Positions 1-64,000 of a DNA stretch of 64,000 nucleotides are shown here, piece by piece. The notes under the pieces are model-generated. The model did no database searches. It saw nothing but the letters and a program-made list of their open reading frames with translations, and was not told the DNA's origin. The stretch is taken from positions 1 to 64,000 of IMG/VR virus record IMGVR_UViG_3300046557_000512, one strand, 5' to 3'. The stretch is from a virus. Every line of letters begins with the position of its first letter. Position 1 is the first letter of the stretch. The translations under genes and the position numbers were made by a program.

Positions 1-427
1 CGCGGCAGGCAAGCCAGATGTTCTCATTCACCTTGTCGGCGATCGACTCCATGTTGTCCTCAACCTTGTTGAGGAAGCAGCTGATCGGCAGGCCGCGATC
101 GGTGCCGCTGTTCGACAGCACTGGGGTCGCCGGCATGAACCAAAGCTGCGAGATAGCGTCATAGATGCGCTGCGCGTGCCCGTAGGTCTTGCCGAGCTCA
201 CCAAGCACGATCTCATCGGAGTTCGAGCAGGCGACGCGGGCGAACAGATCCTGGAAGGATTCACCGGGCATCAGGTAGCGGTCGGTGAGGGTTTCTTTGC
301 CGAAAGGGGTCAGCAGACTGTCGCGTGCGTCGTCGATCGTGATGGTGACGACGCGGTTCAGCGCGGTCTCGGTGTAGGTGTAGGGACGCGTGGAGACGCC
401 CAGGGATGGCTGCGCCATCTCGGTCAT
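1..427 (-). CDS. nrdA: Ribonucleotide reductase large (alpha) subunit, 5' part only
   Basis: The window edge cuts this gene, leaving about 142 N-terminal residues. Reading from the ATG at 427, the protein contains LLTPFGKETL, DRYLMPGES, LWFMPATPVLSNSGTDRG and LPISCFLN. These are diagnostic of the alpha subunit that reduces ribonucleotides to deoxyribonucleotides; the Cys in PISCFLN is the usual first active-site cysteine of class I/II enzymes. The start has an SD-like AAAGGAA about 6 nt upstream and is headed by a conserved phage leader element at 481-500. Large phages often carry such genes to raise dNTP supply, which fits the replication operons next to it. The class (I or II) cannot be decided from this fragment. 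Confidence 0.9.
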   Translation of the reverse strand, partial: MTEMAQPSLGVSTRPYTYTETALNRVVTITIDDARDSLLTPFGKETLTDRYLMPGESFQDLFARVACSNSDEIVLGELGKTYGHAQRIYDAISQLWFMPATPVLSNSGTDRGLPISCFLNKVEDNMESIADKVNENIWLACR

Positions 428-480
428 GGTAGTTCCTTTTCGGCTTTCGTTGTTGGGGTCGAACAGTCTATCTGATTGCG

Positions 481-500
481 TGTGTGTCGTCTACTATGCA
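481..500 (-). promoter_or_regulatory. Conserved leader element, copy 1 (nrdA)
   Basis: Minus strand reads TGCATAGTAGACGACACACA. It starts just after the resolvase stop codon and lies about 55 nt before the nrdA start. It matches the window-wide consensus TGCAT-R-GT-N6-ACACA. Confidence 0.75.
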
Positions 501-501
501 C

Positions 502-1107
502 CTACGCCAAAGACAAGATCATTCCCGCTGCTTGAGCAAATTGTTCGGTCGCGATGCAGGCGGCGATCGCGGCCAGCGCATCGGCCGGGTGCTCAGCTTT
601 CTTCACCACGCATTTGCCCTTGGGGCCGTAGACGATGCCCCAATCGTTCTTCGGGCCGACAGGCCACTCCTGGTCGGGACCGGCCAGCTCCACCGCCCAG
701 CGCACAACGTCCTCTTTGTCGGCGACCTTGTTGCCGACAGACGCCATCTTCACCTCGGTGGGGCTGACCTCATACATCGGGATGGGCAGGCTCGCCATGA
801 GACCGATACAGACTCCATTGCTCAGCGCGCCTCGGGCAGACTGAGCGCCCGACGGCACTTCGCCGGTTGCGACCTTGATGCCGTATTTGGAGATCAGCGC
901 CTGCATGCCCTTGGCGGCAACGCGGGCTCGCGCGACATCCTCGGACGACTTGCGCACCTTCTTGCCTTCCTGGCCAGGCTTCGTCTCGAACAGACCGACC
1001 TTGTGGACCCGCACGATCTTGCGCGTCTCCAGGTCGACGTCGGCTACAGCGTAGCCGGTATTGCTCAGGCTCGGGTCGATGCCGAGCAGGGTGAGGGTCT
1101 TGGTCAT
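502..1107 (-). CDS. RuvC-like Holliday junction resolvase
   Basis: A 201-residue RNase H-fold protein. Near the N-terminus is GIDPSLSNTG, which supplies the first catalytic Asp. ATGEVPSG in the middle supplies a Glu, and AEHPADALAA near the C-terminus supplies the last acidic residue, as in phage and poxvirus RuvC-like resolvases. It probably cleaves branched DNA made during recombination-dependent replication, or clears it before packaging. It is the last gene of an operon with SbcC/SbcD-like proteins. The start at 1107 lies 4 nt after the stop of a tiny membrane gene and lacks a strong SD, so translational coupling is likely. Confidence 0.75.
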   Translation of the reverse strand: MTKTLTLLGIDPSLSNTGYAVADVDLETRKIVRVHKVGLFETKPGQEGKKVRKSSEDVARARVAAKGMQALISKYGIKVATGEVPSGAQSARGALSNGVCIGLMASLPIPMYEVSPTEVKMASVGNKVADKEDVVRWAVELAGPDQEWPVGPKNDWGIVYGPKGKCVVKKAEHPADALAAIAACIATEQFAQAAGMILSLA

Positions 1108-1111
1108 TTTT

Positions 1112-1213
1112 CTACCACGTTTCGGGACCGTCGAGACGGTCGTTGTATTTGGCGATCGCGAAGATAGCGATCCAGAGAGCGAGTGGCGGGCCGATTAATA
1201 CCAGCATGCCCAT
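1112..1213 (-). CDS. Tiny predicted membrane protein, 33 aa
   Basis: The ATG at 1213 overlaps the stop of the preceding gene as TGATG, and the stop TAG sits 4 nt before the resolvase ATG. This is the tight packing of a real coupled gene. The product starts MGMLVLIGPPLALWIAIFAI, one hydrophobic segment of about 20 residues, and ends with a short polar tail (KYNDRLDGPETW). It is one of three very small membrane proteins in this recombination operon. Function unknown; the call rests on packing and hydrophobicity only. Confidence 0.5.
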   Translation of the reverse strand: MGMLVLIGPPLALWIAIFAIAKYNDRLDGPETW

Positions 1214-1767
1214 CAGAACATGCCGGCGCCGGGGAGGGCCATCAGCTCATCGTCCTGCGCTTGGTCGCGCGCGTTGGTGAACGCCTGGGCGAAGCCGCCC
1301 ATCAGGATTCGATGCATGCCGGCGTTGGCCTTGATGATATCCTTCAGGCGGCCGTTGACGTTCGCGACGGTGATCGGCGCCAGGCGCTGGTCGACATCAT
1401 CGGCGAGGTCACCGAACGCATTGATGACGTCGTCCCACTCGAGCTCGATCCACGCCGGGTTGTCCTTGTCGGCGACCGGCTCACCCTTCGGCACGAAGCA
1501 GAACAGAAGGCCCGCCTTCTTGCCCAGGGTGATGCGCTCGACGTCGAACTTGGCCCCGGCCTTGATGGAGATCTTGCGGTAGCCGTCCTTCTCCTTGACC
1601 CAACCCTGCACCAGCTGGGGCAGGGCGACGGTGAAGGGCGCGTTGATGCCGGCGCGACCGAATGCTTTCGCAACCGCGACGAGGTCCGACATGAACGAAC
1701 TGGTCGCGGCGCGGTTGATCTGTTCCTGCGTCGGCGGGGGAGGGGGTGGAGATGAGGCTTTAGCCAT
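1213..1767 (-). CDS. Hypothetical protein, 184 aa, recombination operon
   Basis: I do not recognise the family. The start is the ATG at 1767 (MAKASSPP...), preceded by GAAGGA at 7 nt and overlapping the previous stop. A TTG 12 nt earlier is less likely. The N-terminus has a run of six prolines; the rest is a mixed alpha/beta sequence with WIELEWDDVINAFGDLADDV in the middle. It lies between the 98-residue protein and a tiny membrane protein in the SbcC/SbcD/RuvC operon, so a role in recombination or DNA-end handling is possible but not shown. Confidence 0.6.
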   Translation of the reverse strand: MAKASSPPPPPPTQEQINRAATSSFMSDLVAVAKAFGRAGINAPFTVALPQLVQGWVKEKDGYRKISIKAGAKFDVERITLGKKAGLLFCFVPKGEPVADKDNPAWIELEWDDVINAFGDLADDVDQRLAPITVANVNGRLKDIIKANAGMHRILMGGFAQAFTNARDQAQDDELMALPGAGMF

Positions 1768-2056
1768 CGCGTCCTTCAACTTTCTCGAATGTTAGCTTCT
1801 GAAGACGGGCAATCTTACGTTCTGCCTTGGCGATCTCATCATCGCGCCACCGGGCTGCGGCCGCGCGGGCTTCGTCTTCGGTAAGATGAGCTTGCAGGCC
1901 CAACTCCCAATCGCGGCAAGCGGCGATCTCGGTCACCGCTGTTGGCCAATCGGGATCATATTCAACCATCGCCGTTCGCAATCGATTCGTGGACAGCGCC
2001 ATGTTCACAAGGAACATCTCTCGACGCTGTAGCGGCGTTCGGACATCGCAGGTCAC
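1760..2056 (-). CDS. Hypothetical helical protein, 98 aa
   Basis: The start overlaps the SbcC-like stop as ATGA at 2056-2053, and its own stop overlaps the next start. The protein is rich in charged helical residues; its second half (DEARAAAARWRDDEIAKAERKIARLQKL) looks like an amphipathic helix or short coiled coil. No catalytic motif is visible. Its fixed place directly after the SbcC-like ATPase hints at an accessory role, which is inference only. Confidence 0.55.
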   Translation of the reverse strand: MTCDVRTPLQRREMFLVNMALSTNRLRTAMVEYDPDWPTAVTEIAACRDWELGLQAHLTEDEARAAAARWRDDEIAKAERKIARLQKLTFEKVEGRDG

Positions 2057-4014
2057 GCCGTCCGCACCTCACTGATGCCGTTCTTCTTCTCGACCACCAT
2101 CGTGTTGCGACAGTAGGCGCCGATATCGTTGTGGCTGATAACCAAGACCGTTCCGCGGTCGCGCGCCTTCTCCTCGAGCACGCCCATCAGGCGCTCGAGT
2201 CCGGCGTCATCCAGCGCGTCGTCGATCTCGTCACCGACGAACAGCGCGAGCGACTTGCTTGCGCGGCTGGCGACGAGGTCCTGGAGGGCGAGGAAGCACG
2301 CGAGGCGCACCTTGCGCTTCTCACCTCCGGACAGGTTCTTGAACGACGGCGCCGAGTTCGCTTTCTCGACCGCGATCGAGAATTTCTCCTGCAGATCCTT
2401 GCCGTTCTTGGAGAGCGTGAGCGTGGTCCAATGCGCCTCGATCAGCCCGTCGGTCAGTGACCCCAGGTAATGCGCGGTGCGTTCGTTGAGATAGGGCGTC
2501 GCCTCATCGAGACGGTGCGCACGCACGCCGGCTGGGGCGAACACATCGACCACCGCCTGGGCGTATTCTTCCTCCTCGGCACACTTGACGATAGCCTCAT
2601 TGCCGAGCCGCATCTGCTCGGCCCACTTCTTGAGCTCTTCGTCGAGCGTGGCGACCATCGCGTCGTAAGGATTCTGCTCGGACGCGATCGACTTGAAGCT
2701 ATCATTCGCCTGGATGGCGATCTGCTTCAGGCGTTCAACCTCGCGCCCCTTGGCCTGGACGATCGACAGCTCCCGCTGCAGCGCCGAAAGGCGCGCAGTC
2801 TCGGTGGACACGTCGGTCATGCTGGCGCGGTGATCAGTCAAGGTCTTGTCGGCCGCGGCGATAAGCCTGTCGACCTGGGGAAGCTTCGCCTCCGCCGCTT
2901 CGCGATCAGTTACAGTCTGGAGATATTGACTGTTGAAGGTGTCACGACGAGCTTCCGACGACGCGATCGCAGCCGCCAAGTGCCCTTGCTCGAGAGGGCG
3001 TCCGCAGTCGTTGCAGGGCTTGCCGACACCGTTCTTCGTGTCATCTACCGCTTGCGCCATGCGATCGCGATCGCTCAATGCCCTGGCTTCCGCCGCCTTC
3101 TTTATGGCAATGTTGCTCTCGACGGCCTGGCGCGTGCTGCGCGCGGTGGTCAGATCGCTCAGTAGATCACGCTCGCGGACCTGTTCGCTGGCGACCGCGG
3201 CGATCGCTGTCTCGCATGTTGTGATCGCCGCCCTGAGTTCGATCTCCTCATTGGGGTCGAGCGCGTCGAACGCCACCTTCGCCTCGGTCGCCAGAGTCAC
3301 GGCGTGCGCTCGCGCGTTGGTGATGCGCTGACCCTGGTTCGCGTTCCAGCTATCGCGGGACGTCGTCTGCTGCGTCATGTGGTCACGCGTCTGCGTGTGT
3401 CGGTCGGTTACGCGGTCGAGGTTGATTTGCACCTCAGCGCGCTTTGTAGCGGTCTCCCGCGCACGTTCGCGCGCGGTCTCATACGCTCGCGACAGCACGT
3501 CGACGCCGGCGGCCTCCTCCACGAGCAGCTTCAGCTGCTTGTCGGTCATCGACGGCAGGTCAGGCATTGCCTCCTGACCCGAATAGACCGCGGAGTTGAA
3601 CACGCTCATCGAGCAGCCGAGCATCTTCTCGACCAGCTTCTGCGTCTCGGGCGTGGTGCCCTTGGAGATGTCGGTGCCGTTGTGGAACAGCTGCAGGGCG
3701 TTCTTCAGCTTCGGATACTTCCGATGCCGGACCACCGTGTAGACGTCGCCGTTATCGTCGTGGATGTCCCAGCCGACACGCGTGCCCTTGCCGAGCGCCG
3801 TGTTGACGACGTCATCACCGGACACGCCGCGCGCAGTCTCACCCCAGAGGCACCATGACAGCGCGTCGCCGAGCGAGCTCTTGCCGGCGCCGTTCGAGTC
3901 AGCGGCCGTCTCGTCGCTGATACCGGAGATGTGGACCAGGCCCCTGCTATCGAGGTTGATCTTCGCCTTGCCGATCGTCAGGAACGCTTCGATCTCGCCG
4001 TCACCGAAGCGCAT
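2053..4014 (-). CDS. SbcC/gp46-like recombination ATPase
   Basis: A 653-residue SMC/Rad50-type ATPase. The N-terminus carries a Walker A loop (SNGAGKSSLGDALSW, about residues 40-54). A long coiled coil follows, with a zinc-hook-like CNDC at about residue 330. The C-terminus has the ABC signature LSGGEKRKVRLA, a Walker B acidic pair in GDEIDD, and the H-loop VISHND. With the SbcD-like nuclease it should form the gp46/gp47-type complex that resects DNA ends. At 653 residues it is nearer T4 gp46 than E. coli SbcC. The gene is packed between overlapping neighbours. Confidence 0.85.
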   Translation of the reverse strand: MRFGDGEIEAFLTIGKAKINLDSRGLVHISGISDETAADSNGAGKSSLGDALSWCLWGETARGVSGDDVVNTALGKGTRVGWDIHDDNGDVYTVVRHRKYPKLKNALQLFHNGTDISKGTTPETQKLVEKMLGCSMSVFNSAVYSGQEAMPDLPSMTDKQLKLLVEEAAGVDVLSRAYETARERARETATKRAEVQINLDRVTDRHTQTRDHMTQQTTSRDSWNANQGQRITNARAHAVTLATEAKVAFDALDPNEEIELRAAITTCETAIAAVASEQVRERDLLSDLTTARSTRQAVESNIAIKKAAEARALSDRDRMAQAVDDTKNGVGKPCNDCGRPLEQGHLAAAIASSEARRDTFNSQYLQTVTDREAAEAKLPQVDRLIAAADKTLTDHRASMTDVSTETARLSALQRELSIVQAKGREVERLKQIAIQANDSFKSIASEQNPYDAMVATLDEELKKWAEQMRLGNEAIVKCAEEEEYAQAVVDVFAPAGVRAHRLDEATPYLNERTAHYLGSLTDGLIEAHWTTLTLSKNGKDLQEKFSIAVEKANSAPSFKNLSGGEKRKVRLACFLALQDLVASRASKSLALFVGDEIDDALDDAGLERLMGVLEEKARDRGTVLVISHNDIGAYCRNTMVVEKKNGISEVRTA

Positions 4015-4180
4015 TACGGACCTCCCGTGCTTCGGTGACGATGCAGGCTAGGCTAACGCAGCCGAGAAGTAGGGCGCCACTCGCCAGGAAATATTGGTGC
4101 TTTCCGACCAAGTGGCAGACCAGACCCGCGGATGCTGCCGCGCCGATCATGCTGCAGATGATCCAGGGGATGTGTTTCAC
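4001..4180 (-). CDS. Tiny predicted membrane protein, 59 aa (GTG start)
   Basis: It lies exactly between the SbcD-like and SbcC-like genes. Its GTG at 4180 overlaps the SbcD-like stop (GTGA), and its stop is inside the SbcC-like gene, 14 nt past that start. The product has two hydrophobic stretches (IPWIICSMIGAAASAGLVC and FLASGALLLGCVSLACIV) separated by HLVGKHQY, so two membrane passes are likely. Function unknown. Placing a membrane protein inside an end-processing nuclease pair is unusual. Confidence 0.55.
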   Translation of the reverse strand: MKHIPWIICSMIGAAASAGLVCHLVGKHQYFLASGALLLGCVSLACIVTEAREVRNALR

Positions 4181-5232
4181 GAGCTTGCCTCCGTCGTCGT
4201 CAACACGTCGAGCGCCATCGTGGCGATGCGGTCGCGGTCGAGCTTGGTTTCGAGATGATCGCGGGCGAAGCTGGTCACCGCAGCGGCCAGGGTCAGACCT
4301 GGCGCTACGTTGGTGACCCCGCGGATGGTCGGTCGCTTCTTGCTGGAGTGGTCGACAATGCCGAGCGCGCCGACCTGCTCACACGCTTTGCGCGTGAGCA
4401 GGATCGCCGCTTCTTCCTCGTCTTGCAGGCGCAGGCGAACGTAGCTGCCGCGGATGTTGTCGGGGATGGCCTCACCAAGCCCAATCGGTTTGTCGACATT
4501 GACGAACTTGGGCGCGTTGCTCTCGATCTGCCCGACGCCGTTGTCGTCGACCATGAGCCACCCTGCGAGCGTGCCGGGATCGCTCCAGTTCTGATGCGAG
4601 GTAGCGCCGATCGACCAGACACCGCCGCCGAAATCGATCTGGTTGTGATAGTGCCCAGCGAACACACGATCGTAGCCGAGCATCTTGAGCTCGTCGGCCT
4701 CGAGACCGTGGTCGGGGATGCCTTTGATGACGCCATTCACCGGCGCGTGGATGACTAGATCGCCGGCACGGCCGACACCCCAGGCCATCGTCTTGCGGAG
4801 CTCGTCGAGGTCCTGGATCCAGGGCACCATGAAGACGCCGCCATCGAGGACGGTCGGCTGCGTGATCGCGGTGAAGCCGGGGATCTCATCGAGGGCCTGC
4901 ATGGCATTGCCCAGCGTGTTGCTGAACACGTCCTCGAGATCGTGGTTGCCCGCGATCGCCGCGACCTTCAGCCCCATCTCGACGCAAATCCGCTTGAAGG
5001 TCGCAATCGTGGGGTTCATCACCGAAGGGGTGATCTTGCCGCGGACGTGAAAGAGGTCGCCGGCAAGCAGCATCTGCCCCCACCCGCGTGCCTTGGTCAC
5101 CTCCGCCTGACGGATCAGTTCGTCGAGGATGATCTGCAGACGGCTGTTCACGCCATCGGCGGTGATGGAGGAGAAGACGGACCAGTCGTGACAGTGATGG
5201 TCGCTCGACAACGAGTAGGGGATGAATGTCAT
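4177..5232 (-). CDS. SbcD/gp47-like recombination nuclease
   Basis: A 351-residue calcineurin-like phosphoesterase of the Mre11/SbcD family. Metal-binding motifs appear in order: SSDHHCHDW near the N-terminus, LLAGDLFHVRG, AGNHDLEDV, VIHAPVNG and AGHYHNQIDFG. I chose MTFIPYSLSSDHH (ATG at 5232) as the start because it overlaps the preceding small gene's stop as ATGA and puts the first metal motif at the expected distance; 18 extra in-frame residues upstream look spurious. It should act with the SbcC-like ATPase in double-strand-end processing. Confidence 0.85.
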   Translation of the reverse strand: MTFIPYSLSSDHHCHDWSVFSSITADGVNSRLQIILDELIRQAEVTKARGWGQMLLAGDLFHVRGKITPSVMNPTIATFKRICVEMGLKVAAIAGNHDLEDVFSNTLGNAMQALDEIPGFTAITQPTVLDGGVFMVPWIQDLDELRKTMAWGVGRAGDLVIHAPVNGVIKGIPDHGLEADELKMLGYDRVFAGHYHNQIDFGGGVWSIGATSHQNWSDPGTLAGWLMVDDNGVGQIESNAPKFVNVDKPIGLGEAIPDNIRGSYVRLRLQDEEEAAILLTRKACEQVGALGIVDHSSKKRPTIRGVTNVAPGLTLAAAVTSFARDHLETKLDRDRIATMALDVLTTTEASS

Positions 5233-5366
5233 TTCATTTCCGAAAAGCGCTCGATCAGGGCGGCGACGATGATGAAGAAACACATGACGCCAAAGAGGGT
5301 CGCGATGATCGATCCTTCCAGCTGTCGCCGGTTGAACCGCGCTTGCGTCTTTGCGTCATAGTCCAT
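5229..5366 (-). CDS. Tiny predicted membrane protein, 45 aa
   Basis: First gene of the recombination operon. The ATG at 5366 has a good SD (GGGAGGTGACTG) and its stop overlaps the SbcD-like start as ATGA. It starts with a basic segment (MDYDAKTQARFNRRQLEGS), followed by one hydrophobic helix (IIATLFGVMCFFIIVAALI) and a short polar end. A single-pass protein with its N-terminus probably inside. Function unknown. Confidence 0.6.
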   Translation of the reverse strand: MDYDAKTQARFNRRQLEGSIIATLFGVMCFFIIVAALIERFSEMK

Positions 5367-5392
5367 CAGTCACCTCCCTGATTCGTTGTGCG

Positions 5393-5412
5393 TGTGTGTT
5401 GTTCACTCTGCA
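5393..5412 (-). promoter_or_regulatory. Conserved leader element, copy 2 (recombination operon)
   Basis: Minus strand reads TGCAGAGTGAACAACACACA. It precedes the 45-aa/SbcD/SbcC/RuvC operon by about 27 nt and overlaps the 3' end of the upstream gene. Confidence 0.7.
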
Positions 5413-5864
5413 ATATCGCGCTTGCGACGCTTCTTCAAGGGTGGCGTGATATATTTGTGCTGGAATTTCTCGTAAGGGACGATGCGCGTCGATCTGCCAC
5501 GCCAGTTCGCGCGAGTGCGGACGATCGTCTGGTCGAAGAACATGTCCATCGTCGTGAGCGAGAGGCGCTGAAGCTCCTCGACGACGATCGCCACTACGTT
5601 GATGTCGAGCTTCTGGGCTCGCTGCAAGACGACGGCGTCAACTCCGATGCCGGCGGTGCCTCGCTCAAGCGCTTCGTCGATGCTCTTGGCACCCCCGCGC
5701 CAGATATCGCGGCCCTTCATTTCGATGATCAGCAGCTTGACCCCTGGTGCTTCGGGGTCGATCGCGTTGGGGCGTGTAATTACCTTGCCGACGACACCAG
5801 GTGCTGCACGGATCTCAGCTTCACGCCGCGCATCCTTCAGCAGCGGCTTGAGCAGCCGGTTCAT
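5403..5864 (-). CDS. Hypothetical protein, 153 aa, basic C-terminus
   Basis: Family not recognised. I favour the ATG at 5864 (MNRLLKPLLKDARRE), although an in-frame start at 5924 exists, because the 5' portion overlaps the preceding gene. The middle contains VKLLIIEMKGRDIW and NVVAIVVEELQRLSL, alternating hydrophobic strands and helices. The C-terminus is very basic (PPLKKRRKRD), suggesting nucleic-acid contact. The E-x-K in IIEMKGRD could suggest a nuclease core, but not enough motifs are visible to claim it. Confidence 0.5.
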   Translation of the reverse strand: MNRLLKPLLKDARREAEIRAAPGVVGKVITRPNAIDPEAPGVKLLIIEMKGRDIWRGGAKSIDEALERGTAGIGVDAVVLQRAQKLDINVVAIVVEELQRLSLTTMDMFFDQTIVRTRANWRGRSTRIVPYEKFQHKYITPPLKKRRKRDIAE

Positions 5865-6351
5865 GCTCGCGGAGAAGGTAGATGGCCGTGAGCTTGGTTT
5901 CCGTGTTGACGAGGCGTGGGCCATAATTCCTTCTCAGCCATTCGCAGAGCTCGCGGGCGCCGAGCTCACGCGGGCGATTGAGCATCAGGTGGTTGGCGTG
6001 CCCATGCTGGTGCAGCATGGGGCCGATGGGGCCGCCGGCGACATGGATGACGCGGGCGAAGCCGAAGATCTTCCCGGCCTTTACGTTGTAGAGGCCCACG
6101 CGATCACCAGCCCGAAGCCTTTGTTGCCAGGCCATACCCAGTCGGACGGTGTTCGAGAGATGAGAGAGACCGGTCTCCTCCTGGAAGGAGAGCGCCGCCA
6201 CCGTATCGTTGCATACCGAAGGTCGATCGATGGCGGCGCTGCACTGGTCCTGGATCGAGCAGAACTCGCAAACGCTATGCCTTGAACCACCTGACCATTG
6301 CAAGTCAGGCATTCTGCGAAGCGGTCGCGTGTTCGTGTTGATCGTGGTCAA
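5821..6351 (-). CDS. Possible ASCH/PUA-like domain protein with Cys cluster
   Basis: About 176 residues if the TTG at 6351 is used; an ATG at 6312 is an alternative and neither has a clear SD. The N-terminus carries a cysteine cluster (CEFCSIQDQC plus a later Cys), compatible with metal binding. The central part, RLGMAWQQRLRAGDRVGLYN followed by KIFGFARVIHV, resembles the strand pattern of ASCH/PUA-like RNA- or nucleotide-binding domains. This is a pattern-level suggestion. The region from 6352 to 6426 upstream holds only inverted repeats. Confidence 0.4.
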   Translation of the reverse strand: MTTINTNTRPLRRMPDLQWSGGSRHSVCEFCSIQDQCSAAIDRPSVCNDTVAALSFQEETGLSHLSNTVRLGMAWQQRLRAGDRVGLYNVKAGKIFGFARVIHVAGGPIGPMLHQHGHANHLMLNRPRELGARELCEWLRRNYGPRLVNTETKLTAIYLLREHEPAAQAAAEGCAA

Positions 6352-6387
6352 GTGAGTCTCGTCGTCATGTGATTTTGATAGCGACGA

Positions 6388-6407
6388 CCAATCGATTCGA
6401 CGATTGG
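6388..6407. repeat. Intergenic inverted repeat (hairpin or operator)
   Basis: CCAATCG and CGATTGG form a perfect 7-bp stem with a 6-nt loop, followed by ATCGATCGATTCGA. It lies in the 75-bp gap between two minus-strand genes. There is no clear T tract, so it may be an operator rather than a terminator. Confidence 0.4.
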
Positions 6408-6426
6408 CATATCGATCGATTCGAGC

Positions 6427-6762
6427 TCAGAGGGTAATGCCATTGCTTTGCAGGATCGCGCTGAACGCCGGCGTTAGCTCCGGGCTATATTCGCGGACGT
6501 AGGCCATCATGCCTCGCATGGACTGCTCGACCTTACGGCGGCGCTCGACCTGCTCGTTGTTGTAGCGAAGCAGTTCGCCGATGCGCTCCTGGGCCACCGT
6601 GCGATCCAAGTTCAACCGCTCACGCAGATCGCGGCCGATGCTCTTGACGAGGTAGTCGCTGTCGATGCCAAGCTCTGTCAGGACAGACGCTGCCAGGCGA
6701 ACGTCCCGTGCGCGCGGCTTGCGCTGGTAGACCAGGCGCATGATCCAGTTCTTCAACATCAT
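6427..6762 (-). CDS. Hypothetical helical protein, 111 aa, RecA operon
   Basis: The ATG at 6762 overlaps the RecA-like stop (ATGA). The protein is basic and mostly helical (ASVLTELGIDSDYLVKSIGRDLRERLNL; NEQVERRRKVEQSMRGMMAYV). No known motif is visible. It ends the exonuclease-RecA operon, so a recombination accessory role is conceivable but unproven. Confidence 0.55.
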   Translation of the reverse strand: MMLKNWIMRLVYQRKPRARDVRLAASVLTELGIDSDYLVKSIGRDLRERLNLDRTVAQERIGELLRYNNEQVERRRKVEQSMRGMMAYVREYSPELTPAFSAILQSNGITL

Positions 6763-7856
6763 TCGGCCTCCGGGGCCAGGGCCGCGAGCGCCGCTGCTAC
6801 GTCATCCTCGTTGTCGCTGAGCTCAGGCGCGACCTGCGCACCATTCTCAGCGATGTCGAGCAAACGACCAAGCGCATCGGGCTGGGCATTCAGGATCGGC
6901 GACAGCTGCGACTGGTAGAGCTTCTTGCCTTCCCAGACGATATATGCACCGGACGTCTCCAGCTTTCCTTTTGCGCGCAGATGCGTGAGCATCGAGTCGA
7001 TCACGTCGATGTAGCCGGTGCCGTCTTCGTTGAACTTGAACTCGAACTCCGTTTTCATGAACGGGCGATAGGTCTTGTTCTTGATCGCCTCGAGGCGGAT
7101 CGTCTGCCCGGTGACCTCCTTGGTGTCCTTCTTGTTGTCCTTGTTCATCGAGCGGGCGAGATAGATCTTCACGGCGTCGTAATAGAACATCGCCTCACCA
7201 CCCGGCGTGTAGCGCGGGTCGCCATGCAGCACGCCTGGCTTCAGGCGCATCTGGTTGAGGAAGATCGCGAGGATGTTGTTCTCGACCACGAACTGGTTGA
7301 ACGCCGGCAGCTCCTGGCTGAAAGCTGTCGCGAGCGCGAGCTTGTCGCGCATGTTCAGCGCCTCGCCGGGCTTGCGCGGCTCGAGCTTAGCGGCCGGGAC
7401 CATCGCAGCCGCAGAGTCGAACACGCAGACCAACGGAGCTTCGAAGGGGATGACGTCAGCTTTGCGGATCGTGCCCATCCAATCGATGGCCTGGTCGAAC
7501 GATTCCTCAAGGCACCGCGGGCGGCGATAGGTCCAGATGCCGGGCTCGATCGAGCCACCGAAGCGTTCGAACAGCGACGGAATAAAGGTGCGCTCGTGGT
7601 CATGGAAAGCGCCAGCGCCGCCAGCGATCTGTGCTTCCTTGATGACGTGCTGCGAAAGCAGCGTCTTACCGGCCGAGGCGGGCGAGGCTATCTCGACGAT
7701 GCGCGAGGACTTGAGGCCGCCCCCGCGATACTTTCCCGACAGGGCGAAGTCGACGTTGGGGATGCCGGTCGACAGATGGAGACCGCTGTCGGCAATGACG
7801 TCGGAGGTAACCTTCCCCTTTGTCAGGGCGGCAGCGAGGGCGTTGGCGATGCTCAT
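6759..7856 (-). CDS. RecA/UvsX-like strand-exchange recombinase
   Basis: A 365-residue RecA-fold protein, the central enzyme of homologous pairing. The start is MSIANALAA at 7856, overlapping the exonuclease stop as ATGA; a 28-residue in-frame extension upstream is discarded. The P-loop reads SPASAGKT, with Ser where RecA has the first Gly. HDHERTF corresponds to the catalytic Glu region, VCVFDSAAAM to Walker B, and LNQMRLKPGV to DNA-binding loop L2. The C-terminal tail is acidic. With SSB, UvsY-like and SbcCD-like proteins nearby, the phage carries its own T4-like recombination system. Confidence 0.88.
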   Translation of the reverse strand: MSIANALAAALTKGKVTSDVIADSGLHLSTGIPNVDFALSGKYRGGGLKSSRIVEIASPASAGKTLLSQHVIKEAQIAGGAGAFHDHERTFIPSLFERFGGSIEPGIWTYRRPRCLEESFDQAIDWMGTIRKADVIPFEAPLVCVFDSAAAMVPAAKLEPRKPGEALNMRDKLALATAFSQELPAFNQFVVENNILAIFLNQMRLKPGVLHGDPRYTPGGEAMFYYDAVKIYLARSMNKDNKKDTKEVTGQTIRLEAIKNKTYRPFMKTEFEFKFNEDGTGYIDVIDSMLTHLRAKGKLETSGAYIVWEGKKLYQSQLSPILNAQPDALGRLLDIAENGAQVAPELSDNEDDVAAALAALAPEAE

Positions 7857-8809
7857 GCGAATTTTTCCTGTGCTTGGATGAAAGGCTTTGCCCACACCTC
7901 GACGTTGCGGAGGATCGAACCGAACGACAGCTGAGCGCACAGCTCGCTGAAGGCTTTCAGGTCGATGTCGCCGCGGGTCGCGCGAAGATTGGTGGGCTGG
8001 GGAATGGAGGGGTGGCCGAGATCCATCAGTTCGAGCGCAAACTCGAACCGGACCTGAGCTTGGGTGTCGGCGTGGAATTTCTTCAGGCCGCTCCAGGTGC
8101 GGGGCATGACGCCGTGGTGGTGCAGCATGCGCCCCTCCACCGTCGCGATGTTGGCCTGCAGGAACTCGTGAACGTCATCGAACACGGCGAGCATGTCGAT
8201 CGCGCCCTTCTCACCGACGCCCGTCTTGGGCTTCACATTGTCGCCGTCGTCGCCCTGCAGGGCCTTCGCGTGAATGAAAGCCTTCTGGGTGCGGAACTTG
8301 GTGAACTCGTGGAAGTTGGCCGCGGTGCATTTGCGATCGATCTTGTGATCGTCCCACACGACACCGTTCTCGACGAGCTGGATCCAGTCTTTGTCGCCGG
8401 TGACCAGGATGACCTGATCGCCCATGCGCAGCGCGCGTCGCGTCATGATGGCGGCGAGATCGTCCGCTTCCATGTTGCCCGCGATCAGCTGGGGCATGCC
8501 GAGGTAATGAAGTGCGCGAACCAATAGGCTCTTTTGCGCCTTGTAGCGCTCGCGATCCGCGACCTTCTCGGGGGTGTCGTCGCGGGTGCCCTTGTAATCA
8601 GCGAAGCGCTCGTAGCGCCAGCTGCGACCGTCCCACAGGGTGACCGGCCGCGATATGGAGCTCTCGAGGATCTTGCGGATCGTCCCAAGCGCGCCATAGA
8701 TCGCGGTGGTCTCCTGTGAGCCGGCGGTGAGACGCTTACCCTTTCGGGCCGAGGCGGCGTAACCGATAGAATTGCCGTCGATGTAGGTCCGAAGGGTCAT
8801 GTGTGTCAT
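7853..8809 (-). CDS. 5'-3' exonuclease / flap endonuclease (FEN-like)
   Basis: About 318 residues. LRTYIDGNSIGYAA at the N-terminus, DYKGTRDDTP, MEADDLAAIMTRRAL, LVTGDKDWIQLV and a helix-hairpin-helix-like TGVGEKGAIDML give the acidic metal sites and the DNA-binding turn of the PolI 5'-exonuclease/RNase H (T4 rnh) family. It probably removes RNA primers and 5' flaps. The start is unusual: the family core begins at once, no SD exists, and the candidate ATGs (8809 or 8800) lie inside the conserved leader element at 8800-8819, which suggests leaderless translation. Confidence 0.82.
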   Translation of the reverse strand: MTHMTLRTYIDGNSIGYAASARKGKRLTAGSQETTAIYGALGTIRKILESSISRPVTLWDGRSWRYERFADYKGTRDDTPEKVADRERYKAQKSLLVRALHYLGMPQLIAGNMEADDLAAIMTRRALRMGDQVILVTGDKDWIQLVENGVVWDDHKIDRKCTAANFHEFTKFRTQKAFIHAKALQGDDGDNVKPKTGVGEKGAIDMLAVFDDVHEFLQANIATVEGRMLHHHGVMPRTWSGLKKFHADTQAQVRFEFALELMDLGHPSIPQPTNLRATRGDIDLKAFSELCAQLSFGSILRNVEVWAKPFIQAQEKFA

Positions 8810-8819
8810 TCACCATGCA
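8800..8819 (-). promoter_or_regulatory. Conserved leader element, copy 3 (exonuclease-RecA)
   Basis: Minus strand reads TGCATGGTGAATGACACACA and is followed directly by TGACC. The exonuclease start codon is inside the element, and a terminator ends 3 nt upstream. Confidence 0.75.
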
Positions 8820-8821
8820 AA

Positions 8822-8858
8822 GGGGGCGAGGCTGGGTCGCTTAATTGACCTCGCCCCC
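8822..8858 (-). terminator. Rho-independent-like terminator after the SSB gene
   Basis: A 10-bp GC stem (GGGGGCGAGG / CCTCGCCCCC) with a 17-nt loop, followed on the minus strand by TTT. It lies between the SSB-like stop and the next leader element. Confidence 0.6.
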
Positions 8859-8899
8859 AACACGATCGCCGACAAGGAGCCGGCCGGCGATCGCACTAC

Positions 8900-9994
8900 T
8901 TAGCCGAGCGATGCGAGGATCGCGTCGATGTCCGAAGCGCCGCCGGTAGGAGCGGCGGGGGTTGCGGTGACATCCTGCGGCGCCGTGACGACCGCGGGGG
9001 CAGGGGTCGGCGCCGGGGTCGGCGTGACCGCGACTGCCGGGGTGGGGGCCACCTCGACGAACACCGCGTCCTGGATCACCGGCTGCTCGACAACCACGGT
9101 GGCAGGGATAACCACCTGAGCCGGGGCAACGCCGGTAGCGCCGCCACCATCGATACCCGCAACCATCGCCGCGATGTCGGCGTCAACCGCAGTGGTCACG
9201 GTCGCAGCAGCGACGGCGACTGCCGGGGTGGGGGCCACGGTTGCCGGCGCGGCGAGCGCACCAGCAGCGGCCGCCGGGGCGGCGAGCACGTCGCGGGCCG
9301 AACCAGCGCCGACGTTGACGCCCAACTTCGCGAGCACGCCCAGGGCCTTCTGGTCCTTCGCTTCGAACAGCGCGGTGACCCAGGCGTCCATGTCGATCAG
9401 CTTCTCGAGGATCTGCGGGCCGAGCGGCGCTGCCTGCGGGGTCGCCAAGAACGTATACTTGGTATCGTTCTTGCCGGTGCCTTCGCGGGTGCACTTGAAG
9501 ACGTGACCGCGAGCAAGGCTCGACAGGTCATAGGTGTCGTCCATGTCCAGATACATCCCGAACTGAGCCAGGATGAGCTCGAACTGGGTGTCGGACACTT
9601 CGACCAACTGCGGCTCGGTCGGCGCGACTTCCTTATCGTTCAGGATCAGCGCCTGGAAGACGTTGCGCGGGCCGCCCAACATTTCTTTGAAGTGATCCTT
9701 GATGTCAGGCGCGGCCGCATGCTTCATGCCCTCGAAGACCATCTCGCGAATGGGGTCTTCCTCGCCGTAGGTGAGGAACTTGTCGCCGATGACGACCAGG
9801 TCCTTGCCGTCGAACGACTTGAGGTAGAGCTGGCCGAACGTGCGCCACCACTCACCGACCTGGTCCTTGGCGGGCAGGATGCGGAACAGCGTGTCGCCGA
9901 CCTTGAACTTGTAGCATTTCTGACCGCGCTGGCGACCGGCGGCGATGTCGCCCCGCTTCGCTGCGATCTTTTCCTTCATCGATAGTGCAGACAT
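8900..9994 (-). CDS. Single-stranded DNA-binding protein, gp32-like
   Basis: About 364 residues. The core contains KFKVGDTLFRILPA, EWWRTFGQLYLKSF, and FKCTREGTGKNDTKYTFLATPQ, the beta-barrel pattern of T4 gp32-like phage SSBs. The second half is a long Ala/Pro/Val/Thr-rich linker ending in ASDIDAILASLG, comparable to the acidic partner-recruiting tails of SSBs. I use the ATG at 9994 (MSALSMKEK), with AAGGAG upstream; a GTG at 10006 sits on top of the SD. It heads its own transcription unit and is flanked by a terminator, suggesting high expression. Confidence 0.7.
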   Translation of the reverse strand: MSALSMKEKIAAKRGDIAAGRQRGQKCYKFKVGDTLFRILPAKDQVGEWWRTFGQLYLKSFDGKDLVVIGDKFLTYGEEDPIREMVFEGMKHAAAPDIKDHFKEMLGGPRNVFQALILNDKEVAPTEPQLVEVSDTQFELILAQFGMYLDMDDTYDLSSLARGHVFKCTREGTGKNDTKYTFLATPQAAPLGPQILEKLIDMDAWVTALFEAKDQKALGVLAKLGVNVGAGSARDVLAAPAAAAGALAAPATVAPTPAVAVAAATVTTAVDADIAAMVAGIDGGGATGVAPAQVVIPATVVVEQPVIQDAVFVEVAPTPAVAVTPTPAPTPAPAVVTAPQDVTATPAAPTGGASDIDAILASLG

Positions 9995-10011
9995 TGGTTT
10001 CGTCACTCCTT

Positions 10012-10031
10012 GTTGTGTTGTGTGCTATGCA
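10012..10031 (-). promoter_or_regulatory. Conserved leader element, copy 4 (SSB)
   Basis: Minus strand reads TGCATAGCACACAACACAAC, followed at once by AAGGAG, the SD of the SSB-like gene. Confidence 0.65.
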
Positions 10032-10078
10032 CCGGTTGAACGTCAGATACTCTTGGCTTTTGCTCGCAACGGGTGGCT

Positions 10079-10594
10079 TTACGTCGCTGCGGGTGCGTCG
10101 TCGGTGACGCCAGTCCGCGCCATGGACGCAATGCGGCGCTGCCGATAATCTTCGGCTGTCGTCCGCGCGTTCTGCACGGTCATGCTGCCCTGCATCTGCG
10201 CGCGCGTCATGTGCCCCATGTTGGTGATCATCTCGGATCGGGTGCGGAACGCGAACATCGCGGCCTTACAAACGGTCTCGATCTCCTGGGCATCGATGAG
10301 CCAGCCGGTCACCTGCCGCACCTGGGGATCGAGATCGACCAGCTCTTTCACGAGATCAGCCGTGGCCTTCTCGCCGGCGGCCGCGAGCTCGCCGCGGATC
10401 CGCTTTGCGGTTGCGGCGCGCATCGTCTTGTCGAGCAGCTTGACCTTGCCCAGCTGTTTCTCGGACCCGGCGTGCTTGATGCTGTAATAGGCGCACATCT
10501 GAGTTTGCGTGCGCATCGCCTCGTTGAGATCGTCGAGGCCACCGTCGACCTCTTGAAGGAACTTGTCGACGTCGATGAATTGGTCAAGTTGCAA
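10079..10594 (-). CDS. UvsY-like recombination mediator (putative)
   Basis: 171 helical residues starting at a TTG (10594) with AAGGAA 9 nt upstream. The order of segments, CAYYSIKHAGSEKQLGKVKLL, then a basic helix, then DPQVRQVTGWLIDAQEIETVCKAA and a final basic RTRSEMITNMGHM, resembles T4 UvsY (a short helical protein with 'YSKW...H' and a late 'FCSGALDAIKSRG'). UvsY loads UvsX onto gp32-coated ssDNA, and this gene sits directly beside the gp32-like SSB. The match is by pattern and context, not by a database search. Confidence 0.5.
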   Translation of the reverse strand: MQLDQFIDVDKFLQEVDGGLDDLNEAMRTQTQMCAYYSIKHAGSEKQLGKVKLLDKTMRAATAKRIRGELAAAGEKATADLVKELVDLDPQVRQVTGWLIDAQEIETVCKAAMFAFRTRSEMITNMGHMTRAQMQGSMTVQNARTTAEDYRQRRIASMARTGVTDDAPAAT

Positions 10595-10614
10595 TGGGGT
10601 GATTCCTTATTGTG

Positions 10615-10634
10615 TGTGTGTCGTATACCATGCA
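10615..10634 (-). promoter_or_regulatory. Conserved leader element, copy 5 (UvsY-like)
   Basis: Minus strand reads TGCATGGTATACGACACACA, directly after the DnaE stop and followed by the AAGGAA ribosome site. Confidence 0.75.
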
Positions 10635-10635
10635 C

Positions 10636-13600
10636 TTAGGGAGCGCAACCCCCATCGATCAATCTTTTGACCTGATTAAACAGACCGGCGAGCGTCTCGC
10701 GCTTGCCCTCGTCATGGTAGATCTGGCTTGGGTTGAATCCGATGATGACCGTGGCGTCCAGGTCTGCCGAGAAGGCCACCTTGCCGACGTGTTCCGCCTG
10801 TCCGCCCTTCAGGTCAGGGAAGAACATGCGGGTCGATTGAGGTCCGAGCGTGAGGATCACCGGCGGTTTCAGAATGTCGATCTCGCGCTTGAGGAAGGGT
10901 AGGGCGGTCGCCATCTCGCTCGCAGGCACCTCGCGCTCACCCTTCCGCTTGGGGCGACGCGCGCACCAGGTCCAGCACGCGTGGTCGACTTGCAACCCTG
11001 CGTCGGTCAGCGCAGGGCGGATGAACTCGACGAAGCTATATGCCTTAGGCAGCGGGTCGTAGTCATTGAGCGGCGCATCAAGGATCACCATGAAGCGGGG
11101 ATCATCACCGGGGTGGCAGGGGACCGCCGCGTTGCCGAGTGCGGCGAACATGTCGCCTGCCACGTTCGCCATGGCGTCGCCCGTTGGCCCGTCGACGGCG
11201 ATCACGCGCTCGGCGACCACAGCCTGGTCCATCACGCCGGGCATGAGCTCGATCTGATCGCGCTTGCGGCGCGCATCGGTTGCCGAAAGCTGACCTGGCT
11301 CGATGAGGCTGAACGCGCCGACCTTGTCGAGGTTCTCGATACCGCGGCTGGTAAGCACCCGGCCAGGCAGTCGCGCGCGGACGTCATCGATCGACACGAA
11401 GCGACCCGGCCCCCATTGGGTTTGGATCATCTCGCGAGCCTTGCCGCGCAACCCGTTCGACTTCTCCGTAATCACCGGCTCAGGGCTCGTGCGCGCCTCG
11501 ACGATCGCCTCGGCGCACTTGGATGAGACGTGCATGACGGCCGACAGCGGCGCTGCGATGATGACGTCGTTGATCGGCTCGAACATCGCTGTCGAAACGT
11601 TGATGTTCGGCGGAATGATCGTGATGCCATCCTCGTTTGCCTGCTTGATGATCGACGGCAGCTTGTCGGGGTGACTCACCGAGAGAGCGGCGGCATAGAA
11701 CTCGATCAGATAGTGGCTCTTGAGCCAGGCCGCCTGGTAGGCGATCAGCGTGTATTCGACGGCGTGGCTGCGGTTGAACGCGTAGCCGGCGAACTTCTCG
11801 ATCGAGTCGAACAGCGCGATCGCGGCGTTGGGCTGCATGTTGCTGACGGCTTGGGCGCCCTGCACGAACTTGTCGCGCTGCTGGGCCATCATGACAGGGT
11901 CTTTCTTACCCATCGCCTTGCGCAGCACGTCAGCCTCACCGGGCGTGAAGCCGCACAGCGCCCGCGCGGTCTGCATCACCTGCTCCTGATAGCAGATGAC
12001 CCCATAGGTGGCGCGAAGGACGGGCTCGAGGATCGGATTGTCGTAGGTCACCGGCGCGATGCCAGCTCGCCGCTCGATATATGCCTCGCACAGGCCGGCG
12101 TCGAGCGGACCAGGGCGGTTGAGCGCGTTCAGCGCCACGAGATCCTCGAATGTCAGCGTGTCTGATTTTGCCATCTGCTTGAGCAGGCGGCGCACCGAAG
12201 CGCCTTCAAACTGAAAGACACCGGCAGTCTTGGCCTTGGAGAAGACGGCGAGCGTATCAGCGTCGAACAGGTCGAGGCTGTTGAGGTCGATCTTTTTGCT
12301 GTGACGCTGGAAGATCAGCTTCAAGGCATAGTCGAACACGTCGAGCGTCGCGAGGCCCAGCACGTCGAGTTTCACAAGGCCCTGGTCCTCGCTCACGCGC
12401 TTGTCCCAGTTGATGACGCGGCCGTCAGAACGACGCTCGATCACCGCACGGTTGACGATGTCCTCGCCCGCGACGACGACGCCAGCGGCGTGCTGCCCGA
12501 ACGCGCGCATCTTGCCTTCAAGCGCGACCGCCTGGCTCCAGACAAGCGGGTGCTCCTCGGCGAACATTTCCACTTCACCGACGGTCTGCTTGGCTTCCTC
12601 GAGCGTCGCCGAGATGCCGTGGGTGTCGCCGATGAACTTGGTGATCGGCGCCAGGTCGAGGCGATCGTGAATGCGGAGCACCGATCGCAGCGCGTCGCGC
12701 GCGCCCATGGTGTTGTAGTTGACGATGCCGGCGACGCGCGCCTCGCCATACTTGTCGCTCAGGTATCGAATGACCTCTTCGCGGCGGGTCGACATGAAGT
12801 CGAGATCGGCGTCGGGAAGGTCGAGGCGATCCGGGTTGATGAAACGTTCGAACAGCAGATCGAAGCGGATCGGATCTACATCGGTGATGCCCATCAGATA
12901 CGCGACAAGCGAACCGCCGACCGACCCGCGGCCTGGTCCGACCAGGATCCCCTGAGCCTTGGACCAGCGCACCAGATCGGCAACCAGCAGGAAGTATTGG
13001 CTGAAGCCAAGCCGCATCAGCGTGTCGAGCTCGAACTTGAGACGCGGCACATAGGTGTCGGCGATCTCTTGGGGCGTCGGCTGGTGACCGAACACTGGCG
13101 CGGTGAAGCGCTCGCGAATGCCCGTCTTGCACGCCTCGAGGAGCGCGGCGTCTGGGTCAGTTGCGATGACGGGAAGGCAGGGGTCCTGTTTCGCCCAGCT
13201 ATACTGACACAGGTCGACCAGGCGCGCGGTGTTCTTGATGCCGGTTACGAACGCATCGAGGCTGGCCTGTGCGCCTTGAGCACCGGCGGTGTTGTATCGA
13301 ACGGTCAGCGCGTCCGCTGCAGACTTGGCTGCCTTGACCAGCGGCTCCACGGCGAGCGGCACAAAATCGGTCGCCGGGCGCAGGTAGTCGAAATAGGGAC
13401 GGTTCTCGGCGATCGACGCGTTGATCGAATAAACCAGCGCGTTGTCGCCCTCCCAGAACATCGGCTGGATGGTGATCGGTTCGGCGCCCATCGCTTGACC
13501 GATCGTGCGGGCGCGGTGGTTCTGCCGACTGAAATAGGGTGTCGCGCTCGGCACCAGCTCATAGAACACCGCAGCAAAGCGTGCCGTCTCGTTAAGCTGC

Positions 13601-14046
13601 ATCAGGTGTCGCGCGCTGTCCTGACGCTGCACAGCGCTCTCCAGGTCACCGGTCGTCAGCACGACATGCTCGGTCGCGACCAGTTCGCGAATGTCATCCC
13701 AGGTAACGCGCGCGTTGTAGTAGAAGCGATCGGCCTCGAAGCCGCGGGAGATCAGGCGATAGATCGATTGCAGTCCAACGAGGTCGATCGGCCATAGCTT
13801 GATGAAGCTCAGCGTCGCTTCCTTCTCGGCAGCGTCGACCACGCGGATGCGCGCGCCCACAACGACCTTCTTGCCGGCCTTGGCGAACGCCTTGCTCGCG
13901 TCGATCAGCGAGGACACGGACATCGTGTCGCAGATGCCGACGACGTCGGTCTGCAGATCCTCGGCGATCTTGACGAGGTTCTTCACAGCGATCGTTGATT
14001 CGCCGAGCGAAAAGTCGGTGCGGCCGCCAAGGGCAGGGTAGATCAT
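10636..14046 (-). CDS. dnaE: DNA polymerase III alpha subunit with C-terminal UDG-like domain
   Basis: 1136 residues; the replicative polymerase. The N-terminal PHP-like domain (1-70) has lost the usual HxHS motif (here LGGRTDFS), so it is probably inactive. The Pol core has GPGRGSVGGS (about 370) and the catalytic PDADLDF (411-417), with the third Asp in LVKLDVLGLATLDVF. After the finger and HhH regions, residues about 985-1130 (MVILDAPLNDYD; WTWCARRPKRKG; PPVILTLGPQSTRMFF; VIIGFNPSQIYHD) match the layout of family 4/5 uracil-DNA glycosylases. No OB-fold tail is evident. The start overlaps the preceding gene as ATGA. Confidence 0.88.
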   Translation of the reverse strand: MIYPALGGRTDFSLGESTIAVKNLVKIAEDLQTDVVGICDTMSVSSLIDASKAFAKAGKKVVVGARIRVVDAAEKEATLSFIKLWPIDLVGLQSIYRLISRGFEADRFYYNARVTWDDIRELVATEHVVLTTGDLESAVQRQDSARHLMQLNETARFAAVFYELVPSATPYFSRQNHRARTIGQAMGAEPITIQPMFWEGDNALVYSINASIAENRPYFDYLRPATDFVPLAVEPLVKAAKSAADALTVRYNTAGAQGAQASLDAFVTGIKNTARLVDLCQYSWAKQDPCLPVIATDPDAALLEACKTGIRERFTAPVFGHQPTPQEIADTYVPRLKFELDTLMRLGFSQYFLLVADLVRWSKAQGILVGPGRGSVGGSLVAYLMGITDVDPIRFDLLFERFINPDRLDLPDADLDFMSTRREEVIRYLSDKYGEARVAGIVNYNTMGARDALRSVLRIHDRLDLAPITKFIGDTHGISATLEEAKQTVGEVEMFAEEHPLVWSQAVALEGKMRAFGQHAAGVVVAGEDIVNRAVIERRSDGRVINWDKRVSEDQGLVKLDVLGLATLDVFDYALKLIFQRHSKKIDLNSLDLFDADTLAVFSKAKTAGVFQFEGASVRRLLKQMAKSDTLTFEDLVALNALNRPGPLDAGLCEAYIERRAGIAPVTYDNPILEPVLRATYGVICYQEQVMQTARALCGFTPGEADVLRKAMGKKDPVMMAQQRDKFVQGAQAVSNMQPNAAIALFDSIEKFAGYAFNRSHAVEYTLIAYQAAWLKSHYLIEFYAAALSVSHPDKLPSIIKQANEDGITIIPPNINVSTAMFEPINDVIIAAPLSAVMHVSSKCAEAIVEARTSPEPVITEKSNGLRGKAREMIQTQWGPGRFVSIDDVRARLPGRVLTSRGIENLDKVGAFSLIEPGQLSATDARRKRDQIELMPGVMDQAVVAERVIAVDGPTGDAMANVAGDMFAALGNAAVPCHPGDDPRFMVILDAPLNDYDPLPKAYSFVEFIRPALTDAGLQVDHACWTWCARRPKRKGEREVPASEMATALPFLKREIDILKPPVILTLGPQSTRMFFPDLKGGQAEHVGKVAFSADLDATVIIGFNPSQIYHDEGKRETLAGLFNQVKRLIDGGCAP

Positions 14047-14594
14047 AGGAGCTCCAGGACGGGGCCGGCGTAGCGTGCGCGACCCATTGAGATGAGAAAG
14101 GAAGCCTCGCGGCGAACCGCGCGCATCGAATAGCTTTCAGTGTGTTGGCGATGCTCGCGAAGTTCCGCAGCCAGGTCGTCAAGCGTCGCGGGTGAACTTC
14201 TCAGACGACCGACGACAATGCCGAGATTGCGTGACAGCGTCGCGAGTGCGTTGCGGTCGCAGGTGCGAGGGTCAATCTTGTCGCGACCACAGCGCGCTGC
14301 TGTCGCTTCGTGCGTCGCGTCGCGGTAATCATGCGCGAGACCGACCGCGATCAATGACTCATCTCGCAGCGCACGCTTGCGCGTCGCTCGCTCGCCGCGG
14401 GTCAGCCAGGCGTGGCTCATCGGCTTGCCTTCGGCGTCGTTGAAGCGGTCAAGCAACATGATGACCTTGGGGCGCAGGTCCGCCACGCGATCTTGGCAAC
14501 CGACGCGCGCGGGACAGCCTTGGCAGGTTGGGGTCTTGTGGTCGTAGGCGATCATCGAGCCAAAACAACCGGGTGGGCTTTGCATGTGTGTCAC
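14043..14594 (-). CDS. Hypothetical Cys-rich (metal-binding?) protein, 183 aa
   Basis: The N-terminus holds CFGSMIAYD followed by CQGCPARVGC, four cysteines spaced as in a zinc or Fe-S site. The remainder is helical and Arg-rich. The start is inside the leader element: GTG at 14594 or ATG at 14585, neither with an SD. It is translationally coupled to DnaE through ATGA, so it may be a polymerase accessory. Function not recognised. Confidence 0.55.
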   Translation of the reverse strand: MTHMQSPPGCFGSMIAYDHKTPTCQGCPARVGCQDRVADLRPKVIMLLDRFNDAEGKPMSHAWLTRGERATRKRALRDESLIAVGLAHDYRDATHEATAARCGRDKIDPRTCDRNALATLSRNLGIVVGRLRSSPATLDDLAAELREHRQHTESYSMRAVRREASFLISMGRARYAGPVLELL

Positions 14595-14604
14595 TTACCA
14601 TGCG
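14585..14604 (-). promoter_or_regulatory. Conserved leader element, copy 6 (DnaE operon)
   Basis: Minus strand reads CGCATGGTAAGTGACACACA and continues TGC. The first gene's start codon is inside or at the end of the element, as with the exonuclease gene. Confidence 0.75.
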
Positions 14605-14629
14605 CGAGCATAAGAGAGAAGCAAAAAAT

Positions 14630-14653
14630 GGGCGGCCCCTTTCGAGACCGCCC
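14630..14653 (-). terminator. Terminator with GAAA tetraloop after AAA+ gene
   Basis: Minus strand GGGCGGTCTC-GAAA-GGGGCCGCCC gives a 10-bp stem (with G-U pairs) capped by GAAA, followed by ATTTTTT. It closes the CobS-like transcription unit. A close relative occurs at 51157-51182. Confidence 0.75.
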
Positions 14654-14698
14654 GAGGTTGAGGAGAGGGATTTCAGGGCAACCCCCAAGCCCGTCACG

Positions 14699-15973
14699 TC
14701 AGCCTCCGAACACGCGCTGCGCGACCTGGCGCACAGCTTCGGCTTCTGTCTTGTTGAGGCGATTGATAAAGTTGAGATCGAGACCGTGGCGAAACTTGCC
14801 GCCCGTCGCGACGCCCTTCTTGGCGGCGCCGAGCACCTCGCGGGGGCTGATGGGCAGGCTGATCTCGCCCGCCTCATATTGCTCACGCACGCGCTCGGCG
14901 ACCTCGCGCAGCTTGGCGGCGATGTCCTGCTTCACCCCGATCCGGTTGATGATCATCTGGATCTCAACCTCCTTGGAGGGGTAGTCGATCCTGATGGACG
15001 TACCGAAGCGCGAGTAGTTCGCGGCGTTGCCGATTTTCGTGCCGGAGTAGAGGCCCGTATCGTCGCCCGACCCATTGGTATTGCCCGTCGCGACGAACCG
15101 GAAGTTCGCGTGCGGCTTGACCAGACGCATCGATGGCGGCGCCTCTTTGATGTAGAGCGCCTTGCCCTCGAGCACCGGCTGATAGACCGCAAGGACACCA
15201 GGGTGGGCGACGTCGTATTCATCGGCGAGATAGGTCCAGCCGTTAATCATCGCCACCGCGAGAGGCCCATAGTCGAAGTGGGTTGCGCCTTCGCGCACCA
15301 CCATCTGACCTATGATATGGCTTTCTTCGGTCGTGTCCGTGTGCTGGACGCGAATCATCGGACGATTGGTGCGCGCCAGGATCTGCTCGAGGAACGACGT
15401 CTTGCCCGTGCCGTGCGGCCCGTAGGCGTAGAGGTTGTCGTTGAGCGCGAGGCTCATCAACGCGTCCTTCAGCTCGTCGACGCGGAACACATAGTCATTG
15501 TCGATCTCAGCCACCGCCTCCTGGCTTTCGGCCGAGTTGCCGACCAGCACGTCAATCTTGATGACGTCACCCTCGGCCGCACCACGGCGGGGTGCGGTGC
15601 GCGCGCTTGCATCGAGCGGCAGGCCGAACACCTGATACATCGGCTTGCGCTCGACAGTGTCAGGGCGGGCGAACGGAATAATCTTTGCTTGGGCAGCCAT
15701 CTCCTGACGAACCTCCTCACGCTTCTCTGCTAGAATGCGCGCCTCAGCGCGATCGAATGCCTGCGACGTAACCGGTGCGTCGGGATACCAGCTCTTGTAA
15801 TCGTCCAGGGTTACCCCGCGGGGCGATGCGGTGGCGGCGCGACTAGCCTGGTGGTTGGCGTCAGCGAGGTGCTTGCCGATGTGGTGCACCGCAGCCCCGC
15901 AGATCTCGCATGTGATGGGGGATTCGTCGAACTCCTCGCTCGACCCCGCCATCGCAACATTGGTCTGTGTCAT
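14699..15973 (-). CDS. MoxR/CobS-like AAA+ ATPase
   Basis: 424 residues. The N-terminus has a zinc-finger-like CEIC...H...H segment (residues about 22-40). The ATPase core has Walker A YGPHGTGKTSF, Walker B TYLADEYD, and sensor-1 FVATGNTN. This is the arrangement of MoxR/CobS ATPases, which remodel proteins with a VWA partner. The next two genes upstream encode a VWA protein and an HExxH protein, completing a CobS/CobT-like set as seen in some phages, where its function is unknown. The start has an SD (GAGGAG) and lies behind leader element copy 7. Confidence 0.8.
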   Translation of the reverse strand: MTQTNVAMAGSSEEFDESPITCEICGAAVHHIGKHLADANHQASRAATASPRGVTLDDYKSWYPDAPVTSQAFDRAEARILAEKREEVRQEMAAQAKIIPFARPDTVERKPMYQVFGLPLDASARTAPRRGAAEGDVIKIDVLVGNSAESQEAVAEIDNDYVFRVDELKDALMSLALNDNLYAYGPHGTGKTSFLEQILARTNRPMIRVQHTDTTEESHIIGQMVVREGATHFDYGPLAVAMINGWTYLADEYDVAHPGVLAVYQPVLEGKALYIKEAPPSMRLVKPHANFRFVATGNTNGSGDDTGLYSGTKIGNAANYSRFGTSIRIDYPSKEVEIQMIINRIGVKQDIAAKLREVAERVREQYEAGEISLPISPREVLGAAKKGVATGGKFRHGLDLNFINRLNKTEAEAVRQVAQRVFGG

Positions 15974-16038
15974 TCTAAACTCCTCGTTACCGTCTCTTGC
16001 GGTGATTCTCAGGTAGCAGCTTTTTGAGCGGCTGTGAA

Positions 16039-16058
16039 TGGGTGTTATCTACTATGCA
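16039..16058 (-). promoter_or_regulatory. Conserved leader element, copy 7 (AAA+ gene)
   Basis: Minus strand reads TGCATAGTAGATAACACCCA, about 65 nt before the AAA+ start. The space from 15974 to 16067 holds nothing else recognisable. Confidence 0.65.
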
Positions 16059-16067
16059 TAAAAGCCA

Positions 16068-17327
16068 TCAGCTGACGAGGAAGCGCTTAAGCGTCGCCAT
16101 CAGCTTCGCCGGCATTTCCTGGAGGTTCTGAATGACCATCGAGTTGGGATAGTAGTTCGTCACGCCGGCGTGCTGGATGCCGACCCCGACGATATCGACA
16201 CCGGCCGCGGCCACTGCCTTGACGGTCTCGGCCGCATGCGCGGGATAGCTCATCGCCCTATGTGACTTTCTCGGCCCCTGGGGTAGGCCATCCGACAGAA
16301 CGATCATCAGCTTGCGCTTGGCTCGCTGCTCGATCAGGCGGCGAGCGGCGAAGTCCACCGCGCAGCCTTCGATCGTGCTGCCCATCGCGATCGCGCCGGC
16401 GGTGTTGTAGACTGCGGCGAACCGACGCTGGATGTCGATCGTGAACGGCTCGCCGAACTCTTTGAACCGGGGGTAGGAAAGCGGCGTAAAGCGGGAGATT
16501 GGCGCGAGCGCGTCGGCATGGTCGACCTCAGCCATATATGCCGCGTCAGGCTGGAAGTGCAGCGTCGTGTAGCCGAGCACCTCGAACGGCACGCCGATGC
16601 GATGAAGCACCGATGCGATTGCATAGGCGGACTTTGTCGCCAGCGCGATCCTGGAGCTGCGGTGAGAGCCGCCATTGTAATTGTTGCCCATTGAGCCGGA
16701 GCAGTCGATCACCAGACTGACAGCCGTGTCGAGCGCGAGCGCTTCCTGCTTGCGATAGAACACGCGGTCATCGCCGCTCACGACGCGGTGAAGCGACGAG
16801 CTGTTTAGCTTTCCCTTGCGCTGCCCCGGCAACCGCACCGATTGCGTGCGGGCTGCGATCAGGCGCGTCAGTTCCTTCTGCAGCGGGCCGACGACCGAGG
16901 CGGTGTCGTTCTGCAGGAACTCGAGGGACACGCCGTGCGTGCCAATGTCGGTGAGCTCGTCCAGGTCCTTCGTGAATACGCGATAGGGCTGGTCCGTCTC
17001 GGCGATCGAGCGCTCGATGAACGCCGACAACATCTCGTCCATGTCCATCAGCTGGTCGGTGTCGATGTTGATGGGTGTGTCCTGCCCGACGTTCGTGTCG
17101 GAGCTGCCTGCGCCTCCGATGCCTTCGTCGGGGATCTCTACGCCGTCATCGTCGTCAGTCCAGGCGCCCAGCTGATCCTCGATGTCGCGCATCTCAATCA
17201 GGTGGTCAGCAAAGGCGCTGTCGCTGACCGCGAGCGCTTCCAGATCGCCCTTCAACGCGTCGGGCCAGGCCGACGAATAGGGTCCGTAGCTATCGACGAT
17301 ATCGACCGCAGAATGAAAGTCCAGCAC
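16068..17327 (-). CDS. VWA-domain protein, CobT C-terminal-like
   Basis: 419 residues. The N-terminal half is acidic and helical; the C-terminal half is a von Willebrand A domain with a MIDAS motif DCSGSMG (about residue 210), the conserved Thr/Ser in AMGSTIEGCAV, and VLSDGLPQG. VWA proteins of this type are substrate adaptors for MoxR/CobS ATPases. It follows the HExxH/acidic protein after 3 nt, as if the two halves of CobT had been split into separate genes. It shares an operon start at 18654-18673 with that gene. Confidence 0.8.
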   Translation of the reverse strand: MLDFHSAVDIVDSYGPYSSAWPDALKGDLEALAVSDSAFADHLIEMRDIEDQLGAWTDDDDGVEIPDEGIGGAGSSDTNVGQDTPINIDTDQLMDMDEMLSAFIERSIAETDQPYRVFTKDLDELTDIGTHGVSLEFLQNDTASVVGPLQKELTRLIAARTQSVRLPGQRKGKLNSSSLHRVVSGDDRVFYRKQEALALDTAVSLVIDCSGSMGNNYNGGSHRSSRIALATKSAYAIASVLHRIGVPFEVLGYTTLHFQPDAAYMAEVDHADALAPISRFTPLSYPRFKEFGEPFTIDIQRRFAAVYNTAGAIAMGSTIEGCAVDFAARRLIEQRAKRKLMIVLSDGLPQGPRKSHRAMSYPAHAAETVKAVAAAGVDIVGVGIQHAGVTNYYPNSMVIQNLQEMPAKLMATLKRFLVS

Positions 17328-17330
17328 GCT

Positions 17331-18638
17331 CTAGCTCCTCAAAATCCGTGCGAGTTCGCGACGAGCGTCCCGCAGCATCTGTTCGACCTCCGAAACACCG
17401 ACGTTCAATTCGCCCGCAATTTCGTCGACCGACTTCTTGAGCTTCTTCTGCATGAAAAGAGCGCGTCTGAGGGTGGGATCGAGCATCGCCAGCGCATCCG
17501 TCATCGTGACGTTGCGGTCGCCATCCTCATCGCTGCCGGCAGGCTCGTCATCATCGCGGTCGCCTTGGTCATTTCCAGACCCAGACGATCCGCCGCCGCA
17601 GTTATCCTGTGGACCGTCGTCGCCATCTCCCTCATCAGCGCCGTCTTGCCCATCGTCCGTGTCGTCAGCATCATCCGATTCGGTGCCGGCGCCGTCATCA
17701 TCGCTCTGGTCATCGCCAGCTGGCTCACCGTCGTCAGGCTCACCGCCTTCATCAGACGCATCGCCTTCGTCATCATCGCCCCCTTCGCTGTCATCACCTT
17801 CGTCTTCGCCGTCAGCGCCGGGCTCAGTGCCAGGCTCGTCGTCATCGTTCGGCTGCGTGTCGTTCTCGGCATCGTCCTCGCGCTCGCCTTGGCCGTCGCC
17901 GTCGCCCTTCTGGGGCTCGTCGTCCTGTTCGGGCTCATCATCCTGATTGTCGTCACTGGGGGGCGGGGGAGGAGGGGCGGGAGGAGCCGGCGGTGGCGGG
18001 GGAGGGGGTGGAGGCGTGAGAGCCTTGTCGAGCGCGAGGACGCACGCCAGCACGTCGTCATAGGTTTCCATCGCCTGGATCTGCGTGCCGAAGCCCGGCA
18101 GGCGATCGAGCAGCGGCTTCATGTGTGGCCAATAGGCGTTGCGGTCCATCAGATCGATGAAGACCTTCTGGCCTCCTAGCGCGCGCATTGTCGGCACGAG
18201 AAGCACCGCGGCGATGTGTGACGGGTCTTTGGCCTCGATCGCCTTGTCAACGCCTGGCTGGATCAAAAGCGGGATCCAGTTCACATACATCCGCTCCAGA
18301 TTGTCTTTGGTGCCGGGCAGGTCGCGCGGCAGCATCTTCTCGAGGCGGATATCCTCGAAGATATTGGCCAGTTTGGCCCGCGAGTTGTCATTGGGGATAC
18401 GCTTGAACGGCGTATAGAAGATGTGGCCACACTCGTGATCGACATAGCCCTGGAGCGCGTCGATCAGCATCTGCGACGGCTCGTCGGGGATCTCGGGGAG
18501 ATTGAGGTGCGAGACCTTGCCCGTGCGCTTGTCGGCCGCGACGTAAGGTGTGACACCGCGGAAGGTGACCTTGACGCCCCGTCGTGTCAGCATGCTGACG
18601 GTGCGCTTTAGCGCCTCCTTCCTGATACTCGTTTGCAT
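17331..18638 (-). CDS. HExxH metallopeptidase-like protein with acidic linker and sigma4-like HTH
   Basis: 435 residues from ATG 18638 (SD GAGGAG). The N-terminal domain contains VDHECGHIFYTP (HExxH, about residue 75) and later NIFEDIRLEK, which could give the third metal ligand, as in VWA-associated metallopeptidase-like domains. It is followed by polyproline and about 170 residues almost entirely of D/E/G/S/N. The last 50 residues (LKKSVDEIAGELNVGVSEVEQML) look like a sigma-70 region-4 helix-turn-helix. It resembles a CobT N-terminal half. A protein combining protease-like, acidic and HTH parts is unusual; substrate unknown. Confidence 0.65.
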   Translation of the reverse strand: MQTSIRKEALKRTVSMLTRRGVKVTFRGVTPYVAADKRTGKVSHLNLPEIPDEPSQMLIDALQGYVDHECGHIFYTPFKRIPNDNSRAKLANIFEDIRLEKMLPRDLPGTKDNLERMYVNWIPLLIQPGVDKAIEAKDPSHIAAVLLVPTMRALGGQKVFIDLMDRNAYWPHMKPLLDRLPGFGTQIQAMETYDDVLACVLALDKALTPPPPPPPPPAPPAPPPPPPSDDNQDDEPEQDDEPQKGDGDGQGEREDDAENDTQPNDDDEPGTEPGADGEDEGDDSEGGDDDEGDASDEGGEPDDGEPAGDDQSDDDGAGTESDDADDTDDGQDGADEGDGDDGPQDNCGGGSSGSGNDQGDRDDDEPAGSDEDGDRNVTMTDALAMLDPTLRRALFMQKKLKKSVDEIAGELNVGVSEVEQMLRDARRELARILRS

Positions 18639-18653
18639 GTCGCTCCTCGTGCG

Positions 18654-18673
18654 TGTGTGTTGTTCTATATGCA
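18654..18673 (-). promoter_or_regulatory. Conserved leader element, copy 8 (HExxH/VWA operon)
   Basis: Minus strand reads TGCATATAGAACAACACACA, followed by GAGGAG and the start at 18638. Confidence 0.7.
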
Positions 18674-18684
18674 CTCACTAGCAC

Positions 18685-18720
18685 AAAGCAGCGATCGCAC
18701 AAGCTGGCGATCGCGGCTTT
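18685..18720 (-). terminator. Hairpin with paired GCGATCGC arms
   Basis: AAGC-c-GCGATCGC and GCGATCGC-t-GCTT pair across an 8-nt loop, followed on the minus strand by TTTG. A likely terminator for the 68-aa gene; it could also act on the other strand. Confidence 0.5.
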
Positions 18721-18728
18721 TGTGTGGG

Positions 18729-18935
18729 TCATGATCTGGGGACGACGTGGATCGCGACCGATGTGCCGTCGGGGCCTCGATACGCGATCCTATCGATGTC
18801 GAAGATTGCTATGCCACCGGCGTCGAGGAATTGCCGCCTCGTAGGATGTGCCGCCGCGTCGATCTCGGCGAACTCGTCGAAGGGCAGGGGCTCCAGCAAG
18901 AGCTGGAATGCGTAGAGCTGTTGGTCGGTCTGCAC
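18729..18935 (-). CDS. Hypothetical protein, 68 aa (GTG start)
   Basis: GTG at 18935 is preceded by a near-perfect SD (AAGGAGGACAAC), which decides the start. The small acidic protein (LPFDEFAEIDAAAHPTRRQFLDAGGIAIFDIDRIAYRGPDGTS) has an alpha/beta look but no known motif. It follows the XRE regulator in the same direction, so it may belong to a control unit for the adjacent replicon. Confidence 0.55.
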   Translation of the reverse strand: MQTDQQLYAFQLLLEPLPFDEFAEIDAAAHPTRRQFLDAGGIAIFDIDRIAYRGPDGTSVAIHVVPRS

Positions 18936-18991
18936 GTTGTCCTCCTTGGAGAATCAGGCGTGCAGACGCGCATCCAACATTGCAACCGCGA

Positions 18992-19588
18992 TTAGATCGC
19001 GGTCACTGCCTCTTTGAGGGCACGGCGCTGCTTGGGATCCAAGCCATTTTCGACCAGCTCGGGTCGACTTTCCCGAATGACATCCATGATGCCGAGCTCG
19101 GGGATAGTCAGCCAGCGTCGGATCGCCCGCGAGTCCGCGGCCGCTTCCTTCAGCACGCCGTAGTGGTCGCGCGACAGATTCGACAACGGGATGCCGGCGG
19201 CGGCTTGCAGGTCGTCGAAGACCATCTGTTCGTCGTCAGCCATACCCTTAGCCAGGTTCGCCTTCGAGCCCACCAGAATGCGCAGGAAGTCGATGTTGGG
19301 ATATCGCTGCTCAAGCACGGCCAGCAGGAACTCAGCCGCGTCGAGCTTGATGAGCCGAACGAAGTCCGGCACACGCTCGATCGGGATCGGGGCTCGGCCG
19401 CTCGCCATGTGGCTGATCACGACAGACGACTTGTAGCCGAGGTTCTTCGCCAGGGCTCGCTGGCTGATGCCAGAGTCCCTGTCGAGTTTCTCGACGCCGT
19501 CCTTGAACATCCTCGACGCTTTGGTGTGCGCCAGGGGATAGTCGTCGTTCTGTGCTGCGGTCGGCAGCTTGATAACACTTGCGCTCAT
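18992..19588 (-). CDS. XRE-family HTH regulator, 198 aa
   Basis: Start at ATG 19588 (MSASVIKLP), with GGAG upstream; an in-frame extension to 19657 runs through the leader element. Residues about 40-75 (SGISQRALAKNLGYKSSVVISHMASGRAPIP) form a lambda-repressor-like helix-turn-helix. The C-terminal part (about 100 residues) has no known effector domain. It sits between the CobS/T-like genes and the rep origin, making it the best candidate in this window for a copy-number or lysogeny regulator. Target sites are not known. Confidence 0.7.
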   Translation of the reverse strand: MSASVIKLPTAAQNDDYPLAHTKASRMFKDGVEKLDRDSGISQRALAKNLGYKSSVVISHMASGRAPIPIERVPDFVRLIKLDAAEFLLAVLEQRYPNIDFLRILVGSKANLAKGMADDEQMVFDDLQAAAGIPLSNLSRDHYGVLKEAAADSRAIRRWLTIPELGIMDVIRESRPELVENGLDPKQRRALKEAVTAI

Positions 19589-19610
19589 TTTCTTTCTTAC
19601 TCCGTCCAAT

Positions 19611-19630
19611 GTTGTGTAGAACGGTATGCA
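19611..19630 (-). promoter_or_regulatory. Conserved leader element, copy 9 (XRE gene)
   Basis: Minus strand reads TGCATACCGTTCTACACAAC, a weaker match, 22 nt before the XRE start. Confidence 0.5.
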
Positions 19631-19739
19631 GGTGTTTGATAGCTGCTTCACACACACCCCGCAAGGGGAGAAATGCGCAAGTCAGTCGCCGCAATTCTGC
19701 GAACGAATAGTGAACACCATGCGCGAGATCGCCGCACGG

Positions 19740-19768
19740 ACGGAGCCCCTTCAGGGGCGGAGCTCCGT
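19740..19768. repeat. Stem-loop near the origin
   Basis: ACGGAG / CTCCGT outer arms enclose CCCC-TTCA-GGGG. It lies in the gene-free stretch 19589-20040, between the XRE gene and the iterons. It could be a terminator remnant, an antisense-RNA hairpin or part of the origin. Confidence 0.35.
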
Positions 19769-19864
19769 TCGGGCGGCGCGGTTAAGAGTCACTGTTTGAA
19801 TCTATTTGTTACAGAGTTAGGGTTGCAATTCGCACGTAATTACAAAGCGCTGCGATGCAACATC

Positions 19865-19997
19865 GTGTTCGATAGACGAACCTTTGTGTGCGATAGACGG
19901 CGGTCTGGTGTTCGATAGACGGGTGCCATTGTGTTCGATAGACGGGCGTGGCGACCCTTCGTGTTCGATAGACGGGCGAATGTGTTCGATAGACGAA
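19865..19997 (+). repeat. Iteron array A: six direct copies
   Basis: Six direct repeats of GTGTKCGATAGACGRR start at 19865, 19886, 19908, 19931, 19961 and 19982. Spacing is mostly 21-23 bp, i.e. two helical turns, as expected for initiator-binding iterons. The array lies just downstream of the rep gene. It is the best candidate for the plasmid-type replication origin core. Confidence 0.88.
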
Positions 19998-20040
19998 TGT
20001 GTTGGCTTTTCCGGTGCGCGCGGGTGCCAATTCCGTCGAA

Positions 20041-21135
20041 TCAGGCGTCAGGGTCGAGCTTCATATTGCCTGCGAGTCGGTCCATCAGTTGCCCCAACTG
20101 CTGCGAAAGAGCGGCGCGCTCCTCGGGAGATTGCTCCTCGGCCGCTGGCGGCTCCTCCACTCGTCTATCGGACACAAGCGCCGGCGCGACTGGTCGCCTA
20201 TCGGACACAAGCACAGACTCGATCCTGCGGCCCGGCGACCGGAGAGGGGCTGGTCGTCTATCGGACACATTGAGCCGTCGCGTGAACACTGCCTTGAGCG
20301 ATCCGATGCCGCGGACCTTGCTGATATTCTGAACCGGTTCGTTCGTCGGGTCCCCGATCAGCGCGACATGGAAATGATATTCGGGCAGCTCGTCGTCAGC
20401 CACCGCCTGGGTGACGATGCGTTTGAAGTTGCGCATGTCGTCGAGCTCGTAGCCGATCTTCTCGGCGAGCCGCGAGAGGTTGATCGCGAAGCTGGTCTTG
20501 TTGCCGCAATGCTTGCGCGCCAGTTCGTAGATGCGGCGCAGCACGCCGGAGGTAAGCTGAAAATAGTCCTGGTCGATCATCAGGATCGTCCGATCGTCGG
20601 CGACCTGGCGGTAGACCCAGTCCTCGAGCTCGACCTCGACCATGCCGAGGACCCTCTTGCCGTTGGGGAGGGTGCGCTCGCTCATGCGCCCCGATTTGAT
20701 CCAGGAGAAGAACGTGCGCTCGGTCTGGCCGTTCTTTGTGGTGATGTTGGTGCGGATCGATGTCGACTGCAGCCGATCGAGCGTAAGCGCGAGATCCTCA
20801 TAGGCTCGACCACCCGAGGACCGGCCGCAGGCGACGAAGAAATCGTGCGCGTGGAACCGGACCTTGGGCGATACCTCCTGACCTTCGTTCTGCAGCCTGG
20901 TGATCTGCGAGAAGATGTAGATCAGAAGGTCCTTGTCCCAGATCGTCGCCAAGCCGCGGTGGCCGGGCTGCACCTCGATGCGGGTCGTGCCGTCGTCGTA
21001 GATGCGCGCCTCGAACGCAGGCTTCTTCGAGATGGAGAAGAAGGGGTATTCCATCAGGCTGAGGACGTCGCGGTAGCTCAGCCGATCCTGGGGATCGAGG
21101 AACAGATCTTCAACGAGCTTGACCACAGCAGCCAT
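20041..21135 (-). CDS. repA: Plasmid replication initiator RepA (RPA family)
   Basis: 364 residues, ATG with SD GGGAGTGGCGA. EYPFFSISKKPAFEARIYDDG, HRGLATIWDKDLLIYIFSQ, FHAHDFFVACGRSSGGRAYEDL, SWIKSG and IDQDYFQLTSGVLRRIYELARKHCG match the alphaproteobacterial 'Replication initiator protein A' family, with paired winged helices that bind iterons. Unusually, near the C-terminus the gene contains three more iteron sequences in the opposite orientation, each read as V-S-D-R-R. Iteron arrays flank the gene on both sides, so RepA probably both starts replication and represses its own promoter. Confidence 0.9.
   Translation of the reverse strand: MAAVVKLVEDLFLDPQDRLSYRDVLSLMEYPFFSISKKPAFEARIYDDGTTRIEVQPGHRGLATIWDKDLLIYIFSQITRLQNEGQEVSPKVRFHAHDFFVACGRSSGGRAYEDLALTLDRLQSTSIRTNITTKNGQTERTFFSWIKSGRMSERTLPNGKRVLGMVEVELEDWVYRQVADDRTILMIDQDYFQLTSGVLRRIYELARKHCGNKTSFAINLSRLAEKIGYELDDMRNFKRIVTQAVADDELPEYHFHVALIGDPTNEPVQNISKVRGIGSLKAVFTRRLNVSDRRPAPLRSPGRRIESVLVSDRRPVAPALVSDRRVEEPPAAEEQSPEERAALSQQLGQLMDRLAGNMKLDPDA
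20161..20268 (-). repeat. Iteron array B: three inverted copies inside repA
   Basis: TCGYCTATCGGACAC at 20161, 20194 and 20254 is the reverse complement of the iteron core. On the repA coding strand each reads GTGTCCGATAGRCGA, in frame as VSDRR. Orientation is opposite to arrays A and C. Confidence 0.85.
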
Positions 21136-21150
21136 TCGCCACTCCCATTT

Positions 21151-21253
21151 GTGTGCGATAGACGAATCAAGGCTTAGCCGTTTTGTGTGCGATAGACGAA
21201 TCTTTTGTGTGCGATAGACGAGCAGGCGTTAGCCGATGTGTTCGATAGACGAG
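21151..21253 (+). repeat. Iteron array C: four copies upstream of repA
   Basis: GTGTKCGATAGACGAR at 21151, 21185, 21207 and 21238. The array lies between the repA start and an AT-rich stretch, over the expected repA promoter, so it is suited to autoregulation as well as origin function. Confidence 0.85.
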
Positions 21254-21266
21254 CCCACATCCCAGA

Positions 21267-21296
21267 TTGATAATAGAGATTATGTTAAATTATCAA
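21267..21296. other. AT-rich inverted repeat next to iterons (candidate unwinding element)
   Basis: TTGATAAT ... ATTATCAA arms (8 bp, perfect) in a 30-bp AT-rich segment within otherwise GC-rich DNA. AT-rich segments beside iterons commonly serve as the DNA unwinding element; here this is inference. It could alternatively be the repA -10 region. Confidence 0.45.
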
Positions 21297-21306
21297 TGGC
21301 TTAGCG

Positions 21307-21810
21307 CTAGATCAGTGTATCACGCCTACGCAGCGCAGCCAAGGCGTCGGCCGACATGGTGCAGACCAGGTTGCGACGGCCGCCGCGGTTCGCGTGGTTG
21401 GTGATCCGCCCTTCATAGTGGCGTTTCAGAAAGCCCGCGGCCTCGAGATCGGGCAGCACGCGGCTGAAATTATCCGCTCCCGATTCGCGAGCTCGCCGTT
21501 CGACCACTCGATCGACCATCTCCTGGGCCTCGAGCAAATCCGCCGGCAGTTGGTCACTGAGCTCATCGCGCACGCGCTTCGCCAGGTCGACGCGGCGGCC
21601 GACGTTCTCTGCCATCGTCGACAGCCTAGCGCCGACCCAATCGCGCAACGCGAGATCCTTGCCATTGAGTTTGACGAACGGCCCTACCTTGCCGCGGTCG
21701 TCTGCCTGCTCGCAAAGCAGGTTGAGCACCATGAACGCATAGCGCGGCCGGCTGCTCTTATGCGCGAGCGCGTCGAGGATGCTGCCGAGATCCAGGGCCT
21801 TCGTAGCCAT
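21307..21810 (-). CDS. Hypothetical protein with possible winged-helix C-terminus, 167 aa
   Basis: The gene lies immediately upstream of the repA control region and ends 50 bp from the iterons. The N-terminal half is helical and charged; the last third (DNFSRVLPDLEAAGFLKRHYEGRITNHANRGGRRN) resembles a winged-helix recognition helix plus a basic wing. It may be a replication or copy-control partner of RepA. No firm family assignment. Confidence 0.5.
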   Translation of the reverse strand: MATKALDLGSILDALAHKSSRPRYAFMVLNLLCEQADDRGKVGPFVKLNGKDLALRDWVGARLSTMAENVGRRVDLAKRVRDELSDQLPADLLEAQEMVDRVVERRARESGADNFSRVLPDLEAAGFLKRHYEGRITNHANRGGRRNLVCTMSADALAALRRRDTLI

Positions 21811-21870
21811 AGCGCATCTTCACCAGCGCCCTGCCCGCCGCAAGCCCCAAATTCAACGACTCTGTCGCGC

Positions 21871-21950
21871 GTGACAGTTTGCCATTGGACCCTTCGAAAG
21901 CACATTCTTTGAGCAGATGCTTTTCGGATGCGCTGAAGGCAAACTGTCAC
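21871..21950. repeat. 13-bp inverted repeat in intergenic region
   Basis: GTGACAGTTTGCC (21871-21883) and its exact reverse complement GGCAAACTGTCAC (21938-21950) are separated by 54 bp, in the 149-bp gap between the kinase-like gene and the winged-helix-like gene. No leader element is present here. It is a candidate pair of operator sites or a looping regulator site. Confidence 0.65.
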
Positions 21951-21959
21951 GGGTGACGG

Positions 21960-22430
21960 TTAGGACCTCCCGTAGCGATGCGTGCGCTTCAGGCCCGGTG
22001 TCGTGCCCCACAATCCGGCCCGCAGCAGGTGCGTGTAGCCGTAGTCGATGCAGACCGGCCGCCCATCGATCATGCCCCAGTTGGTCCACCGGACGTCGTC
22101 GAAGAACGTCGGGACCCGCTTAACCTTCTCGAGGAAGTCAGGTTCATTCTCGAACACCGTCGCCTTCTTCATGATTAGCGCTGAGCCCCAACTGTCGATG
22201 CGGACGCACGGCGCGAACCAGCGCTCCCACTTGGTGCCCTTCACCGCCTGCCATATCTCCCACTCCATCGCGTTGTGGTGGCCAGGCCCGTATTGGATCT
22301 TCAAGACATGTTCCGGCTCGTGCCTCATGTCGTAGACGCGACGATAGGATCCGTCGCCCAGGAGGTTGCCGACGAACAGCTCAAGGGCGCAGTTCTTCAG
22401 CTGCACGATCTCATCGTAGATTGTGGTCAT
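21960..22430 (-). CDS. Minimal protein-kinase-like protein, 156 aa
   Basis: LGDGSYRRVYDM resembles the kinase glycine loop, EHVLKIQYG the ATP-anchoring Lys strand, NAMEWEIWQAV the alpha-C Glu, and FFDDVRWTNWGMIDGRPVCIDYGY the catalytic-loop Asn plus the IDYG (DFG-like) metal motif. The whole fold fits in 156 residues, much shorter than normal kinases (about 250), with no room for most of the C-lobe. The start overlaps the primase stop as ATGA. It may be an active small kinase, a pseudokinase or a lookalike. Confidence 0.45.
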   Translation of the reverse strand: MTTIYDEIVQLKNCALELFVGNLLGDGSYRRVYDMRHEPEHVLKIQYGPGHHNAMEWEIWQAVKGTKWERWFAPCVRIDSWGSALIMKKATVFENEPDFLEKVKRVPTFFDDVRWTNWGMIDGRPVCIDYGYTHLLRAGLWGTTPGLKRTHRYGRS

Positions 22431-23509
22431 TTGTAAGGGTTCCGCACTTTGATCTTCATTGCGAGGGTTCGGGAATACGGCCGAGCGTTGGCGATCGCGT
22501 AGCGCACCACCGCCGGTTCGACTTCGTTCGGATCACAGCCTTTCGGCAGGAATGCGATGCGCACCTGGAAGCCATGCGCCGTCAGCTGCTGCGCGGCGTC
22601 GACCGCGGCCGAGAGAGCGTCCGGCGTGCCGTCCCAGATGATCGTAATGATCTTCAGGCCGGCCGCCTTCAACTTGAGCAGCGCGGTCAGCTGGTTGGGC
22701 TGTTCGCCGGTCAGCGTCAGGTTTTTGCCGAAGGATCCAACAGGAACGATCGCGCGCATCGCAGCGTCCTGGTCGAGCGCCTTCTTGGTCGCGATGACGT
22801 CGAAAGCCCCCTCCCCCATCGCAATGTGCGCCGCGCCGATCGCGTTGTGACCATTGTAGAGGAAGCGCGCGGTGCCAGGCAGCCGCGGCGGGAACAGATA
22901 CTTGCGGTCACTCTCTCGGGTGATGTCACGGCCCTGGAAGGTCACCAGCGTTCGGTCGAGATCCCACACCGGGATAATGACGCGGCCGGAGAAGACCATC
23001 GACTGAGGCGAGCCGTCTTCCTTGGCGTATTTGAACGCGCCGTCGTGGCAGTAGCGCAGCCCGAAATAGCGGGCCAGATCGTTGGTGATACCGCGCTTGT
23101 CGATGTAGGGCAGCGTGCGGCCGTCATGGGTCGGCAGTTCGATCGAGTGCGGCAGCTTGACCTCACCCTCGATCGCCGGCGCGACATCGCGCTTTAGCGC
23201 GCGCTTCTTGGGCTTCCAGCCGCCAAGTTTCGCAATCTCGTCGAACAGCTTGCCGATCGCCTTCGAATCTTCGGTGCCCAGGTGAGCCTTCGCGAACGAC
23301 CAGAGATTGAAGGGGCCGCACTTGAAGCAGTTACCGAGACCGCTCTCCACGCCGAGATAGACCTTCCAGTCCTCCGTGCTGCAGCGCGGGCAGACTTTGA
23401 CGTTGAACTGCATGCCCGATCGGCCGGACAAGGGGCCGCGATACTCGAAGCCCTCGTGCTCGAGGAAGTCCTCGGCCGTGACCTGATCGTAGCCCCTCTC
23501 CTCATTCAT
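22427..23509 (-). CDS. DnaG-type primase with zinc ribbon and TOPRIM domain
   Basis: 360 residues. The N-terminal zinc ribbon is CPRC ... CFKC (about residues 40-65). The catalytic core has YLFPPRLPG, and the TOPRIM motif MGEGAFDVIATKKAL carries the conserved Glu; IITIIWDGTPD provides the DxD-like part. It synthesises RNA primers for the DnaE polymerase and should work with the DnaB-like helicase 155 bp upstream. The ATG overlaps the small Cys-rich gene. Somewhat short for a DnaG, typical for phage. Confidence 0.85.
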   Translation of the reverse strand: MNEERGYDQVTAEDFLEHEGFEYRGPLSGRSGMQFNVKVCPRCSTEDWKVYLGVESGLGNCFKCGPFNLWSFAKAHLGTEDSKAIGKLFDEIAKLGGWKPKKRALKRDVAPAIEGEVKLPHSIELPTHDGRTLPYIDKRGITNDLARYFGLRYCHDGAFKYAKEDGSPQSMVFSGRVIIPVWDLDRTLVTFQGRDITRESDRKYLFPPRLPGTARFLYNGHNAIGAAHIAMGEGAFDVIATKKALDQDAAMRAIVPVGSFGKNLTLTGEQPNQLTALLKLKAAGLKIITIIWDGTPDALSAAVDAAQQLTAHGFQVRIAFLPKGCDPNEVEPAVVRYAIANARPYSRTLAMKIKVRNPYK

Positions 23510-23664
23510 GCGTGCGCGACCCTACAGCCTTCGCCAGGCGGCGAGCAGCACTCACACGGCCGACGATGCCAGCCGGCGAACAGGCTGAAGGACCAATGCT
23601 CGCCGGTGCCGAAGCATCGGAAGCAAAGGCCCCACAGTGCGAAGAGTGCATGTGTTATGAACAC
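23506..23664 (-). CDS. Small Cys/Trp-rich protein, 52 aa (GTG start)
   Basis: The GTG at 23664 overlaps the helicase stop (TAGTG) and the stop overlaps the primase start, leaving no free bases. The product begins MFITHALFALWGLCFRCFG and later has CECCSPPGEGC, six cysteines in all, compatible with metal binding or a short membrane anchor. Its place between helicase and primase suggests a replisome link; this is unproven. Confidence 0.5.
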   Translation of the reverse strand: MFITHALFALWGLCFRCFGTGEHWSFSLFAGWHRRPCECCSPPGEGCRVAHA

Positions 23665-25013
23665 TACGAGTCGAGCCCGACGAAATTGGTGATGAACCGC
23701 ATGCAGTCAATCTCCTGGTTGAAACGCAGCCGCAGGCCACCCTCGGTGTTACGCATCTCGGAGAAGTAGAGGACGACCTCGCCGTTCTGCTTCTCCTCGG
23801 CGCTCGCGTTGATCGTGATCAGCGCGTCGGCCAGACGGACCTTGTCGTAATCCTCCGCGACGTCCGTGCCGTCGGTGACGTTCTTGGCCGCTTTGCGCGT
23901 GCCTTCTCGGTTGGTCTGGGTGGCGGTCAGGACCGCGGCGTTCATATCCTTCGCGAGCGCACGAAGGTCGCGAGTGATCTGGCTGAGCTCATGTCGCTTG
24001 TCGCTCTCGCGACGCTCAGGCGCCATGATGTCGATATAGTCGACGACGATCATGTCGAAGATGATGCCGTCGGACTCGTAGCGCTTCAGTAGGCGGCGGA
24101 GCTCGGAGACCTTGAGCGTGCCGGTGGGGAAGTCCTGGATCTCCAGGACACCCGCGTGCTGTGCCCATGCGTCGCCAGCAGCTTCGACCTCGACCGCGCG
24201 CTTGCGCAGCTCCTTGACCGGCACGCGCGAGATGTTCGCGTCGAGACGATCCTCGATAATTTCCTTCGAGACTTCGCAGGAGGCGTAGAAGACGTTCTTG
24301 CCGGCGCCGGCCGCGGCTTTGGCAAAGGTGACCAGGCCGGCGGTCTTACCGGACTTGGGTGGCCCCATCAGGATCGACAGTTCCTTGCGGCCCCAGCCGT
24401 GGTGAGGGAACAGATACTGGTCGAGCTGAGGGCAGCCGGTGGTGATGCCTGTTGGGATCGCTGTGCCGGCGGCGAGCGCCTGACGCTTAGCGGCGCGTTC
24501 TTTGATGCGATCCTTGAAGTTGTGGGCGCGCTCGACGTCGACCGAGCCAACGCCGAAGGCCGCGGTCATATTGGTTGCCGCCTTCTCGATCGCGCTGACC
24601 TTCTTCGCGGGATCGATCTGGTCGAGCGCGTCAGCCATATCGAGGGTCGCCCCCTCGATCGCCTTCTCGCGCGCGAACTCTGCGATCTTGTCGATGACGA
24701 ACTGGCGATCGGCCGGCGTGCAAGCGCCAGGCGCATAGAGCGCGCCGAGCAGCCGCTTCGCCTCATCCATATCCGCGACTGTGATCTGCTTCCGCGCCTG
24801 AGCGTCCTTGAACGCCTGGACGTAGGTCTGCAGCGACGGGCACGCGCGGTATTGATCCCAATACTCGCGCTGCACCCAGATCAGCTGCTGCAGCGTGTCG
24901 TTCTCGAAATATTGCGGCTGGATAAGCCCATCAACCGCATGGCAGAACGTGTCATCACGAAGGAAGAAGGAACCGACCTTCTCCTGGAAGGCGGCATCGA
25001 AGGTGTAGCTCAT
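23664..25013 (-). CDS. Replicative DNA helicase, DnaB/gp41-like
   Basis: 449 residues. The N-terminal helical domain is followed by the RecA-like motor: GITTGCPQLDQYLFPHHGWG, Walker A MGPPKSGKTAGLV, Walker B MIVVDYIDIMAP, and motif H4-like AVLTATQTNREG. It unwinds DNA at the fork and recruits primase. It heads an operon helicase / small Cys-rich protein / primase / kinase-like protein. The start has only a weak SD. A 12-codon mini-ORF (MTHTHTNGSGHE) beginning in the leader element ends in ATGA at the helicase start. Confidence 0.85.
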   Translation of the reverse strand: MSYTFDAAFQEKVGSFFLRDDTFCHAVDGLIQPQYFENDTLQQLIWVQREYWDQYRACPSLQTYVQAFKDAQARKQITVADMDEAKRLLGALYAPGACTPADRQFVIDKIAEFAREKAIEGATLDMADALDQIDPAKKVSAIEKAATNMTAAFGVGSVDVERAHNFKDRIKERAAKRQALAAGTAIPTGITTGCPQLDQYLFPHHGWGRKELSILMGPPKSGKTAGLVTFAKAAAGAGKNVFYASCEVSKEIIEDRLDANISRVPVKELRKRAVEVEAAGDAWAQHAGVLEIQDFPTGTLKVSELRRLLKRYESDGIIFDMIVVDYIDIMAPERRESDKRHELSQITRDLRALAKDMNAAVLTATQTNREGTRKAAKNVTDGTDVAEDYDKVRLADALITINASAEEKQNGEVVLYFSEMRNTEGGLRLRFNQEIDCMRFITNFVGLDS

Positions 25014-25038
25014 TCGTGTCCGCTGCCGTTCGTGTGAG

Positions 25039-25058
25039 TGTGTGTCATTGACTATGCA
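25039..25058 (-). promoter_or_regulatory. Conserved leader element, copy 10 (helicase-primase operon)
   Basis: Minus strand reads TGCATAGTCAATGACACACA. The ATG inside it opens a 12-codon frame ending exactly at the helicase start codon. Confidence 0.75.
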
Positions 25059-25080
25059 CTAGCCCGAATCGACCAAGGGG

Positions 25081-25929
25081 TCAACCCAAGGCTTTCGCGC
25101 GTCGCATTGTGACCTCGGAGAAATGCGCGGCCGCCAGCTCCTCGGGCAGGTGCCGCTTGTGGTAGACCATCACTGCCAATGGGACCGCGGGGTCAGCCAC
25201 CACGCCGCGCTCCTCGATCTGGGCGATCAGCCACCGGCGATAGTCGTCCTGGATCTTGAGCCCGCAATAGTTCTCGATCTCGAATGCCGGATGCGCAGCC
25301 GCGCGCAGCTTGTGCTGGCACTCCGCCTGCCAAAGGTTGATTGTCTCTGCACACATCCGGTCGTTGTAGAGGTGCCACGGCTGGGGAACGCGGTCCCATT
25401 GGCGCTCGAGCGCGTTCTCGATCGCGAGCTTACAGAAGGCGTCATAGGGGATGCCGAACAGGTCGGCCGCGACCATCGCCTTGAACATGCCGACGATGTA
25501 TTGAGAGCCGCGCTCCCAAATGTCGGCCTCAACCTGCTTCGTGAAGATGGCGCCGTAGAGCTTGTTGAACGACGCGACCTCGCCGGCGGTCATGACCTTG
25601 CCGTTCTTGTCTCGCTGCGGGCCTCGTGACATCACGAAGTTGCGCGCGCCCGCCCGCATCGCCTTGAGATACTCGCGATTGAACAACATGAAGCTATGGC
25701 CTGGCGAGAGCCGGCGGTAGTCCCACCAGCGGCTCTCGTAGACCATAGCCATGTCGGCGAAGTGCTGCTTCTTGACGTGCGCCGCCAGGAGCGCCTCGAG
25801 CCTGGCCGAGGGCATGTTGATGCCCTCGAACAGACCAAAGACAGCGAGGTTCAGATCCCAGGGATCATTGGCAAGGGATGCCGAGAAAGTAGGGGGCGGC
25901 ACCGCTTCCAATGTGGTCGTCGTTGTCAT
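25081..25929 (-). CDS. Hypothetical protein, 282 aa
   Basis: Family not recognised. A predominantly helical, Trp- and Tyr-rich protein (YESRWWDYRRLSPGHSFMLFNREYL; NALERQWDRVPQPWHLYNDRMCAETINLWQAECQHKL). It overlaps the PhoH-like gene by 65 nt, so the true start may lie further inside (for example MPSARLEALL). It shares the transcription unit headed at 26682-26701. No transmembrane or catalytic motif is visible. Confidence 0.5.
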   Translation of the reverse strand: MTTTTTLEAVPPPTFSASLANDPWDLNLAVFGLFEGINMPSARLEALLAAHVKKQHFADMAMVYESRWWDYRRLSPGHSFMLFNREYLKAMRAGARNFVMSRGPQRDKNGKVMTAGEVASFNKLYGAIFTKQVEADIWERGSQYIVGMFKAMVAADLFGIPYDAFCKLAIENALERQWDRVPQPWHLYNDRMCAETINLWQAECQHKLRAAAHPAFEIENYCGLKIQDDYRRWLIAQIEERGVVADPAVPLAVMVYHKRHLPEELAAAHFSEVTMRRAKALG

Positions 25930-26665
25930 GTGGTTTCCGGGAGTTGTTGCGGTAGCGCTCGATGACCTCGCGCACGAGGCCGGAGCGGACGATGTCGTCG
26001 AGGGTGAACTCGAACACCGAGACCGACTTCACGCCGCGCATGCGGTCGATCGCGTCAGTGAACCCGTCGATGCCCTGGTATTCACCGAAGCGCTGATGGG
26101 CGTCGCCGTCGACCACGATCTTGCTGTGCTCGCCGATGCGAGTGAGAAACATCTCCATCTCGCGCGGCGTCATGTTCTGCGCCTCGTCGAGCAGCACGAA
26201 GGCGTTCTCGAAGGTGTGGCCCTGTAAGAATGGCACCGGTGCGATCTCGATACGGCCGTTGGCGATATACGCCTCGACGGTTGCGGCGCCGAGGATCTTC
26301 TCGAAGATCTTGCGCACAGGCAGGAAGTAGGGAGCGAACTTCTCCTCCATCGTGCCCTTGAGGAAACCCATCGGGGTTCCAGCCTCGACGTTCGGCCGAG
26401 TTACGATCACTTGGTCGACCACCTTATCGCGCAGCGCGAGAGCAGCCAGGCCGGCGGCACAATGGGTCTTGCCCGTGCCTGCCGGCCCCTTCAGGAATGT
26501 CAGCTGACTGGCGTTGATCGTGGCGATGCAGCGACGCTGTGCGTCGTTCTTCGGCTTGAGCTCGCCGATACCGCGCGCCCGCGGCCCAGGTGCTATTAGC
26601 GCCTCGGTGGGTAAAGCGACGGGAGAGTGACGATCGCGGCGGGTTGGTTTCGAATCACGCTTCAT
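25865..26665 (-). CDS. PhoH-like ATPase
   Basis: About 266 residues from ATG 26665 (MKRDSKPTRRD), chosen because AAAGGAG lies 8 nt upstream; 17 in-frame residues before it come from the leader element. KNDAQRRCIATINASQLTFLKGPAGTGKTHCAAGLAA is the Walker A region, FVLLDEAQNMTPREMEMFLTRIGEHSKIVVDGD the Walker B and following motif of PhoH proteins. These P-loop NTPases are frequent in phages; links to RNA helicase/RNase activity have been proposed. Confidence 0.85.
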   Translation of the reverse strand: MKRDSKPTRRDRHSPVALPTEALIAPGPRARGIGELKPKNDAQRRCIATINASQLTFLKGPAGTGKTHCAAGLAALALRDKVVDQVIVTRPNVEAGTPMGFLKGTMEEKFAPYFLPVRKIFEKILGAATVEAYIANGRIEIAPVPFLQGHTFENAFVLLDEAQNMTPREMEMFLTRIGEHSKIVVDGDAHQRFGEYQGIDGFTDAIDRMRGVKSVSVFEFTLDDIVRSGLVREVIERYRNNSRKPHDNDDHIGSGAAPYFLGIPCQ

Positions 26666-26681
26666 GTTTGTCACTCCTTTG

Positions 26682-26701
26682 TGTGTGTCGTCTACCATGC
26701 A
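26682..26701 (-). promoter_or_regulatory. Conserved leader element, copy 11 (PhoH)
   Basis: Minus strand reads TGCATGGTAGACGACACACA, the copy closest to consensus, followed at once by the SD AAAGGAG. Confidence 0.8.
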
Positions 26702-26721
26702 CCGCGAGCAGCGCAACCGGT

Positions 26722-27273
26722 TTATGCGGTCGCCAGCGATTCTATCAGCTTGTTGCCTTTCGACCGATTGGTTTTTTGCTTGGCGACGCGAAGATTGTTC
26801 TGGACATGGAGACCGCAGACGTTCTTGCCCTGCAGCGGCACGATATGGTCGACCTCGTAGGGCACACCTGTCTGCGCTGATAGCGCGGCGGCGGTCTCAT
26901 AGTAGAGGGTGATCGCGTCCTGATCCGCCCATTTCGGCGTCGCTTGGAGTATGCGAGCACGACGTCGCGCAGTCGCAGCGTTAGCCTTGTCTGGATTGTC
27001 GCGGATCCATTGGCGACCGTAGGCCCGCTTCTGCTCGATGTTCGCTTCATTCCAGCGATCGTTGCGGGCTCTCACTTTGTCTTTATTCTCGCGTTGCCAT
27101 GTCGCGATGTAGTCGACCTTCGTCAAGCGCACGTCCGCCTCGCAGTCGAGGCAGTTGAAGTTGCCCGTGCGACGCTTGGCGATGTGACCTTTGTTACATG
27201 GCCTGCCCGTAAAATAATGCCGCAAACCTTGGGCCTTAGCATCTTTTCGGGAGATCAGATTCACGCGAACCAT
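26722..27273 (-). CDS. HNH endonuclease (homing-type)
   Basis: 183 residues. The N-terminal part has a cysteine site (PCNKGH ... CLDCE), a basic helical linker follows, and the C-terminus has EVDHIVPLQGKNVCGLHVQNNLRVAKQKTN, an HNH motif with the DH pair and Asn. Free-standing HNH genes of this type usually act as homing endonucleases in phage genomes. The gene overlaps the metallophosphoesterase end by 13 nt and is followed by the PhoH leader element. Confidence 0.8.
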   Translation of the reverse strand: MVRVNLISRKDAKAQGLRHYFTGRPCNKGHIAKRRTGNFNCLDCEADVRLTKVDYIATWQRENKDKVRARNDRWNEANIEQKRAYGRQWIRDNPDKANAATARRRARILQATPKWADQDAITLYYETAAALSAQTGVPYEVDHIVPLQGKNVCGLHVQNNLRVAKQKTNRSKGNKLIESLATA

Positions 27274-28919
27274 CTACCATTCATCAGCGTTATCAAGCAA
27301 CGCTTCCCGTTCGGGTAAACGAGACAGTGCGTATGGTCCCAAGAGGACATGCCGCGATTGTAACCTTGGTCCAGGCTGCCCGAGACCCCGACCACAACCG
27401 CGCCGTCGATGATCTGCGGACTGTGGGTGTGTCCGCTGATCGACTTGGGTCCGGCGCGTGTGAATTGCTTGGGACTGCCGCGCGATCCATTGGCGCCGAG
27501 ATGCCCGTGCATGGCGCACTCAATGTCGCCGCAAATGATATATGTGTCGTCCTCACCGACAAACTCGATGTTCGCCGTGAGACCAGCTGACAGGTCGTTG
27601 AGCACATGCTCGAACACCGGTGGTGTCTGCACGCCCAGTCCCAGCTGCTGGTAATAGTAGGTCTGACACTCAAGGAAGAAGACCGCGTTCTCAGGGTCCT
27701 CCCGATAGTCGGCCGTCTTGAGCCATGTCACCAGAGCCTGGTCATGATTGGATTCGACGACCACGGAGCGACACCAAGGGCGCGAGGTGTCTACGAGGAA
27801 TTGGGCACAACCCGACAGCGCATCACGCACGTTGGCGGTGTCGTGCGCATGGGTCGCGAACCTAAAATGGTGATCTTTGATTCGGTGGTGGTTTCGAGCG
27901 GTGAAGTCGGACAGATCATGAAAGAACTGGTGACGCGGCCGGAAGCGATCGAGTAGACCGCCCTCGCCCCATGTCGTGCGCTCAACGATCGGGTCGAGCT
28001 TCTCGTGGTGGATGTCCCCATAGACCAGGGCTTCTGCCCGGTGGTCGGTGGTCACGTTGCCGCGCTCCACACGGCGATCGAGGTCGTAGAAGCTGCCGTC
28101 GTCTTCGGCCAGCAGGTGCCGGCAGAAGAACGAGCCATCAGGGTGCAACTCGACGAGCACGCAGCCGATCACATGGTGGAAGCTAGCCTTGATGCCCGCC
28201 TTCTTCTGGACGTAGTTCGGCATTGTGACGAAGCCGGTGGTCATCAGCTGCTTGGTGCGCGCCATCTTGGCCGTCGCAACCGACTGCAACTGGACCTTGG
28301 CGTGCGGGAACACGCCCCACTTATCGCGCGTGTAGGTCTCGAAGCCCGACAGGGGATTGGTGGCCGTAGGAAGCGTATTCATCTCCCCGCAGAACAGGAG
28401 ACCATCGCCTATCTCGACCTGGTCTTGGGTCCAGTATTTCATGATACGCGGGTGCCACCAGTGCTTGTCCGCGTCGTTCTTGTCGTGGCTCTCAAACAGC
28501 TGCTTGTTGTAGGTCGAGCCAGAAATCATGGTCTCGGAATCACCGAGCCACGCCGCATAGGCTTCCATGTTGTCCATGAAGCCGTGGTGGACCTCAGATC
28601 CATCTTGGCCAGCGCCGAGGAAGAAGTAGCGAACCCCCTGCCCCGGCGCGCGCGGCTTCGGTTTTATCGGATCGGTGCGCGACCACACCGGCACGGTCTT
28701 CACTTCCTCGACCGGCGCCTTCGGTCGACGCGCGCCGCGGCTGCGATCGATGAGTTCCGCGGTGTCGGCGTCGAGCTCGCGTGCCAGGGTGCGCATCTCG
28801 CCGGCGCGGTTGCGCACGGTCTTGACGCTGACACCCAGCTCGTCGGCCACGTCGTCGATCGTCGGGAACCGCGCGGTGTCGTTGTAGACAGCGGCGAAGC
28901 GACTATCGAAGGCTCGCAT
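27261..28919 (-). CDS. Metallophosphoesterase with N-terminal HTH, 552 aa
   Basis: The start ATG 28919 overlaps the lysozyme stop (TGATG); a longer frame upstream only shadows the lysozyme gene. Residues about 15-45 (FPTIDDVADELGVSVKTVRNRAGEMRTLA) form a helix-turn-helix. The C-terminal half has calcineurin-type motifs: VYGDIHHEKLD, ESNHDQALV, IICGDIECAMHGHLGANG and SISGHTHSPQI. It probably hydrolyses a phosphoester (nucleic acid or nucleotide). The HTH plus phosphatase combination inside a lysis operon is odd. Confidence 0.7.
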   Translation of the reverse strand: MRAFDSRFAAVYNDTARFPTIDDVADELGVSVKTVRNRAGEMRTLARELDADTAELIDRSRGARRPKAPVEEVKTVPVWSRTDPIKPKPRAPGQGVRYFFLGAGQDGSEVHHGFMDNMEAYAAWLGDSETMISGSTYNKQLFESHDKNDADKHWWHPRIMKYWTQDQVEIGDGLLFCGEMNTLPTATNPLSGFETYTRDKWGVFPHAKVQLQSVATAKMARTKQLMTTGFVTMPNYVQKKAGIKASFHHVIGCVLVELHPDGSFFCRHLLAEDDGSFYDLDRRVERGNVTTDHRAEALVYGDIHHEKLDPIVERTTWGEGGLLDRFRPRHQFFHDLSDFTARNHHRIKDHHFRFATHAHDTANVRDALSGCAQFLVDTSRPWCRSVVVESNHDQALVTWLKTADYREDPENAVFFLECQTYYYQQLGLGVQTPPVFEHVLNDLSAGLTANIEFVGEDDTYIICGDIECAMHGHLGANGSRGSPKQFTRAGPKSISGHTHSPQIIDGAVVVGVSGSLDQGYNRGMSSWDHTHCLVYPNGKRCLITLMNGRWFA

Positions 28920-29416
28920 CAGGCGTCTTGCCCCGTGCGCATCATCTTCTCGAGGCGATCGGCGCGTGCGCCAACCTGGCCGTCCCATTTCGAGTTCGCC
29001 ATGCCATCGGCGGCGGCGCCGTATTTCCCGGTGCGGACGAACTCGAGGGTGTTCTTGAAGCCAGTCAGGCCCTTGATGCCGTTGCCGATGCCCATGTTGA
29101 AGCACATGTTCAGCAGCACACGCTGGCGGACGTCGTCGAGCTTGCGCCACCAAGGCAGCTTGCGGTCGAGGTCGGCTTCGCTGCGCTTGATGTCGTTGAA
29201 AAAGAGATAGTCCGACTGCGCTTGCGTAATGCCGTACTTGATGATGCTGGCGACGGTGATGCCCAACACCCGAGTCTCCTCGGCCGAGATGCCGACGTCG
29301 TCGAGGTTGCGCCCCTTGCCGATCGACAACTTGCCGGCGGTGCAGCGGTAGACGCGAAGCTTGTCGCCTTCGTCACGCGCAATCTCCTGCGCCAGTTTGA
29401 GGTGGTTATAGTCCAT
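28919..29416 (-). CDS. Endolysin, GH24 phage lysozyme
   Basis: 165 residues from ATG 29416, with GAGG upstream. The N-terminus EGDKLRVYRCTAGKLSIGKGRNL fits the GH24 catalytic triad spacing E-8-(D/C)-5-(T/S), here E-8-C-5-S. VLLNMCFNMGIGNGIKGLTGFKNTL matches the conserved second lobe. It has no signal peptide or SAR segment, so it needs a holin for release. It cleaves peptidoglycan glycan strands at lysis and is driven by its own leader element, separate from the membrane genes. Confidence 0.85.
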   Translation of the reverse strand: MDYNHLKLAQEIARDEGDKLRVYRCTAGKLSIGKGRNLDDVGISAEETRVLGITVASIIKYGITQAQSDYLFFNDIKRSEADLDRKLPWWRKLDDVRQRVLLNMCFNMGIGNGIKGLTGFKNTLEFVRTGKYGAAADGMANSKWDGQVGARADRLEKMMRTGQDA

Positions 29417-29426
29417 GGAAACCTCG

Positions 29427-29446
29427 TGTGTGCCGGACACTATGCA
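29427..29446 (-). promoter_or_regulatory. Conserved leader element, copy 12 (lysozyme)
   Basis: Minus strand reads TGCATAGTGTCCGGCACACA. It overlaps the last codons of the 31-aa gene and ends 10 nt before the lysozyme start. Confidence 0.7.
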
Positions 29447-29535
29447 CTACGGGCGTAGTGGTGCCGTTGGGTTTGGGGAGCGGTGCGCTCCGGGATCAGC
29501 AGCGCGAGGAGCGCCGCGAGGATTGTGCGGCGCAT
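29440..29535 (-). CDS. Very small exported or membrane peptide, 31 aa
   Basis: The ATG overlaps the holin-like stop (TGATG at 29535) and the stop lies in the leader element of the lysozyme gene. MRRTILAALLALLIPERTA is a classic short signal-like segment (two Arg then a hydrophobic core); the rest is PQTQRHHYARSA. It could be a remnant spanin-like (Rz1-like) peptide, but there is no lipobox Cys. Call based on packing and the hydrophobic start. Confidence 0.4.
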   Translation of the reverse strand: MRRTILAALLALLIPERTAPQTQRHHYARSA

Positions 29536-29921
29536 CAATCCTTCTTCATGCCGGGCAGCGACGGAATGATGTCCTTCACGACGTTTGTAATCGTCGTCAA
29601 AGGACTCTCGGCGAACTGCTTCGACGCGTTCATGAAGCCGAGAACGATGTTCTCGGTCATCACGCCGGCGATGCCGGCCGCCGTAAGCTGCCAGGGAAGA
29701 CTGCGGCCCTCCATGATCCACCCCGCCAGCAAAGCGCCGACGCCACCGAACATGCAGCCGGCGGCGAGCTTCAGTGCCGTGCGTCGCGTCGCATCGAAGA
29801 TCGACGCGAGCAACGTGATGAGCGAACCGCCCACGAAGAACAGCGTGTGGCCGATCGCCGACGCGTAGTCGGGGCTTACGCTCGCTGCGATATTGGCCGC
29901 GGCGGCGGCGTTGTTCGACAT
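29535..29921 (-). CDS. Holin-like membrane protein, 128 aa
   Basis: The start ATG 29921 overlaps the preceding stop (TAATG). Hydrophobic segments lie at about 25-42 (AIGHTLFFVGGSLITLLA), 55-70 (LAAGCMFGGVGALLAGWI) and 75-92 (QLTAAGIAGVMTENIVLGF), so three membrane passes are likely, with a polar charged C-terminus ending GMKKD. Size, three helices and position beside the endolysin fit a class I holin; sequence families of holins are too diverse to be sure. Confidence 0.6.
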   Translation of the reverse strand: MSNNAAAAANIAASVSPDYASAIGHTLFFVGGSLITLLASIFDATRRTALKLAAGCMFGGVGALLAGWIMEGRSLPWQLTAAGIAGVMTENIVLGFMNASKQFAESPLTTITNVVKDIIPSLPGMKKD

Positions 29922-30271
29922 TATCGGTTGCCCCAGAGATAGACCGGCTCGAGACCGCGCGAGACGATCAGCTTGTGCTTGATGAACAGGTGTGCGGTGA
30001 AGAAGAGAATGCCCATGCCGGCATGAAGCGGCATCCACATGTTGGTGTGCGGGCCGACGTAAAAGAGGCCGTTGAGCAGTGCCCAGAACCCCAACACCGC
30101 GGTGTGTGCGATCGTGAAGATTGTCGAGCAGACCACCCAAACATAGGCGAGAGCGTTTTCACGGCCGCGCAGGATGTCTCGCGGCGTGAAGTGGAAATCG
30201 ACCCCACTCCCGATCGCCAGCAGCCCCGAAATCAGGGCCAGCAGCGAACATGCGAGTGCGAGAGCGATCAT
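29921..30271 (-). CDS. Membrane protein, 116 aa, lysis cassette (antiholin?)
   Basis: First gene of the lysis operon, with GGAG upstream. It has an N-terminal signal-like helix (MIALALACSLLALISGLLAI), then NALAYVWVVCSTIFTIAHTAVLGFWALLNGLF and a third hydrophobic stretch MPLHAGMGILFFTAHLFI, giving three or four membrane passes. It could be an antiholin or a second holin partner. No motif supports a more precise call. Confidence 0.55.
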   Translation of the reverse strand: MIALALACSLLALISGLLAIGSGVDFHFTPRDILRGRENALAYVWVVCSTIFTIAHTAVLGFWALLNGLFYVGPHTNMWMPLHAGMGILFFTAHLFIKHKLIVSRGLEPVYLWGNR

Positions 30272-30305
30272 AAGCTGAATTTCTCCATGCAGGTTATCCT
30301 ATGCA

Positions 30306-30325
30306 TGTGTGTTGAATAGCATGCA
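30306..30325 (-). promoter_or_regulatory. Conserved leader element, copy 13 (lysis operon)
   Basis: Minus strand reads TGCATGCTATTCAACACACA and continues TGC. It forms one half of a divergent pair with the plus-strand copy at 30417-30436; the 90 bp between them hold no gene. Confidence 0.7.
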
Positions 30326-30416
30326 GTCTACCACGGGTAGTGGAGCTGTGCAACGGCAACGCAACGTTTGGATTGGTGCGAGGTCATCGTGCGGGCTACC
30401 TTGAAAACCGGGTATG

Positions 30417-30436
30417 TGCATGGTAGATAACACAAC
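30417..30436 (+). promoter_or_regulatory. Conserved leader element, copy 14 (plus-strand island)
   Basis: Plus strand reads TGCATGGTAGATAACACAAC, followed by GTGT-TATACT, a good -10-like hexamer. Its orientation matches the plus-strand genes at 30508-31244, which supports directionality of the element. Confidence 0.75.
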
Positions 30437-30507
30437 TGCGTGTTATACTCAACAGCGGTTGCACGCCGTCAACGCGTTTCACCACCCATCGGAGTTCACC
30501 AAACAAA

Positions 30508-30945
30508 ATGCTCGAATTTAACCTTGCTGACGGCAACGCTTTGGACATCCCGGCGGCCAGTATCTCGATGTTCGAGAGCCTGACGGCCGTGAAGAACGAA
30601 GCCTACCCCGACGCCAAATCGTTCATCCGCTATTCGATCGGCGAGATGGACTACCAAGCCCTGCTGACCGACAGCTTCGACGACGTCATTCGTGTCCTCG
30701 ACATCAACGTCCGGCCTGGCCCCTGGCTCATCCTGACCAACGCCAACGGCAACAAGCTTGGCGTGATCGCCGGCAATATCCTGGCACGTAAGGGCCTGCC
30801 GTCCGGCGAGACCGAACTATCGATCGCGCTGAATCAGAACGGCCAGATCGGCGACTTCACCGTCAGCGAGACCCGCGACACCGTCAAGACGATGATGGGC
30901 GACCTCAATCGGCCGGCCGGTCTCATCGAAATACCCACCGCTTAA
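30508..30945 (+). CDS. Hypothetical acidic alpha/beta protein, 145 aa
   Basis: One of only two plus-strand genes in the left 60 kb. CGGAG lies upstream of the ATG. The sequence alternates beta-like stretches (ALDIPAASISMF; DVIRVLDINVRPGPWLILTNANGNKLGVIAG) and a C-terminal helical part. No family recognised. Its separate promoter element and terminator suggest regulation different from the head/tail genes beside it. Confidence 0.6.
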   Translation: MLEFNLADGNALDIPAASISMFESLTAVKNEAYPDAKSFIRYSIGEMDYQALLTDSFDDVIRVLDINVRPGPWLILTNANGNKLGVIAGNILARKGLPSGETELSIALNQNGQIGDFTVSETRDTVKTMMGDLNRPAGLIEIPTA

Positions 30946-30968
30946 CCCCACAAACCAGGAGAAGGACC

Positions 30969-31244
30969 TTGGATATTCCCGAAAACCCCACCCCCGAAGA
31001 ACTGGAGGAAATGCGAGCTGCCGTCGAAGCCGAAGATCAACGCATTGCCCAGGAAGCTATTGCGGCTCGCGCCGCTAAGCTTGCTCCCTTGCGTGCGATC
31101 CTCGACTCGAACGGCTTCAAGACCGTCTTGAACGGCCTGCGCGACATTCGCGACGGAGGCACCCTCTCGGAGGAGCCGAACATTGCTCCTCACCTCGATG
31201 CACTGGTGACCATCATGCCAGTGCTGGATACCAACGCGAACTAA
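30969..31244 (+). CDS. Hypothetical acidic helical protein, 91 aa (TTG start)
   Basis: The start is TTG with AGGAG 8 nt upstream. The protein is rich in Glu/Ala (PTPEELEEMRAAVEAEDQRIAQEAIAARAAKL) and looks helical throughout, possibly coiled coil. It ends just before a strong terminator. Function unknown; cotranscribed with the 145-aa protein. Confidence 0.55.
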   Translation: MDIPENPTPEELEEMRAAVEAEDQRIAQEAIAARAAKLAPLRAILDSNGFKTVLNGLRDIRDGGTLSEEPNIAPHLDALVTIMPVLDTNAN

Positions 31245-31250
31245 GACGAA

Positions 31251-31272
31251 GGGGGCCGGAAGGCCCCCTTTT
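31251..31272 (+). terminator. Strong bidirectional terminator
   Basis: GGGGGCC-GGAA-GGCCCCC followed by TTTT on the plus strand. It lies between the convergent ends of the plus-strand island and the minus-strand tail operon, whose last stop codon overlaps it. Confidence 0.85.
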
Positions 31273-31717
31273 AGTATTCTAGCGCTGGCGGTTCGGGCCA
31301 GACGACTTCTTCTGGCGATCCAAAGTCGATCGCGATCCGATGCAGAGCGCGGATCATCACCCGCACCTGAGCCTGGCATCCCGGCGTAAGCGGGGAGCAC
31401 CCCTCATCCACAGCCCAGCGCCAGCGATCGATGCGCAGATTGCGCTCTGATCGCACATGATCCCCCATCGGTGTATCCCAAGGGTTGGCGGCAGCGCGCG
31501 CCGCGGCGTCCGCCTGTTCGGCTTCAGCAGCGATCTCGCGCTGAGTGTGAATGATGCAGCAGGCGCAATAACCCTTCTCTCCATCTTCGTCAGGCACGAT
31601 CGCGAAAGCCGGCAGACTCTTGCCACAGCCCCCGCATTCGTAACCGGCAGGGTCGAGCTTGGATGGGTCGACCCCCGCGGCGATCGCGTGATCTTCGAGA
31701 TTGATATAATCGGTCAC
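31271..31717 (-). CDS. Putative tail-fibre assembly/accessory protein with zinc ribbon
   Basis: 148 residues from a GTG at 31717. A CECGGCGK-like Cys pair and a second pair (CACC) form a zinc-ribbon-like site in the first 55 residues. The C-terminal part (RNLRIDRWRWAVDEGCSPLTPG ... RALHRIAIDFGSPEEVVWPEPP) resembles the 'RN..L...DW.....PLT.....W..YR..LR' pattern of tail-fibre assembly chaperones, which are often encoded just after fibre genes, as here. Moderate confidence only. Confidence 0.4.
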   Translation of the reverse strand: MTDYINLEDHAIAAGVDPSKLDPAGYECGGCGKSLPAFAIVPDEDGEKGYCACCIIHTQREIAAEAEQADAAARAAANPWDTPMGDHVRSERNLRIDRWRWAVDEGCSPLTPGCQAQVRVMIRALHRIAIDFGSPEEVVWPEPPALEY

Positions 31718-31718
31718 G

Positions 31719-32054
31719 CTATGGTCTCACAGTCACGGTGGATTTCTGGCTGGCGGGCGTGGCAGAGCGTTCACCTGACCCGGCGCCCTGTGCCTGCCAG
31801 ATGAGATGCGAGAAGGCGCTCAGAGCTGCTGCGGTGCCTGAGTAGCCGTCGATCGTGAGACCGACTGCCTGGACCCCGCTGCCCATCTGAACGACGATGT
31901 CCTCAAACCAGTTGAGCGTGGCCGTGTTTGAGCCCGTCGTGCCCTGCGACACCGAGACGTTGTCCTGCATGATTTTCTGCCAGACGCCGGCCTTCTTGGC
32001 CCAGATGCCCACGGTGACGGTGCCGTTATATTCCCACGAACCGGGGACAGACAT
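31719..32054 (-). CDS. Hypothetical tail-associated protein, 111 aa
   Basis: The gene follows the long fibre gene after 15 nt with AAGGAA upstream. The sequence is beta-rich with many Thr/Ser/Gly residues (WEYNGTVTVGIWAKKAGVWQKIMQDNVSVSQGTTGSN), similar in composition to small fibre or decoration domains. No known family. Probably a virion or fibre accessory protein, by context. Confidence 0.5.
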   Translation of the reverse strand: MSVPGSWEYNGTVTVGIWAKKAGVWQKIMQDNVSVSQGTTGSNTATLNWFEDIVVQMGSGVQAVGLTIDGYSGTAAALSAFSHLIWQAQGAGSGERSATPASQKSTVTVRP

Positions 32055-32069
32055 TTCAATCGTTCCTTA

Positions 32070-35000
32070 TCAGTCGGGGATGAATGACGAGTGGAGGGTG
32101 ATCGTGCCGGAGAATTGCAGCCGGTAGTTGCCGTCTGTCGCGTCGGGCGAGCTCGACTTGTCGATTTGCAGAGTTGGTCCGCTCCCTGGCGCCGTCGAGG
32201 TCGTCAGGTCGTAGTTCGACGGGCTTGCCGGCGTCAGGATACGAAGACGAGCCGTGAAGCCGGTAGAGGTCAGACTGTCGGCGTAGAGCTTGTAGGTCTC
32301 GCCAGCGGAAAGTGGCGCCAGGTTGTTCTGCTTGAAATCGAGCGCAGGCAGAGCTCCAAGATCCGTGCCGAAGCTGACGACGTCGCCATCCGAGACAAGG
32401 AAATCCTTCGACTTCAGCGCTACAGGCCAGCCTTGCCCGGAGCCGAGACGAATGAACGCGCCGGCCTGAAGACCCCCGGTAAAGACGGCGTTGCCGCCGA
32501 CCATCTGGAGCGTGAGCGTCCAGCCGGCGGTGGTCTGATTATAGAGCGAGATGTTGGACGCGCCGATCGCGACGTCCGACGTCAGAGTTCCATTGTCATC
32601 CTTTGCACGGAAGCTGATGAACGCAGCCGCGGCGCCAGCCACAACTTCCTTTTGGGCGTAGGCTTCGACCTTGCCGTTGACCGTAACAAGCGCTCCCTCG
32701 GTCGTGGTGACCCGCGACGACAGCGACGTGATGCTCGACGTAGCTGCCTGCGACGCAATCTCCTGGTCGGTCGCAGCACGGAATGATGCCCGATACCATT
32801 CGATCACCTTGGCCGCGCGCGTCAGTTGGGCCCAGTTCGACAAGGCGAACAGAACAGGCTCGGTTGCCGCTGCGTCTTGCAAGCGAACCAGTTTCGCGAA
32901 ACGATACGTGGTGCCCGCGACGCCTGCACCGACCGCGTTGCCGCTGCTGTCGGGATCAGAGAAAAAGTCGATCCGACCCACATCCACCTGATAGGAATTG
33001 CTGCTGTTGTAGCCTTGAAGCAGCATGCTCGACCCGGCCAGCGAACCGCTGATAAGCCTGACTTCTGCTTCCAGCACATACCAGCCGAGACGAAGCGTGC
33101 CTTGACCCATTGCGGTAGTGTTGTTCCAGCTCTGCTGATGTCCGCATTCTTCGGCGGCCGCCACCGTATCGCGAATGGCGAAGCCACCGCGAGGGCTGGT
33201 TACGCGGGCGCGCGTGGCTGCACCGGTGTAGGCCCAAACGCTCCAATTATCGGGCGGGTTCGACGCGTTCGCCCACGCGTTGAAGAGCGGGTTGACGTTG
33301 ATCGAGTTGGCGCCGATCGTCGCGGCCAGGTTGGCGCTCGACAGCGCGGCAGCTGCGCTGGCCGACGATGCCGCTGCGAAGCTCTGCGCATTGGTCGCGC
33401 TGGTCGATGCGTTGCCCGCTTGCGTGGAGGCCGTGACGGCCGAGCCGGCCGCGGCAGTCGCGCTGTTCGACGCGTTCGTGGCGGACGTGTTTGCGTTCGA
33501 GGCTTGGGTGCTTGCAGTGGACGCGCTGCTCGAGGCGTTGCCGGCGCTGGTGTTGGCGGCGGTGGCCGATCCGCTGGCGGCAGTTGCAGACGTCCCCGCG
33601 TTGGTCGCGCTGGTCGAGGCATTCGACGCGGACGTCGCAGCGGCGGTCGCGGATCCAGCTGCATTGAACTGATCGGTGACGTCCTCGAACTTGCACGAGG
33701 CCAGCTGATAGGTGTTGCTCGCATTGAGCGCGGCAAAGATCGGCCTGATATAAACGCCACCGGCAGCAATGACCGTATCGCCCGACACCTCAGTGACGCG
33801 CGTCACCCAGGTGTTCTGGGTCAGGATGCCACTGCCCGTGGAGATATTGGTCGCCTGATTATAGGCGTCGTTCAGGTAGGTTAGGTAGCAGGCGAACTGA
33901 GGGCTGCCGACCGGCACGTTTGTGACGCGCGCCGTCATCGTGACGCGATAGCGCCTGCCCGCCTGCGCCTTCATCACGCCGATCGACGAGTAATAGGTCG
34001 AGCCCGCACCGTCGACTTCGAACACCTTGCCGATGCCCGTAACCGTTGGGAACCGGAAGGTGGCGTTGGTCTGTATCGACACCCTGGTCGCCGGGTCTCC
34101 CGTATAGCCGGCCTGCCAGAACTTGCCCTCTTGCGTGAAGTCGCTGGGGAAGGTCGCGGCGGCGCTTTGAAGCGCGCCTGCTGCCGAGCTCGAGGCCGAG
34201 ACCTGGGAAGCCAGCGCAGCACTCGCGCTGTTCGACGCGTTGGTCGCCTGGGTGCTCGCGGTAGAGGCGCTACCAGACGCAGCCGTCGCCGAGCCAGCCG
34301 CAGCCGTTGCCGAATTGGATGCGTTGGTCGCCTGCGTGGACGCTGTGTTGGCCGAGCCGGCCGCATTCGTCGCCGAAGTGGCCGCGGTGGTTGCACTGGT
34401 CGAAGCATTGCCGGCGCTGGTCGAGGCGTTCGTGGCGCTGGTCTGTGCAGCACTCGCGCTGGTCGAGGCATTCGTGGCGCTGGTCGAAGCAGTGCTGGCC
34501 GAGCTGGCCGCTGCCGACGCACTCCCCGCAGCGGCGGATTGCTCGGTGATGTCGCGGATGTAAAGCGCGGTGACATCGACACGGGCCGCGGTTGCAAGGT
34601 TGGCCCCAGTGACATCGCGGTTGGTCAGAAGGCCCAACCGAAATACTTCCCCGGCAACCCCAGACGTCGTCGTGTCATAGGTCCAGGTGAGCGTCTGAAC
34701 GGTGCCGTCGAGGAGAACGTAGGGAGACAGAACAACGTTGCCGCTATTGGCCTTCGCCGCGTTGAAGCGCGTCAGATATGCGCCCGCGTAGTTTGCGGCC
34801 GATCCCGATACCTTCTTGATGACCGCGACAAGCTGATACTTGCGACCAGGCGCCCACACGATCTTGCTGTTGCACCAGGCGCCCCACGGATACGAAGCGG
34901 CCGCGGTGTCGAGCTGGATCGTCTTTCCGTCCGTCGACATGGTGTTAGCCGGCAGCGAACCATCGGCGTAGTTGGTGAACGCCTGCGTGAAGATCCCAGC

Positions 35001-37283
35001 CGACACGGACTGCGGGAACGTGCTGGCGAGCGACGACATCGCGTCTGAGGCGCTGTTACTGGCAACTGTGGCGCTCGAAGCCGCCGCGCTCGCTGAACCC
35101 GACGCATTCGTGGCACTGGTCGAAGCTTGACCCGCTGACGTGCTCGCATTGCCCGCCGAGGTGTTTGCAGCGGTTGCGGAGGTCTGCGCGGCAGTTGCCT
35201 GCTGACCAGCGGTTGTCGCGGACGACGCGGCATTCGAAGCCGACGTGCTCGCAGCGGTCGCGCTGGTGGCTGCATTGGTGGCGCTGGTGCCGGCGTTGGT
35301 TGCTGCCGTCGTAGCCACCCCGGCCTGCGTGGTGGCCGTCGATGCACTGCCGGTCGCACTGGTCGCGCTGTTCGACGCGTTCGTCGCATAGGTGTTGGCG
35401 TTGCTCGCCGAGGTGCTGGCGTTAGTGGCGCTGGTCGAGGCGGCCGACGCGGATGTGCCAGCGGCGGTCGCGGATCCAGCCGCGCTCGAGGCAGAGGTTG
35501 CCGCGGCGTTGGCGCTGTTGGACGCCGCCGTCTGCGCGGTGACGTCTGTGATCGTCAGGCGGCGGATTTGAACCGTCGTCGATGTCGCGCCCCCAGCGAA
35601 GGCTTGTGCATACGGGCGCAGCCACACTGAGCCGGCCGGCCAGGCGGCAATCCCAGCACTGGCAGTGTCGCTGACAGTGACCGACATGGTCTGAACGGAG
35701 CCGTTCATGACCGGCCCGTTGTTGGTCCCGGCTCCGACCGAAGCGTAGGATGCGTCGAGTCCCCGCACGTTCATTTGCACGGTAGTCGACGCGTTGCCAG
35801 TGCCGACGATCGCGGTCTGCTGGTATTCGACCTCGAACTTGTAGATCTTGCCCGGCGTCGCTGGAACGACGGCGCGTGTGGTAAAGATGAATGAGCTGCC
35901 AGAGACGACCGTCTGCTGGTAAACAGGCCCGTAGCCCGCCGCTGTCGCGTTCGACGGCAACCCAGCGCTCGAGGACGGCGAGCCTGCGATGGAACCCAGC
36001 ACGAAGTAGTCCCCAGTGCCGTCGTAGCGGTCAGGGAGCGTCTTCACGGCGTTGATATTGGCCGATACCTGCGAAGCAGCAGCAGCGGCGGCTGAGTTGC
36101 TCGAGTTGGTGGCGCCCGTGCTGGCCGTCGTGGCGGAACCGGCCGCAGCAGTCGCGCTGTTGCCGGCGTTGGTCGCGCTGGTCTGCGCTTGGGTGCGGGC
36201 CGTCTCAGCCGCGGTTTGTGCGGCGACCGATGCTGCGCGGGCGGTGTCCGAATTGGTAGCGGCTGTTTGAGCGGCGGTCTGTGCGCTCTGAGCGGCCGTC
36301 AGCGCCGTTTGAGCGGCACCCTGGGCCGCGGTGGCGTTGGTCGCCGCCGTGTTCGCGGTGTCGCGGTAGCCCTGCGCGGAGGTCGCGCTGGTGGCCGCGG
36401 CGGCAGCGCTGGCGGCGGCTGCCGCGGTGCTCCCGTAGGTCGCTTCCAGCTGATCCTGGCGCGTGGTGATGTCGTCGATGTTCTCGAGGACGGTGTCGAC
36501 GGGGATGCCGCCTACATGGTGCGTGTCGTTAGAGGTGCCCTGCCCCGTGATGACGTCGCCGTCGTGGATGAGGTTGCCGTTGCTATCCCTGATGTTGCCG
36601 GCATGGCCCATGTCGTTCCCGAGAGAGCCGCCGACGGTCGCGCCGTCTTCGGGTTTCCCAGGGCCGGTGACGCCGCCCCAGTTCGCCAGCTGGCTCGCGC
36701 GATCAGCAAGAGACGCGTCGAGATCGGCCTGCTTCGCCGCGACCGCTGCGAACGCAGTTTGGAAGTCTGCTTGAACGATGCCGGGCGTGTCGCCAGTGAA
36801 GTCGTTCCACGCGGGCTTTCCACCGGCCGACAGGGTGTTGAGGTAGACATCGAGCGCCGTCTTGGCGGCGAGCAAAGCGGAGCGCGCGCTATCCAGACCA
36901 CCAAGCTGCACTGCCTTGGCGGCCGAAGCGGCCACACTGGCCGCGATCTGGTTGTAGGTCGTGACCAGCGAGGGTTTCTCGCCGCGCGAGAGGATCCCGT
37001 CGCTCGTGATGCCAGCGAGGTCACTAATGACCTGACTGGCAGCGACGCTCATGATCGTACCGGTCACGTCGCCGGCGAAGGCGACGTTTGCCAGCGGCTG
37101 ATAATGCGCGCTCTTGGCGCCGATCAGGTTGCTGTAAATTGCCCCGCCCGCGGCGATGTCAGCATCGACCCGGCGGTAGGCGCGAACCTGGAAGGTGTAG
37201 AACCGATCGGCGGCCACGCCGGGGAGGATGATCGAGCGCTTGTTGGGCTGGACGAACACACTGGTGGCTGCGGGGGTCGGCAT
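32070..37283 (-). CDS. Very long tail fibre / host-contact protein, 1737 aa
   Basis: The N-terminal part begins with a fibronectin-like strand segment (FYTFQVRAYRRVDADI). At least four blocks of Ala/Ser/Thr/Asn repeats follow (SATNASTSASNA-type), predicted as trimeric helical shafts, separated by beta-rich domains that share a pattern (for example FPQSVSAGIFTQAF..., FPSDFTQEGKFWQAGY...). The C-terminal part (SRVTTTEGALVTVNGKVEAY, then a VFTGGLQAG segment) resembles the DUF1983-like ends of phage J-associated proteins. It is downstream of the J-like gene and is probably the central or side fibre. Confidence 0.7.
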   Translation of the reverse strand: MPTPAATSVFVQPNKRSIILPGVAADRFYTFQVRAYRRVDADIAAGGAIYSNLIGAKSAHYQPLANVAFAGDVTGTIMSVAASQVISDLAGITSDGILSRGEKPSLVTTYNQIAASVAASAAKAVQLGGLDSARSALLAAKTALDVYLNTLSAGGKPAWNDFTGDTPGIVQADFQTAFAAVAAKQADLDASLADRASQLANWGGVTGPGKPEDGATVGGSLGNDMGHAGNIRDSNGNLIHDGDVITGQGTSNDTHHVGGIPVDTVLENIDDITTRQDQLEATYGSTAAAAASAAAAATSATSAQGYRDTANTAATNATAAQGAAQTALTAAQSAQTAAQTAATNSDTARAASVAAQTAAETARTQAQTSATNAGNSATAAAGSATTASTGATNSSNSAAAAAASQVSANINAVKTLPDRYDGTGDYFVLGSIAGSPSSSAGLPSNATAAGYGPVYQQTVVSGSSFIFTTRAVVPATPGKIYKFEVEYQQTAIVGTGNASTTVQMNVRGLDASYASVGAGTNNGPVMNGSVQTMSVTVSDTASAGIAAWPAGSVWLRPYAQAFAGGATSTTVQIRRLTITDVTAQTAASNSANAAATSASSAAGSATAAGTSASAASTSATNASTSASNANTYATNASNSATSATGSASTATTQAGVATTAATNAGTSATNAATSATAASTSASNAASSATTAGQQATAAQTSATAANTSAGNASTSAGQASTSATNASGSASAAASSATVASNSASDAMSSLASTFPQSVSAGIFTQAFTNYADGSLPANTMSTDGKTIQLDTAAASYPWGAWCNSKIVWAPGRKYQLVAVIKKVSGSAANYAGAYLTRFNAAKANSGNVVLSPYVLLDGTVQTLTWTYDTTTSGVAGEVFRLGLLTNRDVTGANLATAARVDVTALYIRDITEQSAAAGSASAAASSASTASTSATNASTSASAAQTSATNASTSAGNASTSATTAATSATNAAGSANTASTQATNASNSATAAAGSATAASGSASTASTQATNASNSASAALASQVSASSSAAGALQSAAATFPSDFTQEGKFWQAGYTGDPATRVSIQTNATFRFPTVTGIGKVFEVDGAGSTYYSSIGVMKAQAGRRYRVTMTARVTNVPVGSPQFACYLTYLNDAYNQATNISTGSGILTQNTWVTRVTEVSGDTVIAAGGVYIRPIFAALNASNTYQLASCKFEDVTDQFNAAGSATAAATSASNASTSATNAGTSATAASGSATAANTSAGNASSSASTASTQASNANTSATNASNSATAAAGSAVTASTQAGNASTSATNAQSFAAASSASAAAALSSANLAATIGANSINVNPLFNAWANASNPPDNWSVWAYTGAATRARVTSPRGGFAIRDTVAAAEECGHQQSWNNTTAMGQGTLRLGWYVLEAEVRLISGSLAGSSMLLQGYNSSNSYQVDVGRIDFFSDPDSSGNAVGAGVAGTTYRFAKLVRLQDAAATEPVLFALSNWAQLTRAAKVIEWYRASFRAATDQEIASQAATSSITSLSSRVTTTEGALVTVNGKVEAYAQKEVVAGAAAAFISFRAKDDNGTLTSDVAIGASNISLYNQTTAGWTLTLQMVGGNAVFTGGLQAGAFIRLGSGQGWPVALKSKDFLVSDGDVVSFGTDLGALPALDFKQNNLAPLSAGETYKLYADSLTSTGFTARLRILTPASPSNYDLTTSTAPGSGPTLQIDKSSSPDATDGNYRLQFSGTITLHSSFIPD

Positions 37284-37289
37284 CCCCGC

Positions 37290-37325
37290 ATTATAGGTTA
37301 TTGCATGTGTGTTGTCACCTATGCA
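37290..37325 (-). promoter_or_regulatory. Conserved leader element, copy 15 (fibre gene) plus -10 box
   Basis: Minus strand reads TGCATAGGTGACAACACACA (37306-37325). A perfect TATAAT lies at 37290-37295, with GTGACA 17 bp upstream of it. This is the clearest case of a sigma70-like pair overlapping the element. Confidence 0.75.
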
Positions 37326-37329
37326 CTAG

Positions 37330-40300
37330 CTACGTTGCGGAGCTGGTCACCATCACCTCAAATCCATCGATTGAAGCCTCGTCGCCAGTCCAGCCCCACT
37401 CAAAGCTGATGTCGGCCGAGCCGTCCGTGTTGACAGTGTGATCGACGTCTGTGCCGACCTCAGTTGTAGGCGCCGGGATCGCGGCGCCGTTGCGGTTATT
37501 CTGCGACAGGAAGTCGGCCATGATCGACCCAGGGGCGATCGCGATATCGAACGACTTTTGGACCCAGGGCGACTCCGACGTTTCGCTGACCGAGCGCACC
37601 TGCGCGACCCAGCCGCCCGTTTCGAGGCCGGTGATCGTCACGAGCAGTGAGCTGTGAACGCCAAGGCTGCTCCAGTCGGCCGCGGTCGACTTGCGATACT
37701 GCACCTCATATCCGGTGACGCCGGTCGCGTCGGCCGGCGGCGAGATGACGACGTCCGCTGTGCCGTCGACCTGGAAGTTCTTCGGTACGACCGCGATCTC
37801 TTCGGGCGGATCGAGGTCGGAATAGGTCACAGAGATGGTGCCGCGGACACCAGGGGCCGTCGGCAACGGGGCGCGATCGCCATGCTTGTTGTAGGCGCAC
37901 ACGCGAAACTCCACCACGTCGCCGGGGTTCGCGGTCACCATGTATTCAGCGACGTTCACGGCCGAGCCGATCGGACGAAGCGGCCCTCCATTCACGCCCA
38001 TATAGACGTCCGCACCCGCGTAGTTGCGGATGCCGGCGGCGCTCCAATGGACGCGGGCGCTGATGGACTTGCGGTTGGCCTCGACCAGACGCTCATAGTC
38101 GAACAGCACCGTCTGGACATGACCGACCGCTCGATCTGACAGCGAAGTCACCGGCGTCGGGATCTCGACCTCGGGAGGCCCATACACCAGCTCGTTATAT
38201 TCACCGAACGAGAGCTTGCGCTTCTCGATACCAGTGCCTTCGATGCCGATCAGGGTGTAGATCCGCGGCGTATCGGTGACCTCGCCGAAGATGAAATTGC
38301 GTAGAGCGTCAGGCGCCCCCGGCAACGGCGTCGACACATCGACAAAGGTCTGCGTCACCTCGGCGGCGGGCGCCACGACTGGGCACTCGATCACTGCGTC
38401 GGTATCCCAAAACGCAACCTGGGCGCCGACCGTGAAGCCAACGGTGCTGTCGAGCAGGATGGTATCATAGGTCCCGCCCTTCACGAGATCCACAACCTCG
38501 GCGTCCGCGGTGCCGCATGTCACGCGCATCGGCGGCGCAGCCGTCGACAGCGAAGCATTCGTCGGCAGGAGAATGCGATTGCCGACGACGTTCGAGATAA
38601 CCGCCGTGCCGGCGGCCGTGGTGTCAAAATGGACCATCAAGGCATATTGCTTGCCTGGGATCAGGTTGACCTCTTGATCGAGCTGAACACGGGTCGTCGT
38701 CGAGCCAAAAGCCGTGCGGCCACTCTGGCTCCACTCCATCATCGGATGACTGATGAGCGCGTTCTCGCCGATCGTCAGGTTGATCGACTCGAGGCCGGTT
38801 TCGAAATCGATGGAGCGGATCAGGACCCGGTTGGCATAGATGAAACGCCACAGCTGTGCAGTTGCCTGCGCGATGTTGTCGACGCCGGGCAGTTCCAAAG
38901 CCGCCGTGCGCTTGGCTTCGTTGAACAGCACCGCCTTCGGATCGACGTATCGAATCGTCTTCTCTTTGTTGCGGTCGTTCTTGTCATAGAAGGACAGCTC
39001 GAACTCATTCGCGCGATCCGTCATACCCATATAGGTCACCTGGAAGGTGCCCTTGTGGATGTTGCCGGCGCCGAACATCGTTACCGGGTCGCGCGGTCGG
39101 TCGATTGCGACGCTCAAGCGGCGGCCGAGCGGAACAGGGGCCGCATAAGCCACGCGCAAGACGGTCGCCAGCGCGTCGCCCACGTTGCTGGATTCGGCGA
39201 AAACACCGTTGAAAGTGATGCCTTTGTCGACGCAGTATTGAGCGAAATCGACCCACGCCGGCCAGTCGATCTGATCCAACGGGAAGCCGCAACCGCGCTG
39301 CTCGCCGCAAAGGATGTCGAGACAGATCCAAGCGGGGTTGGCTGACCAACGCTTGACCGTCTTGTTACCCTCGACGTCATATTCCTGAAGGATGCAGCCG
39401 CGCGTGCGGGCTGTCACCGTCGGGATTTGGTTGAGCTGTTCGCTCAGCTTGATGCGCAGGCTCAGGTTGGCCGTGCCGCGCAGGGCAACTTGCTCGGTCT
39501 GGATCTCCGCGACGTCGGTGAGATAGACCTCGTCAACCTTGTATTGGTCGGTAGAGGTCGCGGTGGTCCGCCTAATCCGCACCTCGTGATAGGCCAGATT
39601 AAGAGGGCCGCTTTCGAACGACTTTCGAATCGCACGCGTGCGGCTGTCCTGGACCGTGATCTGTCCGGTCTGGTTGTGCGGGTAAACCACGACCTGCGTG
39701 ATCGTCGCCCCAGGGATGTCGATGTTGACGTCCCCGCCGCCGGGGTTCTGGATCTCGTAATAGTCGCCGCCGACCGGAGAAATATCGGTCTGCCCCACGA
39801 CAGACCCGTCACCTGACGGGTCGAAATTATAACCGTATGCGCCAGGATCAGCGATCGTCGGCGACATGGAAATCCATTCGCCACCGTCGATGCGATAGCG
39901 TGCCTCAGCACCCGTCTCCAGTGCGGCGCTCTGCTGGTAGCCCTTGCTGGCCCACACCTTCATCAAGAGCCCGTTGATGAGCGGATTGTTGAACCAATTG
40001 CTATTCTGGTAATTGCTCGGATTGCCGCTCGCGCCCGTCCAACCCGAGACCGGCTGCTTGGTGACAGGGTCGAGCTCGCGGTATTCCATCACGAAGGTGA
40101 CGCTTCGTGTGCTGTAGGTGCCCTTCTTCTTATCGACGTTGACCAGACCCGTCGTGAAGGAGACGTCAAAGCGCACATGATCGACGGGCGTCGTGGTCTG
40201 GTGGATGACGTCAGCCGTGTCGATCTTGACGCTCTTGTTCACCTGGCGCAGCGAACGCCCGAACCAAGGGTTGACGTCCTCGGTCAGCGTCCCCTTCTTG

Positions 40301-40986
40301 AGGATCGTTTGAACGTCGGTGAAGTTGCTGATCGGCTGCTCATTGAGCTCGAGGTCATAGACGCCCTCAATCTCCCCATCGTTGAGCACAGCTCGCAGAT
40401 AGAGATACTGATCGTCGCCGACGTTCTCCGTATACGTGTCGGCAAAGTTTCCGCCGGTGCGGAACTCGCCATAAACCACTTGATACGGGATGTTCTCGGT
40501 CGCGCTATTCTTCGCGCCGTCGATACCATAGGAATTATTGTTCTGGTCTGCCGGCGTTTTCGGCTTCGGCGTCAGGAGCAGAGCGTTGATGACCCCGGCG
40601 ACCGCCATTCCGACGGCCAACGCGCCGGGGATGCCGATGATCGGGGCGAGAAAGACGAGTGAGGCCACGACGGCCGCGATCGTCACAACCATGCGAAGGA
40701 TCGACTTCAGGCCGTCGCCTCCCTGCGGGACCAGCAGCAAACCAATGACGTCACCGGCGTCGATCGCCACCGTCTTGGCGTCAGCGAGGTCGACCTCACG
40801 CCCATTGACGAAAACCATCCACTCGCACTCGGCCGGCAAGCCATCGAGATATGTCGCCAGCGGCTGACCCGTTTGATGGACCAGCTCGTGGATCTCGACT
40901 GTCGACGGCGCGAAGACGTCGTAGAGCAGGCGCAGCTCGACCTCATCGGCCGCGCAGGTCGACGCAGGAGCGAGAATTTCCCTCAT
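37330..40986 (-). CDS. Tail tip host-specificity protein, gpJ-like
   Basis: 1218 residues. Residues 1-90 look like a beta-grasp, tail-assembly-I-like domain (VEIHELVHQTGQPLATYLDGL...GLLLVPQGG), followed by a hydrophobic hairpin (about 100-150; VTIAAVVASLVFLAPIIGIPGALAVGMAV). The central J-like domain starts at SATENIPYQVVYGEFRTGGNF. Two fibronectin III-like domains are near the end. This protein caps the tail tube and contacts the host. The fused N-terminal I-like and hydrophobic segments would explain why no separate gpI gene lies between the K- and J-like genes. Confidence 0.8.
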   Translation of the reverse strand: MREILAPASTCAADEVELRLLYDVFAPSTVEIHELVHQTGQPLATYLDGLPAECEWMVFVNGREVDLADAKTVAIDAGDVIGLLLVPQGGDGLKSILRMVVTIAAVVASLVFLAPIIGIPGALAVGMAVAGVINALLLTPKPKTPADQNNNSYGIDGAKNSATENIPYQVVYGEFRTGGNFADTYTENVGDDQYLYLRAVLNDGEIEGVYDLELNEQPISNFTDVQTILKKGTLTEDVNPWFGRSLRQVNKSVKIDTADVIHQTTTPVDHVRFDVSFTTGLVNVDKKKGTYSTRSVTFVMEYRELDPVTKQPVSGWTGASGNPSNYQNSNWFNNPLINGLLMKVWASKGYQQSAALETGAEARYRIDGGEWISMSPTIADPGAYGYNFDPSGDGSVVGQTDISPVGGDYYEIQNPGGGDVNIDIPGATITQVVVYPHNQTGQITVQDSRTRAIRKSFESGPLNLAYHEVRIRRTTATSTDQYKVDEVYLTDVAEIQTEQVALRGTANLSLRIKLSEQLNQIPTVTARTRGCILQEYDVEGNKTVKRWSANPAWICLDILCGEQRGCGFPLDQIDWPAWVDFAQYCVDKGITFNGVFAESSNVGDALATVLRVAYAAPVPLGRRLSVAIDRPRDPVTMFGAGNIHKGTFQVTYMGMTDRANEFELSFYDKNDRNKEKTIRYVDPKAVLFNEAKRTAALELPGVDNIAQATAQLWRFIYANRVLIRSIDFETGLESINLTIGENALISHPMMEWSQSGRTAFGSTTTRVQLDQEVNLIPGKQYALMVHFDTTAAGTAVISNVVGNRILLPTNASLSTAAPPMRVTCGTADAEVVDLVKGGTYDTILLDSTVGFTVGAQVAFWDTDAVIECPVVAPAAEVTQTFVDVSTPLPGAPDALRNFIFGEVTDTPRIYTLIGIEGTGIEKRKLSFGEYNELVYGPPEVEIPTPVTSLSDRAVGHVQTVLFDYERLVEANRKSISARVHWSAAGIRNYAGADVYMGVNGGPLRPIGSAVNVAEYMVTANPGDVVEFRVCAYNKHGDRAPLPTAPGVRGTISVTYSDLDPPEEIAVVPKNFQVDGTADVVISPPADATGVTGYEVQYRKSTAADWSSLGVHSSLLVTITGLETGGWVAQVRSVSETSESPWVQKSFDIAIAPGSIMADFLSQNNRNGAAIPAPTTEVGTDVDHTVNTDGSADISFEWGWTGDEASIDGFEVMVTSSAT

Positions 40987-41396
40987 TGGGGCACGCCGTA
41001 TGTGTAAGCGGCCAAGGGCGTGAACGGCCCCGAGAGGAGCCGCGGCGCGGTTACCCCGCCTTCGATCGCGTGAATGAAGCGGTCAGAGCCGAGGCAGACA
41101 CCGACATGGGCGCCAACACCCTCGAGCCGGAACGTCACCAACGACATCGGCGTGCCCATCGGCACACGCTGCCAACGCGCTTCATTGGCGCTGATCAATG
41201 CAGCCACCTCTTCGTTCGTGCCAGGCGACGTGAAGTCCGGCACGACGATCCCGGCACGACGGAACATCTCGATCGCCAGGCCGTAGCAATCATAGCTGTT
41301 CGGGCCGCGCGCGCCACGCTCAAACGGCTTGCCGAGAAGGTCGATATAGGGCGGGATCATCGCGCAATCATAACACGCATGCGTGTTGTTTGCCAT
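40983..41396 (-). CDS. NlpC/P60 peptidase, tail assembly gpK-like
   Basis: About 137 residues. NSYDCYGLAIEMFRRAG holds the catalytic Cys, and VGAHVGVCLGSDRFIHAI the His, of NlpC/P60 cysteine peptidases. In lambda-like phages gpK lies between gpL and gpJ, as here. The frame opens inside the leader element (MANNTHACYD), and no SD is visible before that or before MIPPYIDLLGK at 41360, which would be a more usual family start. It probably cuts peptidoglycan during tail penetration. Confidence 0.8.
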   Translation of the reverse strand: MANNTHACYDCAMIPPYIDLLGKPFERGARGPNSYDCYGLAIEMFRRAGIVVPDFTSPGTNEEVAALISANEARWQRVPMGTPMSLVTFRLEGVGAHVGVCLGSDRFIHAIEGGVTAPRLLSGPFTPLAAYTYGVPQ

Positions 41397-41399
41397 GCG
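41367..41399 (-). promoter_or_regulatory. Conserved leader element, copy 16 (gpK-J) with -10-like box
   Basis: Minus strand reads CGCATGGCAAACAACACGCA (41380-41399); TATGAT lies at 41367-41372. The same arrangement occurs at the tail tube gene. Confidence 0.7.
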
Positions 41400-42023
41400 C
41401 TAGATATTCATCGGCACAAGGCCGGGCAGCCCGCGGAAGTTGAGGCTGTTGTTCTTCGCCTTGCAGCCGCCGGCGCCCTCCAGGACATAAGTGCAGGTGG
41501 TTTCGGCGCCGGCGTATCCGCAGCCAAAACCCTTGAACCGCCACGCGCAGCGCTCGCGCGACTGACGATACTTGGGGAACTGGATCTGCAGCGGGTTCTC
41601 GGCGCCCAGGGTTGCGGTGATGACGAAGTCCTTGGCCGACGAGCCGAGCACAGAGAAGCGCTCGCGGATCTCGGCGGGGAAGTCGAGGCGGGCAGCGTTG
41701 ACGACCGTGAGAACGACCTCAGAGAAAACGCCGCCGGCGTAAGCCTCGAGCCTCGACTGGATCATCAGGCTGGGATCACGCGCGGTCAACGTGACGTCGG
41801 GAGCCGAACCCTGTTTCTGCACCACGTTGAGGTCGAAGTTGGCCGCGTAATAGATGTTGCCCTCGAACTCGACGTTCTCGGTGTTCGTGACGATGCGGAC
41901 CACCTCCTCCACCACGCGAGTGTTCGGGTTGGTGATGTTGAGGTCGAGCAGAATCAGAAACGCGGTAGCCGACGACAGCTTATTCTTTTCGATGACCGTC
42001 GCGACGGACAGATGGCGAGCCAT
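41400..42023 (-). CDS. Minor tail protein L-like (cysteine cluster)
   Basis: 207 residues. VVRIVTNTENVEFEGNIYYAANFDL and the late CAWRFKGFGCGYAGAETTCTYV ... GGC pattern with four cysteines match lambda gpL, whose C-terminal domain binds an iron-sulphur cluster. Order M, L, K, J is preserved. It is probably part of the tail tip hub. The start overlaps the M-like stop (TGATG), and the gene ends exactly at the next leader element. Confidence 0.75.
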   Translation of the reverse strand: MARHLSVATVIEKNKLSSATAFLILLDLNITNPNTRVVEEVVRIVTNTENVEFEGNIYYAANFDLNVVQKQGSAPDVTLTARDPSLMIQSRLEAYAGGVFSEVVLTVVNAARLDFPAEIRERFSVLGSSAKDFVITATLGAENPLQIQFPKYRQSRERCAWRFKGFGCGYAGAETTCTYVLEGAGGCKAKNNSLNFRGLPGLVPMNI

Positions 42024-42397
42024 CAGACCTCCTTCATTTGGAATGTGGGTGACCAGCGCCGGGTCGTGCCGATCGCGCTTGGGTTCCAGTCGGGCTCTTT
42101 CTCGAAGCGGACCTGGCGATCGATACCGACCATGTAGTCGTGATAGATAAACGCGACGGTCGTAGTGTGATCGAGCCAGAACTGGTTGAGCATGTTGAAG
42201 TCGGCCTGGGTGAGGCCGATGAAGCCCGTTGTCACCTGGTCGCGGCCGCGGCGCGTGAACCGCGGACGGCGAGCCTCGTAGCCACCTTCTGCGTCCGCGC
42301 GGATATCCGCAACCTCATTCTTGATGTCGTATTTCGAGGGGCTCTCACCCAGCGAAAGCCCCGCGATCTTGGTGGGGAATGTCGTCGCGACCGTCAC
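42023..42397 (-). CDS. Minor tail protein M-like
   Basis: 124 residues from a GTG at 42397 overlapping the tape-measure stop (GTGA). The core (TGFIGLTQADFNMLNQFWLDHTTTVAFIYHDYMVG) and the end (TTRRWSPTFQMKEV) fit the gpM-type tail tip adaptor family. Its position between the tape measure and the gpL-like gene is the same as in lambda. Confidence 0.6.
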   Translation of the reverse strand: MTVATTFPTKIAGLSLGESPSKYDIKNEVADIRADAEGGYEARRPRFTRRGRDQVTTGFIGLTQADFNMLNQFWLDHTTTVAFIYHDYMVGIDRQVRFEKEPDWNPSAIGTTRRWSPTFQMKEV

Positions 42398-45300
42398 TTT
42401 CCTGCCTTCCTCATATTGGCGAAAAGGTCGCGCAGCGGCCCCTGCTTGGTGGCTGCTTCAGTGACGACACCGATCACCCAATCTTTCCCGTTGAAATTGG
42501 CATCGCCCACGGTGGCGTCGGCGGGCACGCCGGTGTTGTTGATGAACTCGATCTTGACGTTCGGTGCTGCGCCACCCGCGCCGGCGAGCCGGCGACCCAA
42601 GAGATCCTGCTGATCCTCGGTAAGCATCAGCTCCTTTTCCTTGGCGATGATCGGGACCTCACCAGGCATCAGCGGGCGACCGCCGATCTCACCGCCGGTG
42701 TGATACTTGCGGGCGTTCGCGAACACGGCCGGGTCGACCGCACCCCAAGCGGTGGCGGCGCCACCGATCAGGCCGCCAGTGTGGAAGCCGTCGACACTGA
42801 CCGACCCGGTCTGGCCGCCCGAGCCGCCCGATGGGATCACTGCATTGCTCTTGCCACCGAACGCCGCGCCGAGCTGGTCCGTCATGAACGACCCGAGCGA
42901 CATTGTCCCACCGCCGGCACCAGCCGTCGGGGCCATGCCGAGCGCGGACAAGATCGCGTAAGCGATCACAGCCTTCAAAATGACCTTGAGTAGCGCCTTG
43001 ATCGTGTCGGTGACGAACTTCCCGATATTCAGATTGCCCTCGGCCAGGCCGTCGACCAGGGTCGAGATAGAGTCGGCCATCACCTGCTGGATGTTGTGGC
43101 CGAGCTGCGCCCACTGACGCATCATCTTCGTGGTCTCGGTCTCGTTGTCGCGAGAGACCTTGGCGCCCTCCGCCTTCTTCCAGGCGTTGAACGCGGCTTC
43201 CATGCGCTTGCGTTCTTCGGTGCCGGCCGCAGTCAGCGAGATCAGCTTGCGTTGGCGATCGACCTCATCCTCGAAGTTCTTCTGACGCGCGGCATCCTCG
43301 TCGAGCAGACCGTTCATGATCTGCCGAGTGGATTCTTCCCAACCGTTGGTGATGTCGGCGGCGTCTGCCGCGTTCATCGCCTTGACGATGTCGTCGACCT
43401 TGCCCTGGACGCGCGTGAGATCGTCGCCCTTCAGACCATCAGTCAGGCCCGCAAAGCGGCTGGTGACCTGCGCGAGACGCTTGTCGGCCTCATAGGTCCC
43501 GGCATTCAGCGAGCTCCACAGCTCCTTGGACTTCGTGGTCGCCTTGGAGAGCTCGTCGTCGAGCTTGTCGTCGACTCCCTTGACGTCCTTCTGGTGCTGA
43601 AGGTTGTCGAGGAGCTTCATGTATTCCCGCATCTGGTCGATGCGGCCTTGGGTGATGCCCTTATATTTGCCCGCGGCGAGCTCGGCGTTGAACCTCTCCA
43701 GGTTGCCCTTGCCGCCAATCAGCTCATCGGAAAGCTGCGCGATTTTACCGGCCGTGGTCGCCAGCGCCTTGTCGAACGCCTTGTTCGGGTCGACCTTGCC
43801 CATCTCGGACTTGGACTGCTGAAGCGCGTCCTTCAGCGCCATCTGACCGCGGTAGGCGTCCTTCTGCGCGTCGGTCCAGCCGGCGTATTTCGACGATCCG
43901 GCCGCGACCTCGGCGTTGAACTGCGCAAGGTTACCCTTGCCGCCGGCCAGCTGGTCGCGCAGCTTTGCCGCGTTGCCGGCGGCCGTGGCCATCGCATTGT
44001 TGAAGTCGGCGCCCTTGCCGCCTTTGCCTAGCTTTCCAGCGGCATCGTCGGCGGAGTCACCAACCCCGTTGATGTCACCCCGCAGCTGGCGCAGCGCAGC
44101 GCGGCGCGCGTCGCCCTCCATGCCGCCGCCCGACGTAGGGGTGATTTTGGCGAGGTCATCAATGCGCTTGTTGCGATAGTTGCTGGAGGTCGCGTCATAC
44201 CACTTGCGCAGATTCTCCTTGCCGGTCTTATCGTCCGACTTGAGCAGGCTCTTTTTGCGCGCGTATTGGGCCGACAACCGATCGAGGAAGTTGTCGTTGT
44301 CGGAAGTGATGCTCTCATACCACTGGCGCTGGCGGCTACGGAAATCAGCACGAGCGCCCTCCACCTGCGCATTGTTCAGGTCTGCCAGATCCTGATTGAG
44401 CGCAGCCTTCTTCTTCGCACGCTCAGCCGGGCTCAGCGACATCACGCCAAGCTGCTGCATCGCGATGTCGTCGCTGGTCGAACCACTGTAGTTGGCGGTG
44501 TTGCTGGGATCGTCGAGCTGCTTGATCTCCTGGGCGATGCCGGCCTTGCGAGCCATGACGATCGCCGCGTCGCCCGCTTCCTTGAAGCCGGCAGCCATGC
44601 GGCGCGCGGCCGCCGTTGCCTTGTCGGCCTGGGACTCGAACACGCCGCAAGCGGATGCCGCCTGGTAGAGCAGCATCGCGATGATGCCGACCGGCCCCAG
44701 GGCAACACTGACGGCGGCGCCCAACACTTCCGCAGCGACAGCGCCGGCCGCCATTGCCGTGGTCCAGAAACCAGTGGCGACCGTGTCAGCGGCAATCGCG
44801 GCCGTCTCGATCTCGATCGCGGCCGTGGCCGTGGTGGTCGCCACAGTCGCGGCCTCTTGCGCCGTCGCCGAACGCAACGCGGCTTCTGCTGCGATCGCCT
44901 CCGCTTCGGCCACCGCGATGTCTGCCTTCGACAGCATGTTGCGCGCGATCGTCAGACGATTGGTGGCGCGCTCATACGCTGCGAGCGCTTCTGCCCGGCT
45001 GGCGAATTGCCCAGTTTCGGTGCGCCCGGTTTGCAGCACGTTGAGAGCCGCCAGCTGCTCGGCTTCGAGCGTGGCGACCAAGTTCATGCGGGCGACCTGC
45101 TGACCCCTCAGACCCGCGAGCGTGTCTTCGGCGGCCTGCGCGGCGATGCTGGCGCGACGCGCGATCTGGATCGCGGTAGCCTCTTCGGCGACCGCGGTGT
45201 TGGCCATCGCCGTCGCATATTCGGCCTGCGCGGCCGACATGAGCTGGAGCTCACCGCGACCTGCTGCCACGGCGGCATTGTAATTGATCTGCTCCAGCGT

Positions 45301-46467
45301 CGACTGAGAGATGCCGATCGTCGCCAAGCTGAAGTTTCGGAACGCGGCGATCGCGTCGACGACCAGGCCCTTCAGGCGGGCGAACCCAGAGAGCACCGTG
45401 TTGGCTGCCCACATGGTTGCCAGCGCCTGCGCAACAAACAGGATTTCGCCCCGGAAACGGACGACCCATTCGATCACGCTCATCAGCGCGGACGCTACGT
45501 TGGAGACGCCCTGGCCAACCGACTGAAGAAACGCGCGCGCTTCATCGGAACGCATCGCGGCGTTCATTTCCTTGAGCTTGTCGACTACCGTCTTGAAGAA
45601 GCCACCGCCTGGGGTGTCCATGCCGGTGAAGTCGGCCGCGAGCTGGGCGAAGTTCGTCCTGATCTGCGCCATCTGACCGAACAACGTGTCCGCCAGTCGC
45701 TTACCGGAGCCGCGATAGACACGCTCCATTTCCGCGAACATCGCGGCGAGCGCGGGCTTGGCGGCCACGGTGCCCTTGGAGATCTGCTTGACGAGCTCAG
45801 GGATAGATTGCCCCAAGGCATCAGCCATGAGCTGGATCGCCGACGGCACGGCTTCACCGAGCTGCTGGCGAAGTTCCTCCATCGAGACGACGCCCTTACC
45901 GGCCATCTGTTGGATCGCGATCGAGGCGCGGTGCAAAGTTTCGCTGTTGCCGCCAAAGGCCGCCACGGCGTCGACCAGGCCGTGCAGCGAGCCGTTAAGC
46001 GGGTCGATGCCGCCCGACTTGATCTTGACGAACGAGTCCGTCAGTTCCTGGACAGCGAAACCCGACTGACGCGCGATCTTGTAGAGTGCGCTCAGGTTGT
46101 TCGCCGCGTCCTGCTGCTTGCCGAGCTTGGTGGTCGCGTTCGACAGACCTTCCATGAGCACGGTCAGGCGCTCAAGGTCGCCCGCCTGCTTAAAGATCGC
46201 GCCCAGCCACCCGACCGAGACGTCCTTGAGCGTGAGGAACGCGGAACGCGCCTGGCCGAGAATGACGACCAGGTCGCGGAAGCGCTGCATCGGCGTCTGC
46301 ATCGACGAACCGACGCGACCCATCTGACCAGCGAAGCGATCGGCTTCGGCGCCGGCGGAGCGGATGACGCCGCCAAACGACTTAACCTCGCCTGATGCCG
46401 ACGTAAGCTTGCCGGACCAGCGCGAGGTATCGAGGTCGAGGACGACGCTAAGCTTCCGTTCTGTCAT
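42394..46467 (-). CDS. Tape measure protein, 1357 aa
   Basis: The N-terminal 250 residues (LEQINYN...; MAGKGVVSMEELRQQLGEAVPSAIQLMADALG) match tape-measure N-terminal domains. The middle is long, helical and coiled-coil, with hydrophobic stretches (about 560-600, AAGAVAAEVLGAAVSVALGPVGIIAMLLY). An imperfect repeat occurs twice in the second half (DQLAGGKGNLAQFNAEVAAGSSKYAGW; DELIGGKGNLERFNAELAAGKYKGI). By the usual relation of about 0.15 nm per residue, the tail would be near 200 nm, a long siphovirus tail. It follows the chaperone frameshift gene. Confidence 0.85.
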   Translation of the reverse strand: MTERKLSVVLDLDTSRWSGKLTSASGEVKSFGGVIRSAGAEADRFAGQMGRVGSSMQTPMQRFRDLVVILGQARSAFLTLKDVSVGWLGAIFKQAGDLERLTVLMEGLSNATTKLGKQQDAANNLSALYKIARQSGFAVQELTDSFVKIKSGGIDPLNGSLHGLVDAVAAFGGNSETLHRASIAIQQMAGKGVVSMEELRQQLGEAVPSAIQLMADALGQSIPELVKQISKGTVAAKPALAAMFAEMERVYRGSGKRLADTLFGQMAQIRTNFAQLAADFTGMDTPGGGFFKTVVDKLKEMNAAMRSDEARAFLQSVGQGVSNVASALMSVIEWVVRFRGEILFVAQALATMWAANTVLSGFARLKGLVVDAIAAFRNFSLATIGISQSTLEQINYNAAVAAGRGELQLMSAAQAEYATAMANTAVAEEATAIQIARRASIAAQAAEDTLAGLRGQQVARMNLVATLEAEQLAALNVLQTGRTETGQFASRAEALAAYERATNRLTIARNMLSKADIAVAEAEAIAAEAALRSATAQEAATVATTTATAAIEIETAAIAADTVATGFWTTAMAAGAVAAEVLGAAVSVALGPVGIIAMLLYQAASACGVFESQADKATAAARRMAAGFKEAGDAAIVMARKAGIAQEIKQLDDPSNTANYSGSTSDDIAMQQLGVMSLSPAERAKKKAALNQDLADLNNAQVEGARADFRSRQRQWYESITSDNDNFLDRLSAQYARKKSLLKSDDKTGKENLRKWYDATSSNYRNKRIDDLAKITPTSGGGMEGDARRAALRQLRGDINGVGDSADDAAGKLGKGGKGADFNNAMATAAGNAAKLRDQLAGGKGNLAQFNAEVAAGSSKYAGWTDAQKDAYRGQMALKDALQQSKSEMGKVDPNKAFDKALATTAGKIAQLSDELIGGKGNLERFNAELAAGKYKGITQGRIDQMREYMKLLDNLQHQKDVKGVDDKLDDELSKATTKSKELWSSLNAGTYEADKRLAQVTSRFAGLTDGLKGDDLTRVQGKVDDIVKAMNAADAADITNGWEESTRQIMNGLLDEDAARQKNFEDEVDRQRKLISLTAAGTEERKRMEAAFNAWKKAEGAKVSRDNETETTKMMRQWAQLGHNIQQVMADSISTLVDGLAEGNLNIGKFVTDTIKALLKVILKAVIAYAILSALGMAPTAGAGGGTMSLGSFMTDQLGAAFGGKSNAVIPSGGSGGQTGSVSVDGFHTGGLIGGAATAWGAVDPAVFANARKYHTGGEIGGRPLMPGEVPIIAKEKELMLTEDQQDLLGRRLAGAGGAAPNVKIEFINNTGVPADATVGDANFNGKDWVIGVVTEAATKQGPLRDLFANMRKAGK

Positions 46468-46471
46468 CGCG

Positions 46472-47202
46472 CTATGCCGGGGCCGGCTGATCCTTCGGGG
46501 TTGGGTTGAGTTTTCGCTGGAGCTCCAGGAACTTCGCTTCGTCGAAGCCCTTGATGACGACCGCCGGGGAGCCGACCTGCAGCTTCAGGGCTGCGAACAG
46601 TTCCTTGGCGCCCTCTCCGCTCTGGCCGGCGATTCCGACCTGGAGATTCATCTGGGCTTGCTCTGCCTGGAGCCGGTCGATCTGCTTGTTGGCGGACCAG
46701 AACATCACCAGGGGCATCTGCATGACTTGTATGTGTGTTAGTCCGTATGCACCGGCGACGCGCCAGAAGAAGAACGGGAGATCTAGCTCTGCGAGCTGGT
46801 CTCCCCCAGCACGTTTCCCTCACTCGTCTCCTCGGGTGCGTATTTCTGGTTGATCTGCTGCGACACGTCGTTCAGCCAGCCGAACACCGCGAACATCTTG
46901 GTGACCGGCATCTGGTCGACCGGAAGAGACGGGAAGAACGCGACCACTGCATCGCGGACCACTTCGACCACCTTGCGCTGGACGTCCTCGATCTCTTCGT
47001 CGGTCGCGCCGGTCGCCCCCAACTTGAGCTTCTGCTCGGCCAGGGCCTGGTGTTCCGCGGCGCGGTTCTGCTGATCGATAAAGCCTTCCACCGTCAGCTG
47101 GACCATCGTGTGGTCGACGCCTTCGTGCCGAATGGTAAGCATCGACGCAGGCGTCGGCAGCTCGTCAAGATTCAGAATGCGCGGGGACTGGGATTGGGTC
47201 AC
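46472..47202 (-). CDS. Tail assembly chaperone G-T fusion by -1 frameshift
   Basis: A programmed -1 shift at GGGAAAC (46813-46819) joins the first gene (46783-47202) to a downstream frame ending at 46472. The extension reads GKRAGGDQLAELDLPFFFWR, then VAGAYGLTHIQVMQMPLVMF and a Gln/Lys-rich tail. The 'YGL....V..MPL..F' pattern is typical of T-domain chaperones. In the -1 frame a TGA lies just before the heptamer, so the extension is only reachable by shifting. G and G-T proteins coat the tape measure during tail assembly, and the next gene is the tape measure. Confidence 0.8.
46732..46751 (-). promoter_or_regulatory. Conserved leader element, copy 17, inside the T extension
   Basis: Minus strand reads TGCATACGGACTAACACACA. 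It is coding in the -1 frame (as AYGLTHI) and lies upstream of the tape measure gene; a coding and a regulatory role seem superimposed. Confidence 0.55.
46783..47202 (-). CDS. Tail assembly chaperone, gpG-like (unshifted product)
   Basis: 139 residues from a GTG at 47202. A helical acidic protein: RILNLDELPTPASMLTIRHEGVDHTMVQLTVEGFIDQQ, then DEEIEDVQRKVVEVVRDAVVAFFPSLPVDQMPVTKMFAVFGWL, as expected for the short chaperone made without frameshifting. It lies between the tail tube gene and the tape measure, the conserved G position. The in-frame stop TAG at 46783 lies 27 nt past the slippery site. Confidence 0.75.
   Translation of the reverse strand: MTQSQSPRILNLDELPTPASMLTIRHEGVDHTMVQLTVEGFIDQQNRAAEHQALAEQKLKLGATGATDEEIEDVQRKVVEVVRDAVVAFFPSLPVDQMPVTKMFAVFGWLNDVSQQINQKYAPEETSEGNVLGETSSQS
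46813..46819 (-). other. Slippery heptamer GGGAAAC (-1 frameshift site)
   Basis: In the zero frame it reads G-GGA-AAC, the X-XXY-YYZ form; lambda uses GGGAAAG at the same place. A GC-rich downstream stretch could add a stimulatory structure. Confidence 0.85.
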
Positions 47203-47266
47203 AAACTACCGTGGATTTGGAGGAAAGTGTGGCGGCCGGCCTGGGGAGGAGCCGGCCGCCAAGGGC

Positions 47267-47803
47267 TTACGAGGACGCCAGGGCCGGGTCGCCGAAGACG
47301 GCGAGCGTGCCCGTGGTCAGATCCACGTAACCGGTGAACTCGACCGTGTAGACGCGCTGGTCGTCGACCTTGTAGGAGAACTGGATGTCCCCCTTGGCGT
47401 TCGCCAGCGGCAGCACGAAGTCCTTCGACTTGTCGCCTTCGGCCATCGCGATCGGGTGAAGAACCAGCGGACCCGCGCCAGCGCGCAGCGAGACGCCGAC
47501 GCCCGAGGACAAGGTCAGCTTCTTCTTGCCGAGGTCGGCGCCGGTGCCGGTGACGAGCACCGAACCCGGAATGACAGTGACGAGCTTGGCGAGATCACGC
47601 TCGGCCATCGGGACCTTAACGGTCACCTTGCGGCCCTTGATGATCTCGTCGATCGCGGTATCGCCGAACTGGTCGGCGGTGATCAGCGTGCTCTCGGTGG
47701 CGATCTGGACCTCGCAGCCACCCTTGGTCAGGCCAAGGTCGGCTGCTTTGAAGAAGGCCGTGCAGGGACCCATCTCCAAGTTATCGAATGCGGTGCCGGA
47801 CAT
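47267..47803 (-). CDS. Major tail tube protein
   Basis: 178 residues with a strong SD (AGGAG) and its own leader element. The protein is beta-rich (SYKVDDQRVYTVEFTGYVDLTTGTLAVFGDPA at the C-terminus; GKKKLTLSSGVGVSLRAGAGP in the middle), with no membrane or catalytic features. It precedes the G/G-T chaperones and tape measure, the standard position of the tube protein. A single-gene unit fits high expression. Assignment is mostly by position and fold pattern. Confidence 0.7.
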   Translation of the reverse strand: MSGTAFDNLEMGPCTAFFKAADLGLTKGGCEVQIATESTLITADQFGDTAIDEIIKGRKVTVKVPMAERDLAKLVTVIPGSVLVTGTGADLGKKKLTLSSGVGVSLRAGAGPLVLHPIAMAEGDKSKDFVLPLANAKGDIQFSYKVDDQRVYTVEFTGYVDLTTGTLAVFGDPALASS

Positions 47804-47836
47804 TTATCAGCTCTCCTGGGAAAATATGCAGCCAGC

Positions 47837-47869
47837 ATCATAGCACGCATGTGTGTTATTTGCCATGCA
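47837..47869 (-). promoter_or_regulatory. Conserved leader element, copy 18 (tail tube) with -10-like box
   Basis: Minus strand reads TGCATGGCAAATAACACACA (47850-47869), continuing TGCGTGC then TATGAT (47837-47842). Same geometry as copy 16. Confidence 0.75.
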
Positions 47870-47873
47870 CTAT

Positions 47874-48260
47874 TTACGCACCCTCACCCCACGCGATCTC
47901 GAACGGGATGCCCCACTCTATGGTGCCGGCCCCCGACCGCGGATAGGGGATCGGTTTGGTCCGAGGGTAGACCTGGGTATAAAAGACGTTGTCGATCGTC
48001 CGGCGATAGAATGTCAGCAATTCGGAGATCTGCTGGCACTTTGCCTCGGCAATCTCGACGTCGTCATGGCGGACGATGATCAGGAACTCGCTCTTGTAAA
48101 AGCCGGGCTGCTCGCAGTCGATCGCGTCGCCGGTAAGCGGCGGGCGGATCATCACGCCATCCTGGACGTCCGCCGGCATGGTCAGCAAATACAGGTCCAC
48201 GCCAATCTTCGCGATGCCGGCCGCGTCGATCAAGTCTTGCATAGCTCGAAGGTGGATCAC
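47874..48260 (-). CDS. Tail terminator-like protein, 128 aa
   Basis: GTG start at 48260 overlaps the previous stop (GTGA). An alpha/beta protein (LYLLTMPADVQDGVMIRPPLTGDAIDCEQPGFYKSEFLIIVRHDDVEIAEAKCQQISELL) with strand and helix order like lambda gpU / HK97 tail-completion proteins. It lies between the gp10-like protein and the tail tube, the usual position of the terminator. Confidence 0.6.
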   Translation of the reverse strand: MIHLRAMQDLIDAAGIAKIGVDLYLLTMPADVQDGVMIRPPLTGDAIDCEQPGFYKSEFLIIVRHDDVEIAEAKCQQISELLTFYRRTIDNVFYTQVYPRTKPIPYPRSGAGTIEWGIPFEIAWGEGA

Positions 48261-48685
48261 AGCAGGTCTCCCATAATCACGTCGATAAGGTCGTCGGGCA
48301 GTTCTTCGTCATATTTGTCGAAGGCGCGCTCGAGGAAGTGCGCACCGACTTGCGGCCCCTTGGCCAACGACCGAGCTCCCAGTTTCTCGAATGCGCCCTC
48401 CTCGATGAGATAAGCGTATTCGTCGACGTCCGACCGAGTGATCCCTTGGTTGCCCACCTGGACGGTCACGACCAGCCGACGGTTCGACGACGTCTCTTCG
48501 ATAATCTCGTGCGCAGCCTCAATATCGCCCCTCAAGATTGGCGCGTTGTGCACCGACTCGGCTTTCACCTTGTCCGCGATCTTGCGCATGAAGCGCAGCG
48601 CGCGCGGCGTCGTCACTTGTCCGATACGCTCAAAGGTCGCCCCGACGTCAGTCGCGCTTTCCCCAGGCTTGAAGGTGAAGGTCAC
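48257..48685 (-). CDS. HK97 gp10-like head-tail joining protein
   Basis: 142 residues from a GTG at 48685, overlapping its neighbour. FMRKIADKVKAESVHNAPILRGDIEAAHEI and YAYLIEEGAFEKLGARSLAKGPQVGAHFLERAFDKYDEEL fit the HK97 gp10 family ('N.P..TG.L..S', 'Y..yvE.G', 'P...fl.rA'). It acts in connecting the tail to the head. Neighbours on both sides are connector genes. Confidence 0.7.
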   Translation of the reverse strand: MTFTFKPGESATDVGATFERIGQVTTPRALRFMRKIADKVKAESVHNAPILRGDIEAAHEIIEETSSNRRLVVTVQVGNQGITRSDVDEYAYLIEEGAFEKLGARSLAKGPQVGAHFLERAFDKYDEELPDDLIDVIMGDLL

Positions 48686-49038
48686 GACGGCTGCTCGGCA
48701 ATCGCCGCACCCACCTCGATATGATCGAGAGAGCCGGTGACCGCATGAAAGCGCTGGTGGGTCATCGTGATACGGAGACGCACATTGGCGACGACCACGA
48801 TGTCATCGATCGCGATCTTGACGTTCGGCGGGAACAGCAGGTTGGCTGCCGCCTCCTCTTGCTCCGCGGCGCCGCGTGACGCCGAGCTGTCGGCCCGCAC
48901 GGAACTGGCGACGGACGATACCTCAAGCTTCACGACTGAACACGGCGTTTTGACCGGCGTGTAATAGACGGCCTTGCCATAACGATCGCGGCGGTTCGAC
49001 TTGCGCGACAGCATGCAGAATTTGTTTGGACGGAACAC
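48682..49038 (-). CDS. Head closure / neck protein, 118 aa
   Basis: GTG start 49038. A basic N-terminus (KFCMLSRKSNRRDRYGKAVYYTPVKTPCSVVKL) and a beta-rich C-terminal half (FPPNVKIAIDDIVVVANVRLRITMTHQRFHAVTGSLDHIEVGA) suggest a small beta-barrel stopper protein like those that close the connector. Assignment is mainly by gene order and strand pattern. Confidence 0.5.
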   Translation of the reverse strand: MFRPNKFCMLSRKSNRRDRYGKAVYYTPVKTPCSVVKLEVSSVASSVRADSSASRGAAEQEEAAANLLFPPNVKIAIDDIVVVANVRLRITMTHQRFHAVTGSLDHIEVGAAIAEQPS

Positions 49039-49785
49039 TTATTCCTCCACCATGACCAGGCGTGAATCGGATGACGGGTGAAACACCTCGTCGCGGATGT
49101 CGTAGTAGGACGGCAGCTTGCCCTGCCCCGCTTCAGTCGAGACGATCGTGCCGTCCCACTTATTTTGTGGGTTCGGGTTGCTGATCTCGACCCGGTCGAT
49201 GCCGGCCTCGGACATCGCAAACAGGAAACCGTCGTTGATCGTCATCAGCAGATGCAAGCGATATTGGTCACGAACGTGCTTCGACGAGCTGTAAGAGCGC
49301 CCTGCGCGGTCTACGAAGCGAAAGTCGAGCGTTGGTGCGTCGAGCATCAGGTTTGCGATCGCGTCGACCTGACGAGCCCCTGAGCGCTGCGCCATGTCGG
49401 CCCGAATCCCAATCGCCGCAATGGCGCGCTTCATCGCCGAGATGTCGCGAGACGCTTGGGCCGCCAGGATCTCCACCAGATAGTCGCCGGTGTTGCCGAA
49501 GTGATCCTGCAGCTCAGTTGGCGCTTCTCCCAAAGGAACCTTCGCTGATTGAAGGCCCTCCTGATACGAGTGATCGCCCATCCCGTAGGTGTCGATACGG
49601 ATGACATCGGCCTCGGACGCCAACCAATCCTTCGCGAACTCCGTGGCGGCGTCGCCGGCTTCCAAGCGGGTGGATCCGTGCGTCGGGTCGTTCCTCAGCG
49701 CGATCTCATATTGTGCGCGCAGTTGGTCAAGAAAACGCTGATAGCGCGCGGTCGCATCGAACGCGCGCTGGGTGATCGGGTTCAT
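49039..49785 (-). CDS. Minor capsid protein with MuF/min-cap2-like C-terminus
   Basis: 248 residues, adjacent (no gap) to both connectors. The second half (FVDRAGRSYSSSKHVRDQYRLHL ... DRVEISNPNPQNKWDGTIVS ... FHPSSDSRLV) follows the order of phage minor capsid C-terminal domains ('D..GR.Y.l..Y..m', 'd.V.iS', 'G.v..l', 'FHPnC.H'), but the usual cysteines are missing and FHPNCRH is FHPSSDSR. It lies after the capsid genes rather than next to the portal, which is unusual. Confidence 0.45.
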   Translation of the reverse strand: MNPITQRAFDATARYQRFLDQLRAQYEIALRNDPTHGSTRLEAGDAATEFAKDWLASEADVIRIDTYGMGDHSYQEGLQSAKVPLGEAPTELQDHFGNTGDYLVEILAAQASRDISAMKRAIAAIGIRADMAQRSGARQVDAIANLMLDAPTLDFRFVDRAGRSYSSSKHVRDQYRLHLLMTINDGFLFAMSEAGIDRVEISNPNPQNKWDGTIVSTEAGQGKLPSYYDIRDEVFHPSSDSRLVMVEE

Positions 49786-50588
49786 CCTCGCGCGATCTCG
49801 ATTCGACGATAGACGTATGCGCCGACCTCGCGATACGCGGCCTTGCAGACGGGGCGATCGAGCGCTGGTCGCGAGTTGAACATCATCGAGCTCTCGCCCG
49901 TCGTCTCAGACAGCACCCCATCCTGGCGCCGTGCGCCGATGACATCACCGCCAAGGATGTTGTCGGCTTCGAGGATCTGTGCCCGAGCGAGCGCCTCGCG
50001 GAAATTCGACGGGAGACCCAGAAAATCCTGAGTGGGCATGCTGGCGATGTCGACGACGATCCACGCCGGCGAGCAGCCAATGTCGTCGTCTTCGAACGAC
50101 GCATAGTTCCGCGGATCCTGGGCAGCGACACGATAAGCCATGCGCGCCAGCTTGGTGAAGGCACCCTCCATCGCGGATGAGCGATCGCGCGCAGTCGCCA
50201 TATCCCAGCCCTGCAGCATGCCGCCGATACTTTCGCGCCGCACCAGACTCTGTCCGTAGGTCTGGAAGCTGTTCAGCAGCAGCGTCAGCGTGTCGGCCTT
50301 GCTGATGATATAGTGGGTGTCGACCGTGATCGTCCCACTGGCCGCCGTGAACGCAACACGCAGGCAGCGCGCGCCCCGAATTGCCGAGATCACGTTGAAT
50401 GCGCCGGCGATGGTCACATCCAGTTCGACGGCGCTGTCGTCGATCGACGAGATCGTATCGCTTGCGATCTGCGCCTCGTTCTCGTCGAGCAACGTCCACG
50501 CGGCCGCCGTCGGCACGAACGGCGTGCCGTTTTCATCCTCGAACGGGACGGCGAGCTTGACCTCGGTTCCGGCGGTGACGCGCAACAT
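49782..50588 (-). CDS. Head-tail adaptor with N-terminal Ig-like domain
   Basis: 268 residues. The first 95 residues look like an immunoglobulin-type beta sandwich (TAAAWTLLDENEAQIASDTISSIDDSAVELDVTI). The rest, starting SKADTLTLLLNSFQTYGQSLV and ending in YREVGAYVYRRIEIARG, is helical and resembles gp6-like adaptor proteins. An Ig-like domain on a connector is uncommon. Start ATG 50588 abuts the upstream stop. Confidence 0.5.
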   Translation of the reverse strand: MLRVTAGTEVKLAVPFEDENGTPFVPTAAAWTLLDENEAQIASDTISSIDDSAVELDVTIAGAFNVISAIRGARCLRVAFTAASGTITVDTHYIISKADTLTLLLNSFQTYGQSLVRRESIGGMLQGWDMATARDRSSAMEGAFTKLARMAYRVAAQDPRNYASFEDDDIGCSPAWIVVDIASMPTQDFLGLPSNFREALARAQILEADNILGGDVIGARRQDGVLSETTGESSMMFNSRPALDRPVCKAAYREVGAYVYRRIEIARG

Positions 50589-51133
50589 TACGACGCCAGC
50601 TGCTCGGTCTGCTTCTTCAGGATCGCCGCGACCAGCTCGGTGATGGAGCGACCCTTGGCGTTGATCTTATCGCCGATCTCGCGCAGGCCGGGGATGCCGT
50701 CATTCGCGCCGATCGCCTCGAGCTCATCGCGGGTATAGACGACCGGCACTTCAGCCTCCGCCTTGCTGCGCGCTTCCTGGAGCGCCGTTGCCTGCTTCTC
50801 GGCCGCTTCCTTGGCGGCGAGTGCCTCGGCTTCGCGGGCGGCGTCGGCCGCATCGGCGTCGGCCTGAAGTCGGATGGCCGACTGCGTCCCGGTCTCGATT
50901 TCGGGCTTCACCGGCATGCCGTCGCCGCGGTAGTTCACCATCATCGATGAGGCGCCGACCTGTTCGCCGTTCGAGCCGTCCTCCAGGACCTCGACCAGGT
51001 GGACGATGCAGCCAATACGCATCATCGCACGGTGACTGACCTCACCCACGGATACGCCGTCCTCGAACATGGTTCCGGTGCCGAGGGGACCGGTGAAAGT
51101 CTCCCAGCCTGGGGAGACGATACGAACCTTCAT
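50588..51133 (-). CDS. Hypothetical head protein, 181 aa
   Basis: The N-terminal half is beta-rich (VRIVSPGWETFTGPLGTGTMFEDGVSV). An Ala/Glu-rich helical linker (about 95-135) follows, then a small helical domain at the end (TRDELEAIGANDGIPGLREIGDKINAKGRSITELVAAIL), the kind often found in phage head genes beside the capsid gene. SD AAGGA. It is separated from the capsid gene by a terminator, so it may be a less expressed decoration or head-completion protein. Confidence 0.5.
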   Translation of the reverse strand: MKVRIVSPGWETFTGPLGTGTMFEDGVSVGEVSHRAMMRIGCIVHLVEVLEDGSNGEQVGASSMMVNYRGDGMPVKPEIETGTQSAIRLQADADAADAAREAEALAAKEAAEKQATALQEARSKAEAEVPVVYTRDELEAIGANDGIPGLREIGDKINAKGRSITELVAAILKKQTEQLAS

Positions 51134-51152
51134 CAGGAATCCTTCAAAACAG

Positions 51153-51182
51153 AAAAGGGGCGATCCCTTTCGAGACCGCCCC
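51153..51182 (-). terminator. Terminator after major capsid gene
   Basis: Minus strand GGGGCGGTCTC-GAAA-GGGATCGCCCC then TTTTCTGTTTT. Nearly the same hairpin as at 14630. It lies downstream of a leader element and before the next gene, which is the reverse of the usual order. Confidence 0.8.
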
Positions 51183-51184
51183 TC

Positions 51185-51220
51185 ATTCTAGCAAACTGCA
51201 TGCGTGGCGTCTACCACGCA
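51185..51220 (-). promoter_or_regulatory. Conserved leader element, copy 19 (downstream of capsid gene)
   Basis: Minus strand reads TGCGTGGTAGACGCCACGCA (51201-51220); TAGAAT at 51185-51190. The terminator at 51153-51182 follows it directly. Confidence 0.65.
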
Positions 51221-51226
51221 CACCGA

Positions 51227-52147
51227 TTACAGGTTGGTGACACCACCCAGGCGGGCCAGCGACTTGGTCGACTTGAGCGCCAGGCCGGTATACCACTTGA
51301 CGCGGTAGCGCTCGGCGTCCTTGTTCTGGACCGGGCCGACCGAGCTCACGCGCACGCCGGCGGTCGGGCCGCCATAGATGCCGTGGAGGCCATCGGCCTC
51401 GTTGAAGCGCGCGGCGTAGATCGAGCAGGTGTTGTTGACGCTGGTGCCACGGGTTTCGTCGCCCGCCAGGAAGTCGTTCACCAGGATCGGAACCGAGCGA
51501 TACGACGGCACCGAGATGGTGCGATCGCCACCCAGCGAGATCGTGACGTGCTCGGGGTTCGTGCCGCCGAGCTGACGCAGCATCGCCGCGATCGCGTCGG
51601 TCGTGCCGCCGCGCATGATCAGCGCGTCCGCGCCGTTCGGGATCATGCGGAGCAGACGATCGAGGTTCTCGAAGGTCAGCGCGCCGCCGTTGGCGCCGGC
51701 ACCGGCGTAGAAGGTCTGGCTCGGATCGACCAGACGCGCAATGCCGTCGAACTCCTTGGCGCGCGCCGAGTTGTCGCCCTGGGCCACCGTGCGGTGGAAT
51801 TTGCGCGACATACCCTTGACCTTGGCCGCGATCTGGATCGCGGTCTGGTCGTTGGTGTCCGACATCGTCTCGTCGAGGAAGTTGTCGACGTCGACGTCGC
51901 CGATCAGGATGCGCAGCTTGGCCACGACTTCCTCGAAGGTCGCAGCCTCCTCGTTGATCGTGTCGTTCGGATCGAGGAAGTCACCTTCGCTCAGGGTGCT
52001 CTCGCGGTCATAGACATACGCCTTGCCCACGATGCGCATGAACGGCAGCAACGCGAACATCGCGTCGTTGTCGATGATCTCCTCGACAACGCCCTGTTCG
52101 AGGGCGTTGTTCGACAGCTTTTCGGCTTCAACGCGAAGCAAAGGCAT
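51227..52147 (-). CDS. Major capsid protein (HK97 fold)
   Basis: 306 residues with AGGAG upstream. N-terminal EEIIDNDAMFALLPFMRIVGKAYVYDRE and EAATFEEVVAKLRILIGDVDVDNFL, a central RKFHRTVAQGDNSARAKEFDGIARL, and C-terminal SIYAARFNEADGLHGIYGG fit the HK97-fold major capsid proteins of phages that lack a fused delta domain. It is bounded by a promoter-like element and a strong terminator, giving a single-gene transcript expected for the most abundant virion protein. The scaffold gene is just upstream. Confidence 0.8.
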   Translation of the reverse strand: MPLLRVEAEKLSNNALEQGVVEEIIDNDAMFALLPFMRIVGKAYVYDRESTLSEGDFLDPNDTINEEAATFEEVVAKLRILIGDVDVDNFLDETMSDTNDQTAIQIAAKVKGMSRKFHRTVAQGDNSARAKEFDGIARLVDPSQTFYAGAGANGGALTFENLDRLLRMIPNGADALIMRGGTTDAIAAMLRQLGGTNPEHVTISLGGDRTISVPSYRSVPILVNDFLAGDETRGTSVNNTCSIYAARFNEADGLHGIYGGPTAGVRVSSVGPVQNKDAERYRVKWYTGLALKSTKSLARLGGVTNL

Positions 52148-52191
52148 CGGACTCTCCTAAAAATTTTGTCGAAATTTGTTATCGAGGCATC

Positions 52192-52229
52192 ATCCTACAC
52201 GAAGCTGCATGTGTTGTAAATACCACACA
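52192..52229 (-). promoter_or_regulatory. Conserved leader element, copy 20 (capsid) with -10-like box
   Basis: Minus strand reads TGTGTGGTATTTACAACACA (52210-52229), continuing TGC; TAGGAT at 52192-52197. A diverged copy. Confidence 0.6.
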
Positions 52230-52252
52230 CAGCCCGTGCAGAAATGTCACAC

Positions 52253-53122
52253 TTACTTCTTGAGGCTAGCAAGCCCCTCAGCCATGCGTTGATGACGCGA
52301 TTTGTTCAGGTCAGCCTGGCCGCGCTGGTCGCTGCGCGAACCGCCGCCCGGCTTCACCTCGGAGGCAAGCAGCTTGTCCTTGTCGGGGTCCGACGTGATG
52401 ACCTTCTCGATCGCCGCGTTGAACTCCATCGGCTGGCCCTTGGCGTCGACGATCTTGGTGCGACCCTGCTCGCCGCGCGGCTTGGTGTAGACCACGGGCA
52501 CGCCATTCTCGACGTCGACATGCGCACCATACAGCTGGCGAACCTTGCCAATCGGCAGCGTCACCTTTTCGGAGATGAACTTCGACTCGCCGAAAGCGCG
52601 ATCGGCGGTCAGGGTGTCGGCGCGCTGCTCCGCGGCCGTCTTGCCCGATCGTTCCGCGTCACGCTCGCTGATAAGCCGCTGTTTTTCGGCCTCGTGTTCC
52701 TGGACCATGAGCTCGCGCACACGCTCCCAGTTGCCGTCGGCTTCCGCCTTGGCACGCTCGGCGTCGCGTTGGGCAGCTTCGTTGGCGGCTTTGGCTGCGA
52801 TAGCGGCCTTTGCCTCCGCCGGGTCGAGACCCTCGAAGGTCGCGAGCGATGCGTCCCGACGCGCAAGCTCGGCGCGCAGACGCTCGATCTCGGCGGCGTC
52901 CTCATTACCAGCTGCGGCAGCAGCAGCAGCAGCGGCAGCCGCCTCGGCCTCGCGGGCACGGGCAGCTTCGGCTTCACGAGCCGCAGCCGCCGCGGCTGCC
53001 TCCTCGTGACCGGTTTCGTCGCGCATCGGGCGACGCGTCATCCCCGCAACCAAACCCTTGCGGGGCGCAGCGAGGCTCATCGAAGTGCCGGCCATCAGCC
53101 GGCTGCGGGTGTGAATGGTCAT
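52253..53122 (-). CDS. Capsid scaffolding protein
   Basis: 289 residues. A long Glu/Ala/Arg helical region (about 38-175, coiled coil; includes AAEIERLRAELARRDASLATFEGLD) is followed by a folded C-terminal part (FISEKVTLPIGKVRQLYGAHVDV) and a basic tail. This composition and the position between portal and capsid genes are typical of scaffolds. No separate maturation protease gene was seen. SD TAAAGG. The leader element upstream is in the opposite orientation. Confidence 0.65.
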   Translation of the reverse strand: MTIHTRSRLMAGTSMSLAAPRKGLVAGMTRRPMRDETGHEEAAAAAAAREAEAARAREAEAAAAAAAAAAAGNEDAAEIERLRAELARRDASLATFEGLDPAEAKAAIAAKAANEAAQRDAERAKAEADGNWERVRELMVQEHEAEKQRLISERDAERSGKTAAEQRADTLTADRAFGESKFISEKVTLPIGKVRQLYGAHVDVENGVPVVYTKPRGEQGRTKIVDAKGQPMEFNAAIEKVITSDPDKDKLLASEVKPGGGSRSDQRGQADLNKSRHQRMAEGLASLKK

Positions 53123-53148
53123 GCAACCTTTACTCTAAATTGTGTAGG

Positions 53149-53168
53149 TGCATGGATAATGCCACACA
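53149..53168 (+). promoter_or_regulatory. Leader element in inverted orientation before scaffold gene
   Basis: Plus strand reads TGCATGGATAATGCCACACA, facing the portal gene antisense. On the minus strand only a weak version precedes the scaffold gene. It is the one clear orientation exception. Confidence 0.45.
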
Positions 53169-53191
53169 TGCGGCATTTTTGCAACAGCGGC

Positions 53192-54808
53192 TTATGCGCC
53201 GGGCGGCTTCTCGTTGCCTGCGCCCTTGTTGTTCTCGCCCTGCTTACCCTTCTTGCCAGGGATTCCGCCGGCCGGCGCCGGGACACCAGGGCGGCCTGGG
53301 AGAAGCGTGGCTGGATCGGGCTCGACGAGCCAATCATTCTCGATGTCGTCCGCGACCTTCTTCGCCTCCTCGGCCGTGATCTGCGGATACATCTTCTTGG
53401 CCATGCGCGTCATCTGGAGCTTGCGCAGTTCCTTCGGTGCATTCATCACCGCCAGGCGCTGGGCGTTATCCATCTCGTCGGCGAGATTGCGCACATCGAA
53501 GGTCTGAGGATAGCTCACGCAGTCCTCGAAGTCCTCGAGCTCCTGGAGCGCGCCATGCCAACCTTCGACCAGGCGCGCGATGTTCTGCTCTGCGCCCGCC
53601 AGCGCCATCGCCTTGGCAACTAGCATCGCATTCAAGCGCTCGAAATCGTATGCCTTGGCGACACCGGAGCTATTGTCGATACCGACTGAATTGTCCTGCT
53701 TGGTCCGCTCGCCGGCCATGCCGATCGAGTGATAGATCTCGTCGATGATCTTGCTGACCACGGTGACGATGATGCCGGCCTGGCGCGGATCCGGCGACAG
53801 AAATTCAGGCGCTGAACCACCCTCGGCGTTGTAGGCGAACACACGTTTGGTGCCCATCTCATACATCTGCCGCTGGGTGCCAACCTTGCCGCTGTCGTCG
53901 TTGTCGGTCTCGAGCAGCCCCTGGTAGGGGATCGCGAGCTGACTGAAGGTCTGATCCTGGATGATCGCGTCGAGATTCGACAGGTAATTCGCGGCCGCGC
54001 GGTCGAGATACGCGGTATCCTCGATCAGCGCCGGCGAGCTGTAGAGCTCCTCGGACGGATTGTGATCGACCACAACGACGGGCACGGCGCCGAGCTGGTG
54101 CTCGCGGCTGTCCTCGGCCACGATCTGAGCGATGCGATCGCCATTACTCGCCTTGACGATCTCGATCACCGCGGTGAACTCTGGCGTCCAGAGACGGAAG
54201 CGCGGCGTTGATGCACCGCTCGACAGGGGGCTGGAATCGTCGCGCTTGGTTTCGAGCATCAAGAACCAGCTGAGCTCGCCGTCCTCGTCATACGCGAAAT
54301 CGAGCGCGTCGATCGGCGAGATGACGAAGGCGTAAACGCGCCCCTTGGACTTCTTCTCGTCTTCCTTGGTGACGATGTTCTCGGGGAAGTTGTTGTCGAC
54401 GACCACATAGCAGCGGCCGAAGGTCGACGACTTGCGCGAGATGGTGTCGATCAACGCATCGATCGGACGCTTCATCAGCGTCGAGTTCTTCCAGAAGCGC
54501 TTGAGGTTTTCGGAAGCGTCTTCCTTGCGGGCGATGTCGCCCTTCAGGACATACTTGTTGACCAGGTTCACGACTTCGCGGGTGTGCGGGAATCGGTAGG
54601 CGCGCTTCTTGCGCGCGTTGAACTCTTTGGTCCCCTCCTTGTGGTAGCGCCACAGGTTCGTGTCGAACCACGACCGGCCGCCCTGGTAGGTCGCGTCAAG
54701 GAAGCGCCAGTGGTCGATCTTCTCCGCGTAGTCGGGGTGACGTCGATCGACCAAGGAGAGCAGCTCCTCGGGCTTAGCGGCCTTCAGTTGATCGAGAGTC
54801 AGGGACAT
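53192..54808 (-). CDS. Portal protein
   Basis: 538 residues. SWFDTNLWRYHKEGTKEFNARKKRAYRFPHTREVVNLVNKYV, YVVVDNNFP, FVISPIDALDFAYDEDGELSWFLML and KIIDEIYHSIGMAG fit the phage portal family with its clip, wing and crown arrangement. The C-terminus is Pro/Gly/Asn-rich and disordered (PAGGIPGKKGKQGENNKGAG). It forms the dodecameric ring for DNA entry and lies directly after the large terminase gene. Confidence 0.8.
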   Translation of the reverse strand: MSLTLDQLKAAKPEELLSLVDRRHPDYAEKIDHWRFLDATYQGGRSWFDTNLWRYHKEGTKEFNARKKRAYRFPHTREVVNLVNKYVLKGDIARKEDASENLKRFWKNSTLMKRPIDALIDTISRKSSTFGRCYVVVDNNFPENIVTKEDEKKSKGRVYAFVISPIDALDFAYDEDGELSWFLMLETKRDDSSPLSSGASTPRFRLWTPEFTAVIEIVKASNGDRIAQIVAEDSREHQLGAVPVVVVDHNPSEELYSSPALIEDTAYLDRAAANYLSNLDAIIQDQTFSQLAIPYQGLLETDNDDSGKVGTQRQMYEMGTKRVFAYNAEGGSAPEFLSPDPRQAGIIVTVVSKIIDEIYHSIGMAGERTKQDNSVGIDNSSGVAKAYDFERLNAMLVAKAMALAGAEQNIARLVEGWHGALQELEDFEDCVSYPQTFDVRNLADEMDNAQRLAVMNAPKELRKLQMTRMAKKMYPQITAEEAKKVADDIENDWLVEPDPATLLPGRPGVPAPAGGIPGKKGKQGENNKGAGNEKPPGA

Positions 54809-54814
54809 GCGGCC

Positions 54815-54850
54815 AGTTTAGCACAATGCATGCGTGTTGGCTACCATGCA
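54815..54850 (-). promoter_or_regulatory. Conserved leader element, copy 21 (portal) with -10-like box
   Basis: Minus strand reads TGCATGGTAGCCAACACGCA (54831-54850) then TGC; TAAACT at 54815-54820. No obvious SD before the portal ATG. Confidence 0.7.
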
Positions 54851-54854
54851 CCAA

Positions 54855-56108
54855 TTACAGGTTGATACCGATCGGCAAACGATAGCGGCGCCCGTAGAGG
54901 TAATGGATCGGATACCCGACGGCGTCCATCATGTGCTCGACCCCCATCGCCTTGTCGACGACCGGTTGGCCGGACTTGTAGATCGTCTGCTCGGCGGACT
55001 CGATGACGTGGCTGCAGGTCCTGTTGACCCGCATGCGGATGGTGCCGTCGGCCGATCGGAACATGGCGTTGACCGCGGCGACACGATCGCTGACGAGCGG
55101 GTGCTTCTTCGGGAAGATGAGCTTGCGATAGCCCTTCTCCCTGAAGATATCCAAGTCGCTTTCGCCGCGGCTGGAGCTCCTGTTCGAGCCGGCGGGGTCG
55201 GGATAGATCGTGATCGCCGACTTGTTGCGGAAATACCGCCTGTCGAGTTCGTCAGCGACCTCCATCGCGTTCGAGTTCGGGAAGTGGATCTCGTCAACGA
55301 TCCATACCTCACCGCTCTCCTGGATCTGCATGATCGCTGCCGACATCGGGTCGACGTTGAAGTCCTGGCCGACGATGATCGGCAACTTGGGATTGTAGAG
55401 ATAATCGCCGACATGCTCGCGCCGGTCGAACTGGTAGTAGACGCGGCCCGACATGCTCTCGAAGGAAGCTTCAAACTCCTGGCGAAAGCTCTTGGGATCC
55501 ATCGAGTTCCGCGCCGTCTCGATTTCCGAGGGCGGGAAGAACGGGCTCATGATCGTCGGAATCTGCCAGCTCATGTATTCCAGCTTGCGCTGGTTTTTCC
55601 TGATCTGGCCGAGACGATACATCTCGTAGAAGTGGTTGAACGACTTGGGGGTGCCGATGATCAGCGCGCGGCCACGGGTCGTCGTCAGCGTCGGGAACAG
55701 GACCTCCTGCCACACACCGGGACGGAAATCCTGGTATTCGTCCAGGATGAGGAAGTGGAGCGCGCGGCCGCGCAACGTGTCGGGTCGATCGGCGCCCTTG
55801 AGCTGAATGACGACGCCGTTGATGAGACGGATCTCGAGCCGCGTTTCGTGGGTCTTCTTGATCCACGAGGCCGGGATGTTGGCCAGCAGTTCGTCCCACA
55901 TGAGGTCGCGGGCCATCGTGAAGGTCGGCGCCACATACCAAATTATCTTGGGGCCGCGGCCGCGCGCTGCACGAATGATCTCGGCCCGCGCCAGCGTCGT
56001 CTTTCCGAAACGACGGCCGGCGACCAGCGTGCGGAAGCGCGCCGGATGCCTGAACACATCAGCCTGCCCCTTGTGGAGCTTGATGTGCAGCTTGGGCACG
56101 TCGAACAT
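54855..56108 (-). CDS. terL: Terminase large subunit
   Basis: 417 residues. ATPase: Walker A VAGRRFGKTTLARAE (about residue 30), Walker B HFLILDEYQDF, motif III IIGTPKSF. Nuclease: first acidic motif IIVGQDFNVDPMSAAI, then WIVDEIHFPNSN and a late acidic cluster (VVDKAMGVEHMMDAVGYPI). It packages the genome into the prohead and cuts DNA ends. It follows the small terminase after 5 nt. Confidence 0.88.
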   Translation of the reverse strand: MFDVPKLHIKLHKGQADVFRHPARFRTLVAGRRFGKTTLARAEIIRAARGRGPKIIWYVAPTFTMARDLMWDELLANIPASWIKKTHETRLEIRLINGVVIQLKGADRPDTLRGRALHFLILDEYQDFRPGVWQEVLFPTLTTTRGRALIIGTPKSFNHFYEMYRLGQIRKNQRKLEYMSWQIPTIMSPFFPPSEIETARNSMDPKSFRQEFEASFESMSGRVYYQFDRREHVGDYLYNPKLPIIVGQDFNVDPMSAAIMQIQESGEVWIVDEIHFPNSNAMEVADELDRRYFRNKSAITIYPDPAGSNRSSSRGESDLDIFREKGYRKLIFPKKHPLVSDRVAAVNAMFRSADGTIRMRVNRTCSHVIESAEQTIYKSGQPVVDKAMGVEHMMDAVGYPIHYLYGRRYRLPIGINL

Positions 56109-56113
56109 AGCGA

Positions 56114-56677
56114 TCAGACCGAAGTGTCGTCGTCTTCGTCGTCTTCGAGGCCAGCCTGCCAGGCGGCCTCGTTAGCGTCCCTGACGGCCTCGATCTCATC
56201 CTCGGTGTATTCGCCGATGTTCAGGTCGGGCAGCTCGTCTTCGCTCGCTTCGAGCGACGGAATATCCAGGATGGTCCAGCTTTCCTCGCGCGCTTTGGCC
56301 ACGACCTTGATCGCGTTGCCAAGGACGATGAGATCGGCGTTGATGCCGGCGAGCGCCCCGTTCTTCTCTGCGTCGGCAACCTTCCTCATGGTCATCCGCG
56401 TCAGCGCGTTCATGTAGCTGGCGTAGTCCGCCTTGAGCTTGTTGGCCTCGGCGACGCGACGAGCGAGCTCCTCTCGAGCCTTATCATCGACGTCGTTCCG
56501 CACCTCGTCGAGGCGCGAGTTCTTCTCGATGCCGCGCTCCTTCAGGCCCTTCTCGATCGCCTGGCGCGAAACACCGAAGCGCTCACCAAGCTGGCGCGTG
56601 TTCGCCTCGCCGCGCTCGTAGAGCACGACGATCGTGGCCCATTCGGCGGGCGTCAGGTTGCCGGTGCGGGTCGTCAA
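56114..56677 (-). CDS. terS: Terminase small subunit
   Basis: 187 residues starting at a TTG (56677) after GGGGCG. The N-terminal half has a helix-turn-helix, TIVVLYERGEANTRQLGERFGVSRQAIEKGL, for binding the packaging site. A helical oligomerisation region and an acidic C-terminus (DLNIGEYTEDEIEAV ... EDDEDDDTSV) follow, which probably docks on the large subunit. It is the first gene of the head operon, next to a palindrome-rich intergenic region. Confidence 0.75.
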   Translation of the reverse strand: MTTRTGNLTPAEWATIVVLYERGEANTRQLGERFGVSRQAIEKGLKERGIEKNSRLDEVRNDVDDKAREELARRVAEANKLKADYASYMNALTRMTMRKVADAEKNGALAGINADLIVLGNAIKVVAKAREESWTILDIPSLEASEDELPDLNIGEYTEDEIEAVRDANEAAWQAGLEDDEDDDTSV

Positions 56678-56723
56678 AGGATCGCCCCTACAGCCTGCAG
56701 ATCAACGGAGTTCGCGGAGTGCA

Positions 56724-56743
56724 TGTTAGTAATATACCACACA
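56724..56743 (-). promoter_or_regulatory. Leader element, diverged copy 22 (terminase)
   Basis: Minus strand reads TGTGTGGTATATTACTAACA, continuing TGC. It lies about 47 nt before the TerS start. Confidence 0.5.
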
Positions 56744-56967
56744 CACCGCGGAAATGGAACTTGCTCGCGCTGCGAGCGATCACCGGGGAGTGTTCGATCA
56801 CCCCTCGCGCATATACGCGTGCGTTGCGCTAGGCGTGCGTGCATGCGCGTATACGCGTGAAAGAGATTCCTAGAATCTAAGAATCTAGAATCAGTATTAT
56901 ATTCACTTCGTTCATATAATGATGACGAGGTCATTTTTTTATCAATTTGGACAGTCATGTTGACCTA
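56744..56967. other. Non-coding palindrome-rich region (candidate pac/cos)
   Basis: No credible gene. It holds a perfect 12-bp palindrome CGCGTATACGCG (56846-56857); AGATTC-CTA-GAATCT (56864-56878) with further GATTCTAG repeats; ATTATAT...ATATAAT arms (56896-56902 and 56914-56920); and ATGAC-GAG-GTCAT followed by T7 (56923-56940). The AT-rich right half contrasts with GC-rich surroundings. Its position immediately upstream of terS is where packaging sites commonly lie. Confidence 0.5.
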
Positions 56968-57255
56968 TTAGATTGTCGGCCTGAAAATCGCATATCCCGC
57001 GGTGGTCGCACTGTAGGTGCGCAAAGAGCGCTTCCGGCGAGTCACGAGCTTGTCCTCGCGAACCAGGCCATGCGCGGCGAGATGCCGAAGGCTGCAGAGC
57101 ATGGCTCCTCGGGTGGTGTTCGGCGCGACGAGGTCGATCAGCTGCATCACGTCGAGCAGGGTGCCGTCGGGGTTTCGCCGGATCAGCGTCTGCATGATCG
57201 CGGTCTGCTTCGGCGTCATCTTGGGCGGCAGGCGCTTGGCGTCCAGCTGCATCAT
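56968..57255 (-). CDS. Small winged-helix DNA-binding protein, 95 aa
   Basis: ATG at 57255 overlaps the GNAT stop (ATGA). MTPKQTAIMQTLIRRNPDGTLLDVMQLIDLVAPNTTRGAMLCSLRHLAAHGLVREDKLVTRRKRSLRTYSATTAGY has the helix order and basic wing of MarR/PadR-like winged helices. It ends the GNAT/ABC/ParB cluster and could regulate it or bind the palindromes just downstream. Assignment by pattern. Confidence 0.6.
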   Translation of the reverse strand: MMQLDAKRLPPKMTPKQTAIMQTLIRRNPDGTLLDVMQLIDLVAPNTTRGAMLCSLRHLAAHGLVREDKLVTRRKRSLRTYSATTAGYAIFRPTI

Positions 57256-58181
57256 GGCAGCACCAGGGGCTTGGTCGGATCCTGCGCGTCGAAGGCGCGA
57301 AGCGGCAGCACCGCCGGCAGCGACCGGCCGGTCTCAGGGTTCTGCCAGACGCCGTAGAGCGGGCTCGCAAGCGTCATTTGCTGCAGCTGCCCCAGGCAGT
57401 CGCGCATCGACATGTTCGCGACGCGCCGCTCCCCTACTCCGCCCAGTGATTTGCCGGTCTTTTCGAGGCTCGAGTTCTTGTAATAGAAATCCTTGGTCAG
57501 GCGCTCGATCACCGCGCGCTCGCCCTCGGGCAGCTCCATCCATTCAGCCAGGATCGCTTCAAGATCGGCGGGATCGGCCTTGAACGTCGATCGGAAGAAG
57601 CGGATGCCGACGTCGTACTTGTTCGAGCGCATCGGCTTGACGAACTGGAAGCCTGCGCGGTGCGCGAACTGGTTGTATTTCGACATCGAGGATTGGATCT
57701 CGATGTAGCGTTTGCCCTCCATCCGTGCGGCCAGATTGGTGAAGCGGTATGCGAGACCAGCGCCGCGATACATCGTGTCGACCACGACGCGCGCGACCAC
57801 CGACATGTTCGCGTTGATCCACTTCATCCGATATTGATTGGTGATCTTATTGTCCTGGCCGGTGGGCTTCAGCTTCGGAAACAGGACATGGCGTTCCTTC
57901 AGAAGAAGCTTGGGGCTCGCCATCACCAACACGCCGACGAGCTCGTCGCCGAGCTTCAACGTGAAGTGGTGGCTTCCCGCCGGCAGCGTGCCGTGCTGCT
58001 TGTAGTGGAGGCCCTCGAGCACGCGCCAATCCTCGATCGTGCCGCGCTGGACGGTCATGTCGTCGAGCAACGAGAGCTTGGGGCGCGCGATGCCGCGCTC
58101 GAACACCCAAGGTGCTTCGAGCCTTGCAGATTCGGGGTTGTCAGCGATCTGCTTGATCGCTAGATGTGTGTCATTGACCAT
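57252..58181 (-). CDS. GNAT acetyltransferase (COG2401/Mom-like context)
   Basis: 309 residues if the ATG at 58181, inside the leader element and overlapping the ABC stop, is used; no SD is visible, so coupling or leaderless start is assumed. HYKQHGTLPAGSHHFTLKLGDELVGVLVMASP and VVARVVVDTMYRGAGLAYRFTNLAA give the GNAT acetyl-CoA loop (YRGAGLA). YIEIQSSMSKYNQFAHRAGFQFV is the last strand region. In COG2401 an ABC ATPase is fused to such a GNAT domain; here the two are adjacent genes. Phage Mu Mom, which modifies DNA, also has a GNAT fold. Confidence 0.65.
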   Translation of the reverse strand: MVNDTHLAIKQIADNPESARLEAPWVFERGIARPKLSLLDDMTVQRGTIEDWRVLEGLHYKQHGTLPAGSHHFTLKLGDELVGVLVMASPKLLLKERHVLFPKLKPTGQDNKITNQYRMKWINANMSVVARVVVDTMYRGAGLAYRFTNLAARMEGKRYIEIQSSMSKYNQFAHRAGFQFVKPMRSNKYDVGIRFFRSTFKADPADLEAILAEWMELPEGERAVIERLTKDFYYKNSSLEKTGKSLGGVGERRVANMSMRDCLGQLQQMTLASPLYGVWQNPETGRSLPAVLPLRAFDAQDPTKPLVLP

Positions 58182-58184
58182 GCA
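58165..58184 (-). promoter_or_regulatory. Conserved leader element, copy 23 (GNAT)
   Basis: Minus strand reads TGCATGGTCAATGACACACA. It spans the ABC stop codon and contains the GNAT start codon. Confidence 0.7.
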
Positions 58185-58818
58185 CACGCTCGATAACAAT
58201 CCGCTCGTGAAAGCGCTTCGTGATTTTGAGGCTCGGTGCGAGCTCATCGACGAGGTCACTGTGCGTGGTCGCGACGATGAGGGTCTTTCCATTTGCACGC
58301 GCCGCCTTGGCGAGGTTCCAGGCGACAATCTTCGCCGTCGTGCGATCCAGGACCGCACCAAACTCGTCAGCGACCCAGACATCAGCGCCGCATTCGATCA
58401 GCTTGGCGAGGCGGTATCGATATTTCTGCCCGTCGCTGAGCTCTTGGGGCTTGCGAATATAGAGATACGCGTCGGAGAGCCCGGCGATCGAGAGCAGCCG
58501 GATCGCTTCAGCCATGTTATCGGGACACAGCTGGTCTATGATCGCAACGTCGTTGCACAGCTCGACTTCGTCTATGTTCGCAACCTTCTGGCCAGCAGCC
58601 TCGAGGGCTGCGCTCGTCTCGCGAAGGAGCACAGATTTGCCGGCGCCCGACTGTCCGTTGATGTAGACGACCTCACCAGGCTCAACATCAAACTCCACAC
58701 CATCGAGCACGACAAACTCGCGGTCCTCGAGGCCGAGTCCAAACGCTTCCGCTACCTTGATGACCCGGTCGCTGCGCGTCACGCGGGTCTGGAATGACTT
58801 GTTCAAAGTGATCTTCAT
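58171..58818 (-). CDS. ABC-type ATPase (soluble), partner of the GNAT protein
   Basis: 215 residues. Walker A INGQSGAGKSVLLRE, signature ELSDGQKYRYRLAKLI, Walker B DVWVADEFGAVLD and H-loop VATTHSDLVDEL are all present, so it should hydrolyse ATP. No membrane segments: it is not a transporter. The core matches the ATPase half of COG2401 proteins, whose other half is a GNAT domain like the next gene. The start overlaps the previous stop (ATGA). Partner substrate unknown. Confidence 0.75.
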   Translation of the reverse strand: MKITLNKSFQTRVTRSDRVIKVAEAFGLGLEDREFVVLDGVEFDVEPGEVVYINGQSGAGKSVLLRETSAALEAAGQKVANIDEVELCNDVAIIDQLCPDNMAEAIRLLSIAGLSDAYLYIRKPQELSDGQKYRYRLAKLIECGADVWVADEFGAVLDRTTAKIVAWNLAKAARANGKTLIVATTHSDLVDELAPSLKITKRFHERIVIERVHGQ

Positions 58819-59252
58819 TCGGCGCCCTCATCGATGAGGCTGTCGTAGCCCATCGCCTTGTCCTGGATGTGGGTTTTGAGCAGGTCACAGCCGCCGAGGA
58901 ACATCGCCAAGTGCTCCTCCAGGCCCGGCGAGAAGATCGTCTCGACATACCCCATGAAGCGCTCGTTGCTTTCGGCGCCCGCGACGATCGCGACGTGCCG
59001 TATCTCGCCCGATCGCGCGCGGTCGGCGAGCGTCTCGAGCACTTGCGCAGTCATCTCGCGTGCTTCGCGGCGCTCCTCCTCGCCGGTCATGACCGGGCCG
59101 CCGTAGATCGGCAGCACGTTGCTCTCGAGCGGCTCCTCATCGGGTTCAGCGTCGACCAACATGATGACGACCTTTTGCCCAGGGGCAGGCTGAAGAATAT
59201 CCGCGGCGAGCTCGCGCAGCGCCTCGAGATCGTGCAGTTCAGGCATGCGCAT
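58815..59252 (-). CDS. Hypothetical protein, 145 aa, ParB/ABC cluster
   Basis: An acidic alpha/beta protein: PGQKVVIMLVDAEPDEEPLESNVLPIYGGPVMTGEEERREAREMTAQVLETLADRARSGEIRHVAIVAGAESNERF, then a helical C-terminus. The two VIMLVDA and HVAIVAG strands suggest a Rossmann-like core without a known nucleotide loop. It overlaps both neighbours by a few bases, so it is a fixed member of this cluster. Function unknown. Confidence 0.55.
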   Translation of the reverse strand: MRMPELHDLEALRELAADILQPAPGQKVVIMLVDAEPDEEPLESNVLPIYGGPVMTGEEERREAREMTAQVLETLADRARSGEIRHVAIVAGAESNERFMGYVETIFSPGLEEHLAMFLGGCDLLKTHIQDKAMGYDSLIDEGAE

Positions 59253-59922
59253 TGAGCCATCCTTCGAATGCGTCGAGGCCAGTCTTGCCCGTCTGATCCT
59301 CGATCTTGGCGATGAAGCGCTTGAACAACGGCTCCATCCTGACCGGCACCGCCTTGAAGCCGAATACCTTGGAGATCGGCGTCATCGCGTCATCGACCGC
59401 GGCGACCTTGCCGGCAGTCTCGGCATCTTGCGCATCGATCTCGGCATCGAGATCGCCGGCGAGTCCGCCCATGTTCATTGCCCCCAGGTCCTCGGTCAGG
59501 AATCCAAGTTCATGATCATCGAGGCCCAGGGACGCGAGATCGACGTCGTCGGCGTTCGCCAGGCGCTCAAGTTCCTCGGCGAGAAAGCCGCTGTCGTATT
59601 CGGTGCCTTGGGTCTTGTTGTCGGCGATACGCGCGGCGTCAGCCTGGTTCTTGCTGAGGTGCTTCGCCCATTTCACCGGGAACTCGACGTGACCCATCTT
59701 CAGCAGGCACTGGAAGCGCTTGTGCCCGGCGATGATGATCCCGTCGATGTCTACGATGATCGGGTTGAACAGACCATATTCGCGGATCGACTTGATCGTC
59801 GCCTCGACGTCTGCACTGGAGTGGATCTTGTTGTTCTTGGCGTAGGGGTGAATGCGGTCGGCCGTCCACATCTCGGTGGGCAGCAACTGCAGGCCGTAGG
59901 GGTCATGTGTGGCGATCACCAT
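59239..59922 (-). CDS. ParB-fold protein B
   Basis: 227 residues. KIHSSADVEATIKSIREYGLFNPIIVDIDGIIIAGHKRFQCLLKMGHVEFPVKWAKHLSKNQADAARIADNKT is the ParB/Srx domain with a GHKR signature, of the type usually found next to or fused with phage DNA methyltransferases. No methyltransferase follows; instead an unknown protein, an ABC ATPase and a GNAT follow. It may bind CTP/ATP or act on DNA. The start is the ATG inside the leader element, without SD. Confidence 0.75.
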   Translation of the reverse strand: MVIATHDPYGLQLLPTEMWTADRIHPYAKNNKIHSSADVEATIKSIREYGLFNPIIVDIDGIIIAGHKRFQCLLKMGHVEFPVKWAKHLSKNQADAARIADNKTQGTEYDSGFLAEELERLANADDVDLASLGLDDHELGFLTEDLGAMNMGGLAGDLDAEIDAQDAETAGKVAAVDDAMTPISKVFGFKAVPVRMEPLFKRFIAKIEDQTGKTGLDAFEGWLNAHA

Positions 59923-59925
59923 GCA
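59906..59925 (-). promoter_or_regulatory. Conserved leader element, copy 24 (ParB B)
   Basis: Minus strand reads TGCATGGTGATCGCCACACA. It contains the presumed start codon of ParB B. Confidence 0.7.
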
Positions 59926-59926
59926 C

Positions 59927-60070
59927 TCAATACCTCATCAGGTCGTCAACGCCGGCTGGCTCGACCTCTTCGAAAAACTCGCCTGCATCGCAGCCGTTAC
60001 AGGGACGAACCTTGCCGGCGAACACGCAGTCCGAGCACTCATCGAACTTCAGTTCGATATCCTCATCCAT
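59927..60070 (-). CDS. Small zinc-ribbon protein, 47 aa
   Basis: ATG at 60070 has a very strong SD (AAGGAGGTGGACG) and overlaps the ParB A stop. Two Cys pairs, CSDC and CNGC, with nine intervening residues form a rubredoxin-like knuckle; the rest is acidic (MDEDIELKFDE; EFFEEVEPAGVDDLMRY). It probably binds zinc and a protein or DNA partner. It sits between the two ParB-fold genes. Confidence 0.6.
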   Translation of the reverse strand: MDEDIELKFDECSDCVFAGKVRPCNGCDAGEFFEEVEPAGVDDLMRY

Positions 60071-60722
60071 CGTCCACCTCCTTACTCAGAATGTGCATGA
60101 GCGCGTCGCCGGCGTTGGTGAGCTCGTCGGCTTGGGTGAACCCCTGGGCCTTCATGACACCGCCGATCAGCGCGCGGGCGCGAGCAGCATCAGCCAGCGT
60201 CAGCTTGAAGCGGAGAATCTCGTGCGTCTTGGGGTCCTTGGTCGGCGCGTCCGTCACCGTGTCCATGTCGCCCGCCTCCATTGGGGCGTCGTCCAGGTCC
60301 AAGCCAGAGATGTCGACGCTCAGCGAAGCGGTGAAGGCCGCGACATCGTGGTCGCTCCAGGGCATCACCGCGGTGATGTCGATATCGTCGAGGTCCTCGA
60401 GCAACGAGGCCATCTTGAGCGCATCGTCGTGACCGTAGCGCGCGTTATCGAGCAGGCCGATCTCCATCGCACGGGCGTCGTCGATCTTGCCGAGGTTCCA
60501 GATCGGCACCTCGCTGAAATCGAGATGAACCGCCTGCTCGACACGGTGCCAGCCACCGATCGACTGCACCGATCCGTCATCGAGTTCGCGCACCAGGACG
60601 GGTCGAAAGAACCCGTGGCGCCGAAGCGATTCACGGATCTTCAGCTCCGCCTCATGGCTGACCACGTTGGTGTTCCAGGGATTGGGGCGAATTTCCCTGG
60701 GGTCTATTGTGTCATTACGCAT
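60063..60722 (-). CDS. ParB-fold protein A
   Basis: 219 residues. IDPREIRPNPWNTNVVSHEAELKIRESLRRHGFFRPVLVRELDDGSVQSIGGWHRVEQAVHLDFSEVPIWNLG is a complete ParB-like domain with a GGWHR signature. The acidic helical C-terminus (LEDLDDIDITAVMPWSDHDVAAF) lacks an HTH, unlike true plasmid ParB. The start ATG is inside the leader element (MRNDTIDPREIRPNPW) and the domain begins at once, so a longer leader is impossible. First gene of the cluster running to 56968. Confidence 0.75.
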   Translation of the reverse strand: MRNDTIDPREIRPNPWNTNVVSHEAELKIRESLRRHGFFRPVLVRELDDGSVQSIGGWHRVEQAVHLDFSEVPIWNLGKIDDARAMEIGLLDNARYGHDDALKMASLLEDLDDIDITAVMPWSDHDVAAFTASLSVDISGLDLDDAPMEAGDMDTVTDAPTKDPKTHEILRFKLTLADAARARALIGGVMKAQGFTQADELTNAGDALMHILSKEVDDG

Positions 60723-60725
60723 GCA
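60706..60725 (-). promoter_or_regulatory. Conserved leader element, copy 25 (ParB A cluster)
   Basis: Minus strand reads TGCATGCGTAATGACACAAT. It forms a divergent pair with the plus-strand copy at 60814-60833. Confidence 0.65.
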
Positions 60726-60813
60726 CTAGCGCCGGTGAGGTTTTCATGCCCGCCAGTATAGGCGATCTGCCTACGGAAATCCAGCGTTCTTTACCGAAAT
60801 CATCTACACAAAA

Positions 60814-60833
60814 CGCAGGGTAGATGACACACG
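60814..60833 (+). promoter_or_regulatory. Conserved leader element, copy 26 (helicase, plus strand)
   Basis: Plus strand reads CGCAGGGTAGATGACACACG. The helicase ATG at 60824 is inside it, in the same position as the exonuclease ATG in copy 3. Confidence 0.65.
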
Positions 60834-62440
60834 CACAGTTGCAAACCTACACGCTTTTTGGTAGAGTATTACCGATGAGGCCAGTCGCTCAGTTACTCGC
60901 AAACCCAGTCGTCGCCCAAGTTCGCGGCGTCGACGATGCCGTGCGTCTGCAGCTGTCCGAGGCGATGAGCTACATCATCGAGGGACACGAGCACATGGGT
61001 GCGCCCGGCTGGGATGGTCGCTCGACGCTCTACGACTGGAACACCAACAAATTCCCCGCCGGCTTCCAGGCAACGGCCGAGGCCGTGCTCAAAGCCGCTG
61101 GTTACGACGTTCAGATCCTCAAGCATCCCCTGCCCGCCCCGCTGGGGCCGATGCCCACGCAAGAGAATAGTCTCGTCGACGATTTCGGGCCGAACCCGAG
61201 CTACGACTATCAGTTCCTCGCCCCGCTGATCCTTGAGCGCCACGGCACGATGATTGCGCGCTGCGCGACCGGCGCCGGCAAGAGCCGCATTGCGAAGCTG
61301 TGCATCAAGCGCATCGGCCGCAAGACGCTGTTCATGACCACGCGCCAGGTGCTCCTCTACCAGATGGGGGAAGCGCTCGAGGCGGCCGGCTTCAAGGTCA
61401 GCTATGTCGGCGATGGCTCGTGGGACACCTCCGGCGACGTCGTGCTCGGCATGGTGCAGACGCTTGTCGATCGCCTGACCGAGCAGCCCAAAGGCATCAG
61501 CATGTCGATGTCGCCCACGCAGATCAGCCAGGCGACGGACAAGTGGCGCGCGCGGCGCGATGAGTGCGTCGATTTCCTCCAGGAGATCGAGTTTGTCATC
61601 GGCGAGGAAGCGCACGAGGCCGGCGGCAACAGCTACTTCACCGTCCTCAAGAATTGCCGCAAGGCCGCGTATCGACTGGCTTTAACCGGCACGCCGATGA
61701 TGCGCGACGGCGAAAGCAACGCGCGTTTGATCGCCATGTTCGGCCCGATCCGAATGGAAGTGACCGAGGAGATGCTGATCCAGCGCGGCATTCTCGCGCG
61801 ACCGATCTTCAAGATCCTCGATTCGGAAGCGCCACCCACCCTGCGCCGCGGCTCCGCGTGGCAGAAAGCCGAGCAGATCGGCATCGTAGACAACATGTGG
61901 CGCAACAAGCGCATTTGCGCTGAAGCGATCCGCGCAAGCCGGTTCGGTCTGTCGACGATGATCCTGGTCAAGCGCAAGGTCCACGGCGAGATCCTGAAAA
62001 ACATCCTCGCCGGCGCGGGCATGCGCGTAGAATACATCTACGGCGACAGCAACAAGACGAAGCGCGACAAGGCGCTGAAAGACATGCGCGACGGCAAGTT
62101 GGATGTGCTGATCGGCTCGACGATCCTTGACGTGGGTGTCGACGTGCCGGCGATCGGCATGTTGATCCTGGCTGGCGGCGGCAAAGCAGAGGTTGCGATC
62201 CGCCAGCGCATCGGTCGCGGGCTCCGCGCGAAGAAGCGCGGCCCCAACGTCTGCTACGTGCTCGATTTCCGCGACAAGATGAACAAGCACCTGGCGGGCC
62301 ACAGCGCCCAGCGGCTCGAGATCCTGAAGCAGACCCCAGGCTTCGCTGAGAACATCCTGCCCAAGGGCAAGGACTTCGACTTCATTGGCGACGGGTTCGT
62401 TGCCGCGAACGACAACACCAGACAGGCAGCTGCAGCGTGA
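60824..62440 (+). CDS. SF2 DNA helicase, UvsW-like
   Basis: 538 residues. Motif I CATGAGKSRIA (about residue 150), motif II IGEEAHEAGG (Glu in place of the first Asp of DEAH), motif III LTGTPMMRDGE, then in domain 2 STILDVGVDVPAIGMLILAGGGKAEVAIRQRIGRGLR (motifs V and VI). UvsW-type helicases migrate branched DNA and help shift replication from origin to recombination mode, which suits the RecA/SbcCD/UvsY set here. The start ATG is inside the leader element; an alternative ATG is MRPVAQLLA at 60874. Confidence 0.82.
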   Translation: MTHAQLQTYTLFGRVLPMRPVAQLLANPVVAQVRGVDDAVRLQLSEAMSYIIEGHEHMGAPGWDGRSTLYDWNTNKFPAGFQATAEAVLKAAGYDVQILKHPLPAPLGPMPTQENSLVDDFGPNPSYDYQFLAPLILERHGTMIARCATGAGKSRIAKLCIKRIGRKTLFMTTRQVLLYQMGEALEAAGFKVSYVGDGSWDTSGDVVLGMVQTLVDRLTEQPKGISMSMSPTQISQATDKWRARRDECVDFLQEIEFVIGEEAHEAGGNSYFTVLKNCRKAAYRLALTGTPMMRDGESNARLIAMFGPIRMEVTEEMLIQRGILARPIFKILDSEAPPTLRRGSAWQKAEQIGIVDNMWRNKRICAEAIRASRFGLSTMILVKRKVHGEILKNILAGAGMRVEYIYGDSNKTKRDKALKDMRDGKLDVLIGSTILDVGVDVPAIGMLILAGGGKAEVAIRQRIGRGLRAKKRGPNVCYVLDFRDKMNKHLAGHSAQRLEILKQTPGFAENILPKGKDFDFIGDGFVAANDNTRQAAAA

Positions 62441-62715
62441 TCGCGCCGACCGATATCATCATCAAAGCCGTCAACATCAAGCTCGCGAAGGGGGCGCACA
62501 CGCGCGCCAAGGACATAGCTCGCCGCAACCGGCTCAAGCTCCAAGATGTATTCTCCGGGATGCTCTTGCGTCTTCCCGAAGAGGACATCGTTCGCGCGGC
62601 ACGCGAGCATGCGGCCGCCGAGGAGTCGATGCCCAAGGCTGTCCGTGGCGTCGTCGAAAACGCCCACCTCCTCACCGACGCTGACAAGAAGGCGATCATC
62701 GATGCTCTCTCGTAA
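62437..62715 (+). CDS. Hypothetical protein, 92 aa
   Basis: GTG start overlapping the helicase stop (GTGA). A basic N-terminal half (IKLAKGAHTRAKDIARRNRLKLQDVFSGMLL) could include a short DNA-binding helix pair; the second half is acidic helices. No family recognised. Coupled on both sides, so it is likely expressed with the helicase and the kinase. Confidence 0.5.
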   Translation: MIAPTDIIIKAVNIKLAKGAHTRAKDIARRNRLKLQDVFSGMLLRLPEEDIVRAAREHAAAEESMPKAVRGVVENAHLLTDADKKAIIDALS

Positions 62716-63292
62716 CCTGATCGGCTTCGTCGGTCAGCCAGGCCACGGCAAGTCTACCGCGATACGCGTGGCTCAGCGCCTGTTTGGTGCCGTCGCGTTC
62801 GACACCGGCGCCCCGCTGCGCCGCGGCTGCATGGATCGTTACGGTCTTTCATGGAACGATGTCTTTACCCAAGAGGGCAAGCTGCGCATGGTCCGTCGTC
62901 CGGAGCGTGGCGACGTCGTGACTGTTCGGCAGGCGCTGGGCGACTTCGGCAAGGAGATCGAAGCGACGAGCCCCGACAAGAACATTTGGACCACGATCGC
63001 GGTCGATGATGCGCTGCAGACCTTGTTTCCGCTCATCGTGTTCGACAGCGTTCGCATGGGTCAAGGCGAGGTCATCCAGCGCGCCGGCGGCTTCGTTATC
63101 GAGATTGTCGATCCGCGCAAGCCGAGCAGCTCACACGATTTCGATCAGTACGATCCGCGGTTCGTCAACTGCCGCGTCACGAATAATGGCTCGATCGAAA
63201 AGTTCGAGCAGGATGTCGAGATCGCTTTGCTCTGGGCGATGCTCACCGACGCGCAGCGCGCGGCGTGGGAAGCGTCAGCGAAGGCCGCTTGA
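62702..63292 (+). CDS. P-loop kinase, dNMP kinase (T4 gp1)-like
   Basis: 196 residues from the ATG at 62702, overlapping the previous stop. LIGFVGQPGHGKSTAIRVAQRLF is the Walker A loop. GDVVTVRQALGDFGKEI and LIVFDSVRMGQGEVIQRAGGFVIEIVDPR match the substrate and second-acidic regions of phage deoxynucleoside monophosphate kinases. Such enzymes prepare dNMPs (including modified ones) for triphosphate synthesis, and would feed the same pool as the nucleotide reductase. Substrate unknown. Confidence 0.7.
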   Translation: MLSRNLIGFVGQPGHGKSTAIRVAQRLFGAVAFDTGAPLRRGCMDRYGLSWNDVFTQEGKLRMVRRPERGDVVTVRQALGDFGKEIEATSPDKNIWTTIAVDDALQTLFPLIVFDSVRMGQGEVIQRAGGFVIEIVDPRKPSSSHDFDQYDPRFVNCRVTNNGSIEKFEQDVEIALLWAMLTDAQRAAWEASAKAA

Positions 63293-63322
63293 CCCGATAA
63301 ATCGACAAGCCTAACGATCGGT

Positions 63323-63333
63323 CAATCGATTCG
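63323..63333 (+). repeat. CAATCGATTCG repeat before parA
   Basis: The same 11-mer occurs at 6389-6399 in the hairpin upstream of the ASCH-like gene. The 58-bp gap (63293-63350) holds no other feature and could include a ParA operator. Confidence 0.3.
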
Positions 63334-63350
63334 TTGGCAGGTGGATTTGC

Positions 63351-63986
63351 ATGCTGGTCATCAGTTTCATCAGTCAGAAGGGCGGCGTGGGCAAATCGGT
63401 GCTCGCGCGATTGCTCGCCACTGAGCTCACCGGCGCAGGCTACACCACTCGCATCGCGGACCTGGATGTCCAGCAGGCGACCTCGACCCGCTGGGCCGGG
63501 CTACGGCTGGAGAATGGCCACTCGCCGGCGGTGGACGCGCGCTTCTATAAGTCGGTCGGCCAGGCAATCCGGGAAGCCGAGGGCACCGACGTTCTGATCT
63601 TCGACGGCAAGCCTATCGCGGATGCACAGGCCACCGAGGCCGCGCGCAAATCGAACCTGATCGTTCTTCCCACTGGGGCTAGTCTCGATGACCTGCAGCC
63701 CGCGGCGCAGCTGGTCCACGCTCTGCTGAAAGAGGGCGTGCCGGCGAAGCGTATCCTTATCATGCTGGTCGGCCAGATGACCGAATTGACGGAAGCGGAC
63801 GCTCGCACTGTGCTGACCAATGCCGGCATGCGCGTCGCCGTAAGCAAGCTGCGCAAGCTCCCCAGCTATGAGGCTGCATTGGGCCAGGGGCTATCACCAA
63901 CCGAGACATGGGGAAAGCCGGGGCTGCGCGCCGAAGCGGCGGCGGTGGCCGAGGAGATCGTCGACGTGTTGAAGGAGGCCAAGTGA
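63351..63986 (+). CDS. parA: ParA-family partition ATPase
   Basis: 211 residues. FISQKGGVGKSVLARLLATELTGAGYTTRIADLDVQQATSTRW contains the deviant Walker A motif KGGVGKS and the ADLDVQQ of small ParA proteins. DVLIFDGKPIADAQATEAARKSNLIVLPTGASLDDLQ carries the A' and following region. It lacks an N-terminal HTH, so it is a type Ib-like ParA. It moves or positions plasmid or phage DNA at cell division; the gene begins after AGGTGG. The next gene overlaps the stop and is probably its partner. Confidence 0.85.
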   Translation: MLVISFISQKGGVGKSVLARLLATELTGAGYTTRIADLDVQQATSTRWAGLRLENGHSPAVDARFYKSVGQAIREAEGTDVLIFDGKPIADAQATEAARKSNLIVLPTGASLDDLQPAAQLVHALLKEGVPAKRILIMLVGQMTELTEADARTVLTNAGMRVAVSKLRKLPSYEAALGQGLSPTETWGKPGLRAEAAAVAEEIVDVLKEAK

Positions 63987-64000
63987 TGACGAAGAAAGAT
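63986..64000 (+). CDS. Start of next gene (possible ParB partner), first 5 codons
   Basis: ATG overlapping the ParA stop (TGATG), reading MTKKD to the window edge. In parA operons the next gene usually encodes the centromere-binding partner. Nothing more can be said from this fragment. Confidence 0.35.

Follow-up and report, generated by a model that had tools for sequence, protein, structure and literature searches.

The exonuclease locus and its genome

The locus carries, on the minus strand, a gene for a 5'-3' exonuclease whose probable start codon lies inside a copy of a 24-bp repeated element, with a hairpin on the 5' side of this copy (Table 1). The window, i.e. the whole stretch of 64,000 bases that was analysed, corresponds to bases 1-64000 of an IMG/VR record of 80,301 bases (G000). 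Judged by its gene content, the virus is a member of the SSU5-like phage-plasmid family of Sphingomonas: a portal, DnaE, a ParB pair, a CobS/CobT-like pair and a replication initiator are all encoded. DnaE, portal, the ParB pair, CobS/CobT-like proteins, UvsX and SbcCD match those of SSU5-like phage-plasmids and of Rhizobium phages such as B1VFA. Relatives with a 71% identical terminase are found in Sphingomonas assemblies, which makes this genus, or one close to it, the probable host. The main relative used for comparison (G001, 109 kb) is collinear with G000. A further related virus record of 103 kb (G008; DnaE 55% identical, GC 0.49) contains neither the element nor the helix-turn-helix (HTH) gene described below. 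Rfam and tRNA scans gave no match.

Table 1. Coordinates, in the window, of the element copies, promoters and genes discussed in the text. Transcription starts (+1) are predicted.
Feature	Position	Strand	Remark
5'-3' exonuclease (phrog_107)	7853..8800	-	start inside element, conserved in G001
Element at exonuclease gene	8796..8819	-	ATG 8800-8798 at element positions 20-22 (predicted +1)
Hairpin GGGGGCGAGG/CCTCGCCCCC	8822..8860	-	between SSB and exonuclease genes, directly 5' of element; read from sequence
Cys-rich protein (phrog_3616, weak match)	14043..14585	-	
Element at Cys-rich gene	14581..14604	-	ATG 14585 at positions 20-22; follows terminator-like hairpin and T-tract
HTH (XRE/lambda-repressor-like) protein	18992..19588	-	198 aa; candidate element-binding repressor
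Tail-fiber -10 TATAAT	37290..37295	-	ATG 37283 at +1
Element at tail-fiber promoter	37302..37325	-	spans -42..-19; embedded -35 GTGACA
gpK-like tail protein	40983..41360	-	corrected start 41360
gpK extended -10 TG-T-TATGAT	41367..41372	-	ATG 41360 after 6 nt (+1)
Element upstream of gpK-like gene	41376..41399	-	
Portal extended -10 TG-C-TAAACT	54815..54820	-	ATG 54808 at +1
Element spanning portal promoter	54827..54850	-	
Element over GNAT/ABC-ATPase start	58161..58184	-	ATG 58181 at position 4; operon-internal, overlaps end of upstream gene
Element over ParB B start	59902..59925	-	ATG 59922 at position 4; immediately past upstream stop
Degenerate element over ParB A start	60702..60725	-	ATG 60722 at position 4
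TATACT, likely -10 for ParB A	60755..60760	-	about 35 nt upstream of element; suggested by the sequence
Element upstream of UvsW	60814..60837	+	not the start site
UvsW promoter TTGCAA-N17-TAGAGT	60839..60867	+	ATG 60875 at +2

A conserved 24-bp element

The element is real and conserved across the phage-plasmid family. Its consensus, derived from 84 copies, is TGCATRGTNRAYRACACACAYGCA (positions 1-24), and about 29 copies are present in the 80-kb record and about 47 in its 109-kb relative. When searched as a pattern, it was counted 24 and 36 times, respectively, and the reversed pattern 0 times. The reversed control also gave 0 in all 12 records searched, 11 of which contain the element; besides G000 and G001 these are nine related records, Sphingomonas assemblies included (NFR04 weakly). 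The arms TGCAT...AYGCA form an imperfect dyad. Copies are mostly intergenic and oriented with transcription, and some lie over start or stop codons inside operons. One copy in reverse orientation is placed immediately upstream of the ATP-dependent DNA ligase gene (66480-66499 of G000, minus strand). Three more copies were seen on a second contig of the Sphingomonas MAG that contains G004 (G004:C126, 8597-16866), which may belong to the same or to another phage-plasmid.

Start codons inside the element

Start codons were judged by comparing stop-to-stop ORFs with those of orthologues. An earlier note on this DNA had placed the starts of seven genes inside the element; five of these (exonuclease, Cys-rich, GNAT, ParB A and ParB B) stood up to the comparison, and those of the gpK-like and UvsW genes had to be moved out of it. 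In-element start codons are almost exclusively found at positions 4 and 20, and the five retained ones fall in these two registers, which the earlier note had lumped together. The ATG triplets at positions 4 and 20 belong to the arms of the dyad, so that the element by itself could have produced some of the starts found there. The earliest Shine-Dalgarno sequences (SDs) behind the element begin at position 22; this fits an mRNA start near position 20, although conservation of the element alone would give the same result.

The exonuclease and the Cys-rich protein use position 20. The exonuclease ORFs of G000 and G001, the two genomes to which conservation of this in-element start is limited, have element position 11 as their upstream limit, and IDGNS, a conserved block, comes right after, which points to ATG 8800 as the start; the other codon suggested earlier, 8809, is found in G000 only and is less likely. 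In the case of the Cys-rich gene, ATG 14585 is at position 20 in all eight lineages compared (G000, G001, G003, G004, G006, G007, G009 and G010), and a conserved GCF block follows within a few codons, while the codon proposed next to it, 14594, has a GTG counterpart in G004 and G007 only. The first call of the gene caller, 14555, was corrected on the basis of the orthologues. None of the eight lineages has an SD in front of this gene. A terminator-like hairpin with a T-tract abuts its 5' side in the same number of lineages (14610-14665 in the window). Alternatively, a TATGCT/TATGAT sequence upstream of the gene in G000 and G004 could direct an mRNA with a leader of about 20 nt. With the ATG at the predicted +1 (see below), the geometry supports a leaderless mRNA for both the exonuclease and the Cys-rich gene.

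The other three genes have their ATG at position 4. The GNAT start is conserved there in four out of four lineages, and that of ParB B in three, NFR04 having GTG. For ParB A, ATG 60722 is the sole usable start in G000 ahead of the conserved PNPWNTN block, and its position is not conserved in relatives. The idea that the element unites promoter and start codon, giving a leaderless mRNA, is supported for the position-20 genes and not for these three. ParB B and GNAT cannot be leaderless from the element, because their operon-internal ATG precedes the element's own predicted +1; their starts would have to be read from upstream transcripts, probably by coupling. ParB A would instead be served by the TATACT upstream of its element copy. 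A 10-codon ORF, MKTSPALVHA (ATGCGTAA; 60747-60715, minus strand), begins 7 nt past this TATACT and overlaps the ParB A start, and is possibly a leaderless mini-ORF coupled to ParB A. The absence of an SD claimed for all these genes holds for the position-20 ones, and ParB B has a GAGG about 11 nt upstream.

Start codons just behind a predicted promoter

The ORFs orthologous to the gpK-like gene in G001, G004 and G006 are closed upstream, so its start must be ATG 41360 and not 41396, which was both the in-element codon of the earlier note and the first call of the gene caller. UvsW orthologues align to ATG 60875, outside the element, rather than to 60824. Both corrected starts are located directly behind a -10 hexamer, as are those of the tail-fiber and portal genes. 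A scan for -10 hexamers covering all called starts in ten records, with 20 shuffles as the null, found a gap of 5-8 nt between -10 and ATG in 17 genes as compared to 2.65 expected (maximum 6 in the shuffles). Fiber, gpK, portal and UvsW genes make up most of this set, and they mostly lie right behind the element or an element-like sequence; gpK of G000 is one more after correction of its start. Two of these 17 hits are probably due to chance: they are identical, one in G010 and one in G011, and have an SD. No peak at 5-8 nt occurs in the phages B1VFA and Cyrano.

The fiber, gpK, portal and UvsW genes have no SD in the upstream region. The portal arrangement is found in five out of five lineages: the element contains a -35-like hexamer, which reads GTGACA in three of them, and the spacer is 17 bp wherever counted. 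By the cut-off used for Zymomonas (start at most 5 nt from the +1 defined by the -10), both the 5-8 nt gap and the position-20 geometry would count as leaderless. These data support the prediction that fiber, gpK, portal and UvsW mRNAs are leaderless, with the ATG at about +1 to +3 of a sigma-70-like promoter. As a prediction, leaderless translation is well supported in these phages, with a geometry other than that envisaged earlier.

Probable promoter hexamers in two registers

Copies of the element without a downstream -10 (class A) show a TTG at -15/-16 relative to element position 1. Over all copies of the element, it is present in 35 of 170, i.e. a clear TTG in only about a fifth of them, whereas the best adjacent column pair reached at most 21 in 2000 circular rotations, and the enrichment is seen separately in independent genomes. 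When positions 8-13 (TARAYR) are taken as the -10, the spacer to this TTG is 16-17 bp. The choice of CATRGT (positions 3-8) was discarded: it leaves the TTG enrichment at an unusual distance, and positions 8-13 put it at -34/-35. Measured against E. coli promoters, TARAYR would be a weak -10, and the missing T at -7 would disqualify it there. It does fit the Sphingomonadales sigma-A -10 (TANNNN, no T-7). The sigma-A consensus of Zymomonas mobilis (Sphingomonadales) is TTGNNN-17-TANNNN, with a 6-bp discriminator and no T-7 (PMC7566282), and the -10 of neither Z. mobilis nor Caulobacter has a conserved base at -7. Leaderless transcripts number 119 in Zymomonas (PMC7566282) and 375 in Caulobacter (PMC4117421). 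Since a Zymomonas-type -10 is followed by a 6-bp discriminator, we infer that transcription would start at A20, the first base of the ATG at positions 20-22.

We propose that the element works in two registers. In early and middle genes (register A), positions 8-13 would be the -10 of a host sigma-A promoter and the mRNA would start at A20; genes with ATG at 20-22, such as the exonuclease and Cys-rich genes, would yield a leaderless mRNA, and the others mostly a short leader, often with an SD right past the element. In structural genes (register B, or class B), the same positions would serve as the -35, with a good -10 located 17 bp later in most copies and 14 bp later in a few, e.g. gpK; here the fiber, gpK and portal ATGs would be at about +1 to +3. 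UvsW would represent a third arrangement, in which the element is just upstream of a complete promoter, and the ParB B and GNAT copies would be operon-internal operators overlapping a coupled start.

It might be argued that the element has no role beyond that of a repressor operator or roadblock of the P1 C1 or L5 stoperator type, that other promoters transcribe these genes and that position-20 starts are leadered by read-through. Its dispersed, directional and intergenic copies, sometimes over operon-internal start or stop codons, the HTH protein encoded in the same phages and the fact that about half of the Zymomonas leaderless units have a leadered transcript too would agree with this. We consider it unlikely, because TTG is enriched at the -35 distance from A20 and because the Cys-rich gene combines terminator-like hairpins upstream with the lack of an SD in 8/8 lineages.

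The two registers also bear on the possibility that the element is the promoter of a phage RNA polymerase, or of a dedicated sigma factor, its start codons being incidental. One contiguous, conserved element of about 24 bp per transcription unit, oriented with transcription, does resemble the promoters of single-subunit RNA polymerases, and B1VFA, the relative from Rhizobium, has a gene for a sigma-70-family protein. However, one polymerase would not read an element that takes two registers with respect to the promoter hexamers, and a search found no homologue of the B1VFA sigma factor in G000. A search for a T7-like RNA polymerase gave no match, its Pfam controls matching nowhere either, and the large genes examined have other functions, some large structural genes being outside the scan. 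Such a dedicated transcription system is, in our opinion, quite improbable.

The CACACA run is conserved in both classes, being predicted to be untranscribed in class A and to lie in the -35/-10 spacer in class B. In either class it precedes the predicted +1, so that the run is probably a DNA signal; a role as an enhancer of translation, as had been put forward, is not supported, the published CA effect (PMC9031893, citing Martin-Farmer and Janssen) being one of repeats located downstream of the start codon. The name "leader element" is a misnomer. Another reading makes the element a translation signal in a 5' leader (CA-rich enhancer or start-associated type) of mRNAs that begin upstream. Starts do cluster at and behind it, and in enteric bacteria translation is boosted by CA repeats close to starts and by ACA motifs ahead of SDs. 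This reading is very doubtful, since CACACA is equally retained in the structural-gene spacers, the Cys-rich copies of eight lineages have terminator-like hairpins directly on their upstream side and the consensus has no SD-like core.

A candidate binding protein

The dyad arms occupy -19..-15 and +1..+5 in class A, and -42..-38 and -23..-19 in class B. Contacts with RNA polymerase alone are insufficient to account for arms whose position differs between classes, and a separate DNA-binding protein would explain them. The likely binder is the HTH protein of Table 1, on the basis of its co-occurrence with the element in few independent lineages. Its gene was found in G000, G001, G003, G004, NFR04, G006, G007, G009 and G010; it was found neither in G008, which has no element, nor in G011, a partial record which has it. 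B1VFA, without the element, was not among the matches of a tblastn search of the phage collection with this protein. A stretch YKxSVVxSHMAxGRxPIP is invariant in five lineages. The N-terminal domain was modelled with pLDDT >80 (the model is moderate outside residues 20-95), and in a Foldseek search it came closest to lambda repressor chains (probability 1.00, E 0.04), all E-values being above 0.01. A sequence search of the PDB gave no significant match, and a pattern search of IMG/VR for relatives gave nothing, though direct comparison shows orthologues. The protein is weakly similar to CYRAN_45 of phage Cyrano, which has the same place beside CobT/CobS-like genes and is listed as a putative master repressor, expressed in the lysogen. 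A large non-coding stretch (19588-20041) separates the HTH gene from a replication-initiator-like gene. Near this gap, G001 and G003 have an element copy that faces away from the HTH gene.

Taken as a whole, we assign a probability of roughly 0.7 to the reading that the element is a dispersed 24-bp operator with an embedded promoter hexamer in two registers, with leaderless genes and the HTH protein as probable binder. At odds slightly short of even, one module of about 24 bp would fuse operator, promoter hexamer, transcription start and start codon, in two registers, and one repressor could control replication and repair genes together with leaderless structural genes throughout the genome, sometimes while sitting atop the start codon. 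The conserved promoter geometry predicts leaderless portal, tail-fiber, gpK-like, UvsW and nuclease mRNAs linked to a dispersed operator. If this is true, these phages would offer a compact test system for leaderless translation during phage takeover in alphaproteobacteria, a rule for fixing gene starts in such phage-plasmid genomes and a candidate immunity system for the Sphingomonas family.

Comparison with known systems

A close parallel may be drawn with phage-plasmid P1, whose C1 repressor has 22 dispersed asymmetric operators of 17 bp (PMC8546580). In both cases many directional sites are spread genome-wide at transcription units and an HTH repressor, here a candidate, is encoded. The element differs in having its own consensus, which is an imperfect dyad and not the 17-bp ATTGCTCTAATAAATTT, and in embedding a promoter hexamer and sometimes a start codon; its binding by the HTH protein is putative. 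The stoperators of mycobacteriophage L5, asymmetric sites of 13 bp at which elongation is blocked (PMC9283540), are also short, intergenic and oriented with transcription, some within operons. Their sequence is unrelated, and the 24-bp imperfect dyad is in addition part of a promoter. The start-associated sequences of cluster K phages (13 bp, 3-7 bp before starts; PMC3203893) are likewise repeated directional motifs tied to start codons. They have the potential to pair with 16S rRNA; the element, in contrast, lacks an SD-like core and seems to work at the DNA level.

The known leaderless phage mRNAs are mostly those of regulators such as cI and cro. Examples are lambda cI and the cI and cro of PY54 (PMC4488713). 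As in these, the ATG is predicted here to be at the mRNA 5' end and is tied to operator/promoter regions, but the genes are structural, nuclease and helicase genes, predicted to be leaderless on an element that is found genome-wide. The promoters themselves resemble the sigma-A promoters of Zymomonas and Caulobacter (TTGNNN-17-TANNNN, 6-bp discriminator, many leaderless mRNAs; PMC7566282, PMC4117421), and differ from them in being joined to a phage operator. In Rhizobium phage B1VFA (MT770738.1), a different palindrome, TAAGTAAnnnnTTACTTA, is near-perfect and present in about 40 copies at transcription units. These copies follow GCGYTATAA in many of the non-structural genes and are flanked by TTG and TA-T hexamers in the structural ones. 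Since this palindrome also occurs in two promoter registers, dispersed two-register operators may be a wider trait.

Follow-up and report, generated by a model that had tools for sequence, protein, structure and literature searches.

A phage-plasmid DnaE polymerase with a uracil-DNA glycosylase fold, apparently glycosylase-dead, at its C-terminus

The dnaE locus and its replicon

The stretch of viral DNA analyzed here (the window) consists of positions 1 to 64,000 of the uncultivated virus record IMGVR_UViG_3300046557_000512, which is 80,301 bases long. The interval 10636-14046 encodes a DnaE-type DNA polymerase III alpha subunit of 1136 amino acids with a C-terminal uracil-DNA glycosylase (UDG)-like domain. 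The original prediction had placed the gene at these same coordinates, and the strand can now be given as minus: the plus-strand frame over the interval is closed by stops, and the sole ORF lies on the minus strand. On one side of dnaE is a gene for a CobS/MoxR-like AAA ATPase (14699-15973, minus), a conserved neighbor of dnaE in the relatives, and on the other side are genes for a gp32-like SSB, a 5'-3' exonuclease and a RecA/UvsX-like recombinase (6759-10006, minus), in the same order as in the relatives. Small ORFs without any Pfam family over the cut-off flank dnaE itself (14043-14594 and 10079-10594, both minus), and the relatives likewise carry small uncharacterized ORFs on both sides of the gene. 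The CobT-like VWA gene (16068-18674, minus) is represented by two consecutive ORFs here versus one in most relatives; the upstream ORF ends in a stretch that resembles sigma-70 region 4 (residues 392-441, E 3e-6), and a sigma-factor gene lies nearby in the relatives.

A plasmid-type replication initiator, RPA (PF10134; 20041-21135, minus), which is a phage-plasmid marker, is found beside terminase, portal and tail fiber genes. This combination of an initiator with structural genes, along with the order cobT-cobS-dnaE-SSB-exo-recA (gene order as read), identifies the replicon as an SSU5-type phage-plasmid, and its host is probably Sphingomonas or a relative. The arrangement of cobT/cobS-like genes upstream of dnaE and SSB, 5'-3' exonuclease and RecA genes downstream recurs in Rhizobium phages, Pseudomonas phage nickie, Stenotrophomonas phage ANB28, and Klebsiella and Escherichia phage-plasmids, and dnaE genes of the UDG type are also present on plasmids of Acinetobacter, Cupriavidus, Methylobacterium, Shinella and Sinorhizobium. 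In total, more than 80 related loci from phages and phage-plasmids were seen to carry this type of dnaE, 80 of them from IMG/VR; the latter were recovered with the full protein and then with the alignment, and patterns made from the C-terminus only matched nothing in IMG/VR. The clade of the window protein includes members from a 109-kb IMG/VR genome, with a tail identity of 64%, and from two Sphingomonas records, at 52-54%. One close relative (NZ_FORV01000002.1, Sphingomonas sp. NFR04; L108) resides on a contig of 855,747 bases, far larger than a phage-plasmid, so that this dnaE copy may be integrated or located on a megaplasmid. Some phage-plasmids of the widespread type that bear such a polymerase carry resistance genes (PMC9600943).

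A DnaE core with a family-4 UDG fold in place of the tail

The identification of the protein as DNA polymerase III alpha, also part of the original prediction, is borne out by Pfam, which detects, in this order, PHP (residues 9-140), DNA_pol3_alpha, the finger domain, HHH_6 and UDG (PF03167; residues 983-1116), and by a Z score of 43.3 to the E. coli alpha subunit (2hnh). Taking Pfam together with an AlphaFold model and a column census of 48 sequences, we delineate a PHP domain (residues 1-280; 13207-14046, minus; PF02811, 42.9 bits), a palm-thumb-fingers polymerase core (residues 281-806; 11629-13206, minus), a region around the tandem helix-hairpin-helix (HhH) assigned from HHH_6 and the model (residues 807-912; 11311-11628, minus), and a family-4 UDG-like domain (residues 952-1136; 10639-11193, minus). 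The catalytic aspartates 412, 414 and 561 are invariant in 48 of 48 sequences, and this triad, with PHP, Pol3, fingers and HhH following one another in the expected order, places the protein within the C (DnaE) family. In the PHROGs collection, the phage DnaE family matches residues 1-938 whereas the unnamed phrog_4335 matches residues 740-1130.

The PHP domain has lost its metal ligands, as had been noted from the sequence. According to the census of the same 48 sequences, the HxH motif is GxR in the window protein and mostly A/G/S-x-R/K in the relatives, and a further, E-type ligand position is occupied by R, so that the metal-binding histidines of an active PHP exonuclease are missing. The PHP domain of E. 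coli alpha is degenerate too, and the condition of the domain in the present protein is therefore ordinary.

The tail is a different matter. In the full-length AlphaFold model (48 sequences; pLDDT 88.9), residues 1-920 match E. coli alpha (Z 43.3, 32% identity) and residues 952-1133 match family-4 UDG (Z 20.7), which implies that the OB fold and the tau-binding C-terminal domain (CTD) of E. coli alpha, a typical though not universal DnaE tail, are absent and have been replaced outright. The PF03167 match of the window protein exceeds the threshold (26.0 bits vs a cut-off of 24.3); the family is matched individually by 15 of 15 diverse relatives, and when a profile of these 15 was compared to the PDB, the best hit was the family-4 UDG 4zbx (E 1.8e-16), followed by Thermus thermophilus (Tth) UDGa, T. 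maritima UDG and UdgX, with no further match below E 0.1. A separate model of residues 840-1136 (66 sequences; pLDDT 91.6) likewise resembles family-4 UDGs best, with Z 20-21 and an rmsd of 2.2-2.7 across 172-179 residues, for example 1l9g (Z 21.0, rmsd 2.5, 179 residues aligned) and 4zbx (Z 20.9). By similarity to UDGa both in sequence (E 1.8e-16) and in fold (Z 21), the domain thus belongs to family 4 of the UDG superfamily. Fold prediction clearly excludes an OB fold and any other DnaE tail known so far, and no OB fold appears among the structural matches to residues 952-1136. The proposal that DnaE is fused at its C-terminus to a domain of the UDG superfamily, which takes the position of the OB fold, is therefore upheld by Pfam, profile comparison and AlphaFold in agreement, and the UDG-like stretch first delimited as residues ~985-1130 is real, but the domain starts earlier, at about residue 952.

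The novelty that was implied for this architecture does not stand. Timinskas et al. 2013 (NAR, PMC3919608) described DnaEX polymerases with a UDG domain as extra polymerases of some Y. pestis and S. enterica, in which PHP, Pol3 and HhH2 are followed by an archaeal-type UDG (PF03167) that replaces the OB fold and the CTD. The window protein, with PF03167 after HhH2 in precisely this place, is a distant alphaproteobacterial member of the same group; the enterobacterial phages compared are about 35% identical to it overall. The polymerase of Rhizobium phage RHEph10 (YP_009352305; 41% identical), the record of which carries the annotation 'uracil-DNA glycosylase-like', shares both the architecture and the gene neighborhood, and on Acinetobacter plasmids a separate C-terminal piece is labeled by NCBI as 'uracil-DNA glycosylase family protein'. 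No paper on the mechanism or function of DnaE-UDG, nor on the phiLo polymerase discussed below, was found in the literature. The architecture itself is known; the present analysis contributes its distribution, the finding that the catalytic set is lost throughout the family, and the evidence of selection on the domain.

Loss of the glycosylase residues across the family

The uracil pocket of Tth UDGa is formed by E41, G42, E47, F54, N80 and H155, and the k2/Km of 2.4e5 drops to 94 in H155S, 5.5e3 in N80A and 2.0e3 in E47A (PMC5387724). With the family-4 enzymes of known structure (Tth UDGa, 1ui0; S. tokodaii, 4zbx; T. maritima, 1l9g), the window protein shares the fold, the motif order, the LG strand and the motif-2 proline, but it lacks the uracil-binding asparagine, the catalytic histidine and the 4Fe-4S cysteines. 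Both an altered motif 1 and a change from HPS to NPS in motif 2 had been predicted, and the motif comparison confirms them: the counterpart of motif 1 is ILDAPLNDYD (residues 988-997; 11056-11085, minus), with E41 replaced by D and E47 by Y; that of motif 3 is TWCAR (residues 1026-1030; 10957-10971, minus), with W in the place of the uracil-binding asparagine; and that of motif 2 is NPS (residues 1105-1107; 10726-10734, minus), with N in the place of the catalytic histidine. Accordingly, E41, E47, F54, N80 and H155 read D, Y, Y, W and N, so that one of the five, an aromatic residue, is retained; the best sequences of the family keep two of the five, and none keeps more.

We surveyed the pocket in 85 DnaE-UDG sequences from phages, phage-plasmids and IMG/VR, which are related to one another so that the counts do not represent independent events. 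The uracil-recognizing asparagine (N80) is found in none of the 85, its substitutes being either small or bulky, with no common type, and the histidine (H155) survives in two of 84, the position being otherwise occupied by N (56), S (20), A (5) or K (1); both residues are lost in 83 of the 85 sequences. The position of the stacking aromatic, F54, is mostly L, G, S or M. Other positions are more stable: that of E41 is D in 83 of 84 sequences (D990 of the window protein), E47 is conserved in 69 of 84, with an acid at this position in RHEph10 and Y in the window clade, and the motif-2 proline and the motif-3 Thr/Lys are nearly invariant. The near invariance of D990 and of the motif-2 proline suggests that a ligand pocket may be retained. 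The counterpart of the structural lysine K83, which in UdgX is needed for folding (PMC10776899), is K in 74 and R in 11 of the 85 sequences. None of the 4Fe-4S cysteines is present in the window protein, nor in 49 of the 85 sequences, whereas 33 of the 85 (e.g., L023, L024, L027 and L067) retain cysteines 1, 2 and 4 together, and cysteine 3 is found in none; such a remnant fits descent from a family-4 enzyme. That cysteines 1, 2 and 4 are kept or lost jointly, always without cysteine 3, could mean that a metal site persists in which a different residue completes the coordination.

The window protein thus has neither the pocket set nor the four cysteines of a family-4 enzyme, and, judging from these residues, the domain appears to have retained the fold while the glycosylase chemistry is gone. 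There is no sign of decay: in close pairs for which dN/dS could be measured, saturated pairs being left out, the value for the UDG-like domain is 0.01-0.16; the polymerase core falls in the same range, and the PHP domain is often higher, which indicates that the domain is constrained by purifying selection. The mean pairwise identity is 38% for this domain, compared to 33% for PHP and 57% for the polymerase core. A loss of catalytic residues throughout the family implies that the UDG fold serves a purpose other than the removal of uracil.

What could the UDG-like domain be doing?

We propose that the protein is the replicative polymerase of an SSU5-type phage-plasmid in which the OB and tau-binding domains have been replaced by a glycosylase-dead UDG fold with a non-catalytic role, and we give this reading about an even chance of being correct. 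Under this scenario, the alpha subunit would have swapped its OB fold and tau-binding CTD for a family-4 UDG fold that lost glycosylase activity and was kept for another job, presumably the one that the OB and tau-binding domains would have done, namely to hold the single-stranded template or to dock a partner. The nearest analogy is vaccinia D4, a UDG that serves as a processivity factor. The polymerase seems not to need tau, the contact through which the host enzyme is linked to its clamp loader, and it would use the host sliding clamp, given that the relatives encode none (a beta clamp gene is absent in 10 of 10 genomes). A candidate peptide for the contact with the host beta clamp, suggested by its motif and position, is the conserved QIELMPG after the HhH (residues 931-937; 11236-11256, minus), where the pattern QxELxPG shows Q in 38, E in 40, L in 47 and P in 48 of 48 sequences; the clamp-binding peptide of DnaE sits at the position just after the HhH (PMC3919608). 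The assignment is uncertain because AlphaFold puts residues 925-934 in a helix. AGDMF (residues 965-969), also considered as a clamp motif, is unconserved in the relatives, and QxELxPG was preferred to it. Proofreading would be provided by a separate phage DnaQ-like exonuclease; an exonuclease of this type (RNase_T) is encoded in 9 of 9 other genomes and was not found on the window's own contig, an 80-kb fragment.

Within this framework, docking of a partner accounts for the data as well as holding DNA does. A specific version, in which the UDG fold would hold the phage SSB, helicase or the adjoining CobS/CobT-like ATPase and so replace the host tau, is possible although we consider it doubtful. 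Such a role would agree with the position of the domain in the place of the tau-binding CTD, with the conserved gene order that includes cobS/cobT-like genes, SSB, exonuclease and RecA, and with the acidic character of the domain (mean net charge -2.7; -4 in the window protein), which, slight as it is, tips the balance a little toward docking rather than simple binding of DNA. Against it, the most conserved residues appear, from the alignment, to lie in the old active-site motifs, with no evident new surface.

Another possibility is that the dead pocket is a base sensor that would capture a flipped template base, uracil or a modified one, and stall or steer the polymerase. The near invariance of the motif-1 acid (as Asp), the motif-2 proline and the motif-3 Thr/Lys speaks for such a sensor, and archaeal family-B polymerases, which have a uracil pocket, offer a parallel. 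Furthermore, some family-A polymerases of phages, as noted originally, also bear a UDG-like domain; examples of these replicative polymerases of another family are those of phiLo (PDB 9qhs) and Bacillus phage SP-15. In 9qhs, the title of which includes 'modified template', the match to UDG is N-terminal (residues 34-205). Phage replicases of two unrelated polymerase families have UDG folds attached. Against a sensor, however, none of the 85 sequences has the uracil-recognizing asparagine, and most have lost the stacking aromatic. Nor do the relatives carry a consistent set of uracil or base-modification genes: of 10 genomes, three encode dUTPase and five thymidylate synthase, a pattern that does not tie the domain consistently to uracil or a modified base. 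The suggestion that the domain reads such bases in the template is consequently not supported, and we regard a base sensor as unlikely; that the glycosylase pocket became, across the whole lineage, a template-base reader that checks for a particular base without cutting seems quite improbable. The idea that the domain is still an active glycosylase, coupled to replication but with altered chemistry, for which one could invoke the complete fold in the model and the resemblance of NPS to motif 2 of MUG, is hardly credible, considering that no member has more than two of the five family-4 pocket residues, that N, S, A, K and H all occur at the variable motif-2 position, and that a base-excising replicase would create abasic templates for itself.

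Interrupted dnaE genes

In several relatives, dnaE is split near the position that corresponds to residues 733-745 of the window protein, yielding a PHP-Pol ORF and an HhH-UDG ORF (L025:3717-4514, L037:4225-4518, L057:3623-4491, L086:3557-4497, L090 at about 3929-4497, L094:3532-4443 and L064:834). In L025, the halves are separated by an endonuclease-like ORF in which NUMOD4/HNH was confirmed, and visual inspection places such an ORF there in four other loci; in L037, merely 292 nt separate the halves. The first half gains a similar tail of 45-48 amino acids (VELEDGT...), the similarity being strongest in L025, L037 and L086. A split intein was considered and rejected, with no match to an intein family and no solved structure, and a search of the break with Rfam found no intron. 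More distant phage DnaE genes from IMG/VR loci (L010-L013) are broken near the catalytic palm, after about residue 417 of the window protein, by insertions of ~0.3-3 kb that suggest inteins or introns.
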